A stretch of DNA of 35,156 nt from Planctomycetota bacterium (GCA_026386795.1 JAPLMU010000116.1:1-35156), one strand, 5' to 3'; shown: positions 1 through 35,156, numbered from the stretch's first letter. Translations and numbers: made by a program. Notes: generated by a model from the sequence alone, not told the origin.

Positions 1-594
1 GCAGCGCACGTGCCCGGAATGCTCGATGTGAATGTAGAAGCCATCGGGGCCACTTACTGGACGGGCAATTTGCACAAATGGTGCTGCGCGCCGAAGGGAA
101 GCGCGGTCTTGTGGGTTGACCCAGCATGTCGGGATCGCATCAAGCCAGCAACAGTCAGTCACTATCTTGACGAGGGCTTCACTGCAGAGTTTGACTGGCA
201 GGGCACTCGTGACTTAGCGGCGTGGATGACAGCGGGCGCGGCGATTGATTTCATGGCGCAATTCGGTTGGCCGGCAGTGCGGGCGCACAACCAACAAATG
301 GCTGCATGGGTGCATCGGATGTTGTGCGAGCGGTGGGAGCTTGACCCCGTCTCGCCGATTGACGGAAGCATGCTTGGATCAATGTGCGCGGTGCCGCTGC
401 CTGCGGAGATCCCTTCGCAGTTTGCATCGCCGGCGGAATTCCAAGAGGCGCTGTACCGCGATCATCTGATTGAGATTCCCATCATCGACTTCGGCGGTCG
501 CTGGCACGCGCGCGCATCGGCGCAGATCTACAACCGCGCCGAGGAATACGACCGCCTCGCACAAGCCGTCATCGAATACGCGGCTCACGCGTAG
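1..594 (+). CDS. Class V aminotransferase, isopenicillin-N-epimerase-like (5' truncated)
   Basis: This is the C-terminal part of a PLP-dependent class V aminotransferase; the reading frame is open from base 1, so the N-terminus lies outside the window. The visible part begins AAHVPGM, followed by GNLHKW and then APKGSA. HK in GNLHKW is the expected position of the lysine that forms the Schiff base with PLP, and the segment matches isopenicillin-N-epimerase-type members of the family. The last roughly 190 residues form the small C-terminal domain, including the IPIIDFGGRWHARAS segment with its conserved arginine. The substrate cannot be read from the sequence; proteins of this subgroup are often annotated as epimerases but may be desulfurases or aminotransferases. 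It is convergent with the globin gene, with 38 bases between the stops. Confidence 0.85.
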   Translation, partial: AAHVPGMLDVNVEAIGATYWTGNLHKWCCAPKGSAVLWVDPACRDRIKPATVSHYLDEGFTAEFDWQGTRDLAAWMTAGAAIDFMAQFGWPAVRAHNQQMAAWVHRMLCERWELDPVSPIDGSMLGSMCAVPLPAEIPSQFASPAEFQEALYRDHLIEIPIIDFGGRWHARASAQIYNRAEEYDRLAQAVIEYAAHA

Positions 595-632
595 ATAGGT
601 GGCGTTCACCACTGTCCCTGATTTAGACGCGC

Positions 633-1034
633 TCAATCAGTGTTGATGAGGAATGTTGCCACGTGTTCGAAGTACTTGATCATCTCCGCGCGCTCTGGCT
701 CCGGGATGGCCGCATCTTCGAGTGCGAGGCGCATGGTGTCCATCCACCAGTTGCGTTCGGCAACGCCGATCTTGAACTGCGCGTGTCGCATTCGTAACCG
801 AGGGTGCCCCTTGCGATTGCTGTAGTCCTGCGGCCCCCCGAAATACTGCATGAGGAATTCTGCCTGGTTGCGGATCGGCTCTTCAAGGTCCGCAGGAAAC
901 ATCGGTCGCAGGTCAGTGTGCTTGTCAATCCGCCCGTAAAAAGCGCGGGCGATCCGCCAGAATGCGTCCGCGCCTCCGAGGCGTTGAAAGATGGTTGCCT
1001 GTGGGGCGGAATCCGACTGTCCAAGAGTAAGCAT
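633..1034 (-). CDS. Truncated haemoglobin, group II (HbO/YjbI-like)
   Basis: A 133-residue protein of the 2-over-2 globin family, the usual length for a truncated haemoglobin. It would bind haem and oxygen or NO in the cytoplasm; group II members are linked to oxygen or nitrosative-stress chemistry. Visible marks are the FQRLGGADAFWRIARAFY helix, LRPMFP, the group II segment FGGPQDY followed by GHPRLRMRH, the proximal histidine in MRHAQFKIG, and the WW pair in ERNWWMDTM where group II proteins carry the G8 tryptophan. The frame stays open upstream to 1241, but the ATG at 1034 matches family length and has a TACGAT box 5 bases upstream; the extra upstream residues look non-globin and overlap the divergent gene. 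The physiological ligand is not known. Confidence 0.85.
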   Translation of the reverse strand: MLTLGQSDSAPQATIFQRLGGADAFWRIARAFYGRIDKHTDLRPMFPADLEEPIRNQAEFLMQYFGGPQDYSNRKGHPRLRMRHAQFKIGVAERNWWMDTMRLALEDAAIPEPERAEMIKYFEHVATFLINTD

Positions 1035-1038
1035 GCCG

Positions 1039-1045
1039 TATCGTA
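1039..1045. promoter_or_regulatory. Shared bidirectional -10 candidate (TATCGTA)
   Basis: On the plus strand TATCGT (1039-1044) lies 6 bases before the ATG at 1051. On the minus strand TACGAT (complement of 1040-1045) lies 5 bases before the ATG at 1034. The two hexamers overlap by five bases, so one near-palindromic heptamer could be the -10 element for both the globin and the divergent secreted protein, each as an almost leaderless transcript. This is inference from sequence and spacing; no clear -35 boxes were found. Confidence 0.4.
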
Positions 1046-1050
1046 AGGGG

Positions 1051-2064
1051 ATGCGAAGCCATCGCGCAGCTCTTGTGGTCCTGCTGATTTCTGTCGGATG
1101 CCCGCTCACCGGCCCCGTCAGTTGGGCGCTGACCCCGCCCGGCGGAAGTGCGGACGGAGCAATTCCTGAGCAGTTCCGCAGGGCTCGTGTGCCAGCCATG
1201 TTGCTCACGCCGCTTCCTACGAAGGGTGGCATTCCTCGCATGGCGCCGAAGCACGTTCGGCCGGGAACCGCCGCTGCGTGGGCGCAGTTTGACGCAACAT
1301 TTCAGGCGTTGCGGTCGCGCAACTTCTCACTGAATGCAACCACCAAGGCGCGCGCAGACGGCGCAGCCACGGTGCGCGAGTCAACTGATCCCGCCGCGTT
1401 TGAATCGATGTACGCGGCGTTGCGGGGGCAGAAGCATGATGCCGTTCTTGCCATGCTTGATGCGTTTGCCAAGGGCGGTGCCGAGGGTCAGTTTGCGCTC
1501 GCGTCGGTGGCTATTCAAGATGATGACGCGGCCGTGCGCGCGGAGGCAACGCGGCGCATCAATACGCCGCCCGTGAGCGAGGTGCTCGCGGCGCTTGATG
1601 ACGGGCTGCGTTCGGACAACCATGACTGGGTCGATCGCGCGGGCATTCTTTCCGGCGCAATTCATGCGGTTGAGGCGCTTCCTACCTTGATATTTGCGCA
1701 GTTCGCACAATCAGCGCCGTCAACAAAGAAGGGCGACAAAGCGTGGATCGCCACCGGGCGGACCATCAGTTACGTGGCCAATGTGATTCCTGTGGTCGGT
1801 GACAACGCGGGCGCATTTCAGCCTGTCATCGGTCAACTGATCGAAGGCGTAGTGATGCGCGTTCAAGACTGCGAAGTGACCATCTATCACGGCAACGTGC
1901 ATGATTCGCTTGTTGCAATGTCAAGCTTTGACTCCGGCACGGACACCGCCGCACTTGGCTGGGATATGCGTGCATGGTTTCGTTGGTTCAACGAACAGTA
2001 TGTGCCCATGAAGCAGCGCGAGGATCAGGAACTTGCGAAGGCTGCGGCTGGTGTAGCCCCGTAA
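1051..2064 (+). CDS. Exported protein of unknown function with HEAT-like helical region
   Basis: A 337-residue protein that I do not recognise. From the ATG at 1051 it begins with a typical signal peptide (MRSHRAALVVLLISVGC, cleavage probably after SWA near residue 26), so it is probably periplasmic or lipid-anchored. Residues about 110-190 form alanine-rich helical repeats (for example VLAMLDAFAKGGAEGQFALASVAIQDDDAAVRAEATRRI) that resemble HEAT-type repeats. The C-terminal half contains TGRTISYVANVIPVVGD and a WDMRAWFRWFNEQY segment. Alternative in-frame starts are 991 and an ATG at 1033 that overlaps the divergent globin start; 1051 is preferred because it gives a clean signal peptide and follows TATCGT by 6 bases. 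It converges with the SPOR lipoprotein, 12 bases between stops. Confidence 0.65.
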   Translation: MRSHRAALVVLLISVGCPLTGPVSWALTPPGGSADGAIPEQFRRARVPAMLLTPLPTKGGIPRMAPKHVRPGTAAAWAQFDATFQALRSRNFSLNATTKARADGAATVRESTDPAAFESMYAALRGQKHDAVLAMLDAFAKGGAEGQFALASVAIQDDDAAVRAEATRRINTPPVSEVLAALDDGLRSDNHDWVDRAGILSGAIHAVEALPTLIFAQFAQSAPSTKKGDKAWIATGRTISYVANVIPVVGDNAGAFQPVIGQLIEGVVMRVQDCEVTIYHGNVHDSLVAMSSFDSGTDTAALGWDMRAWFRWFNEQYVPMKQREDQELAKAAAGVAP

Positions 2065-2076
2065 CGACTCGACGCA

Positions 2077-2946
2077 TTACTTCCGCGGTACGGGAACGCG
2101 CGAGTGGGCGACGGCGGCATCTTGCGTAGAGATCTTCTTGCGCGCCGCATCAGCAGCGGCACGATCTTTAAAGGTGCCAATCTCAACAATCCATACGCGC
2201 TTATCTGGTGATGACATGGCGAGGACGCGCGGCGTCGGTAGTCCGGCACGCTTGGCGTCCTTGGAAAGATTGGTGGCGCGCTGACGGGCAGCAGTTTCTG
2301 TGCTAAAGACGCCCGCGGCGATCGTCCATGGCGAGTCGTCAGAAGCGGGGGGAAGAACAATTCCGGCGCTTGCGGGTGCTGGCGGGATTGCGGTGTCGTC
2401 CTCATCGGATGTCGGTACTTTGGACGGCGGAGGAGGGGCAACGACGACTGGCCTTGGGTTCAGCACAGTCCGCGCCTCGACGGCCTTGGCTGCGGCATCC
2501 TTAGCCTCTTTCCGAGCGTGCTCTTGCTCTGGTCCCGTGAGTTTGCTCGCCGCAGCGGAGTAGGAGCTTGCGGCATCGGTCCAGCGTGCACCTTCAACGG
2601 CCATCGCGCCTTGCATTGCTAAGGCGCGCCCGGCGACCACCGGATCTGCGCTCCGTGCGGCAACGGCGAAGGCGGCACGGGCCTCCTCATCCTTATTCAG
2701 TACATTGGCTGATCGTCCAACCATGTACGCAGCCTGCTGGCGTACCGCCTGATCCGTGGACTTTGATTGGACGTCCTTGGAAATCTTCAGGCAGTCGGCG
2801 TACCGCTTGCTGTCGTAGGCGCGCAGTGCGTCGTCAAGCGTTGCGGTTGTTTCTTGTTGGCAGCCGGATGGAATAAGGAGCGCTGCCAAGAGTGCAGTGG
2901 CCATCATGGCCATCCGAGGCGGGAGTTTGGTGGCGATCCTTCGCAC
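2077..2946 (-). CDS. SPOR-domain lipoprotein with TPR-like region
   Basis: A 289-residue lipoprotein probably anchored in an envelope membrane. The N-terminus is basic (MRRIATKLPPR), followed by a hydrophobic stretch and a lipobox-like LIPSGC with the lipidated cysteine at residue 29; the proline at -3 is unusual. Residues about 36-150 are helical and TPR-like (AYDSKRYADCLKISKDVQ, then EEARAAFAVAARSADP). A proline-rich linker (PRPVVVAPPPP) leads to a C-terminal SPOR domain at about 205-282, recognisable from WTIAAGVFSTETAARQRA and VWIVEIGTFKDRAAADAA. SPOR domains bind peptidoglycan strands lacking stem peptides, often at division sites, so a role in cell-wall remodelling or division is likely. 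The start is GTG with TACCAT 6 bases upstream. Confidence 0.8.
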   Translation of the reverse strand: MRRIATKLPPRMAMMATALLAALLIPSGCQQETTATLDDALRAYDSKRYADCLKISKDVQSKSTDQAVRQQAAYMVGRSANVLNKDEEARAAFAVAARSADPVVAGRALAMQGAMAVEGARWTDAASSYSAAASKLTGPEQEHARKEAKDAAAKAVEARTVLNPRPVVVAPPPPSKVPTSDEDDTAIPPAPASAGIVLPPASDDSPWTIAAGVFSTETAARQRATNLSKDAKRAGLPTPRVLAMSSPDKRVWIVEIGTFKDRAAADAARKKISTQDAAVAHSRVPVPRK

Positions 2947-2952
2947 GAATGT

Positions 2953-2958
2953 ATGGTA
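2953..2958 (-). promoter_or_regulatory. -10-like TACCAT next to the SPOR gene start
   Basis: TACCAT on the minus strand ends 6 bases before the GTG at 2946. There is no Shine-Dalgarno sequence in this gap, so the hexamer fits a -10 element producing a leaderless or nearly leaderless message. No convincing -35 box was seen. Confidence 0.35.
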
Positions 2959-2990
2959 TCGGCGCGCGGATTCCCGCTACACCACCAAAT

Positions 2991-4463
2991 ATGCCACTCC
3001 TTCGACAGATCCAATGGAGCCTGATCCGCCGCGCCTTTCGCCCGGTTGCCGTCGACGACTTTCGCACGTGGACGGGGGCGACCACCTTGGTGGCATCGTG
3101 GCACCTTGCACGCGAGGTGAAGAAGCACAGTTCGGCGCGCAATATTGGCATCTTGCTGCCGACCTCCGGAATGTTTGCCCCCGCGCTCTTGGGGGTATGG
3201 GCCGCCGGGCGCACGGCTGTGCCACTTAACTATTTGCTTTCCCGCAGCGACCTTGAGTACATCGCCAAGGACGCCGGTCTCGACGCGGTCATTACCGTGG
3301 GGCCAATGCTTGACCACATCGGCGGTCCGATTCCCGGTCTCGAAATCATCCGCCTCGACAAGATGCGCTTCAACGGCATCCCGCCCGTTCAGCTTGGGCG
3401 ATCCGCTGCATCCGATGACACGATGGTGATTCTCTACACGAGCGGCACCAGCGGGCGACCGAAGGGCGTGATGCTTTCGGACCGTAACCTTTCGGAGAAT
3501 GTGAAACAGGTCTTCGAGTGGGCGGAGTTTGACCAGCAGGACATCATGCTTGGTGTTCTGCCGCAATTTCACAGCTTTGGACTGACTGTGCTCACGCTTC
3601 TGCCGCTCGCGAGTGGATGCTTGGCTGTTTATACGGCGCGCTTTGTGCCAGGCAAGTTGTTTGAACTTGCGCGGGCGCATCGACCGACGGTGTTTGTTGC
3701 CATCCCTTCCATGTTCAATGCGATGCTGCACACGCGCAACGTGGATCCTGCGGATTTCAGCAGTGTTCGCTACGTGGTGTCTGGTGGGGAACCGCTGCCG
3801 GACAAGGTGGCGGCTACGTTCTTCGAGCGTTTCGGCAAGCGAATCAATGAGGGCTACGGGCTGACGGAAACATCGCCGTGCACCAATTGGTGCCTGCCGG
3901 AGGAGTACCGCCCGCATTCCGTGGGTCGCGCGCTGCCTCGCGTTGAAGAGCGGATCGTGGCGCCCGATGGGCGAGTACTCGGTCGCAATGAAGACGGTGA
4001 AATTCGAATCAAGGGCGCGAACGTCATGAAGGGCTATTTCAACCTTCCAGACTTGACGGCCAGCGTCTTTGATGAGCACGGATTCTTCAAGACCGGCGAC
4101 ATGGGGCGGATTGATGATGACGGATTTCTATTCATCACCGGTCGTATCAAGGAGATGTTGATCATCGCTGGCGAGAATGTGTTCCCTCGGGAGATTGAGG
4201 AAGTGGTTGCTCACCATCCGCTTGTGAAGGATGCCGCCGTTGTTGGCATGCAGGATCCTTCGCGCGGCGAGGTGCCCATTTGCTTCGTTGAATTGAAGGA
4301 AGGCGCGGAGTGGGACGAACACGCTGTGCGCGCCTTTGTGCGCGAGAAGCTCCCACCCTACAAGGTTCCGCGTGACTTCCGCGTGGTTGAGGCGCTTCCG
4401 CGCAATCCCACTGGGAAGGTCATGCGACGAGCGCTTTCAGAACTATTGAAGGCAGAAGGCTGA
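2991..4463 (+). CDS. AMP-dependent acyl-CoA synthetase / fatty acid-CoA ligase
   Basis: A 490-residue member of the ANL adenylating superfamily. It is expected to activate a carboxylic acid, probably a fatty acid, with ATP and then form the CoA thioester in the cytoplasm. Core motifs are intact and in order: the P-loop-like YTSGTSGRPKGV (about residue 149), PQFHSFGLT, NEGYGLTETSP (about 287), GDMGRIDDDGFLFITGR (about 368) and the catalytic lysine in NPTGKVMRR (about 476). Chain length cannot be deduced. ANL enzymes with this layout can also load acyl carrier proteins. The ATG at 2991 gives a normal start 44 bases from the divergent SPOR gene; further upstream ATGs (2949, 2892) would add residues unlike the family. 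TACACC lies 7 bases upstream of 2991. Confidence 0.9.
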   Translation: MPLLRQIQWSLIRRAFRPVAVDDFRTWTGATTLVASWHLAREVKKHSSARNIGILLPTSGMFAPALLGVWAAGRTAVPLNYLLSRSDLEYIAKDAGLDAVITVGPMLDHIGGPIPGLEIIRLDKMRFNGIPPVQLGRSAASDDTMVILYTSGTSGRPKGVMLSDRNLSENVKQVFEWAEFDQQDIMLGVLPQFHSFGLTVLTLLPLASGCLAVYTARFVPGKLFELARAHRPTVFVAIPSMFNAMLHTRNVDPADFSSVRYVVSGGEPLPDKVAATFFERFGKRINEGYGLTETSPCTNWCLPEEYRPHSVGRALPRVEERIVAPDGRVLGRNEDGEIRIKGANVMKGYFNLPDLTASVFDEHGFFKTGDMGRIDDDGFLFITGRIKEMLIIAGENVFPREIEEVVAHHPLVKDAAVVGMQDPSRGEVPICFVELKEGAEWDEHAVRAFVREKLPPYKVPRDFRVVEALPRNPTGKVMRRALSELLKAEG

Positions 4464-4467
4464 TTGC

Positions 4468-4480
4468 CTGCGCAACGCAG
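4468..4480. terminator. Short hairpin between convergent genes
   Basis: CTGCG and CGCAG form a 5-bp stem with a CAA loop in the 22-base gap between two convergent stops. There is no T-run on either side, so it is at most a weak bidirectional terminator. Confidence 0.2.
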
Positions 4481-4485
4481 TGACT

Positions 4486-6309
4486 TCAGGGACAGGCGCC
4501 CCACGCGCCAAGCAGAATTCCAAGATCCGCGCCAGTGACCTGACCATCGAGGTTGAGGTCGCCGAGTCCATAGAAGCCCCAGTTGCCCAACAGTAGGCCG
4601 ATGTCAGCACCATTGACAACATGGTCGCGGTTCAGGTCCGGCGGGCAGAATGCCGGGCAGACCGGACCAGGTGCAGTCAGCGAAATTCGTCCAGGGCCAG
4701 CGATTTGTGCGGTTTCCCCGCCAACGCGGATCAAGTAGGTATTGCCACACGTCGCGCTGAACTGGACGCGTGCGCCAGTATTTGGATTGCAGATCACGCT
4801 GCTTGAGCCGCAGCCAGCAACAGTTGAGGCTGCGCAGGTTCCGGCATAGACCACTATTCGAAGATCTGTTGCTGAGCCACAGGTGCTCACCACCACGTTG
4901 CCGGAGCGCTCGCCGTTGTACGAGTACCACACGTCGGGGCCGATGGTGATGCCTGTTCCAGATTCACAGGTTGCCGGAATGCCGGGCGCGTCCGCAGCCG
5001 CGCGAATGGTTGTGAACTCAATGGTTTGGCCAACGCTGAGAGGTAGGGCACCGGCGCAGGTGTCGTTCACTGGAATCGGAGCGCCACAGGTAATTGCCGC
5101 TTGGCGTGCGCAGCTGTAGTCCCATGCGCTACTGCAGCAGAATGGATCGATCGCGCACGTTGCTGAGCAGCACGTGGGGTTCGCGCATCCAGGGGTCGCA
5201 TGCACTTCGTAGCACGGTCCAGCGTTACTTGAGCACACTGGTGAGCATCCTAATTGCGAAACTTCCACACGCACGTTGTAACGCGGCATGGAGTCGCAGA
5301 GGATCGATGCACTTGCTCCGATGGTTGGAAATGTTCCTGGTGCAACGAGTACCCAGTAGTTTCCAGGAGCAACGCATCCAGACGCGGTGGCGTCCACGCA
5401 ATTGGGTGCGTTCACCGAGATCAGCGCTGCCGGGATATTCACTGGGCACGAAGCGGGAACAAGGACCGCAAACGTTGGAATGGTTGACGCAAGGTGAATC
5501 GTGGCGCGAGCTGTGCCGTCGCCATCGGCATCGGGAATGGTGACTGCATAGATGTCACGGTCGCCGCTCCAGACGCCATTCACTAAATAGCCGTTGAGTT
5601 GCCCGCACGCGCCGCCAGTAGTGGTCATTGGCGTTGCAGTTTGCCCTGCGCTCTCGCAAGGATCGTTGTTGCGTGTGCCGCAGGTTTCTGGTTCAGTGAC
5701 GGCACCTTCAGGGCACGCGAGGGTGCATCCGCTGCAGTATTGGCCGGCCCATTGCACGCAGAATTGATCCCACGCGCCTGTGCAACATGACGGGTCCACA
5801 CCGCACACCACATTGCAGCAGGTGGCGTCTTGGCAACCCGGGGTGGAATGCACCGATGTGCAGTTGCCTTGGCCAGGCAAGCCGCACTGAACCGGCGGTC
5901 CGGTTACGCAGTAGAAGTCAGCCTCGAAGACGCAGGTACTGTCCCAACTGTTGCTGCAGCAACTCGGATCGGCGTTGCAGACCGTGTTGCAGCACGTGCC
6001 ATCGGAACACGCGCCGTTGTTGTGCGGTGTGGTGCAGATACCGCTCGCAGATGCGCCGCACAAGCCAACGCAATTTGAATCGGCGGTAGCCGCGCACCCA
6101 GCATCCCACGTCACGATGCAGCACTCTGGTCTGATGGCGCACACTGTGCTGCAGCAGTTGCTGTCCGAGCACGCTGGCAGGGTGTGGACTATCAGGCAAC
6201 TATCCGTGCCGTTGCCGCAGGTCTGCGCAATTGCGTACGGCGTGAGCACAAGCGCAGCCGCGCTCGCGAGGGCGACGAGTGTGAGGAATATGGTGTTCGC
6301 AAACTTCAT
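4486..6309 (-). CDS. Secreted cysteine-rich protein with dockerin-like C-terminus
   Basis: A 607-residue exported protein. A signal peptide (MKFANTIFLTLVALASAAALVL, cleavage near YAIAQ) is followed by three tandem nine-cysteine modules (residues 38-80, 92-134, 150-192), a PPC-like beta domain (about 208-350), a fourth module (366-408), a beta-sandwich unit with VWYSYNG, VVVSTCGSATDLRIVVY and TYLIRVGG (about 415-545), and a C-terminal pair of EF-hand-like repeats (DLNRDHVVNGADIGLLLGNWG and DLNLDGQVTGADLGILLGAWG, 558-605). All four modules have identical cysteine spacing. The EF-hand pair resembles type I dockerins and is common on secreted Phycisphaerae proteins; whether it binds calcium, a cohesin or the surface is not known. 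It shares domains with the upstream gene, 94 bases away. TAGCAT lies about 20 bases before the ATG; no Shine-Dalgarno site is seen. Confidence 0.85.
   Translation of the reverse strand: MKFANTIFLTLVALASAAALVLTPYAIAQTCGNGTDSCLIVHTLPACSDSNCCSTVCAIRPECCIVTWDAGCAATADSNCVGLCGASASGICTTPHNNGACSDGTCCNTVCNADPSCCSNSWDSTCVFEADFYCVTGPPVQCGLPGQGNCTSVHSTPGCQDATCCNVVCGVDPSCCTGAWDQFCVQWAGQYCSGCTLACPEGAVTEPETCGTRNNDPCESAGQTATPMTTTGGACGQLNGYLVNGVWSGDRDIYAVTIPDADGDGTARATIHLASTIPTFAVLVPASCPVNIPAALISVNAPNCVDATASGCVAPGNYWVLVAPGTFPTIGASASILCDSMPRYNVRVEVSQLGCSPVCSSNAGPCYEVHATPGCANPTCCSATCAIDPFCCSSAWDYSCARQAAITCGAPIPVNDTCAGALPLSVGQTIEFTTIRAAADAPGIPATCESGTGITIGPDVWYSYNGERSGNVVVSTCGSATDLRIVVYAGTCAASTVAGCGSSSVICNPNTGARVQFSATCGNTYLIRVGGETAQIAGPGRISLTAPGPVCPAFCPPDLNRDHVVNGADIGLLLGNWGFYGLGDLNLDGQVTGADLGILLGAWGACP
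5734..6198 (-). repeat. Three tandem nine-cysteine modules (protein-level repeat)
   Basis: The modules occupy 6070-6198, 5908-6036 and 5734-5862, each 129 bases. Each encodes C-x8-C-x4-CC-x3-C-x5-CC-x7-C-x7-C with a fixed WD three residues after the last residue of the second CC pair. A fourth copy is at 5086-5214 in the same gene, and a fifth, with two extra residues before the WD, is at about 8249-8383 in the neighbouring secreted protein. Confidence 0.85.
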
Positions 6310-6403
6310 GAAGAGATCGAGGAGAAGAGATGCTATCCAAGGTTCGCAGAATTTCGGCTTCGGGCTGCATCAAAGCCAGTAACCGACAGGGATTCGGCAG
6401 AAA

Positions 6404-9319
6404 TCAGCCAGCGCAAGTGCCCCACAAACCGAGCAAGAGTCCCAAGTCGGCTCCATTAATTATCCCGCTGTTGTCGAGGTCGCCAACACCGCTTCCAGCC
6501 CAGTTGCCGAGCAATATGCCGAGATCGGCTCCGCCCACAACGCCGTCATGATTTAGATCCGCGGGGCACGGGGAGGTACACGGCACGGCCGCCTCAACAA
6601 GAGTGAGCGTTCCACTTCCAAAGCCCGCCGATCCCCATGATCCGATACGGATCCAATAGGTTCCGCCGCACGTGAGGCTGGCAGTGATCGCGCTGAGATT
6701 GCCGCAGTAGTCATCGTTGCACGCAATGACTGTTGAACCGCTGAGGCCGGGGCACCCGCTCCAGAGTTCCAAACGAGTGTCAAAGCTCGCCCCAGCGCAT
6801 GTGGAGATGCTGACGGATCCGTTGAAAGCCGGGGTGTACGAGAACCAGACGTCGTTAAAGAATCCGTCACCAAGGCAGCCGCCTGATGGAGCCGTCGGCG
6901 GGTTGCTCACTGCGAGCGTATTGTCGAATGCGTTAGCGCCGGGGTGCGCGATGGTTGCAGTTGCGCAGGTGTCGTTTGGCGTGCCGCCGCCGCCGCCAGC
7001 ACCGCAGGAAACGTTGAGTGTTCCGGAACCAGCAGTGCTGTGGCCGCCAACGCGAATGAGGTACGCGGTTCCGCTTGTCACAGTCATCGTCATGCGGCTT
7101 GTCAATCCGGTGCAGCCAGTGCTGTCATCGTTGCAGGCAATCAGTGTGCCACCACATGAGGTGTATGCCGCGAGGCGTGTATCAAAGGTCGCCGAGGTGC
7201 ATGTACTGACAACAGCTTGGCCACTGCAGGTTGCCACATAGCGGTACCAAACATCTTTGACGAACGGCAGACCGTAGCCTTCGTCGCAGAGTGGGTCGAG
7301 CGGCGGATCGCTGTCGGTGGCGGCATCGGTATTGAATGTGGTGCCGCCGTTTGTGATGGTGATCGCGCCGGCACAGTTGTCATTCACGGGCTGAGGAATG
7401 ACTGAGAAAGTGACAGTTCCGGTTCCGGTGGAGTCGTAGCCGCCAAGGCGAATGCGCATCGGGGTGTGGCCATCGGAGAGCACGTCGATACGGCTGGTGA
7501 AACCATTGCATCCGGCATAGTCGTCATTGCAGGCGAGGGTGAGTCCATCGCAACTGTCATAGGCGGCAAGGCGCGTGTCGAAGCTTGCCGTGCCACAGGT
7601 GGAGACGCGCGCGACGCCGACGCTTGGAGTCCATGAGTACCAGACATCGCGAGTGATTCCGGTGCCAGTGCCTTCGTCGCACAGTGGGTCCATTGGTTGT
7701 GGGGAGTTTGTTGCGAGGCGCGTGTCAAAGGTGAGAACGGCGCCGTTCGCCGGTACTGCCTGCGCGGTGACGCATTCGTCATTACTTGGCGGAGTGGCAT
7801 CGCACGGGGTTGCATTCAATACCAGCACATAATCGCGGTTTACGGAGTCGCTGCATGGGAATCCGGAGAAGACCGTCGTTGCAACCAGCAGGCGATATGT
7901 TCCCGCTGCAACGCACGCCGTCGCTGTGCCAGGGCAGGTAGCGGCGTCAGGGTTGCTTGATGCAAGTACCGTCGGGGAACAGATGCTGTCCAAGAGGAAT
8001 ACTCGTCCTGGACCTTTCGAATAGAGCTGGAGTGAGATGGTGGATCCGGTGGCTACCGTGAATTGGTACCAATCGGTATCGCGTGCATCTCCATCTGCCC
8101 AGTAGGTGCCGCGGACGCGTGCGCCGACGGAGATCGTTTGTACGGGTGCGCCGTTGCTGTTGCAGCCACCGTTCAGGTCGCTGCCGCATGGCTCAATTTC
8201 GGTGACGTTGGAAGCAGGGAGCGTGCACGTGCCCGCGCCGCACGCGCCACACAGAAGGCTGGCGCGCAGAGCACACGTGGCATCCCAGCTACCGTCGGTT
8301 GAGCAGCAGTACGGATCTTCATTGCACACAAGACTGCAGCATGCAGAGTCGGAGCAGAACGGCGTTGTGCCTGCGACGCAGCAGCTGTTTGTGCTGGTTC
8401 CGCAGGCGGGCGGCGGCGGTGCATTCGGCGTGATCAGTAATTGCCCAGTTCCGGCGCTTGTAACGTCAAATCCGCCGACAGCAATCTTGTAGGTAATGCC
8501 GGCGGTTGCCGCAAATTGCAGTTTGCTGGTGAAGTTCGGGCAGCCGTTTGAATCATCGTTACAGGCAATGACGTTTACGGTGCTGCACGAAGAAAACACG
8601 GCGATTCGTGTGTCGAACGCAGCCAAGCCGCACGTGGAGAGTTCCAAGTTCCCTGACGTTGTTGCCAAGTAGGTGAACCAACGGACCCGGTGCAGAATGT
8701 CGTCGCCTGCAGATCCTGGATCACAGAGGCCAGCAAGATTGACATTCTCGCTTGAGGCAAGTGTGTTGAAGGCGTTGAGTCCGGCGACGGCGGTGATGGC
8801 GGTTGCGCAGGTTCCGCCGCCGGTGTCAGTTGAACCGTCGGACGAAATGTTGACGCTCCCGACGCCGGTGGTGGTCGAGCCGAATCCGCCGATGGCGATG
8901 TAGTACGCAGTGCCAGCGAGTGCGGGGAACGAGACCTTCGATGCCCAGGCTTGGCCAGTTGTAATGGTGCAGCCAGCAGTGTCATCGTTGCAGGCAATCA
9001 CCGACGCCAGGTTGGCGCAGTTAGTGAACACTGCGATCTTCGAATCGAATGCCACGGACCCACAGGTGCGTGCGATGTAGGTGCCACTTGCGGGTGCCAC
9101 AAATCGAACCCACGTGGCGTTGTAGATGATGTCGGTTCCGATGGCCGAGACGTCACAGATACCAGTCAGGTTCACATGGTTGCCGGCGGTGGTGGAGATG
9201 GCGGTGTCCCCGAGTGAGGCCGGCAGCGGCGAAGCGCAGGTCTGCGCGGACGCGGTTTGAGTTGTGAAAGCAATCCACGCAGCAGCCGCAGCCTTGGCTG
9301 CTTGTCGCGCGCATTTCAT
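6404..9319 (-). CDS. Large secreted protein with five beta-sandwich repeats and dockerin-like C-terminus
   Basis: A 971-residue exported protein. From the ATG at 9319 it has a basic n-region (MKCARQAAK), an alanine-rich core and a TQTASAQ cleavage site. GAGGAG lies 10 bases upstream, which decides for this start over the in-frame ATG at 9337 that overlaps it. Five related units (about 31-160, 171-296, 511-642, 645-772, 779-906) carry STCGxAxFDTRLAxY, then ACNDDxxGC and a closing IRVGG strand, resembling pre-peptidase C-terminal (PPC-like) beta sandwiches. One nine-cysteine module (about 313-357) and a further PPC-like stretch lie between units two and three. The C-terminus (about 914-970) has paired EF-hand-like repeats, DLNHDGVVGGADLGILLGNW and DLDNSGIINGADLGLLLGLWG. 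No catalytic domain is visible; a structural, adhesive or scaffold role is an inference. Confidence 0.8.
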   Translation of the reverse strand: MKCARQAAKAAAAAWIAFTTQTASAQTCASPLPASLGDTAISTTAGNHVNLTGICDVSAIGTDIIYNATWVRFVAPASGTYIARTCGSVAFDSKIAVFTNCANLASVIACNDDTAGCTITTGQAWASKVSFPALAGTAYYIAIGGFGSTTTGVGSVNISSDGSTDTGGGTCATAITAVAGLNAFNTLASSENVNLAGLCDPGSAGDDILHRVRWFTYLATTSGNLELSTCGLAAFDTRIAVFSSCSTVNVIACNDDSNGCPNFTSKLQFAATAGITYKIAVGGFDVTSAGTGQLLITPNAPPPPACGTSTNSCCVAGTTPFCSDSACCSLVCNEDPYCCSTDGSWDATCALRASLLCGACGAGTCTLPASNVTEIEPCGSDLNGGCNSNGAPVQTISVGARVRGTYWADGDARDTDWYQFTVATGSTISLQLYSKGPGRVFLLDSICSPTVLASSNPDAATCPGTATACVAAGTYRLLVATTVFSGFPCSDSVNRDYVLVLNATPCDATPPSNDECVTAQAVPANGAVLTFDTRLATNSPQPMDPLCDEGTGTGITRDVWYSWTPSVGVARVSTCGTASFDTRLAAYDSCDGLTLACNDDYAGCNGFTSRIDVLSDGHTPMRIRLGGYDSTGTGTVTFSVIPQPVNDNCAGAITITNGGTTFNTDAATDSDPPLDPLCDEGYGLPFVKDVWYRYVATCSGQAVVSTCTSATFDTRLAAYTSCGGTLIACNDDSTGCTGLTSRMTMTVTSGTAYLIRVGGHSTAGSGTLNVSCGAGGGGGTPNDTCATATIAHPGANAFDNTLAVSNPPTAPSGGCLGDGFFNDVWFSYTPAFNGSVSISTCAGASFDTRLELWSGCPGLSGSTVIACNDDYCGNLSAITASLTCGGTYWIRIGSWGSAGFGSGTLTLVEAAVPCTSPCPADLNHDGVVGGADLGILLGNWAGSGVGDLDNSGIINGADLGLLLGLWGTCAG

Positions 9320-9337
9320 TGCTTTCGTGCTCCTCAT

Positions 9338-9684
9338 CGGTCTGTGATCTCAGGGTCCTTGGGGTTCATGCTCGGCATCCAGCGGGGAATGGGTGCTGCT
9401 GTCCAGTCATCGCGTCCATTGTCATGGAAACTTGTCTTGTTTCATACGACCAATCAAGGTTTTCGCACAAGGAAATAACTAACTTATTGCACTCATAGTG
9501 ACGGTGTGAGCGAATTGTTCAGACTTTCCGGGAGTTTGGGGATGTGAGCGATGCGGGAAACCCTTTGGATGCTCCTCAGAAGAACTGCTCCGGGTTAGAC
9601 TTCTAGGACTCTGAGGAGGGGTCGACCGCCACCGTGGCGGCGACGTCAGCCTCATTGACCGCCTTGCATATCGAGAACCATCGC
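9338..9684. other. Divergent intergenic region, partly AT-rich
   Basis: This 347-base gap separates the large secreted protein (minus) from peroxiredoxin (plus). The stretch 9430-9500 is clearly more AT-rich than its surroundings. On the minus strand TTGTGC, an 18-base spacer and TATGAA within about 9445-9475 form a plausible sigma-70-type promoter for the secreted-protein pair. The plus-strand side contains the 9572-9618 inverted repeat listed separately. No open reading frame of credible coding character was found here. Confidence 0.5.
9572..9618 (+). promoter_or_regulatory. Inverted repeat that could mask a Shine-Dalgarno-like site
   Basis: CTCCTCAGA at 9572-9580 is perfectly complementary to TCTGAGGAG at 9610-9618, with 29 bases between. 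The right arm contains GAGGAG, a strong Shine-Dalgarno-like sequence 12 bases or more upstream of an in-frame GTG (9634) of the peroxiredoxin frame. A second pairing, AGAAG with CTTCT, is possible inside the loop. The structure could regulate translation of the peroxiredoxin, but only if transcription starts upstream and the GTG is used. Confidence 0.3.
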
Positions 9685-10152
9685 ATGTCTGTGATCATCG
9701 GATCCCACGCCCCGGCCTTCAAGCTTCCCGCACGCCCTGGACACGAGATTGATGTCGGGAATGTGCTCGGCAAGCAGAAGGTTGTCTTGCTCTTCTTGCC
9801 ACTGGCATTCAGCCCGGTGTGCATCACGGAATTCTGCACCTTTCGCGATGATTGGGCCAAGTGGTCAAAGCTCGACTGCGCGATGTTCGGCATCTCCGTT
9901 GATAGTCCGTTCGTCACCGACAAGTTCAAGCAGGAGCTCTCCATACCGTTCGACATTCTCTCGGACTTCAACAAGGAAGTGAGCCGCACGTACGGCGCGC
10001 TCTTTGAGAATCTCATGGGTCTCAAGGGCGTTGGCAAGCGCGCGGCGTTCGTCATCAATGCCGCGGGCATAGTGGTCTACGCAAAGGTGAACGAAGAGGC
10101 CGGGCAGCAGGTCGACTTTGCAGCCATTCAGAGTGCGGTGGAGTCGTGCTAA
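9685..10152 (+). CDS. Peroxiredoxin (AhpC/TSA family, AhpE- or Bcp-like)
   Basis: A 155-residue thioredoxin-fold peroxidase that would reduce hydrogen peroxide and organic hydroperoxides in the cytoplasm. FLPLAFSPVCITEFCTFRD carries the peroxidatic cysteine in PVC, with a second cysteine five residues later that may act in resolution; the order resembles AhpE-type one-cysteine enzymes or Bcp-like proteins. SVDSPFVTDKFKQE and IPFDILSDFNKEVSRTYGA are typical later segments, and AAFVINAAGIVVYAKV is the closing strand. The ATG at 9685 gives normal family length; an in-frame GTG at 9634 preceded by GAGGAGG would add 17 residues. It overlaps the following gene by 7 bases, so the two are probably translated from one message. 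Confidence 0.9.
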   Translation: MSVIIGSHAPAFKLPARPGHEIDVGNVLGKQKVVLLFLPLAFSPVCITEFCTFRDDWAKWSKLDCAMFGISVDSPFVTDKFKQELSIPFDILSDFNKEVSRTYGALFENLMGLKGVGKRAAFVINAAGIVVYAKVNEEAGQQVDFAAIQSAVESC

Positions 10153-10679
10153 AGGCATCGATCCATCAATGCGCGGCTGCAGGCGGGCTGGCGACGGCGA
10201 TGGTGACCACGATGTTGCCGAGCGGCTGTGCGGCCTTTGCCACGCCGCATTCTGCAGGTGGAATCATGGTGATCGAGGTTCCCGCTGCGAGCGGAGCCGA
10301 ATCAGCGGAAGCGGATCGCTCGACGCGCGAGGGTGAAATGATGGTCGGCGAGCGCCTTGAGGTGCGGCTCGGCGCTTACGCGGGGACGGGCTTCTCATGG
10401 TCGCTTGCGGGTCCGGTTCCTGCCAACATGCAGATGACCACCGGCGACCCTGCCGGCAAGACAGAGCCGGTCGCAGGCACGAAGGCCCGACCCGGTGGTG
10501 CCACCATGTCAACCTTCGGGATGACCGCGGTGGCGCAAGGCGACGCCAAGATGCGTTTCGTTCTCATGCGACCGTGGGAGACGGACGGCAAGCGTGAGGT
10601 TGCGCGGACGGTGGATGTTGAGGTGGTTGTAAAGACCGCCGCCAACTCCGATGTGCGTGCCACTGAAACGTTCAAGTGA
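10146..10679 (+). CDS. Chagasin-like (family I42) protease inhibitor lipoprotein
   Basis: A 177-residue exported protein starting at a GTG inside the end of the peroxiredoxin gene. An N-terminal hydrophobic stretch ends in LPSGC, with the putative lipidated cysteine at residue 28. The mature part carries the three surface-loop signatures of chagasin-type inhibitors in the right order: TGFSW (81-85), RPGGA (115-119) and RPWE (142-145), on an immunoglobulin-like fold of about 100 residues. Family I42 proteins inhibit papain-like cysteine proteases by inserting these three loops in the active site, so this protein probably protects envelope or secreted proteins. No cysteine protease gene lies in the window. 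The physical link with peroxiredoxin is unexpected; a shared stress response is only inference. Confidence 0.75.
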   Translation: MLKASIHQCAAAGGLATAMVTTMLPSGCAAFATPHSAGGIMVIEVPAASGAESAEADRSTREGEMMVGERLEVRLGAYAGTGFSWSLAGPVPANMQMTTGDPAGKTEPVAGTKARPGGATMSTFGMTAVAQGDAKMRFVLMRPWETDGKREVARTVDVEVVVKTAANSDVRATETFK

Positions 10680-10734
10680 ATTGCAGGGCGGGAGGACGTC
10701 TTGAATTGGCATTATTCATGCCGATTTATGCAGC

Positions 10735-12927
10735 TTGCCGCATCTGCGGGCTTGCCGAGCGGTAACTCGTGACATGCCGGTCGTCTGTGCAGGATTCCTC
10801 CTTCTGGGTATTGCCATTGCTGCGCCGCCGTCGCTCGTCGACGTGGCCGCGGACATATCCATTGCCGAGCGTGCGCATGACATCTTGGTGTCACGCTGCC
10901 TTCGTTGTCATGGTGGCGTCCGCGAGCAGGGTGGACTGAATCTCGCGTGGCGGGATCGCGCGCTCCGAGCGCGTACCAAGGGGCCGCCGGCAATCATTCC
11001 TGGCGATGCTGCAGCAAGCGCGCTCCTTATGCGCGTGACGCATGCCGATCCGGAACTACGAATGCCAGCGGAGGGGAATGCACTATCCGCGGATGAGATT
11101 TCCACGCTTCGCGCTTGGATCGACGCGGGCGCCGTGTATCCAGTGCTTTGGTCGCTGCGACCCATTGCGAAGGAGCTGCCAGCAGCCGGTCCGGATTCAT
11201 CATGGAACACAAACGGAATTGATCGCGCGGTGTCGACTCGACTTGCGAGTGCGGGCATACCGTTGCCGCCAGAAGCAACGCCCGAGGCAATCATTCGTCG
11301 GGCTGCGCTCGATATCACTGGTCTGCCTCCCGACCCCGCGCTGGCATCGGCGTATGTTTCGGATCCGTGCGCCGCGTCGTGGGAGCGCACTGTGGATGGG
11401 CTTTTGGCGTCACCTGCGTTCGGGGAGCGATGGGCGCGCGTGTGGCTTGACATTGCACGCTACGCAGACACGAAGGGCTATGAGAAGGATGCGCGGCGTG
11501 ATGTCTGGCGGTTCCGCGATTGGCTCATCGATGCATGGAATACTGACATGCCGTATGACCAATTCACCCAGCGAGTTCTTGCTGGAGATCTACTTCCCGG
11601 CGCTACTGAGAACGACCGGATCGCCACCACCTTTCATCGTCTCACGCTTACGAATGATGAGGGTGGAACAGACAACGAGGAGTTCCGAGTAGCAGCAGTC
11701 ATGGATCGCAGTGTCACCACATGGCTTGCATGGATGGGTACATCAATGCAGTGCGTGCAGTGCCATGCGCATCCCTACGACACTATTGATCACCGGGATT
11801 ACTACACGGCGCTTGCTTATTTCAACCAGACAGCGGACGCGGATCGTGATGATGACAGCCCGTCGTTGCAAGTTGCATGGGAGCGCGGCAAGACCACTGT
11901 GCCAGTGATGCAGGAGTTGCCACTGAGTGAACAGCGTGCAACGTATGTGTTTACCCGTGGCAATTGGCGCGCACTTGGCGAGGCCGTGACGCCGAGTACG
12001 CCCGCATGTTTCCCGATGGTTGGAGCGCAGCATCACGATCGGCTTGGCTTGGCAAAGTGGATCATGGACCCGATGAATCCACGCACGGCGCGCGTGGAAG
12101 CAAATCGAATCTGGGAGACCATCTTTGGACGTGGTTTGGTTGAGACACTTGAGGACTTTGGCGAGGCGGGCGCGCGTCCATCCGACTCAGTGTTGCTTGA
12201 TGTCCTGGCAAGTCGGCTTCAGGAACTCGGCTGGTCTCGCAAGGCGCTCATTCGTGAAATCATGAATTCGCGCACGTACCGCATGTCTGCTCATCCGTCG
12301 GAGGCAGCGCTGCGTCTTGATCCTGACAACCGGCTGATGTCCCGCGCGCCACACTTTCGACTAGAAGCAGAAACGATCCGCGATCAATCCTTGGCCGTGG
12401 CAGGAATCCTTGATCGGACGATGCATGGTCCGCCGGTGTTTCCATACCAACCCGATGGCACATGGATGGTGGTGTATAGCGGTGATGGTTGGACGACCAG
12501 CGAAGGCGGCGACCGATACCGACGCGCTATCTACACCTTCTGGCGTCGGTCAAGCCCGCATCCTTCGCTCATGACTTTCGACGCAGTTTCAAGGGAAACA
12601 TGCACAGTTCGCAGGGTCCGAACCAACACGCCGCTTGCTGCGCTTGCAGCGATGAATGACCCAACATTCGTGGAGGCTTCCAAGGCGTTTGCGCAACGGG
12701 CGATCGATGCAACGCCTGGGGCGAGTGATACGGAACGAGCGCGCTGGATGTTGTCTGCAGCGCTCATACGCGCCCCGCGCAATGAAGAGTGTGCGCGGCT
12801 CGCACAACTCGTCGCCGGTGAGGGGGCCGCTACCGATAGCGCGACATCCACATCGAACGAACTAGCGGCCTGGTCTGCTGCAGCAGCAACGGTCATGAAT
12901 CTTGATGAATTTCTTTCACGAACCTGA
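10735..12927 (+). CDS. Planctomycete cytochrome-like DUF1549/DUF1553 protein
   Basis: A 730-residue exported protein with the architecture found in great numbers in planctomycetes. Order of parts: hydrophobic export signal (about 14-30), a PSCyt1-type segment with CLRCHGG (CxxCH at 55-59) and the GLNLAW and RMPAE marks, a DUF1549 domain (about 165-375) with LDITGLPPDP, FGERWARVWLDIARYADTKGYEKD and a second CVQCHAHPYD (about 339), and a DUF1553 domain (about 425-670) with NRIWETIFGRGLVETLEDFG and SRTYRMSA. The CxxCH motifs suggest covalent haem. The family is often proposed to act on carbohydrates, but function is unproven. It is compact for the family. The start is uncertain: TTG at 10735 supplies a basic n-region, while ATG at 10774 lacks one. 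It is 9 bases upstream of the DUF1501 gene, its usual partner. Confidence 0.88.
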   Translation: MPHLRACRAVTRDMPVVCAGFLLLGIAIAAPPSLVDVAADISIAERAHDILVSRCLRCHGGVREQGGLNLAWRDRALRARTKGPPAIIPGDAAASALLMRVTHADPELRMPAEGNALSADEISTLRAWIDAGAVYPVLWSLRPIAKELPAAGPDSSWNTNGIDRAVSTRLASAGIPLPPEATPEAIIRRAALDITGLPPDPALASAYVSDPCAASWERTVDGLLASPAFGERWARVWLDIARYADTKGYEKDARRDVWRFRDWLIDAWNTDMPYDQFTQRVLAGDLLPGATENDRIATTFHRLTLTNDEGGTDNEEFRVAAVMDRSVTTWLAWMGTSMQCVQCHAHPYDTIDHRDYYTALAYFNQTADADRDDDSPSLQVAWERGKTTVPVMQELPLSEQRATYVFTRGNWRALGEAVTPSTPACFPMVGAQHHDRLGLAKWIMDPMNPRTARVEANRIWETIFGRGLVETLEDFGEAGARPSDSVLLDVLASRLQELGWSRKALIREIMNSRTYRMSAHPSEAALRLDPDNRLMSRAPHFRLEAETIRDQSLAVAGILDRTMHGPPVFPYQPDGTWMVVYSGDGWTTSEGGDRYRRAIYTFWRRSSPHPSLMTFDAVSRETCTVRRVRTNTPLAALAAMNDPTFVEASKAFAQRAIDATPGASDTERARWMLSAALIRAPRNEECARLAQLVAGEGAATDSATSTSNELAAWSAAAATVMNLDEFLSRT

Positions 12928-12936
12928 TCTGAAACC

Positions 12937-14457
12937 ATGTCTCACCACCATCACCGTCCCCGCATGGTTGCAACTCCCGCCGAGTACATGGCTGAGTTGC
13001 AGGCGATGACGCGACGGCAGTTCTTGGCAAATTCGGCTTGGGGAATTGGTGGGATTGCTCTTGCTTCCATGCTGGGTGCTGACAAGAATTCGAACGCGGA
13101 TACTTCGCAGCTGCATGCTTCTGGCTCGGCGATTGACCCACTTATGGCGCGTGCGCCACACTTTGCGGCGCGTGCAAAGCGTGTGATCTTCATCCACCTT
13201 GCGGGCGCCCCAAGCCAGCACGAACTCTTTGATTGGAAGCCGGCGCTGGTTCGCCACAATGGTCAGCCGTGCCCCGATGAATATCTGAAGGGGGAACACT
13301 TCGCCTTTATCAAGGGCCATCCAACACTGCTCGGAACGCCCTACAAATTTGCTCGGCACGGGCGCAGTGGGCAGGAGTTGAGCGAATTGATTCCGCACCT
13401 TGCGTCAGTTGCTGATGACCTGTGCATTGTGAAGAGCTGCACTACTGACCAGTTCAACCATGCGCCAGCGCAGCTGCTGTTGCACACTGGTGACGCGCGG
13501 TTCGGTGGGGCATCCATGGGTTCATGGTTAACGTACGGGTTGGGGAGTGAGACCTCTGAATTGCCTGGATTCGTGGTGCTTGTTTCGGGGGACAAGACGC
13601 CCGACGCTGGCAAGAGTGTGTGGGGAAGCGGATTTCTTCCGGGTGCGTTTCAGGGCGTTCAATGCCGAGCTTCCGGCGACCCGGTGTTGTATGTGCAGAA
13701 TCCTGAAGGCGTCGATCGCGCTGCGCGGCGTCGCATGCTTGATGCGTTGCAAGACTTGAATTCCATGGCAGCGGCGAGCGCTTCTGATCCGGAGACGGAG
13801 GCACGTATCGCGCAGTATGAGTTGGCGTTTCGGATGCAGGCAAGTGTTCCGGATGCCATGGACATTGCGCATGAGGATCCGGCAACGCTTGCGGCGTACG
13901 GCGCGACTCCGGGTAAAGCGAGCTTTGCCAACAACTGCTTGCTGGCACGTCGGCTTTCGGAACGCGGCGTTCGATTCGTGCAGCTCTTTGATTGGGGTTG
14001 GGATGCGCACGGCACCAGTGCCACTGATGACATACTTACGCAGCTTCCCAAGAAGTGCAAGGAGTCTGATCGTCCGGTGGCTGCGCTCATCAATGACCTT
14101 CGACAGCGCGGACTGCTTGATGAAACGCTCATTGTGTGGGGCGGCGAATTTGGTCGAACGCCGATGGCAGAATTCCGTGATGGAAAGAAGGATTTCTTCG
14201 GTCGCGACCATCACCCGCATTGCTTCACGGTGCTGCTTGCTGGCGGCGGGTGCAAAGCGGGAACGACCTATGGTGAAACGGACGAGTTGGGCTGCCGCGT
14301 GGTGCGCGACCCGGTTCCGGTCAAGGACCTGCAGGCAACCATCCTGCATCTCATGGGTCTCGATCATCGCCGCCTCTCTTATCTGCACGCCGGGTTGGAG
14401 CGTCATCTGACCGGAGTGACGCCGGATGCTCGGGTTCACGCAGGATTGATCGCCTAA
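12937..14457 (+). CDS. Tat-exported DUF1501 protein
   Basis: A 506-residue protein with a twin-arginine signal, TRRQFLANSAWGIGGIALAS, around residues 25-45, so it should be exported folded. The body is the DUF1501 family, which has an alkaline-phosphatase/sulfatase-like fold: VIFIHLAGAPSQHELFDWKP near the start, RFVQLFDWGWDAHG in the centre, and DETLIVWGGEFGRTP plus GRDHHPHCFTVLLAGGG near the end, which provide the usual metal-ligand-type aspartates and histidines. No enzymatic activity is firmly established for the family. It follows the DUF1549/DUF1553 gene by 9 bases and is surely its operon partner, as in most planctomycete genomes. Confidence 0.9.
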   Translation: MSHHHHRPRMVATPAEYMAELQAMTRRQFLANSAWGIGGIALASMLGADKNSNADTSQLHASGSAIDPLMARAPHFAARAKRVIFIHLAGAPSQHELFDWKPALVRHNGQPCPDEYLKGEHFAFIKGHPTLLGTPYKFARHGRSGQELSELIPHLASVADDLCIVKSCTTDQFNHAPAQLLLHTGDARFGGASMGSWLTYGLGSETSELPGFVVLVSGDKTPDAGKSVWGSGFLPGAFQGVQCRASGDPVLYVQNPEGVDRAARRRMLDALQDLNSMAAASASDPETEARIAQYELAFRMQASVPDAMDIAHEDPATLAAYGATPGKASFANNCLLARRLSERGVRFVQLFDWGWDAHGTSATDDILTQLPKKCKESDRPVAALINDLRQRGLLDETLIVWGGEFGRTPMAEFRDGKKDFFGRDHHPHCFTVLLAGGGCKAGTTYGETDELGCRVVRDPVPVKDLQATILHLMGLDHRRLSYLHAGLERHLTGVTPDARVHAGLIA

Positions 14458-14485
14458 TTGGCAGCAATTTCACCTCGTTACCTGC

Positions 14486-14491
14486 TACAAT
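14486..14491 (+). promoter_or_regulatory. -10 box (TACAAT) of the tRNA-Gly gene
   Basis: TACAAT lies 12 bases before the mature 5' end of the tRNA and matches the -10 consensus in five of six positions. TTGGCA at 14458-14463 is the best -35 candidate but the 22-base spacing is too long to be confident. Confidence 0.5.
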
Positions 14492-14503
14492 CCCGCTCTC
14501 TCT

Positions 14504-14575
14504 GCGGGAGTAGCTCAATGGCAGAGCAGCTGCCTTCCAAGCAGCAGGTTGCGGGTTCGAGTCCCGTCTCCCGCT
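14504..14575 (+). tRNA. tRNA-Gly (anticodon TCC)
   Basis: A 72-base cloverleaf. The acceptor stem GCGGGAG pairs perfectly with CTCCCGC, the D-arm is GCTC/GAGC, and the anticodon stem GCTGC/GCAGC encloses the loop CTTCCAA with anticodon TCC at 14536-14538. The T-arm is GCGGG/CCCGT around TTCGAGT. The discriminator base is T and no CCA is encoded, so CCA must be added after processing. The TCC anticodon reads GGA and GGG codons. Ribonuclease D begins 16 bases downstream on the same strand. Confidence 0.97.
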
Positions 14576-14591
14576 TTCACTAGTACCGACC

Positions 14592-15944
14592 ATGGTGAGT
14601 CGGCTTTGGTCCCACGACGTGCATTACCGCCGCAAGAAGCGCTCTCAGGAACACGAAGCAGCCGATCACAATCACGGCGGGGCTTCGTCTCGCGAGCCGT
14701 TTGATCATCCTTTGGTTTCGAAGGCGGTTGCGGAAGTCATCACGACGCCGGAAGCGTTGGCTGTGCTGGTCGCGGATATTCGGTCGCACCCAGTGGTGGC
14801 CTACGACACCGAGTTCATCGGCGAAGAAAGTTTCTATCCAAAGTTGTGCTTGGTGCAGGTGGCAACACCGACCGCGCTCGCGTTGGTGGACCCGCTTCCA
14901 TTTGAGGCGGCAGGGCATGACCTTGGAGACTTCTTCCGCGCCATTGCGGAGCCCGGTCGGACGATTTTGGTGCATAGCGGCGATACGGACATCGACATTC
15001 TCCGCCGCGGCGCTGGGATTGAGCCAAGCGATGTGTTCGACACGCAGGTTGCTGCGGCGCTCGCGTGGATGCCCTGGCCATCAAGCCTCGGTACCGTGCT
15101 CGAGACGCTCACTGGATATCGACTTGGCAAGGCGCATACCTTCACGAATTGGGACGCCCGTCCACTCACGCCCGCGCAACTTGGGTACGCGGCGGACGAT
15201 GTGCGCTACATGCACTTGATTTGGCACATGCTTTCGGAGCGCCTCGCCACGCTCGGTCGATCAGACTGGGCGGCGTCTGAAAGTCGTGAGCAATTGCGCA
15301 GTACGGCGTTCGATCCGGAAGGCCAGATGCGTCGTTTGCATCGGACCGAGCCGCTGCGTGCTGGACAGATGGCGATCGCGCGTGCATTGGTGACGCTCCG
15401 CTATGAGTTAGCCCGAACGCATGACATGCCTGCGCGCGTGGTACTTCCTGATATGACGGTCATCGAACTTGCAAAGCGCAAGCCGACGGATCGTTCGGCA
15501 ATCGGCAACGTGTCGGGCATTCCGCGCCGGATCTCGTCGGCGCATGCTGACGACATTCTGGCAGCCATCGCGAATGGTAAATCCACCACCCCGGACAATG
15601 AACCGGGGAATCCACTTGCTGACGACATGCGCGTCCGCGCGGAAAGTGATCAGCTTTGGAACGCGCTGCAGGTTCGGTGCGCTTCGACGGGCCTGGCTTC
15701 GAACTTGGTGGCAACGCGAGCGACATTCTCGCGTTGGTATTTCTCCGTTGTGGAGGCGCGCCGGCGGGGCGAGGCTCTCGGCTGTGCCGAGGGAGATGCG
15801 CCACTCTTCGCGGAAGGTGACTGGCGATTACAGGCTGTTGGCCGCTGGTTAGAAGGATTTTTGGTTGGAACTGAGCGTCTTGAACTTGTGTGGTCGCCGT
15901 CCGGGACGGTGGCGCCAGGGTTCTTTCGCGCGCACGGTGCCTGA
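14592..15944 (+). CDS. rnd: Ribonuclease D (DEDDy 3'-5' exoribonuclease)
   Basis: A 450-residue RNase D, a cytoplasmic exonuclease that trims 3' ends of tRNA precursors and other small structured RNAs. The exonuclease domain shows all DEDDy motifs: YDTEFIGE (about residue 71, D and E), HSGDTDIDIL (about 127, D), FDTQVAAAL, and YAADDVRYMHLIW (about 199, tyrosine and last aspartate). An HRDC-like helical domain follows (about 253-330: RAGQMAIARALVTLRYELAR, ending in ADDILAAI), and the C-terminal ~120 residues probably form a second HRDC-like bundle, as in longer RNase D proteins. The N-terminus is basic with a histidine-rich piece before the domain. The tRNA-Gly gene directly upstream suggests one transcript joining a tRNA and a tRNA-processing enzyme. 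Confidence 0.9.
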   Translation: MVSRLWSHDVHYRRKKRSQEHEAADHNHGGASSREPFDHPLVSKAVAEVITTPEALAVLVADIRSHPVVAYDTEFIGEESFYPKLCLVQVATPTALALVDPLPFEAAGHDLGDFFRAIAEPGRTILVHSGDTDIDILRRGAGIEPSDVFDTQVAAALAWMPWPSSLGTVLETLTGYRLGKAHTFTNWDARPLTPAQLGYAADDVRYMHLIWHMLSERLATLGRSDWAASESREQLRSTAFDPEGQMRRLHRTEPLRAGQMAIARALVTLRYELARTHDMPARVVLPDMTVIELAKRKPTDRSAIGNVSGIPRRISSAHADDILAAIANGKSTTPDNEPGNPLADDMRVRAESDQLWNALQVRCASTGLASNLVATRATFSRWYFSVVEARRRGEALGCAEGDAPLFAEGDWRLQAVGRWLEGFLVGTERLELVWSPSGTVAPGFFRAHGA

Positions 15945-15960
15945 GTTCACAGGGTGGCGG

Positions 15961-15966
15961 TAGACT
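15961..15966 (+). promoter_or_regulatory. -10-like TAGACT before the DUF1080 gene
   Basis: TAGACT lies 8 bases before the ATG at 15975 and no Shine-Dalgarno sequence is present in the gap, consistent with a very short or absent leader. The previous stop is only 17 bases upstream of the box, so it would sit at the end of the RNase D gene. Confidence 0.35.
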
Positions 15967-15974
15967 TTTCCGCT

Positions 15975-16751
15975 ATGAACTTGAACGCCTTTGCGACTAT
16001 TCGCCCATCCACAATTGTTGCCGGAATGACACGCCTGATGATTCCTGGTATTGGTGCCGCTCTCTTGCTCGGTGCGACGGCAGTCTTCGTGCCTGCATGC
16101 GCTACGTCATATCCAAATTGTTACGGCGATGGTTCCGGTGGCTATCCATATGACTGGAAGGTGCTGTTGAACCGCGACAACCTTGATGGTTGGAAGCCAT
16201 TTCTTGGTGATTCCAAGGCGGACCCTGCAGCAACTTGGACGGTAAAGGACAGCGTGCTGTTCTGCACGGGAAATCCAACCGGCTATCTGGCAACGGTTGG
16301 GGAATACACCAACTTCGAACTTGAAGTTGAGTGGTGCTTCGATCCGTCGAAGGGCGCAGGCAACAGCGGCGTGCTGCTGCGCGTGCAGAAGAAGGATGAA
16401 GTGTGGCCGCGCAGTCTTGAGGCGCAGTTGGAATCGCGCCATGCTGGCGACATCTGGAACATTGGCGAATTCCCAGCGAAGGTTGATCCGGCGCGCACAG
16501 AGGGCAGGCACACCATTCGCATGGGTGAGTGCGCGGAGGCCCCACTCGGTATTTGGAACCGCTACCGCATCGTGATGAATGGCGGGCGTCTTGAGCTGTA
16601 TGTCAACGGCGAATTGCAGAACGTTGCAACGGATGTTGCGATTCTGCCTGGTCGCATCGCGCTGCAGAGCGAGGGTTCGTACATCATGTTCCGCAATGTT
16701 CGCGTGCGTGAATTGGCCCCTGCCAAGGGTGCAACTGAGGTAAGCAAGTGA
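15975..16751 (+). CDS. DUF1080 (3-keto-disaccharide hydrolase-like) lipoprotein
   Basis: A 258-residue exported protein. The hydrophobic segment IPGIGAALLLGATAVFVPAC ends with a lipobox-like cysteine at residue 42; the in-frame ATG at 16026 would give a more classical lipoprotein signal with the cysteine at 25. The mature part is a DUF1080 concanavalin-like beta sandwich: WKVLLNRDNLDGWKPF, TWTVKDSVLFCTGNPTGYLAT, FELEVEWCFDPSKGAGNSGVLLR, the LEAQLESRHAGDIWN strand, and GRIALQSEGSYIMFRNVRVREL at the end. Members of the family have been shown to hydrolyse 3-keto-glycosides, so a sugar-processing role in the envelope is plausible, but the substrate is unknown. The stop overlaps the cupin start (GTGA), so the two genes are translationally coupled. 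Confidence 0.85.
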   Translation: MNLNAFATIRPSTIVAGMTRLMIPGIGAALLLGATAVFVPACATSYPNCYGDGSGGYPYDWKVLLNRDNLDGWKPFLGDSKADPAATWTVKDSVLFCTGNPTGYLATVGEYTNFELEVEWCFDPSKGAGNSGVLLRVQKKDEVWPRSLEAQLESRHAGDIWNIGEFPAKVDPARTEGRHTIRMGECAEAPLGIWNRYRIVMNGGRLELYVNGELQNVATDVAILPGRIALQSEGSYIMFRNVRVRELAPAKGATEVSK

Positions 16752-17131
16752 CGACGGACACGCTGCACCTTGTTCGACCGAATCCCGCGAACACGGTGCC
16801 AGTTGCAATGGATGGCGTGAAGGACACGCGCATGGAGATCTTGGTGGGTCGCCAACACGGCGCACCCAATTTCGCCATGCGACATTATGTGGTGGAGCCC
16901 GGCGGGCATACACCTCATCATTCGCATGACTACGAGCATGAGGTGATCATCATCGACGGTGAGGCGGATGTCACCTACGGAACGGCAGTTCATCGCATCC
17001 GTGCTGGCGATGTCCTGTTCATTGCTCCAAACCAGATGCATCAGTTCCGCAATGTTGGTGCTGGTCCGCTGCGGTTCCTGTGCATGGTGCCAACAAGCTT
17101 TGATTGCGGCAAGCCGACGCCGGGTTCATGA
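16748..17131 (+). CDS. Small cupin-domain protein
   Basis: A 127-residue single-domain cupin without signal peptide. The metal-binding motif 1 is EPGGHTPHHSHDYEHEVIIIDGEA (H, H and E ligands) and motif 2 is GDVLFIAPNQMHQFRNVG (last H ligand). This arrangement fits a metal-binding small-molecule enzyme, for example an isomerase or dioxygenase, or a sensor. The start is GTG at 16748, overlapping the DUF1080 stop by 4 bases. Given this coupling it could act on sugars from the DUF1080 protein, but that is inference. The gene ends 26 bases before a perfect 9-bp dyad. Confidence 0.85.
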   Translation: MTTDTLHLVRPNPANTVPVAMDGVKDTRMEILVGRQHGAPNFAMRHYVVEPGGHTPHHSHDYEHEVIIIDGEADVTYGTAVHRIRAGDVLFIAPNQMHQFRNVGAGPLRFLCMVPTSFDCGKPTPGS

Positions 17132-17157
17132 ACGAATTGACGGAGACTCAGCCGTCG

Positions 17158-17177
17158 TTTGCAACAACTGTTGCAAA
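17158..17177. repeat. Perfect 20-base dyad
   Basis: TTTGCAACA and its exact complement TGTTGCAAA are separated by the two bases AC. The site lies between the end of the cupin gene and the terminator of the OmpA gene. It could be an operator-like dyad or, less likely because of the 2-base loop and lack of a T-run downstream, a hairpin helping end the plus-strand transcript. Confidence 0.4.
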
Positions 17178-17189
17178 CAATCAATAATC

Positions 17190-17226
17190 AAAAAAAAGCA
17201 CGGCGGCAGGATGAATCCCGCCGCCG
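17190..17226 (-). terminator. Rho-independent terminator of the OmpA-type gene
   Basis: On the minus strand an 8-bp stem (GCGGCGGG with CCTGCCGC, one G-U pair) with loop ATTCAT is followed after four bases by eight Ts. It lies about 50 bases past the stop codon of the OmpA-type lipoprotein gene and is the clearest intrinsic terminator in the window. Confidence 0.8.
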
Positions 17227-17273
17227 CGTTTGAATTGCGCGTTGCGACCTTCAGGGCTGATCGCATCGAGCGA

Positions 17274-18098
17274 TCACTTGGTAGGGCCGTCGTCAGCGAC
17301 TGGCACAGCCTTCTTTGGTGCGGCCTTCGGCGTCGTTGCCTTTGTGGCAACGGGAGCCTCAGCTGGCGTACGGTCTTCGCTTGAAGAAACTGTAGCCATG
17401 TCGAATGAGAGCGGCGTGAGATACAACTCGACGCGACGGTTCTCCGAGGAGCCCTTCGCCGAATTGATCACGACCGGTCGGTATTCGCCGTACCCAGCGA
17501 TCTGGAATCGACCAGCGTTGACGCCGTCCGTTACCAGAGCATTGCGCAGACTTGCCGAACGGTAAACCGAGAGCATCAAGTTCGTGCCGAACTTGGCCTT
17601 GGTGCGAACCACTGGAGTGTTGTCAGTGTGACCAACTACCTTGACTTCAAACTTATGATCGCTGCCCGAGTCGAAGGTGAAGTCGTTCTTGAAGCGGAGC
17701 ATGCCAGTGCGAGCATCGAAGTCAAAGACATCGGGGTACTCGCTCTGTAGCTGAGTGAGTTCCTTGGTGAGGTCATCAGGCAACTGGTTGACCTCAAGCA
17801 TCGCGAGCTGCTTCTTGAGCTCGTCATACTTTTTGGCCCATGCTTCCATGTCCGGATCGCCGTTCGCGATCCGCTTCTGCAGTTCTTCAAGGTCTGCCAT
17901 CGTGGCTGCAATCTGCGTTCGCAGACGGTCCTCGTTGGCACGAGCAGTTGATAGCTCGTTTTGAGTCGTGAGCAGTTGTTGCTCTTGACCCTTGTAAGAG
18001 GTGAGTAGATCGTTGTATTTCTGCTCTGGAACGCAGCCCGTCACAAGAAGGGCAGTACCAATCAGCAGACCACTCGTCATCCATGCGCGCTTCGTCAT
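17274..18098 (-). CDS. OmpA-family peptidoglycan-associated lipoprotein with shortened OmpA domain
   Basis: A 274-residue outer-envelope lipoprotein. The start at 18098 is fixed by a strong Shine-Dalgarno sequence (GGGAGG, 6-base spacing) and gives a good lipoprotein signal ending LLVTGC (cysteine 22). Residues 25-105 form a coiled coil. The OmpA/MotB-type domain (about 134-228) shows LRFKNDFTFDSGS, VKVVGHTDNTPV, LSVYRSASLRNALV and VAGYGE-like QIAGYGEYRPV, then ENRRVELYLTPL; the aspartate in HTDN and arginine 180 are the usual peptidoglycan-binding residues. The helix normally between FDSGS and the HTDN strand, about 25-30 residues, is absent: DSGS runs straight into DHKFEVKVVGHTDN. The C-terminal 40 residues are low-complexity A/P/T/K. 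The upstream frame is open to 18236 but has no signal-like start. Confidence 0.85.
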   Translation of the reverse strand: MTKRAWMTSGLLIGTALLVTGCVPEQKYNDLLTSYKGQEQQLLTTQNELSTARANEDRLRTQIAATMADLEELQKRIANGDPDMEAWAKKYDELKKQLAMLEVNQLPDDLTKELTQLQSEYPDVFDFDARTGMLRFKNDFTFDSGSDHKFEVKVVGHTDNTPVVRTKAKFGTNLMLSVYRSASLRNALVTDGVNAGRFQIAGYGEYRPVVINSAKGSSENRRVELYLTPLSFDMATVSSSEDRTPAEAPVATKATTPKAAPKKAVPVADDGPTK

Positions 18099-18192
18099 AG
18101 GGATCCTCCCAAAAGCGTGGTGTGAGGCCGAACCTGCGATGCGCTCGCACGGCTCGGCGATGTAAAAGACAGCGTCCCGTAAAGGACGCGCG

Positions 18193-18199
18193 TATTGTA
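18193..18199. promoter_or_regulatory. Shared bidirectional -10 candidate (TATTGTA)
   Basis: TATTGT (plus, 18193-18198) and TACAAT (minus, complement of 18194-18199) overlap by five bases between the OmpA-type gene and the amidohydrolase gene. The plus box is 31 bases before the ATG at 18230, and the minus box is about 95 bases before the OmpA start. Its layout is the same as the TATCGTA heptamer at 1039-1045. Confidence 0.4.
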
Positions 18200-18229
18200 A
18201 CGGCGGATTGCTGAGTGTGCGAGCGAACC

Positions 18230-19486
18230 ATGTCAAACATGCCGAAGATTCAACATGATTCAGATGCAGCGCTCATCGGGGTGCGAGCCGGGTGGTTGGC
18301 CGACGGGCACGGCGCATGCTTTGCGCCGGGGGTCTTGGTCTTGCGCGGTCGCGCGATCGTTGCCGTGGGATCACCCGAATCAATCGGCACGCCGGGCGGG
18401 TTGGAGTCTTGGATTGACGCGTCCGACAGTGGGGTGATGCCGGCGATGGTGAACGCTCATGCGCACCTTGACCTCACCCTCGTTCCCCGCATTCCGCAGT
18501 CGGAACACTTTCATGATTGGCTTGGCGGGGTTCGATCGGCGCGCCGGGCAATGACGGCGGATGATGTTCGCAGCTCCATTGTTGCTGGCGTACAACTTCT
18601 TGACGCAGGCGGAGTTGCGGCGATCGGCGACATCGCCGGCATCAATGCGCCGGCAGCTTCCATGGAGGTGTGCGCCGGCGCCGGGCTCGAAGGATGCGTC
18701 TTTGAGGAGATGTTTGGCATGGCAGATCGCCTGGCCATGTGCTTGGCGTCCATTGCGTCCATGGCACAAGGGTTGGAGCAGGGAATCGAGCACGACCAGG
18801 CTCCCCGTCTTCGCCGCGGCATCCAGCCCCATGCCCCGTACTCAAGCGACCGCCGCGTCTTTGAGGCGGCCCTCGGTTCCGGGCTTCCGGTTTCCACCCA
18901 CCTTGCGGAGGGTCCGTTCCGGGATCTCTTGGAGTCATTTGGACTCTGGGACGGGAAATTTGAGGCTGGAGCCCGCCACCCGATTAACTGGATGGCCGCG
19001 CGCCTTCGGGCAGTACCGGCAGATCAGAACGGGCGGTCGACCCGCATTCTGTGCGCTCATTTAAATGATGTTGATGGCCCGGCACTGGCGCTCTTGGCAA
19101 CGCTTCCCATTGATGTGGCCTATTGCCCACGAGCGAGCACGTTCTTTGGCCATGCCGGGCACCGCTACCGGGAGATGCGCGCAGCAGGGGTCAATGTTTG
19201 CCTCGGTACGGACAGTGCGCTGAATCTCGATACCCCCAACCGGATCAGCACCCTTGACGACCTGCGGCTTCTGATGCGTCGCGACCATCTGCCGCTTGCC
19301 GATGCGTTGGAGATGGCCACCATTGCAGGGGCGCGAGCGCTTGGGCTGGATACTTCGCGCTGGGACTTTTCCCTGAGCCCGATGGCGGGCGTGATTGCCG
19401 TGCCGCTCGGCGAGTACAGGGCCCCGGCGGACTTTGGCAAGACATCGACCGCGCCGCGCTGGATGTTGAGACCGGTGCGAAAGTGA
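18230..19486 (+). CDS. Amidohydrolase-family deaminase (TRZ/ATZ-like)
   Basis: A 418-residue cytoplasmic metal-dependent hydrolase of the amidohydrolase superfamily. The order is N-terminal beta segment (GVLVLRGRAIVAVG), the HxH metal motif in MPAMVNAHAHLDLT (about residue 75), the STHLAEGP histidine (about 222), CAHLNDVDGPAL, YCPRASTFFGH and the CLGTDSALNLDT aspartate (about 324), ending with the ALEMATIAGARALGL segment. These match the deaminase branch that includes guanine, S-adenosylhomocysteine and aminofutalosine deaminases and chlorohydrolases; the substrate cannot be assigned. The ATG at 18230 is preferred over the GTG at 18215. It is followed by the Minf_1886-like gene after a promoter-like sequence. 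Confidence 0.82.
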   Translation: MSNMPKIQHDSDAALIGVRAGWLADGHGACFAPGVLVLRGRAIVAVGSPESIGTPGGLESWIDASDSGVMPAMVNAHAHLDLTLVPRIPQSEHFHDWLGGVRSARRAMTADDVRSSIVAGVQLLDAGGVAAIGDIAGINAPAASMEVCAGAGLEGCVFEEMFGMADRLAMCLASIASMAQGLEQGIEHDQAPRLRRGIQPHAPYSSDRRVFEAALGSGLPVSTHLAEGPFRDLLESFGLWDGKFEAGARHPINWMAARLRAVPADQNGRSTRILCAHLNDVDGPALALLATLPIDVAYCPRASTFFGHAGHRYREMRAAGVNVCLGTDSALNLDTPNRISTLDDLRLLMRRDHLPLADALEMATIAGARALGLDTSRWDFSLSPMAGVIAVPLGEYRAPADFGKTSTAPRWMLRPVRK

Positions 19487-19577
19487 GTTTGGGGAGCCGC
19501 CCACGCCACTTGGCGGCGCCTCTTGGTTCGCCGTGGTGCCACGAAATGAAGCCACTTTCCGGAAGTTTGGCAATTTC

Positions 19578-19607
19578 TTGCATTCTGGCGTCCGTCGCCG
19601 ATACAGT
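19578..19607 (+). promoter_or_regulatory. Sigma-70-like promoter before the Minf_1886-like gene
   Basis: TTGCAT at 19578-19583 and TACAGT at 19602-19607 are separated by 18 bases. The -10 box ends 25 bases before the ATG at 19633, giving a leader of roughly 20 bases. It lies 90 bases after the stop of the amidohydrolase gene. Confidence 0.5.
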
Positions 19608-19632
19608 GGTACCAATCGACAGTGGTCCACTC

Positions 19633-20061
19633 ATGAACAAGACTGCCAAGCCAAGCAAAGCAGCGGAGATCCTGGCCAAGGCCGGACCCTATCCGTTGGA
19701 GGCGTATCAGTTCATTCAGGACGGGCTTCGATTCACCGTCCGTCATGTTCATGAACAGCGCGCGGAGGACCACGGCCTTGGTGGCCCACCGAATACCGAG
19801 CATGTTTCTGGCCAGCAACTTTGCATGGGATTGCGCGACTTTGCCATTGATCAATATGGCATGTTGGCGCGCCCGGTGCTCGCTCGCTGGTGCATCGTGC
19901 GCACCGATGACTTTGGCCGCATGGTGTTTGCGATGATCGCCGCCGGCGCCCTGAGTAAGACGCAGCAGGACTCCCCTGAGGATTTTCGCAGTGTCTTTGA
20001 CTTTGCCGAGGCGTTTGACTGCGAGCATGTGGCAGGTGCCATCCGCACGCCGGTTGGGTAA
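19633..20061 (+). CDS. Minf_1886-like small conserved protein
   Basis: A 142-residue cytoplasmic protein. It resembles the Minf_1886 family of verrucomicrobia and planctomycetes: YPLEAYQFIQDGLRFTVRHVHEQR, GQQLCMGLRDFAIDQYGMLARPVLARWCIVRTDDFGRMVFAMI and LSKTQQDSPEDFRSVFDFAEAF are the family landmarks. No function is known. The first 20 residues are lysine- and alanine-rich. The frame extends upstream to 19483, but the upstream part has no coding character and the ATG at 19633 lies just after a promoter-like pair. It ends 30 bases before the ffh start and could be co-transcribed with it, although ffh seems to have its own -10 box. Confidence 0.75.
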   Translation: MNKTAKPSKAAEILAKAGPYPLEAYQFIQDGLRFTVRHVHEQRAEDHGLGGPPNTEHVSGQQLCMGLRDFAIDQYGMLARPVLARWCIVRTDDFGRMVFAMIAAGALSKTQQDSPEDFRSVFDFAEAFDCEHVAGAIRTPVG

Positions 20062-20077
20062 CCGGGTCGCAACCGCC

Positions 20078-20083
20078 TACACT
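20078..20083 (+). promoter_or_regulatory. -10-like TACACT before ffh
   Basis: TACACT ends 8 bases before the ffh ATG; TTGGGT at 20054-20059 is an 18-base-spaced -35 candidate. There is no Shine-Dalgarno sequence in the gap (CTCCATCT), so transcription probably starts at or within one or two bases of the ATG. Confidence 0.45.
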
Positions 20084-20091
20084 CTCCATCT

Positions 20092-21570
20092 ATGTTCGAG
20101 CGCCTGAGCGAGTCCCTAAGTACCGCCTTCCGGAATCTGTCCGGCCGAGGTCGGATTACCGAGTCCAATGTTCGTGAGGCAATGGCCGAGGTGCGCACTG
20201 CGCTCCTTGAGGCTGATGTCAATCTTGAAGTGGTCGACCGCTTCTGTGAGGACTGCGTCCAAGACGCGCTCGGCAAGGAAGTCACGCAGAGCCTGCAGCC
20301 TGGCCAAGAGATGGTCGGCGTGGTTCATCAGCGGCTCGTAGCGTTGATGGGGCCCGTTGATAGTCGCATCACGCTGGTGGAGCCTGGTCCAACCATCGTG
20401 ATGATGTGCGGGTTGCAGGGAAGCGGAAAGACGACCACGTGCGGCAAGCTGGCGGCATGGTTCAAGAAGCGCGGCCAGAGCGTCATGGTTGCCGCTGCAG
20501 ATTTGCAACGACCCGCTGCGGTTGAGCAGTTACAGACCGTGATCGAAGGCGTTGCGGCTGATGCCACGGGTCCGGGGCGCGTGGCGTTCTACGGCGAACC
20601 GGACAAGTGCGCTGAGTACGGCAAGGCGATCGGCGTTGCTGTGGGCGTGTGTCAGCGTGCGCTTGCAGCCGCGCGTCAGGGTAAGTTCGATATTCTGATT
20701 CTTGATACTGCTGGCCGACTGCACGTAAACGACGAGCTCATGAAGGAGCTTGAGTCGGTGAATCGTGTGTTGCAGCCGCACAACATTCTGCTTGTAGTGG
20801 ATGCAATGACCGGCCAAGATGCGGTGCAGAGTGCCAAGGCATTCCATGCGCGCATGAATGTGGACGGCATTGTTCTGACGAAATTCGATAGTGATACCCG
20901 CGGTGGCGCAGCGCTGAGCGTGAAGAGCGTGACGGGCGCGCCGGTGAAGTTCGTTGGTACGGGCGAGAAATTCGATGCCCTTGAAGAGTTCCATCCGGAG
21001 CGCGTTGCGGGCCGAATCTTGGGCATGGGCGATGTAGTTAGTTTGGTTGAACGCGCCCAGCAGGAGGTCAACGAGGAAGAAGCAACTGAGGCCGCCGAGA
21101 AGTTGGCCAAGGGTCAATTCACGCTCGATGATTTCTTGAAGCAGATGAAGATGATTCGGCGCATGGGTCCGATGAAGCAGTTGCTCGGCATGCTTCCGGG
21201 CGTCGGCGGCATGCTGAAAGATGTGAACATCGATGAGAATCAGGTGGACCGCATGGAGGCCATCATTCTCTCTATGACGCGTCGCGAGCGTCAGAAGGTG
21301 AGCATCATTGATCGCAGTCGCCAGAAGCGCATCGCGGCGGGCAGTGGTGCCAAAGTTGAAGACGTCTCGCGCATGGTCAAGCAGTTCGAGATGATGCAGA
21401 AGATGACCCAGCAGATGGCGGGCATGGGTACCACCGGCAAGATGAAAGCGATGAAGGAGTTGGCGCGCGCTGCGCCGGGTGGCGGCGGGATTCCGGGATT
21501 CCTCAGCCGCGGCTCAACGACCACTGAAAGCCCAAAGGCGCGGTTCAAGCAGCGCGGCAGGAAGCGCTGA
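20092..21570 (+). CDS. ffh: Signal recognition particle protein Ffh
   Basis: A 492-residue SRP54-type GTPase that binds signal sequences emerging from the ribosome and brings the ribosome to the membrane through FtsY. The N domain begins MFERLSESLSTAFRNLSGRG. The G domain has GLQGSGKTTTCGKLA (P-loop, about 107), DTAGRL (about 205) and TKFDSDTRGGA (about 263). The methionine-rich M domain (about 300-450) includes FTLDDFLKQMKMIRRMGPMKQLLGMLPG and MTRRERQKVSIIDRSRQKRIAAGSG, where 4.5S RNA binds. The tail is basic (FKQRGRKR), as is usual. The 4.5S RNA gene was not seen in the window. It is convergent with polX, with only 3 bases between stops. Confidence 0.97.
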   Translation: MFERLSESLSTAFRNLSGRGRITESNVREAMAEVRTALLEADVNLEVVDRFCEDCVQDALGKEVTQSLQPGQEMVGVVHQRLVALMGPVDSRITLVEPGPTIVMMCGLQGSGKTTTCGKLAAWFKKRGQSVMVAAADLQRPAAVEQLQTVIEGVAADATGPGRVAFYGEPDKCAEYGKAIGVAVGVCQRALAAARQGKFDILILDTAGRLHVNDELMKELESVNRVLQPHNILLVVDAMTGQDAVQSAKAFHARMNVDGIVLTKFDSDTRGGAALSVKSVTGAPVKFVGTGEKFDALEEFHPERVAGRILGMGDVVSLVERAQQEVNEEEATEAAEKLAKGQFTLDDFLKQMKMIRRMGPMKQLLGMLPGVGGMLKDVNIDENQVDRMEAIILSMTRRERQKVSIIDRSRQKRIAAGSGAKVEDVSRMVKQFEMMQKMTQQMAGMGTTGKMKAMKELARAAPGGGGIPGFLSRGSTTTESPKARFKQRGRKR

Positions 21571-21573
21571 GAT

Positions 21574-23328
21574 TTAGCGCTTGGACGCAATCCACTCGCC
21601 GAGTTTGGCGCGTGTCCATGTATTGACGCACTGTGAATTGCCAAGCCAACCGCGCCGGGCGGTTGCGATCCCGTACGGAAGCTGATCGAAGTCGCCAGCG
21701 CCGTGTGCATCAGTATCGATCGCTACGAGGCAACCTGCATCCACGCACATGCGCACATGGGAGTCGCGAAGATCAAGTCGCATGGAATTGGAGTTCACTT
21801 CAAGAGCAACATTGTGCTTTGCGGCTTCGCGTGCGAGCGCGGCAATGTCTGGTGAAAGGCCTTCCCGGGCATTGACGATTCGCCCAGTGGGGTGCCCGAT
21901 GACATGCACCAACGGGTGACGGATGGCGGCAAGCAATCGCTCGGTCGCAATGGCTGGCTCAGCGCGCAGGGCACTGTGCGGGCTGGCGACGACGAAATCA
22001 AGTTCCGCGAGTACATCGTCTGGATAGTCGAGCGTGCCGTCGGCCATGATGTCCACTTCGCTGCCGGCAAGCACGGAAATACGGTCTGCGTACACCTTGG
22101 CCACCGCGCGAATCTCAGCGATATGAGCGCGCAGGCGTTCAATCGAAAGTCCATTGGCCTGCGCCTGCGAACGACTGTGGTCAGTCAGGACGATGGTATG
22201 GAACCCTCGCGCGATGGCTTCGTCCACCATGCCTGCAATTGAAAGAGTTCCATCGCTCGCCGTTGTATGGCAATGGAGTTCTGCTTTGATGTGCTTCGTG
22301 TCCACCAAGTCTTTCGGCGGATGATGTTCAAGCTCGCCGTGATCTTCGCGCATCTCAGGGGGAATCCACCACAATCCGAGTGCTTCGTAAATCTGTTCCT
22401 CAGAGTGTGCGGCCAAAGGTTTCTCGCCGCGTTCTTGCGGGGTTCCCTTCGCGGTGGCGTCCTCTTTGAAGAGTCCGTACTCGTTCAGGCGAAGGCCCAT
22501 CTTCTGGGCGCGCTCGCGCAGGCGGACATTGTGTTCCTTACTTCCCGTGAAGTAGAGAAGGGCGGCGCCGTACTGTTCATCAGCGACGGTGCGAAGATCA
22601 ACCTGTATCCCGTGTGCAGTGCGAATACTTGTCTTGGTTTCGCCTGAAACCAGCACTTTGGAAACGCCGGGTGCAGTGCGCAGTGCTTCGTGGAGCGCGG
22701 CGGAATCTGGCGAACTTGCCACGATGTCGAGGTCGCCGATGGTTTCCTTGCCGCGGCGCAGACTGCCAGCATGAGAGATGCGCGTGACGGCGCCCGCCTT
22801 CTTGAGGTAGGCAATGAATTCAAGCGCAACCGGCATGGCTTCGCCGAGTCGGATTCGACCGCGCGTGGTGTCGAGGAACGTCAGCGATTCTTCAATTGCC
22901 TTCAGCGTCTTTGGGCCCATACCTGGCAGGCCGCCCAAACTTCCGTCAGCCAACTTTGCGCGCAGGCTGTCAATGGAATCCACGCCGCCTTCGGTCCAGA
23001 GTGTGCGGACTCGCTTTGGTCCAAGACCAGGAACTTGCAATAGCCCGGGAACGCCGGCGGGGATCGACGCAAGCAGTTCCTCGCGCTCGGCGACTTTGCC
23101 GGTGGTTACAAATTCCAAGATCTTCTTGGCACTCGAGTCGCCGATGCCCGGAATGTCCCGCAATCGTGCGGGGTCAGTACGCGCGAGTTCGGCTAAGTCT
23201 TCGCCAGCCTCTTCGAGCGTGCGCGCCACTTTGCGGTTGGCGTTCACCTTGAATGCGTTGGCGCCGGTGAGGTCCAAGACATCTGCAATCTCCGCAAAGA
23301 TACGGGCTAATTCCAAGTTCTTACTCAC
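21574..23328 (-). CDS. polX: Family X DNA polymerase with PHP domain (PolX)
   Basis: A 584-residue bacterial PolX, a gap-filling repair polymerase. The N-terminal 8-kDa domain (NLELARIFAEIADVLDLTGAN) is followed by helix-hairpin-helix motifs (IPGIGDSSAKKILE and VPGLGPKRVRTLW). The nucleotidyltransferase palm has GSLRRGKETIGDLDIV, with two catalytic aspartates, and GIQVDLRTV with the third. The C-terminal PHP domain (about 345-580) carries the metal-binding set: ELHCHTTASDG, VLTDHS, GSEVDI, SPHSA, IGHPTGR, EVNSN and DTDAHGAGD. PHP domains of PolX give 3'-5' exonuclease or AP-endonuclease activity. It begins 10 bases after the stop of the FtsK/EccC-like gene, so it is probably the last cistron of that operon; a functional link is not evident. 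Confidence 0.95.
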   Translation of the reverse strand: MSKNLELARIFAEIADVLDLTGANAFKVNANRKVARTLEEAGEDLAELARTDPARLRDIPGIGDSSAKKILEFVTTGKVAEREELLASIPAGVPGLLQVPGLGPKRVRTLWTEGGVDSIDSLRAKLADGSLGGLPGMGPKTLKAIEESLTFLDTTRGRIRLGEAMPVALEFIAYLKKAGAVTRISHAGSLRRGKETIGDLDIVASSPDSAALHEALRTAPGVSKVLVSGETKTSIRTAHGIQVDLRTVADEQYGAALLYFTGSKEHNVRLRERAQKMGLRLNEYGLFKEDATAKGTPQERGEKPLAAHSEEQIYEALGLWWIPPEMREDHGELEHHPPKDLVDTKHIKAELHCHTTASDGTLSIAGMVDEAIARGFHTIVLTDHSRSQAQANGLSIERLRAHIAEIRAVAKVYADRISVLAGSEVDIMADGTLDYPDDVLAELDFVVASPHSALRAEPAIATERLLAAIRHPLVHVIGHPTGRIVNAREGLSPDIAALAREAAKHNVALEVNSNSMRLDLRDSHVRMCVDAGCLVAIDTDAHGAGDFDQLPYGIATARRGWLGNSQCVNTWTRAKLGEWIASKR

Positions 23329-23338
23329 CGGATTCTCC

Positions 23339-26300
23339 TCAGGCGCGTGCGCGCAGTGCCTTTGCTACATGCTCCAGAAGTGCAGCGTCTGGAAGTGCAT
23401 ACGGTCGGAATTTCTCAAGAAGTCCCGACTCCTCGTTCGCAAGCAGCGCGCGATGGAAGCCGAGGCGGCTCGCGGCGGGGCCATCGATCAGCGTGCTTGA
23501 ATCGGTCACGCCCATTTGGAACAGCACCTTGTTCTCAAGTTCGCGCAGTGAATTGCGGTCGACGGTGCGCTGCAGATTTGCGAGCGTATCTGCCCAGAGG
23601 ATGCAGTGGATGCCGACGAGCGGGCCTTCCTTCAAGAGAAGGGCGAGCACCTTGTCCGGCGTCGGTGCTGCGTCAGCAGATGAGAAGCTGTAGTCATCCT
23701 CAGTGCGCCGCAGTGAACGGAAGCGGTGCACGCCGTTGACCAAGAGGAACATCCCAGGGGCATCGGAGCCGCCGTCAGTGTTGCGGCGCGCAAGTTCTTC
23801 GCCGAGAGCGACGATCGCATCGCCAACGTCACGGAACGACGGAATCTGTACATCGTGCGGCAGAGCAGCGCGCACGCCAGCAAGCATTCCGTGCAGTCGA
23901 TCATCGGGCGTGGTTCCATCGAGGACAACAATGCGCGTTCCCACGATCGGTGTTTGCGCAGCGATCGAGATCATCGCCATGGCCATGAGCGCGGCCGCGC
24001 TTTCGTCACGCTGACCGACGACGGCGACATTCGAGCCACTGCGGCGAACGAGGGCGGCGTGGGTGGGATCTTTGATGCTGACTGCATCGCCAAACCACAC
24101 TTTGGGAGCAAATGCTTCTCGCCCAGGTGCGCCGGCGGCCAGCGCAGCGAGGAGCGGACCATTCGCCCATGGATCTGCGGGCTGATTGCCTTCAAAGACA
24201 ATCGGCTTCGGTCGTGGTGCGCTGCGATGTGAACCGTCAGTGGCGGTGACGAGCCTGAGTTGCGCGTCGCGTTCTTCGTCGCCGATCCAAACCACTTGGA
24301 ATGGACTGTTGCCTTCCAGCAATCCGCCGGCATCGTTGTAGATCGCTTCGCCGGGGCGAGTCAGCAATCGAGCGGCCGTATTGTCATCAGAGAGGATCAG
24401 TTGGCTGTCAGTCTCAGTGCACTGCAGCGCGATGCGCACGCCCATTTGCCCCATGGTGCTGCGCGCGATGCTGTACGCGCCGCCAAGCGTCTGGCTACCG
24501 AGCACTACGTGCATGCCGAATGCGCGGCCTTGGCGCACAAGGCGGTCCAAGAGAAGCGAGGCGTCTTGCGCCACCTTGTCGTCTTCAATGAAGAGTTCTT
24601 GGAACTCGTCAATCACGAGCAGGCAGCGCGGCATGCGCTCTGGGCGTTTAAGCGCACGCCAGTCAGTGATATTCTGCACGTTCGCAGAGCGATAGAGTTC
24701 ACCGCGACGCCGCAGCTCGTCATCGAGTCCTTGCAAGACGCTGAGTCCAAATTCGCGATCGCTTTCCACAGCAACTGCACGCGCATGCGGCAGGGCGCTC
24801 GCGGCGTAGGCCTTGAACTCAACACCCTTCTTGAAGTCAACGAGCCAGAATTCCACTTCATCAGGCGAATACCAGAGTGCGGTATTCACAATGAGTGCAT
24901 TGAGGAGCGAACTCTTTCCGGAGCCGGTCTTGCCGGCCACGAGGGCGTGCTGGCTCGTACCTTCGCCAAGCGTCAGGTACTGCAGGCGGTTTGCGCCGCT
25001 GCGCCCGAGCGGAACGCGGAAGTTCTTCGCTGTGGAAAGCGTCCATCGTTCTTCTGGCTTTGGTGTGACTGACGAAAACGGCACTTCAACGCGGTTGGAA
25101 TCCTTGGCAGCGCGACCAACGGCGCGGGTGAGCCGCAGCAGCATGGCATCGTCCGGCGGGGCGTCTGGAGTGAACGGCAATTCTCCTAGGTGCCCTTCGT
25201 CGAGTGACCAACGTTCGGGCTTGGCTCCCTCGGCAGCGAGCCAACGGACCGTGATGACACCGCGACGGAGATCGTCAATATCGAGCCCGGGTGGCAGCGC
25301 AGCGCGAAGATCGCGGAGCATCAAGACGTGTACGCCGCAGCGGGCGCCGCTTTGCAGAATGCTTGCAAATCGCTTGGCGGATTGGTCCGAGACATTCACT
25401 GGGAAGTCCGCCATCACCAAGAATCGATATGGCTCAGCAATTTCACCGGCTTGTTCGTTGTACGCCTCAATTGATGGGTACTCGTTGCGCAAGTACTTCT
25501 GGATCACCGTCTCCATGTGCTCAGTGAGATCAGCGAGGCGCTGCTCAATGTGCCGCACATCAGTCCAGATTCGGTCAGTGACCAAGAGTTCCATCTCGTC
25601 TGCCAAGTGCATGAAGCCCGCGAAACTCTGGCCGAGCCCCACCGGATCCATGAATACGAAGCGTGCCTTGCCGGCGGGAATCGAAACGAGAAGTCGGGCA
25701 ACTGCGTTCTGCAAGATGCGCAAGCCTTCGGCGCGGCGTTCGACCGGTGCGTCAATGAGAAGAGACATCCGCTCCGGCGCGCCAAGGAACGCCGGAATGC
25801 GCCACGGCGAGTGGGTGTCAACTCCACTCCAAGCAAGTTCGGCAGCAGTGGGAAGGGCGTCTGGAACGTCCTTCAGACGCAAGGCAACCTCGCCGATACG
25901 AATCACGGCCAATGGCTGCAGCGGTGGCTGCCACGAATCCCATCCGGATTCGTCCCATTGCAGCGTGCATTCGCGGTCCAAACGTTGCGACTGCTCGAAG
26001 CCGCTGGTGATGGTCTGTTGAGCAGCGCTCCACGCCGCGTGTGCTGCGGCGGTTTCTGCAAACTCAAGTTCTGAAGCTTCGCGTGCCACTGATTCCCAGC
26101 GGTTCTGTTCTTCCGTACGCGTTACGGTTCGACGCTCCGTGACCTCTGCAACTAATCGGTCTCGTAGCCGCTCAGTTTCCTCAATAGCGATCGCGCGCTG
26201 CTTGAGTGCCTTCGCGTGATAGTGCGGCACCTTCTGATCAATGTGCGCAAGCACTTCCTTGAGTTTGCGTTCCACTTCAACCACCATCGGCTTGTGCATA

Positions 26301-27256
26301 GCGTCAGCGGTGGCGAGGTCAGCATCGCGGGCGCGCTTGGCAACATCTTCGCGTTCACGTCGGCTTCGCTCCGCACCTTCGAGTGCGGCTTTCAATGCAG
26401 CCCGCGCTGTGGCGGCAGTTTGTAGGAAGGGCAGGTAGCGAGCCTTCACCTCATGGCGCGCCATGCCGTACAGCACAGCGATGGCAATCACAAAGAGGAG
26501 CAGCGCAACGCCGCCACCAGAGGCGACGGCCGGAACCGTTTCTAATCCAAGCTGTGTCTTCAAGAGCAAGCCGCCAACGATTCCGGCGCCAACCATCAAT
26601 GCCAGTGGAATGACCAGAATTGGGCCGCGGAAGATGCCGGAAATCCGGCATGCGCGCAACTGCACCAATGAGCCAGCGAGCGCGTTCATGCAGGCTTCAA
26701 TGTTCCCCGGTCCGCCCACGGGGATGTTCGGCTCGGCAAGCGCCCGTTGTCGGTACCCGCGCACGGTCGCATGCGCTGCGTCAGTAATTTCCGCGAGCCG
26801 CGACTTCCATCCATCAAGTTCGACCATGCGCGCGCTGTGCGCCTTGCGAATTTCCGGCACCGCTGCCTCGAACACGCTCTCAGCCATCCAGACTCGCTCG
26901 TCATAGGTGCCGCGTGTTTCGTCTTCCTTGTCTTCTGCTTGCCGAACGGCCTGAGCGCGCAGGGTCTTCTCGTCGGAACGCACCTTGGCAACTGCAGCTT
27001 CTGCGGCCGCCTCGATTTCGTTCGTACGGCGCGTAAAGTCCGCGGCAACGCCATTGAGTTGTTCAGCAAATGACGCTTCGAGCGACTCAAGCGCCGAGCG
27101 ATGCATGCGCTCGTTCAGGGACTTTCCGCGCGCTCCTCGAGCGCTCGCGGTGCGCTCTGCCTCAGCGCGACCGGCGCTGGCTGACCACACCAAGTCCACC
27201 AACGCGCGTTCCCGGTCGAGCGGAGTAGAGGGGTGTTCGGGCATCTGAGAAGTCAC
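23339..27256 (-). CDS. FtsK/SpoIIIE-type ATPase, EccC-like (type VII-like secretion motor)
   Basis: A 1305-residue membrane ATPase. Residues about 50-170 form a coiled coil; two membrane segments lie at 211-232 and 241-263; a second long coiled coil covers about 280-430. Three RecA-like units follow. Unit 1 (about 490-670) has no P-loop. Unit 2 (about 750-995) is intact: Walker A GKTGSGKS at 775-782, VDFKKGVEF, Walker B LLVIDE at 879-884, and the SQT sensor at 921-923. Unit 3 (about 1055-1300) has GQRDESA and LLVNGVH where the Walker motifs should be. Each unit ends with a matching GxHV-type strand (641, 914, 1215). The three-unit plan with a nearby WXG100 gene resembles EccC/EssC of ESX secretion; DNA translocation is less likely. 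There is no FHA domain. The GTG start has TATCAT 6 bases upstream; an ATG at 27244 is possible. Confidence 0.85.
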   Translation of the reverse strand: MTSQMPEHPSTPLDRERALVDLVWSASAGRAEAERTASARGARGKSLNERMHRSALESLEASFAEQLNGVAADFTRRTNEIEAAAEAAVAKVRSDEKTLRAQAVRQAEDKEDETRGTYDERVWMAESVFEAAVPEIRKAHSARMVELDGWKSRLAEITDAAHATVRGYRQRALAEPNIPVGGPGNIEACMNALAGSLVQLRACRISGIFRGPILVIPLALMVGAGIVGGLLLKTQLGLETVPAVASGGGVALLLFVIAIAVLYGMARHEVKARYLPFLQTAATARAALKAALEGAERSRREREDVAKRARDADLATADAMHKPMVVEVERKLKEVLAHIDQKVPHYHAKALKQRAIAIEETERLRDRLVAEVTERRTVTRTEEQNRWESVAREASELEFAETAAAHAAWSAAQQTITSGFEQSQRLDRECTLQWDESGWDSWQPPLQPLAVIRIGEVALRLKDVPDALPTAAELAWSGVDTHSPWRIPAFLGAPERMSLLIDAPVERRAEGLRILQNAVARLLVSIPAGKARFVFMDPVGLGQSFAGFMHLADEMELLVTDRIWTDVRHIEQRLADLTEHMETVIQKYLRNEYPSIEAYNEQAGEIAEPYRFLVMADFPVNVSDQSAKRFASILQSGARCGVHVLMLRDLRAALPPGLDIDDLRRGVITVRWLAAEGAKPERWSLDEGHLGELPFTPDAPPDDAMLLRLTRAVGRAAKDSNRVEVPFSSVTPKPEERWTLSTAKNFRVPLGRSGANRLQYLTLGEGTSQHALVAGKTGSGKSSLLNALIVNTALWYSPDEVEFWLVDFKKGVEFKAYAASALPHARAVAVESDREFGLSVLQGLDDELRRRGELYRSANVQNITDWRALKRPERMPRCLLVIDEFQELFIEDDKVAQDASLLLDRLVRQGRAFGMHVVLGSQTLGGAYSIARSTMGQMGVRIALQCTETDSQLILSDDNTAARLLTRPGEAIYNDAGGLLEGNSPFQVVWIGDEERDAQLRLVTATDGSHRSAPRPKPIVFEGNQPADPWANGPLLAALAAGAPGREAFAPKVWFGDAVSIKDPTHAALVRRSGSNVAVVGQRDESAAALMAMAMISIAAQTPIVGTRIVVLDGTTPDDRLHGMLAGVRAALPHDVQIPSFRDVGDAIVALGEELARRNTDGGSDAPGMFLLVNGVHRFRSLRRTEDDYSFSSADAAPTPDKVLALLLKEGPLVGIHCILWADTLANLQRTVDRNSLRELENKVLFQMGVTDSSTLIDGPAASRLGFHRALLANEESGLLEKFRPYALPDAALLEHVAKALRARA

Positions 27257-27262
27257 ATTGTG

Positions 27263-27268
27263 ATGATA
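27263..27268 (-). promoter_or_regulatory. -10-like TATCAT before the FtsK/EccC-like gene
   Basis: TATCAT on the minus strand ends 6 bases before the GTG at 27256 and lies in the 33-base gap after the 76-residue gene. It could drive a leaderless internal transcript of the ATPase and polX. No convincing -35 box at normal spacing was seen. Confidence 0.35.
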
Positions 27269-27289
27269 TGCACTCGCAGGGTGCGGCGG

Positions 27290-27520
27290 TCACCAATTCG
27301 ACTGATCATCGCCGCATTCGCGACGCACCCGTTCGAGCACTTCATTCATCGAGTCCATTGCATTGAGCACAGATCGAAGCGTTGTTTCGAGCGGTTCGAT
27401 CTGCTTGCGCCACAGTGCTTGGGAGACCGGGTCGTCCCAACTTTCCTGTGACCGCTGCCACGCCACAAGCAATTGCCGGTGTGCGTCCTTCAGTTTCGCC
27501 CGTGAGCCGGAAACGCTCAT
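27290..27520 (-). CDS. Small helical WXG-like protein (76 aa)
   Basis: A 76-residue soluble protein predicted to be two helices around a turn: LKDAHRQLLVAWQRSQE, then WDD at 28-30, then a long amphipathic helix from PVSQALWRKQIEPLE to NEVLERVRREC. The tryptophan-containing turn between two helices is the layout of WXG100 proteins, though the protein is short and has WDD rather than WxG. Position supports the idea: its ATG overlaps the stop of the 203-residue gene (ATGA), it has a good Shine-Dalgarno sequence (GGAG, about 6 bases before the ATG), and it is followed 33 bases later by the EccC-like ATPase. It may be a second substrate or a partner of the WXG100 protein encoded two genes upstream. 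No family was recognised with certainty. Confidence 0.65.
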   Translation of the reverse strand: MSVSGSRAKLKDAHRQLLVAWQRSQESWDDPVSQALWRKQIEPLETTLRSVLNAMDSMNEVLERVRRECGDDQSNW

Positions 27521-28128
27521 GGGTTCTCCTCGGTGTGCGTTGTGGGCGTTGGCTCGGAGGGCGCTTCCACTTCTTCACCATCTTCTCCGCCCCGGCGCAT
27601 GTGGCTTGAAATGCCCAAGATCTCCATCAATCGGTCGGACTCATCGCCGCCGCGCAGGTAGGCCTCAAGGTGCTCGGTCATTCGCTTGAGCATGGCATTC
27701 ACGCGTGGGACATCGCGGTCGAGCACCGTGTGCATCCCACTCAACGCGCCCTTAAAGATCACTGACTGCCGCGGCAATTCCGTGGACCAGCGCTTGGTAT
27801 TGCGAAGTTTGGTCTCCGCATACTCAAGACGCTTCAGGGCGCGATCGAGTGCTTTCTTCTCATCGACCACGCTTGGGCGCGCATCAGCGGTGGCCTTGAT
27901 TTCTTGCTTGCGAAACAAGGCGCTCTTACACATCACCACTTCGTCTTGAACTTTGCGCATGCGCTTGCGCCAGAAATCGGGCTGTTCAGATTCCACCCAT
28001 GCAAGCGTTCGCTCGATTTCGCCCTCGGCTTCTTCAAGCGCTAACCCAAAGGTCTCAGCGGCAACCAACAACGAGGCGCGAAAGCGCTCGATGGTTTCCA
28101 CGTCTGCAACCTTGATCTGTTCGCTCAT
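27517..28128 (-). CDS. Unrecognised helical protein of the WXG100/FtsK locus (203 aa)
   Basis: A 203-residue protein without signal peptide or membrane segment. It is almost entirely helical: about 8-48 (ETIERFRASLLVAAETFGLALEEAEGEIER), 50-78 (DFWRKRMRKVQDEVVMCKSALFRKQ), 88-118 (a coiled coil ending RNTKRW) and 122-160, followed by an acidic, proline- and threonine-rich tail. I do not recognise the family. It lies 23 bases after the WXG100 gene and overlaps the 76-residue gene by 4 bases, so it belongs to the same operon. A role as chaperone, adaptor or substrate of the ATPase is plausible from context only; the four-helix layout is also seen in long WXG- or LXG-type substrates, but the key motif is not present. 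Confidence 0.7.
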   Translation of the reverse strand: MSEQIKVADVETIERFRASLLVAAETFGLALEEAEGEIERTLAWVESEQPDFWRKRMRKVQDEVVMCKSALFRKQEIKATADARPSVVDEKKALDRALKRLEYAETKLRNTKRWSTELPRQSVIFKGALSGMHTVLDRDVPRVNAMLKRMTEHLEAYLRGGDESDRLMEILGISSHMRRGGEDGEEVEAPSEPTPTTHTEENP

Positions 28129-28151
28129 AGATATATCGATGCTGCTGTCAG

Positions 28152-28424
28152 TCAGCGCTGGTTGAGGTACGCCTCAGCGGCGTCGGCTTTGCGAAGGAGA
28201 TACGGAACGTGTTGTTCAGCTGCCTTGGTGAATTTCTGCAAGACGCGCACGGTGGAGTCGAACTCCTCAGAGAACTTCGCCTGCTCTTGATCGCGCCACG
28301 TCTGTGAGAGCGTCGCCATCCGAGCGTTGAGCGCGCCGGTTTGTGTCTGGAGCTCGAGTGCGAATTTCTTCAGGTCTTGCGCAAAGCGCCTGAGTTCTGC
28401 GGGGTCAACGACTGCCTTTGCCAT
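28152..28424 (-). CDS. WXG100 (ESAT-6-like) family protein
   Basis: A 90-residue helical hairpin. Helix one is DPAELRRFAQDLKKFALELQ, the turn contains WRD at 43-45 in the position of WxG, and helix two runs from EEFDSTVRVLQKF to the C-terminus. Length, all-helical character and the central tryptophan fit the WXG100 superfamily, whose members are small secreted substrates of type VII systems and activate the EccC/EssC motor. Two departures are seen: aspartate replaces the glycine, and the C-terminal YxxxD/E secretion motif is not present. AAAGGA nine bases before the ATG is a reasonable Shine-Dalgarno site. It begins 24 bases after the OPT transporter stop and starts the run of genes ending with the FtsK/EccC-like ATPase. 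Confidence 0.8.
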   Translation of the reverse strand: MAKAVVDPAELRRFAQDLKKFALELQTQTGALNARMATLSQTWRDQEQAKFSEEFDSTVRVLQKFTKAAEQHVPYLLRKADAAEAYLNQR

Positions 28425-28448
28425 GGTTCAGGGTCCTTTCGTATGCAA

Positions 28449-30680
28449 TCAATGATTCGGAGCAGTGGGCACGGTGGTTGCCCCCGATGGCGATGTCGGG
28501 ACAACTTCGACCTGCGCGGAGGGCGTCGCTGTGGGGTAGGGCAGGAATGCCGCGATCAGCCCGTCGCCGATACCCATGATGGCCCATCCAGCGATGAGAC
28601 CAGCGCAGACGGCTTCTTTCGAGTCCACCCACAGGCGCCAACCGAATTCGCCCACGCGCTTCAGATAGCGGTGTTCCATGGTGGCAAAGAAGGCTGCGCC
28701 GACCCACATCATGATGGTCGATTCGGGCGGCAGCACAACACCAAGACCGATCGCCACAGCAGAGATTGGGAACTTGCCGCGTGAAATCAGGCGTGCGGAT
28801 TCCAGGATGATCGCAATCGTTACACCCGCGAGCATTGCCCATGCCGCGCTGACAGGCAGTACGCCCCAGAGTTTCTGGATGCCATCAACAGTCTGTACCA
28901 GCGATGCGCCAACGGGGGACTTGCCCATGCCCTCAATGACCTTGGAAATAGCCGCCCACTGCAACGCACCCGGGACAGCCCACGTCTCCGAAACATGCTG
29001 CTCAATTGGAATATCCGCTTTGCGGTTCCAAAGGAAGAGCACATAGAAGAGCGGGGTGGATGCCAGTGCCCCTGCAACAATTCCGATGCAGTGTCCCCAC
29101 GCCTGCTGTCGAGGTTTGGCGCCGAGCATGTAGCCCGGCTTGATATCCATCAATAGATTCGAGGCATTCGATGCGACTTCGGTGGTTACGCCGGCCGTCA
29201 TCAGGTTGGTGCCAGGATTCGTTGGCTGGATTGCACCAAACGTGAATTGCGTGATCTTTGAGAGTGAGCCAGTCGGCGTGGTGGAAGTGAGAGCAGTGGC
29301 GTTCGCTGCGATGAGCGTGAGGAGCACGATCATCGGTATTGACAATGCGCCAAGCCACATACTCACGCCGAACCATTCGTGGTTCAGCCAAATGATCAGC
29401 GCGCTGAAGATAGGAACGCCCACGAAACTCACCCAGAGCGGCAGCTCAATGTGCCGGACACAATCTTCATTCACTTCGCGGCGCTTGAACATTCCGCTAA
29501 ACGCAGAAAGCAGGACCTTCGGCTTTGCAAAGAGTCCCAGCATGGATGCGGTGAGCATCATGGAGACCCCCCACCACAGGCACCAGGTGTTGGTGATGTG
29601 TGCTCGACCAAAGACGGCATCCGCCATTTGGTAGGTGCCGTCTGATTGCACGATCTTCTTGAAGTTCTTCGGCAAGATCTCGCCATTCATGATCATGAGC
29701 GGCGCAAGCACCAAGTAATTGGTGACCATTCCAATCACCAAACTATTGGCGACGCGCATGCCCATCAGGCCGCCAGCGCCCACCATGGACAGATCAAACA
29801 TGACGGTCATTCCGAGCTTATCGAGCTGAATTCCGGAGATATTCGGCACCCAGCCGATGACTTTCCCTGCAGCATCTTTGGCAGGGGTATAGAGCCACTC
29901 GTCTAAGCGCTCCGGGAACTTCTTCAGCGTGTCGGTTGCCTTGGACGTTCCAAGAATGGAAATTTGCAGTACCGCCATGTAGCCCGTGGCAACGACCAGT
30001 TGCAATGCTGCGCCAATGCCGGCAGCCCACGCCAATGCCTTGGCTTTGAAGAGTCCAGTGTCGACGCCAGCGCCATCGGCCCGAGCACCGGATTCGATGG
30101 GCAATCCGGCAGCGTCCAGATTGTTGGTTCCGCCAGCCGGCGCATGTGGATACAACGAGTCAAGCACCACCGCGCATGCACGACCTTCAGGAAACGGCTG
30201 CTGCTCATCGTTGATGAAACGGCGCTTCATTGGGAATGCAACAAGTACACCCAAGATGCTGGCCACCACATTCCAGATGAGCATCTGGTGCCACGCCATC
30301 ACGGTGTTCGTCACGAACATGTACGCCATCAGCGCGCTGATCAGCGGGCCAGTCATGTACCCCGCAGCGGTAGCGATTGATTGAACCGCGTTGTTCTCCA
30401 GGATCGTCATGTCCTTTGACAACTGCAGGCGCGCCATTGCCCGGAAGATCACAAAGGACAGGATCACGCTCGTTACGCCCACGCCGAGCGACCATCCGGT
30501 CTTGGCACCGATATAGAGGTTGGTGGCACTCAGGACGCCGCCGAGCATGAATCCGGTGACGGCTGAGCGGAAGGTCAGCTGTGGCATGTTGCCGCGGAAC
30601 ACGGTCTCAAGCCACCAGTGATCTTTCTGTGAGCGAGTCCAAGTGCGGGTCTGTTCGTCGGTCAGGTGTGGGAGTGCCAT
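28449..30680 (-). CDS. OPT-family oligopeptide/metal-chelate transporter
   Basis: A 743-residue integral membrane protein with about 14-16 hydrophobic segments and no ATPase domain, the normal size for the OPT family. Landmarks are FRSAVTGFMLGGVLSATNLYIGAKTGWSLG near the N-terminus, EQQPFPEGRACA, the DIKPGYMLGAKPRQQ segment, and a C-terminal PESTIMMWVGAAFF. OPT proteins import oligopeptides or metal-chelate compounds by proton symport; the substrate here is unknown. The ATG at 30680 gives normal family length; the open frame upstream to 31034 is unlike the family and overlaps the divergent gene. The WXG100 gene follows after 24 bases on the same strand, so transcription may run on into the type VII-like genes. 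Confidence 0.88.
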   Translation of the reverse strand: MALPHLTDEQTRTWTRSQKDHWWLETVFRGNMPQLTFRSAVTGFMLGGVLSATNLYIGAKTGWSLGVGVTSVILSFVIFRAMARLQLSKDMTILENNAVQSIATAAGYMTGPLISALMAYMFVTNTVMAWHQMLIWNVVASILGVLVAFPMKRRFINDEQQPFPEGRACAVVLDSLYPHAPAGGTNNLDAAGLPIESGARADGAGVDTGLFKAKALAWAAGIGAALQLVVATGYMAVLQISILGTSKATDTLKKFPERLDEWLYTPAKDAAGKVIGWVPNISGIQLDKLGMTVMFDLSMVGAGGLMGMRVANSLVIGMVTNYLVLAPLMIMNGEILPKNFKKIVQSDGTYQMADAVFGRAHITNTWCLWWGVSMMLTASMLGLFAKPKVLLSAFSGMFKRREVNEDCVRHIELPLWVSFVGVPIFSALIIWLNHEWFGVSMWLGALSIPMIVLLTLIAANATALTSTTPTGSLSKITQFTFGAIQPTNPGTNLMTAGVTTEVASNASNLLMDIKPGYMLGAKPRQQAWGHCIGIVAGALASTPLFYVLFLWNRKADIPIEQHVSETWAVPGALQWAAISKVIEGMGKSPVGASLVQTVDGIQKLWGVLPVSAAWAMLAGVTIAIILESARLISRGKFPISAVAIGLGVVLPPESTIMMWVGAAFFATMEHRYLKRVGEFGWRLWVDSKEAVCAGLIAGWAIMGIGDGLIAAFLPYPTATPSAQVEVVPTSPSGATTVPTAPNH

Positions 30681-30738
30681 GGGTGGTTCTCTGTGCGCGG
30701 GACACCGCGTGTGCGGAGCGTAGCGCGATGACGCGGGG

Positions 30739-30744
30739 TAGCCT
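30739..30744 (+). promoter_or_regulatory. -10-like TAGCCT before the membrane protein gene
   Basis: TAGCCT ends 7 bases before the ATG at 30752; the gap (CCGGGGC) has no Shine-Dalgarno match. On the minus strand TACGCT (complement of 30717-30722) is a candidate -10 for the divergent OPT gene with a leader of about 30 bases. Confidence 0.35.
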
Positions 30745-30751
30745 CCGGGGC

Positions 30752-31756
30752 ATGACCCCTTCGCCAGCCGCCGAATCGACACACGATCCTCGCGCGCCGC
30801 AGTCCGGGGACGGCGGATCATTTGTGGGATCAGCAGTATGGGCCGCTCTTGCCGCTTGGCGCGCACGGATTGGAGTGCTGACGGCTGCGATGGTATTGCT
30901 TGCGGTGGCGAACGCCCCGACGCAGTGGACGCAATGGGCAGCATCGGCACGGATGGAGGAAGCTTCGTCGCGCGGCGAGGCGCGTGGGGACCGTTCGCCC
31001 GATCCAGAGGAAGCGGTGCGCGACCTCGAGGCAATCGGACCAGCGTGCTGCGGGGTGTGCGGCGCTGCCATCTTCGGGTTCTTTGTGGTCATGCCGCTGA
31101 CCGCGGGCGCCACAGTGCTCGGCGCGCGGGCTGTCCGCGGAAATGCACGGTTTGGAGACCTCGCATGTGGATTCCGCCGCTATGTGCCGACCCTAGGAGC
31201 GGCCCTTGTGACACTCACCGTCGGCGGTGGTGCGGCAATGGCGGTCAGTCTCATGAACTCAATCGCATTGATTGGATCGGCGTCGCACATGCTCTCTGGC
31301 ATCTTGACGCCGGGTGCCATGTTGGTGCTTGGCATAGTGGTCGTTGCGGTGACACTCTGGTTGACTGCTCGCCTGTGGTTTGCAATCGTTCGGGTGGCGG
31401 ATCCAGAGCGGCCGCGTGTATCCGGGATGGCATCGGTCACGCTCAGTTGGCAGTGGACTGAAGGTCCGGTGCAGTGGTCGATGCTCGGCGTGCTGTTCGT
31501 TGCGGTGGGCGTTGCGCTGGTCGCCATGTTGCCAGGCATGATGGCATGGACATCGGCGGCATCAGCAACCGGCGCTGCGCGGACGGCAGTCTTTGCGATC
31601 GCCGTGGCTCTCATGGCCATTGGTATCTGGCTCGCGGGCACATTTGCGCTGGTCCTCTTCGGTGCGGCGTATGAGCGCGTGGCTCGCCTGCGGGAGCCGA
31701 TTGCGCCGCCGGTTCATGAGGAAATCGCAACTCACAGCGGAGGGATCGACGCATGA
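30752..31756 (+). CDS. Polytopic membrane protein of unknown function
   Basis: A 334-residue membrane protein with about six hydrophobic segments, for example IGVLTAAMVLLAVANAP, CGVCGAAIFGFFVVMPLTAG, ALVTLTVGGGAAMAV, MLVLGIVVVAVTLWLTARLWF, WSMLGVLFVAVGVALVAMLPG and TAVFAIAVALMAIGIWLAG. A charged soluble loop (about 66-88) follows the first segment. No enzymatic motif is seen. The layout, with RARxxDFxxGFRxY-like VRGNARFGDLACGFRRYVP, recalls membrane proteins that carry a glycerophosphoryl- or DUF975-type core, but I cannot assign it. The start at 30752 is chosen because the upstream open frame has no membrane character and TAGCCT lies 7 bases upstream. It overlaps the next gene by 4 bases. 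Confidence 0.7.
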   Translation: MTPSPAAESTHDPRAPQSGDGGSFVGSAVWAALAAWRARIGVLTAAMVLLAVANAPTQWTQWAASARMEEASSRGEARGDRSPDPEEAVRDLEAIGPACCGVCGAAIFGFFVVMPLTAGATVLGARAVRGNARFGDLACGFRRYVPTLGAALVTLTVGGGAAMAVSLMNSIALIGSASHMLSGILTPGAMLVLGIVVVAVTLWLTARLWFAIVRVADPERPRVSGMASVTLSWQWTEGPVQWSMLGVLFVAVGVALVAMLPGMMAWTSAASATGAARTAVFAIAVALMAIGIWLAGTFALVLFGAAYERVARLREPIAPPVHEEIATHSGGIDA

Positions 31757-32109
31757 CTGGACCCTACGGAGATTTAGAGCAAGCCGATTACCCCACGGAT
31801 CGCCGTTCAGTGCGCGGTCGTCGCATTCGTCTTGTTGCAGGCTGGATGCTCATCTCTTTCTGGGAGGCGGTCCCGATGTACTTGGCCTTCATGAAGCTTT
31901 CCGACAACCCACAGCGTGAAGTGGCGGTGGCATTGGCGATAGCCGTCTGCTGGATTCCGGTGATTGGCACTGCTGTCGCCGTCATGTGTGCGGTGTGGGC
32001 GTGGGGCGTTCCGTGGTGGGTAGCGGCGGCGATGTACCTCGCGCCGAAGGTGCTCTTTGTGCTAATTGCACGCGGCATCGAACGCCGGGCGATCGCGCCG
32101 AAGAAGTGA
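31753..32109 (+). CDS. Small membrane protein of unknown function
   Basis: A 118-residue protein with three hydrophobic segments: IRLVAGWMLISFWEAVPMYLAFM, VAVALAIAVCWIPVIGTAVAVMCAVWAWG and VAAAMYLAPKVLFVLIA. The N-terminus is short and acidic, the C-terminus basic (RGIERRAIAPKK), so the C-terminus probably faces the cytoplasm. No family was recognised. The ATG overlaps the stop of the upstream membrane-protein gene (ATGA), which makes co-translation, and perhaps a complex of the two, likely. Confidence 0.7.
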   Translation: MTGPYGDLEQADYPTDRRSVRGRRIRLVAGWMLISFWEAVPMYLAFMKLSDNPQREVAVALAIAVCWIPVIGTAVAVMCAVWAWGVPWWVAAAMYLAPKVLFVLIARGIERRAIAPKK

Positions 32110-32144
32110 CCGCCAGCACCGCGCGCACCCTGACATTCAAATGA

Positions 32145-32176
32145 CCGACGCGCGCCCGTTGAGGAGCGCGCGTCGG
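32145..32176. terminator. Perfect 11-bp hairpin between convergent genes
   Basis: CCGACGCGCGC (32145-32155) and GCGCGCGTCGG (32166-32176) form a perfect 11-bp stem with a 10-base loop in the gap between the small membrane-protein gene and rpoD, whose stops face each other. There is no T-run on either side, so it is probably a bidirectional terminator or RNA-end-protecting hairpin rather than a classical intrinsic terminator. Confidence 0.6.
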
Positions 32177-32218
32177 GAAATGATTGTTGCCATCAGGCCA
32201 ACTTCATGCAGATCGGGA

Positions 32219-34072
32219 TCAGGTGTCTGAACCCTCTTCCTGATCAAGGAAGCTCTGCAAGCGCTGCCGGCGAACCGGGTGCTGCAACTTACGGATCGCC
32301 TTGTTCTCTACTTGGCGAACGCGCTCGCGCGTGACCTTGAAGATACGACCGACTTCTTCCAGCGTGTACGTGTAGCCGTCACCGATACCGTAGCGAAGCT
32401 TCAGAATCTCGCGCTCGCGGTAGGTGAGCGTGCGCAAGACATCGTTGATCCGCTGGCGCAAGAGTTCGCTTGATGCGGCCTCGTGCGGGCTGGACTGGCG
32501 TTCATCCTCGATAAAGTCGCCGAAGTGGCTGTCCTCGCTCTCGCCGACCGGGCGGTCGAGCGAAATCGGGTGACGGCTCACCTTCATGACGCGGCGAGTT
32601 TCCTCGATCGGCATCTTGGCGCGGAGGGCAATCTCTTCGACCGTTGGCTCGCGTCCGAGTTCCTGAAGCAGGTGCTTCTGGATGGTGCGAAGCTTGGACA
32701 TCGTTTCGATCATGTGCACCGGCACGCGGATAGTGCGGGCATGGTCGGCGATCGCGCGGGTGATGGCCTGACGAATCCACCACGTGGCGTAGGTACTGAA
32801 CTTGTAGCCGCGCTTGTATTCGTACTTGTCGACGGCGCGCATCAGGCCGGTGTTGCCTTCCTGAATGATGTCGAGGAACGGCAAGCCACGGTTGCGATAC
32901 TTCTTGGCAATCGAGACCACCAGGCGCAGGTTGCCGCCGGAGAGGTCGCGCTTGGCTTGTTCATACTCAAGGAACGCGCGCTCGATGCGGCGCACGCGCC
33001 CATCAAGATTGTCAGCGCTCTCAAGAACCATGCTGCGGAGACCATCGATCTCGTCGCGCATGACCGTGACATCCTCGGGATCGAATCGCTCTGGATGCTT
33101 GTCAGCCTTCTTGAGTTGGTGATGGATTTCCTTCACCTTCTTGTCGAGGCCCTGCAACTTGCGCAGTAGCGGCTGAATGCGGCTCGTGCGCAGGCAGCAC
33201 TCTTCAAGGAGCACGGCGATCTTGCGACGGTTGTGATCAAACTCCTTGGTCACTTGAGCGCGCTTCGCATCGACAAGTGTGGTGTCCAAGAGCTCGAAGA
33301 TTTCACGGTTGCGGTTGAGCAAGCGTTCGATCGTCGGCAGGTTGGCAGGAATGCGCGCGGCTAGCGTTTCCTTATGGTTCTCCTCAGCGGTGGAGATACG
33401 CATGGTGCGGTCGAACGGCAGCGTTCCGGCATGAACTTGCTTGAGAATCTGCACGGCCATTTGCGCCGCATAGTCACTGGCAAGCGTCATCCGACGGAAG
33501 CACATGCGTGTGGTTTCGATCTTCTTCGCAAGGCGAATTTCCTCTTCGCGGGTGAGAAGCGGAATCGTTCCCATCTGCGTGAGGTACATGCGGATTGGGT
33601 CATCAATTCGCTTTGAACCTTGCTCAGCAAGCGCGGCTTCAACGGCGGCCTGCGTCTCTTGCTCATCAAGAATTTCCTCGTCGGCGTTGGCGACGGCAGC
33701 AGCAGCAGGCTCCTCAGGGAGGTGCTGCTCATCTTCAAATCCACCATCGAAGTCGGCCGGAGGACCATCGTCCTCATCGATCATCTGCACCTTCGGCGGC
33801 TTGTTCGGCTTCTTCTCGTCGCGCTGGAACTTCAGGTTCGTCTGCAGCGGGGCATCGAACATGTCCCAGCCGTTGCGCTTGCGTTCGCTCTCATCAATGA
33901 GTTCGATACCAAGTTCATCCAAGAGGACGATCATCTCGTCAACCTTCTCAGGCTCGACGAATTCATCGGGGACGCAGCGGATGTACTCCTCGTACGTGAT
34001 CCACTTGCGGCCGCGCCCGAGTTCAACGAGCTGGCGGAGGACGGGGGTTAAGTCAGAGAGTGCGAGTGACAA
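32219..34072 (-). CDS. rpoD: Primary sigma factor RpoD (sigma-70)
   Basis: A 617-residue group 1 sigma factor that directs RNA polymerase to housekeeping promoters. Region 1.1 is at the N-terminus ([20 protein letters not shown]), then an acidic linker, region 1.2 ([29 protein letters not shown]), a long non-conserved helical insert (about 190-350), region 2 ([57 protein letters not shown]), region 3 and region 4 with [17 protein letters not shown] and the helix-turn-helix [27 protein letters not shown]. The start is TTG at 34072: an in-frame TAG lies 6 bases upstream, and no downstream ATG would keep region 1.1. It follows dnaG after 120 bases, as in the conserved dnaG-rpoD arrangement. Confidence 0.96.
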
Positions 34073-34192
34073 GTTCTAGCGAGGGGTTCTGCGTGGTGCG
34101 ATGAACGCAAACAGAACAATCGGTCATCTTTAGGTAAAGGCGGTAAATCAGTGTCGTAGAATCATTAATACGGGTTTCATGCCTCAGATCCA

Positions 34193-35156
34193 TCATTCTT
34201 CTTCGCGATCAGGGGGTCTATTTCCACTTGGCCCTGGTAATCGGCCATAGGCAGTGGGGTCTCGTCCACGATTTCGAATGGCTTCCAAACGCGCGGCAAG
34301 GGCGCTTGGTTCGTCCGAACTCCTTATTGTAGTAGGATTTATGTTTCCAGAAGCGAGCAGTACGGACGTTCGCGAGCGTCGGATGCGTTCAAATGCATCG
34401 ACAGCCTCTTGAAGTCGCTCAAGCGCAATATTCTCGGACGGTGCGCGCTTTTCGCCAAGGAGTACCAAGTCAATAGCGCAGGATTTGGCGGTTTGTCCGC
34501 GCAATTCTGCCAACACTTCGTCCATGGTGAAGGCGTGCTGATCTTCCAGCCACAGATGAATGGGCTCGAGGACCATGCGACAGTCTGGGTCAAGGAAGCT
34601 TTCCGGGGTGATGGCTTCGGTGACCGGAAGCGATGACCCGTCGTCGAGGCGAACCCGTGCTGCGCCCAATTGTGGATGCGCCAGCAGGATCGCGAGGAGC
34701 CCGCGTTCGGCGTCGCGTCGGGCGCGGGCCTGGGGGATGGGAAAGCCTTGCTCTTCCAAGCTTGGTCGGTACACGGCGCCGGTCTTCACTTCGACCGTCT
34801 CCTCAGGAGCCGAGCGGGGCGTTGGCGCCTTCACTGCCTCCAGCGCGGCTTCCAGATCGCGCTCCGGCAAGCCGGTGATCGAGCCCAGGCTGGACATCAC
34901 CAACGTCTTGCGTAGGCCAGGCATGGCGCGGAACCCAAGTTCAACCAGCCGCGCCAGCACTGCTTCAATCCGTTGCTGTTGCGCGCTCAGTCCGTTGGCG
35001 CCGCGGAAATCTTGACGGAAGCGGCGTACAAAGTGACGGAGCGCATCTTCGCTGTTGGCAAGCGCGGCATCAAAACGCTCGCGCCCATCGGGCTGACGCA
35101 GCAGTTCGTCAGGGTCAAGTTCATCCGGCAGCGTACAGATGCGCACATCGACTGGC
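34193..35156 (-). CDS. dnaG: DNA primase DnaG, C-terminal part (5' end outside window)
   Basis: The window ends inside this gene; the frame is open through the last base, and the visible part is about 320 residues. It starts in the TOPRIM core (VDVRICTLPDELDPDELL, where the DPDE acidic motif belongs), continues through the rest of the catalytic domain with FVRRFRQDFRGANGLSAQQQRIEAVLARL, and ends with a helical helicase-interacting domain (about 140-290: ERGLLAILLAHPQLGAARV, then DCRMVLEPIHLWLEDQHAF). The tail is polar and acidic (PPDREEE). The zinc-binding domain and first TOPRIM motifs are not in the window. DnaG makes RNA primers for replication. rpoD follows 120 bases downstream. Confidence 0.93.
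   Translation of the reverse strand, partial: PVDVRICTLPDELDPDELLRQPDGRERFDAALANSEDALRHFVRRFRQDFRGANGLSAQQQRIEAVLARLVELGFRAMPGLRKTLVMSSLGSITGLPERDLEAALEAVKAPTPRSAPEETVEVKTGAVYRPSLEEQGFPIPQARARRDAERGLLAILLAHPQLGAARVRLDDGSSLPVTEAITPESFLDPDCRMVLEPIHLWLEDQHAFTMDEVLAELRGQTAKSCAIDLVLLGEKRAPSENIALERLQEAVDAFERIRRSRTSVLLASGNINPTTIRSSDEPSALAARLEAIRNRGRDPTAYGRLPGPSGNRPPDREEE

What the first reader, a model, noticed from the sequence alone, without database searches (positions are those of the whole stretch)
23339..28424. Minimal type VII-like (WXG100 + EccC/FtsK) locus in a planctomycete
Four tightly packed minus-strand genes encode a WXG100 protein, an all-helical 203-residue protein, a 76-residue WXG-like protein and a 1305-residue membrane ATPase with three FtsK-type units. 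Seen in sequence: gaps of 23, -4 and 33 bases, the tryptophan turn in both small proteins, two membrane segments and an intact Walker A/B in the ATPase. Established: WXG100 with EccC/EssC-type ATPases define ESX/type VII systems. No EccB, EccD, EccE, YukD, EsaA, EssA, EssB or mycosin-like gene, and no FHA domain, is in the window. If the genome lacks them, this is a reduced WXG100 export system for a diderm-type envelope whose route past the outer membrane is unknown.
Basis: partly seen in the sequence, partly recalled or inferred. Interest (0 to 1): 0.85.

Follow-up and report, generated by a model that had tools for sequence, protein, structure and literature searches.

The report
Planctomycete four-gene WXG100–EssC-like ATPase operon
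Four neighbouring genes of a planctomycete bacterium, conserved as a unit across much of its phylum, encode a cut-down relative of the type VII protein-export machine, consisting of one membrane motor protein and three small helical partners; the general kind was noted before, but this membrane-anchored, toxin-free version has not been studied and whether it exports anything is untested.

Summary
The four genes are real, at the stated coordinates and gaps. They form a conserved unit: 79 of 86 loci with enough upstream DNA carry all three small genes beside the ATPase. In 294 phylum genomes the ATPase family (41) and this WXG100 family (40) occur in the same genomes. The 90-residue protein is a true WXG100 protein; its nearest solved structure is Helicobacter HP0062, which also has a WRD turn. 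The 76-residue protein is distantly WXG100-like. The 203-residue protein is a long helical hairpin of no known family. The ATPase has three FtsK-type units with only the middle one active, two membrane helices and long coiled coils. It resembles EccC/EssC but forms its own clade with plasmid ATPases of other phyla that sit beside WXG100 genes, two of them beside nuclease-type genes. YukD, EccB, EsaA and EssB were not found. This is not an ESX system that lost parts. It is a variant of the 'solo WXG + three-domain FtsK' operon noted in 2012 and described in 2024: here stand-alone, membrane-anchored, without a toxin domain, and nearly universal in its own family. Protein transfer across the inner membrane is the likeliest function; export is unproven and no YxxxD/E signal is present.

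The parts
28152..28424 (-). WXG100-family protein, 90 aa, WRD turn; the most conserved gene of the set
   Evidence: Pfam PF06013 34.5 bits over cut-off 27.3; profile of 23 orthologues best matches HP0062 3fx7 at E 5.6e-12, then EsxB and EsxA; mean column identity 71%, 19 invariant columns; only WXG100 hit in the genome
27517..28128 (-). 203-aa all-helical protein: two long antiparallel helices (10-76, 88-158) and a disordered acidic tail; no Pfam, NCBIfam or PDB relative
   Evidence: AF2 pLDDT 87; invariant Y157, near-invariant W44, W53, W114; single copy per genome
27290..27520 (-). 76-aa helical protein, distant WXG100-like second partner (W-x-D turn, invariant W28, D30)
   Evidence: profile-profile match to the 90-aa family at E 1.4e-4, probability only 52%; profile finds PDB 4lws at E 0.004 and EsxA with W-x-D in register at E about 1; Deinococcus plasmid homologue at E 1e-9
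23339..27256 (-). EssC/EccC-like membrane ATPase, 1305 aa, GTG start
   Evidence: PF01580 97 bits; TIGR03924 EccCa 114 bits against FtsK 32 bits, all below NCBIfam cut-offs; AF2 and Foldseek
26642..27256 (-). ATPase residues 1-205: N-terminal, rich in charged helix-forming residues (coiled-coil-like)
   Evidence: inference from composition; not modelled (the model begins at residue 181)
26471..26620 (-). two membrane helices, residues about 213-231 and 244-262
   Evidence: hydropathy; two such segments in 100 of 117 orthologues, none in the Caballeronia and Deinococcus relatives
25967..26464 (-). long helix/coiled-coil stalk, residues about 265-430
   Evidence: AF2 helix of about 190 residues, model 60-250, part of it at pLDDT 46-60
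25052..25939 (-). first FtsK-type unit (440-735), degenerate, no Walker A; probably matches the EccC DUF/ATPase0
   Evidence: contiguous profile alignment into YukB 557-873
24257..25051 (-). second, active FtsK-type unit (736-1000): Walker A 24911-24934, Walker B 24602-24622
   Evidence: matches EccC ATPase1 best
23342..24256 (-). third FtsK-type unit (1001-1305), degenerate

Best explanation
A self-contained, membrane-anchored member of the WXG100/EssC-like ATPase operon family. The ATPase probably forms a hexamer held in the inner membrane by a two-helix hairpin, with coiled coils on both sides and one working ring (the middle unit) between two degenerate rings. The WXG100 protein, the 76-aa WXG100-like protein and the 203-aa helical hairpin probably form a helical complex, comparable to EsxA or LXG-Lap complexes, that is presented to the ATPase as its substrate, with energy-driven transfer into or across the inner membrane. 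Shown by computation: family membership, gene order, one active ring, membrane helices, co-occurrence, purifying selection, absence of several known partners. Inferred: hexamer, complex formation, translocation and its direction. Unknown: cargo and any passage of the outer membrane.
For: Order and co-occurrence; WXG100 membership, nearest HP0062 then EsxB/EsxA; EccC-like fold and profile scores; two membrane helices in 100 of 117 ATPases; purifying selection; relatives outside the phylum place a nuclease toxin and a SUKH-type immunity gene (Helicobacter plasmid: WXG100, WHH/colicin-DNase, SMI1/KNR4, 77 aa, ATPase) or a 436-aa protein with a C-terminal ExK-like motif (Caballeronia) in the slot of the 203-aa gene; 9 of 94 planctomycete loci carry a C-terminal extension on that protein, scanned as Imm33-like (PF24719, E about 1e-14) in two of them and sharing the DSGW motif in most others.
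Against: No export signal YxxxD/E in 23 WXG100 or 21 of the 76-aa orthologues. No toxin or effector domain in most loci. No known partner for the outer membrane. No secretion data. The ATPase is not inside the EccC clade in a small tree with long branches. Relatives sit in defence-type islands (PMC11090510), which would also fit a function inside the cell. The homology of the 203-aa protein with the toxin-slot proteins is only positional (weak HMM E 4e-4 to 0.2).
Confidence: 0.5

Rival explanations
1. A defence or conflict module that works inside the cell: the ATPase ring with WXG100 adaptors senses or remodels a target (phage or plasmid component), as proposed for the WXG100/EssC-like cassettes inside CoCoNuT and TerY-P islands, and secretes nothing.
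For: Caballeronia relative lies between VWA, Card1-like CARF nuclease, PP2C, kinase and AAA genes; Rhodococcus relative has TerD fused to the ATPase; PMC11090510 and PMC4978471 describe the same association.
Against: None of these partner genes is conserved beside the planctomycete operon. It is single copy, strongly conserved and present in 34 of 37 genomes of its family, unlike most defence cassettes. It has membrane helices, which the island versions lack. PADLOC hits are only to the shared ATPase core.
Confidence: 0.2
2. A housekeeping envelope complex of these planctomycetes: the ATPase and helical partners shape or energise the inner membrane, with WXG100 proteins as permanent subunits rather than cargo.
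For: Near-universal in its family (34 of 37 genomes), most conserved gene is the WXG100 protein, strong purifying selection, no cargo gene; weak helical matches of the 203-aa model to Vipp1 and chemoreceptors are not evidence beyond a common shape.
Against: Absent from most of the phylum (41 of 294 genomes) and most of the same order outside the family; relatives elsewhere carry toxin and immunity genes.
Confidence: 0.17
3. A canonical type VII (ESX/Ess) system that lost its other parts.
For: WXG100 plus EccC-like three-unit ATPase with membrane helices.
Against: No YukD, EccB, EsaA or EssB; separate ATPase clade; only the middle unit active; own N-terminal coiled coil; no YxxxD/E.
Confidence: 0.05
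4. A DNA translocase of the FtsK kind.
For: The active unit superposes on FtsK motor domains (Z 31.6, rmsd 2.7 over 280 residues).
Against: The same genome has its own FtsK; the family lies outside the FtsK clade (100/100); no FtsK gamma domain in Pfam; two membrane helices where a relative's FtsK shows four; strict linkage with WXG100.
Confidence: 0.05

Closest known systems
WXG100/FtsK-like ('mobile T7SS') operon: Zhang et al. 2012 PMC3482391 table 1 footnote 6; Bell et al. 2024 PMC11090510 (citing Anantharaman 2012)
   Same: Solo WXG100, second WXG100-like protein, coiled-coil protein, EssC-homologous ATPase with three units of which only the middle is active and a long N-terminal coiled coil; planctomycetes were named in 2012
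   Different: Two membrane helices in the ATPase (described versions lack them), no nuclease or DNA-mimic gene, not inside a VWA/kinase/McrBC island, near-universal in one family instead of mobile
Helicobacter pylori HP0062-HP0066 ('WXG100 secretion system', PMC4978471; HP0062 structure, PMC3397514)
   Same: HP0062 is the closest solved relative of the 90-aa protein, with the same WRD turn; FtsK/SpoIIIE gene in the cluster
   Different: That cluster includes an HNH/EndoVII nuclease and a DnaK homologue; a related Helicobacter plasmid ATPase shows no clear TM hairpin
T7SSb (Ess/Yuk) and T7SSc-j (PMC11217815)
   Same: WXG100 plus a membrane EssC-type ATPase; helical toxin-targeting partners
   Different: No YukD, EssB, EsaA; described as having four C-terminal NTPase domains; only in Gram-positive phyla
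T7SSa (ESX)
   Same: EccC-like tandem ATPase fold
   Different: No EccB or YukD domain; no YxxxD/E
LXG-Lap1-Lap2 pre-secretion complex (PMC9600955)
   Same: One long helical protein encoded with two small WXG100-like proteins
   Different: No LXG profile match, no toxin domain, no FxxxD/YxxxD motif shown

Membership tests
WXG100 superfamily (90-aa protein) | match to the WXG100 profile over its cut-off | tested here: met
   PF06013 34.5 bits, cut-off 27.3; TIGR03930 at 32.3 is below its stricter cut-off of 44.85
WXG100 superfamily (90-aa protein) | W-x-G turn between two helices | tested here: inconclusive
   WRD in place of WXG, W43 and D45 invariant; same as HP0062, a solved helical hairpin (PMC3397514)
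WXG100 superfamily (76-aa protein) | profile match | tested here: inconclusive
   no Pfam match; hhalign 52% probability; 4lws at E 0.004
Type VII secretion system (ESX/Ess) | EccC/EssC-type membrane ATPase | tested here: inconclusive
   fold and profile resemble EccC but scores lie below NCBIfam cut-offs and the clade is separate
Type VII secretion system (ESX/Ess) | YukD/EsaB or EccD ubiquitin-like domain | tested here: not met
   PF08817: none over cut-off in 61 genomes, control rings in B. subtilis; own genome is 87% complete
Type VII secretion system (ESX/Ess) | EccB (T7SSa) | tested here: not met
   PF05108 none in G000, positive control at E 3e-106; none in 41 genomes
Type VII secretion system (ESX/Ess) | EssB/YukC and EsaA (T7SSb) | tested here: not met
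   PF10140 none over cut-off, TIGR03929 none, B. subtilis rings in both
Type VII secretion system (ESX/Ess) | EccE | tested here: inconclusive
   PF11203 none, but no control rang
Type VII secretion system (ESX/Ess) | YxxxD/E export signal on a substrate | tested here: not met
   0 of 23 WXG100 and 0 of 21 76-aa proteins
Type VII secretion system (ESX/Ess) | ATPase-dependent secretion of the WXG100 protein | not testable with these tools
   needs an experiment
WXG100/FtsK-like ('mobile T7SS') operon | three ATPase units, only the middle active | tested here: met
   one Walker A in 119 of 119, model
WXG100/FtsK-like ('mobile T7SS') operon | two WXG100-like proteins beside the ATPase | tested here: met
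   order in 79 of 86 loci; the second is only distantly WXG100-like
WXG100/FtsK-like ('mobile T7SS') operon | ATPase in one clade with the plasmid members | tested here: met
   96/96 support, small tree with long branches; all three units match
WXG100/FtsK-like ('mobile T7SS') operon | coiled-coil protein fused to a nuclease | tested here: not met
   203-aa protein has no nuclease domain
WXG100/FtsK-like ('mobile T7SS') operon | no transmembrane helices in the ATPase (as described in PMC11090510) | tested here: not met
   two in 100 of 117
WXG100/FtsK-like ('mobile T7SS') operon | mobility | tested here: inconclusive
   present in 34 of 37 genomes of its family, only weak core matches in viral contigs; no tree reconciliation was done
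FtsK DNA translocase | FtsK gamma domain and FtsK clade | tested here: not met
   no gamma domain in Pfam scan; outside the FtsK clade

The most novel reading that the evidence does not exclude
A protein-export machine of planctomycetes made of a single membrane ATPase and three small helical proteins, with no other type VII part, that moves its own helical complex through the inner membrane of a two-membrane cell as a stable, inherited function rather than as a mobile toxin system.
Probability: 0.3. Interest if true: 0.75.

Novelty: new variant of a known kind. Interest (0 to 1): 0.5.

Why it matters
Type VII secretion is studied almost only in Gram-positive phyla. A four-gene, membrane-anchored version that is fixed in a planctomycete family would show which parts of the machine are indispensable, and gives a small, testable system for asking whether WXG100 proteins are cargo or motor partners and how (or whether) cargo leaves a two-membrane cell.

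Tried and rejected
EccB and EccE had silent controls; EccB was repeated against a Streptomyces plasmid that carries it, EccE stays open. Searching for conserved extra neighbours gave none: flanks change between genera, and the largest clusters were antisense shadow ORFs. The 203-aa protein gave no convincing relative: PDB profile best E 0.06, Foldseek best E 0.12, and VIA-align Z about 10 to unrelated long helices, which for a helical hairpin means only a common shape. Homology of the 203-aa protein with the Caballeronia, Rhodococcus and Helicobacter toxin-slot proteins was tested and is weak (E 4e-4, 1e-3 and 0.24 in full-sensitivity mode on a small set), so only the position is claimed. The 1.4-kb gap between genes in one relative (L041) holds an unrelated opposite-strand ORF, not an effector. 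A viral origin was checked: only two weak matches to the ATPase core in viral contigs, and PHROGs hits are to the shared motor. A PADLOC hit to SspH/Mad8 covers the ATPase core only.

Full report
Observation. The four minus-strand ORFs are present exactly as stated: 90 aa (28152-28424), 203 aa (27517-28128), 76 aa (27290-27520), 1305 aa (23339-27256), with gaps of 23, -4 and 33 bases. The window lies in a 2.79-Mb draft genome, 87% complete. The nearest named record among the database loci is a Phycisphaerales bacterium (UBA966, 92% identity over the whole ATPase).

Is it more than chance? All four genes recur together. In the same family and order the three small genes lie just upstream of the ATPase in the same order in nearly every locus. 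In a larger set, 79 of 86 loci with more than 1.5 kb upstream have all three, 7 have none and none has only some; a few loci are the same contig fetched through two tools. Two of the complete loci are labelled Lentisphaerae (L128) and Verrucomicrobiales (L147). In 294 genomes drawn from the phylum, the ATPase family is in 41 and this WXG100 family in 40, all of them ATPase carriers; the exception is a fragmented genome, 80% complete. Some genomes keep both but apart: in several complete genomes of one family the WXG100 gene lies far from the ATPase, and the other two were not recognised beside it. In the window's own family 34 of 37 genomes have the ATPase. Flanking genes are not conserved. 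dN/dS against two congeners is 0.02-0.16 for all four genes.

The 90-residue protein. Pfam WXG100 at 34.5 bits, above cut-off. A profile of 23 orthologues finds HP0062 of Helicobacter pylori first (3fx7, E 5.6e-12), then EsxB (E 1.6e-8) and EsxA (E 1.5e-4). HP0062 is a dimeric helical hairpin with a WRD turn, encoded near an FtsK/SpoIIIE gene (PMC3397514); the same W-R/K-D turn is found here. It is the most conserved of the four. No Tyr-x-x-x-Asp/Glu signal occurs in 23 orthologues.

The 76-residue protein. No Pfam family. It aligns with the 90-residue family in a profile comparison with W and D in register (E 1.4e-4, probability 52%), and its profile reaches an uncharacterised chain 4lws at E 0.004 and S. 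aureus EsxA at E about 1. A Deinococcus plasmid operon with two WXG100-like proteins has a clear homologue (E 1e-9). It is probably a diverged WXG100-type partner.

The 203-residue protein. No family in Pfam or NCBIfam. AlphaFold2 gives a confident antiparallel hairpin of two helices of about 70 residues and a disordered tail. Structure searches found only generic long helices. It is single copy per genome. In 9 of 94 loci it carries a C-terminal extension; the two that were scanned match Imm33-like (PF24719, E about 1e-14), and most of the rest share the DSGW motif by eye.

The ATPase. NCBIfam scores favour EccCa (114 bits), EssC (93) and EccCb (84) over FtsK (32), but all lie far below the curated cut-offs. 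The model of residues 181-1305 (pLDDT 88) shows a long helix and three RecA-like units and matches T. curvata EccC over all three (Foldseek E 9e-31). By superposition the active unit alone fits FtsK motors best (Z 31.6, rmsd 2.7 over 280 residues), with EccC chains at Z 27-28 over longer stretches. Each of 119 long orthologues has exactly one Walker A, in the middle unit. A contiguous alignment into YukB and the best unit matches in Streptomyces EccC suggest the register DUF - ATPase1 - ATPase2 with ATPase3 missing; this register is an inference. Two hydrophobic segments precede the first unit in 100 of 117 orthologues, and none in the Caballeronia and Deinococcus relatives. In a tree of the active unit, the family and five plasmid relatives form one clade (96/96) separate from FtsK (100/100) and EccC; branches are long, so deeper placement is open.

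Relatives that suggest function. Plasmid searches found the same ATPase type in a Helicobacter plasmid, with a weak WXG100 protein, a WHH/colicin-DNase nuclease, an SMI1/KNR4 (SUKH) protein, a 77-aa protein and the ATPase in that order, and in a Caballeronia plasmid, with WXG100, a 436-aa protein carrying an ExK-like motif at its C-terminal part (read by eye), a 113-aa and a 76-aa protein, flanked by VWA, Card1-like CARF nuclease, PP2C, kinase and AAA genes. Rhodococcus and Deinococcus plasmids have further arrangements, one with TerD fused to the ATPase. The nuclease or toxin sits where the planctomycete 203-aa gene sits; sequence homology between them is weak, so this is a statement about position.

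What is already known. Zhang et al. [quoted passage not shown] An H. pylori pan-genome paper calls WxG plus FtsK a minimal type VII set and lists a 'WXG100 secretion system' (PMC4978471). Bell et al. 2024 (PMC11090510) describe the operon in CoCoNuT islands: EssC-like ATPase with only the middle unit active, long N-terminal coiled coil, no membrane helices, two WXG100 proteins, a coiled-coil nuclease and a DNA-mimic-like protein, and cite Anantharaman 2012 for stand-alone copies. So the kind is known. What appears new is this variant: membrane helices, no nuclease, stand-alone, and fixed in a family. No dedicated study of it was found in the open library; subscription papers are not covered.

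Mechanism. The best-supported reading is an inner-membrane hexameric motor with three small helical proteins that form a complex and are its substrate or gate. Family, architecture, order and conservation are shown by computation; hexamer, complex, translocation and direction are inferred. A defence role inside the cell and a housekeeping envelope role remain open. Canonical ESX is disfavoured by missing YukD, EccB, EsaA and EssB and by the separate clade.

Verdict. New variant of a known kind, interest 0.5.

Noticed in passing
28449-31034 (-) and 21574-23328 (-): The operon is packed between an 861-codon membrane-transporter-like ORF (24 bases upstream) and a PolX/PHP-type DNA polymerase gene (10 bases downstream); these neighbours are conserved only among close relatives, so co-transcription is possible but not part of the unit.
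   Followed up: partly
L043, L032, L123, L136, L081, L131, L094, L045, L113: The 203-aa family carries a C-terminal extension of about 110-170 residues in nine planctomycete loci; two were scanned and match Imm33-like (PF24719). Why an immunity-type domain is fused there is unexplained.
   Followed up: partly
L174:4042-8300 (+): In G163 the order is WXG100, a 119-aa protein with an N-terminal hydrophobic segment, a 1006-aa ATPase, then a 983-aa protein with coiled coil and hydrophobic segments: the membrane and coiled-coil part may be split into other genes.
   Followed up: no
L162, L163, L164, L168: In several complete genomes of one planctomycete family the WXG100 gene stands alone, far from the ATPase, and the 203-aa and 76-aa genes were not recognised.
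   Followed up: partly
L178:7495-11463 (+): Rhodococcus conjugative plasmid: a TerD domain is fused to the N-terminus of the same kind of ATPase, next to TerD-family genes and a weak WXG100 protein.
   Followed up: no
L180:12235-13053 (+): Rhodococcus pseudokoreensis plasmid: a 272-aa protein with a helical N-terminus and an unidentified C-terminal domain follows the ATPase, beside Hsp70 and GrpE genes; H. pylori also has a DnaK homologue in its WXG100 cluster (PMC4978471).
   Followed up: no
14504-14575 (+): tRNA-Gly (anticodon TCC), the only tRNA in the window.
   Followed up: no
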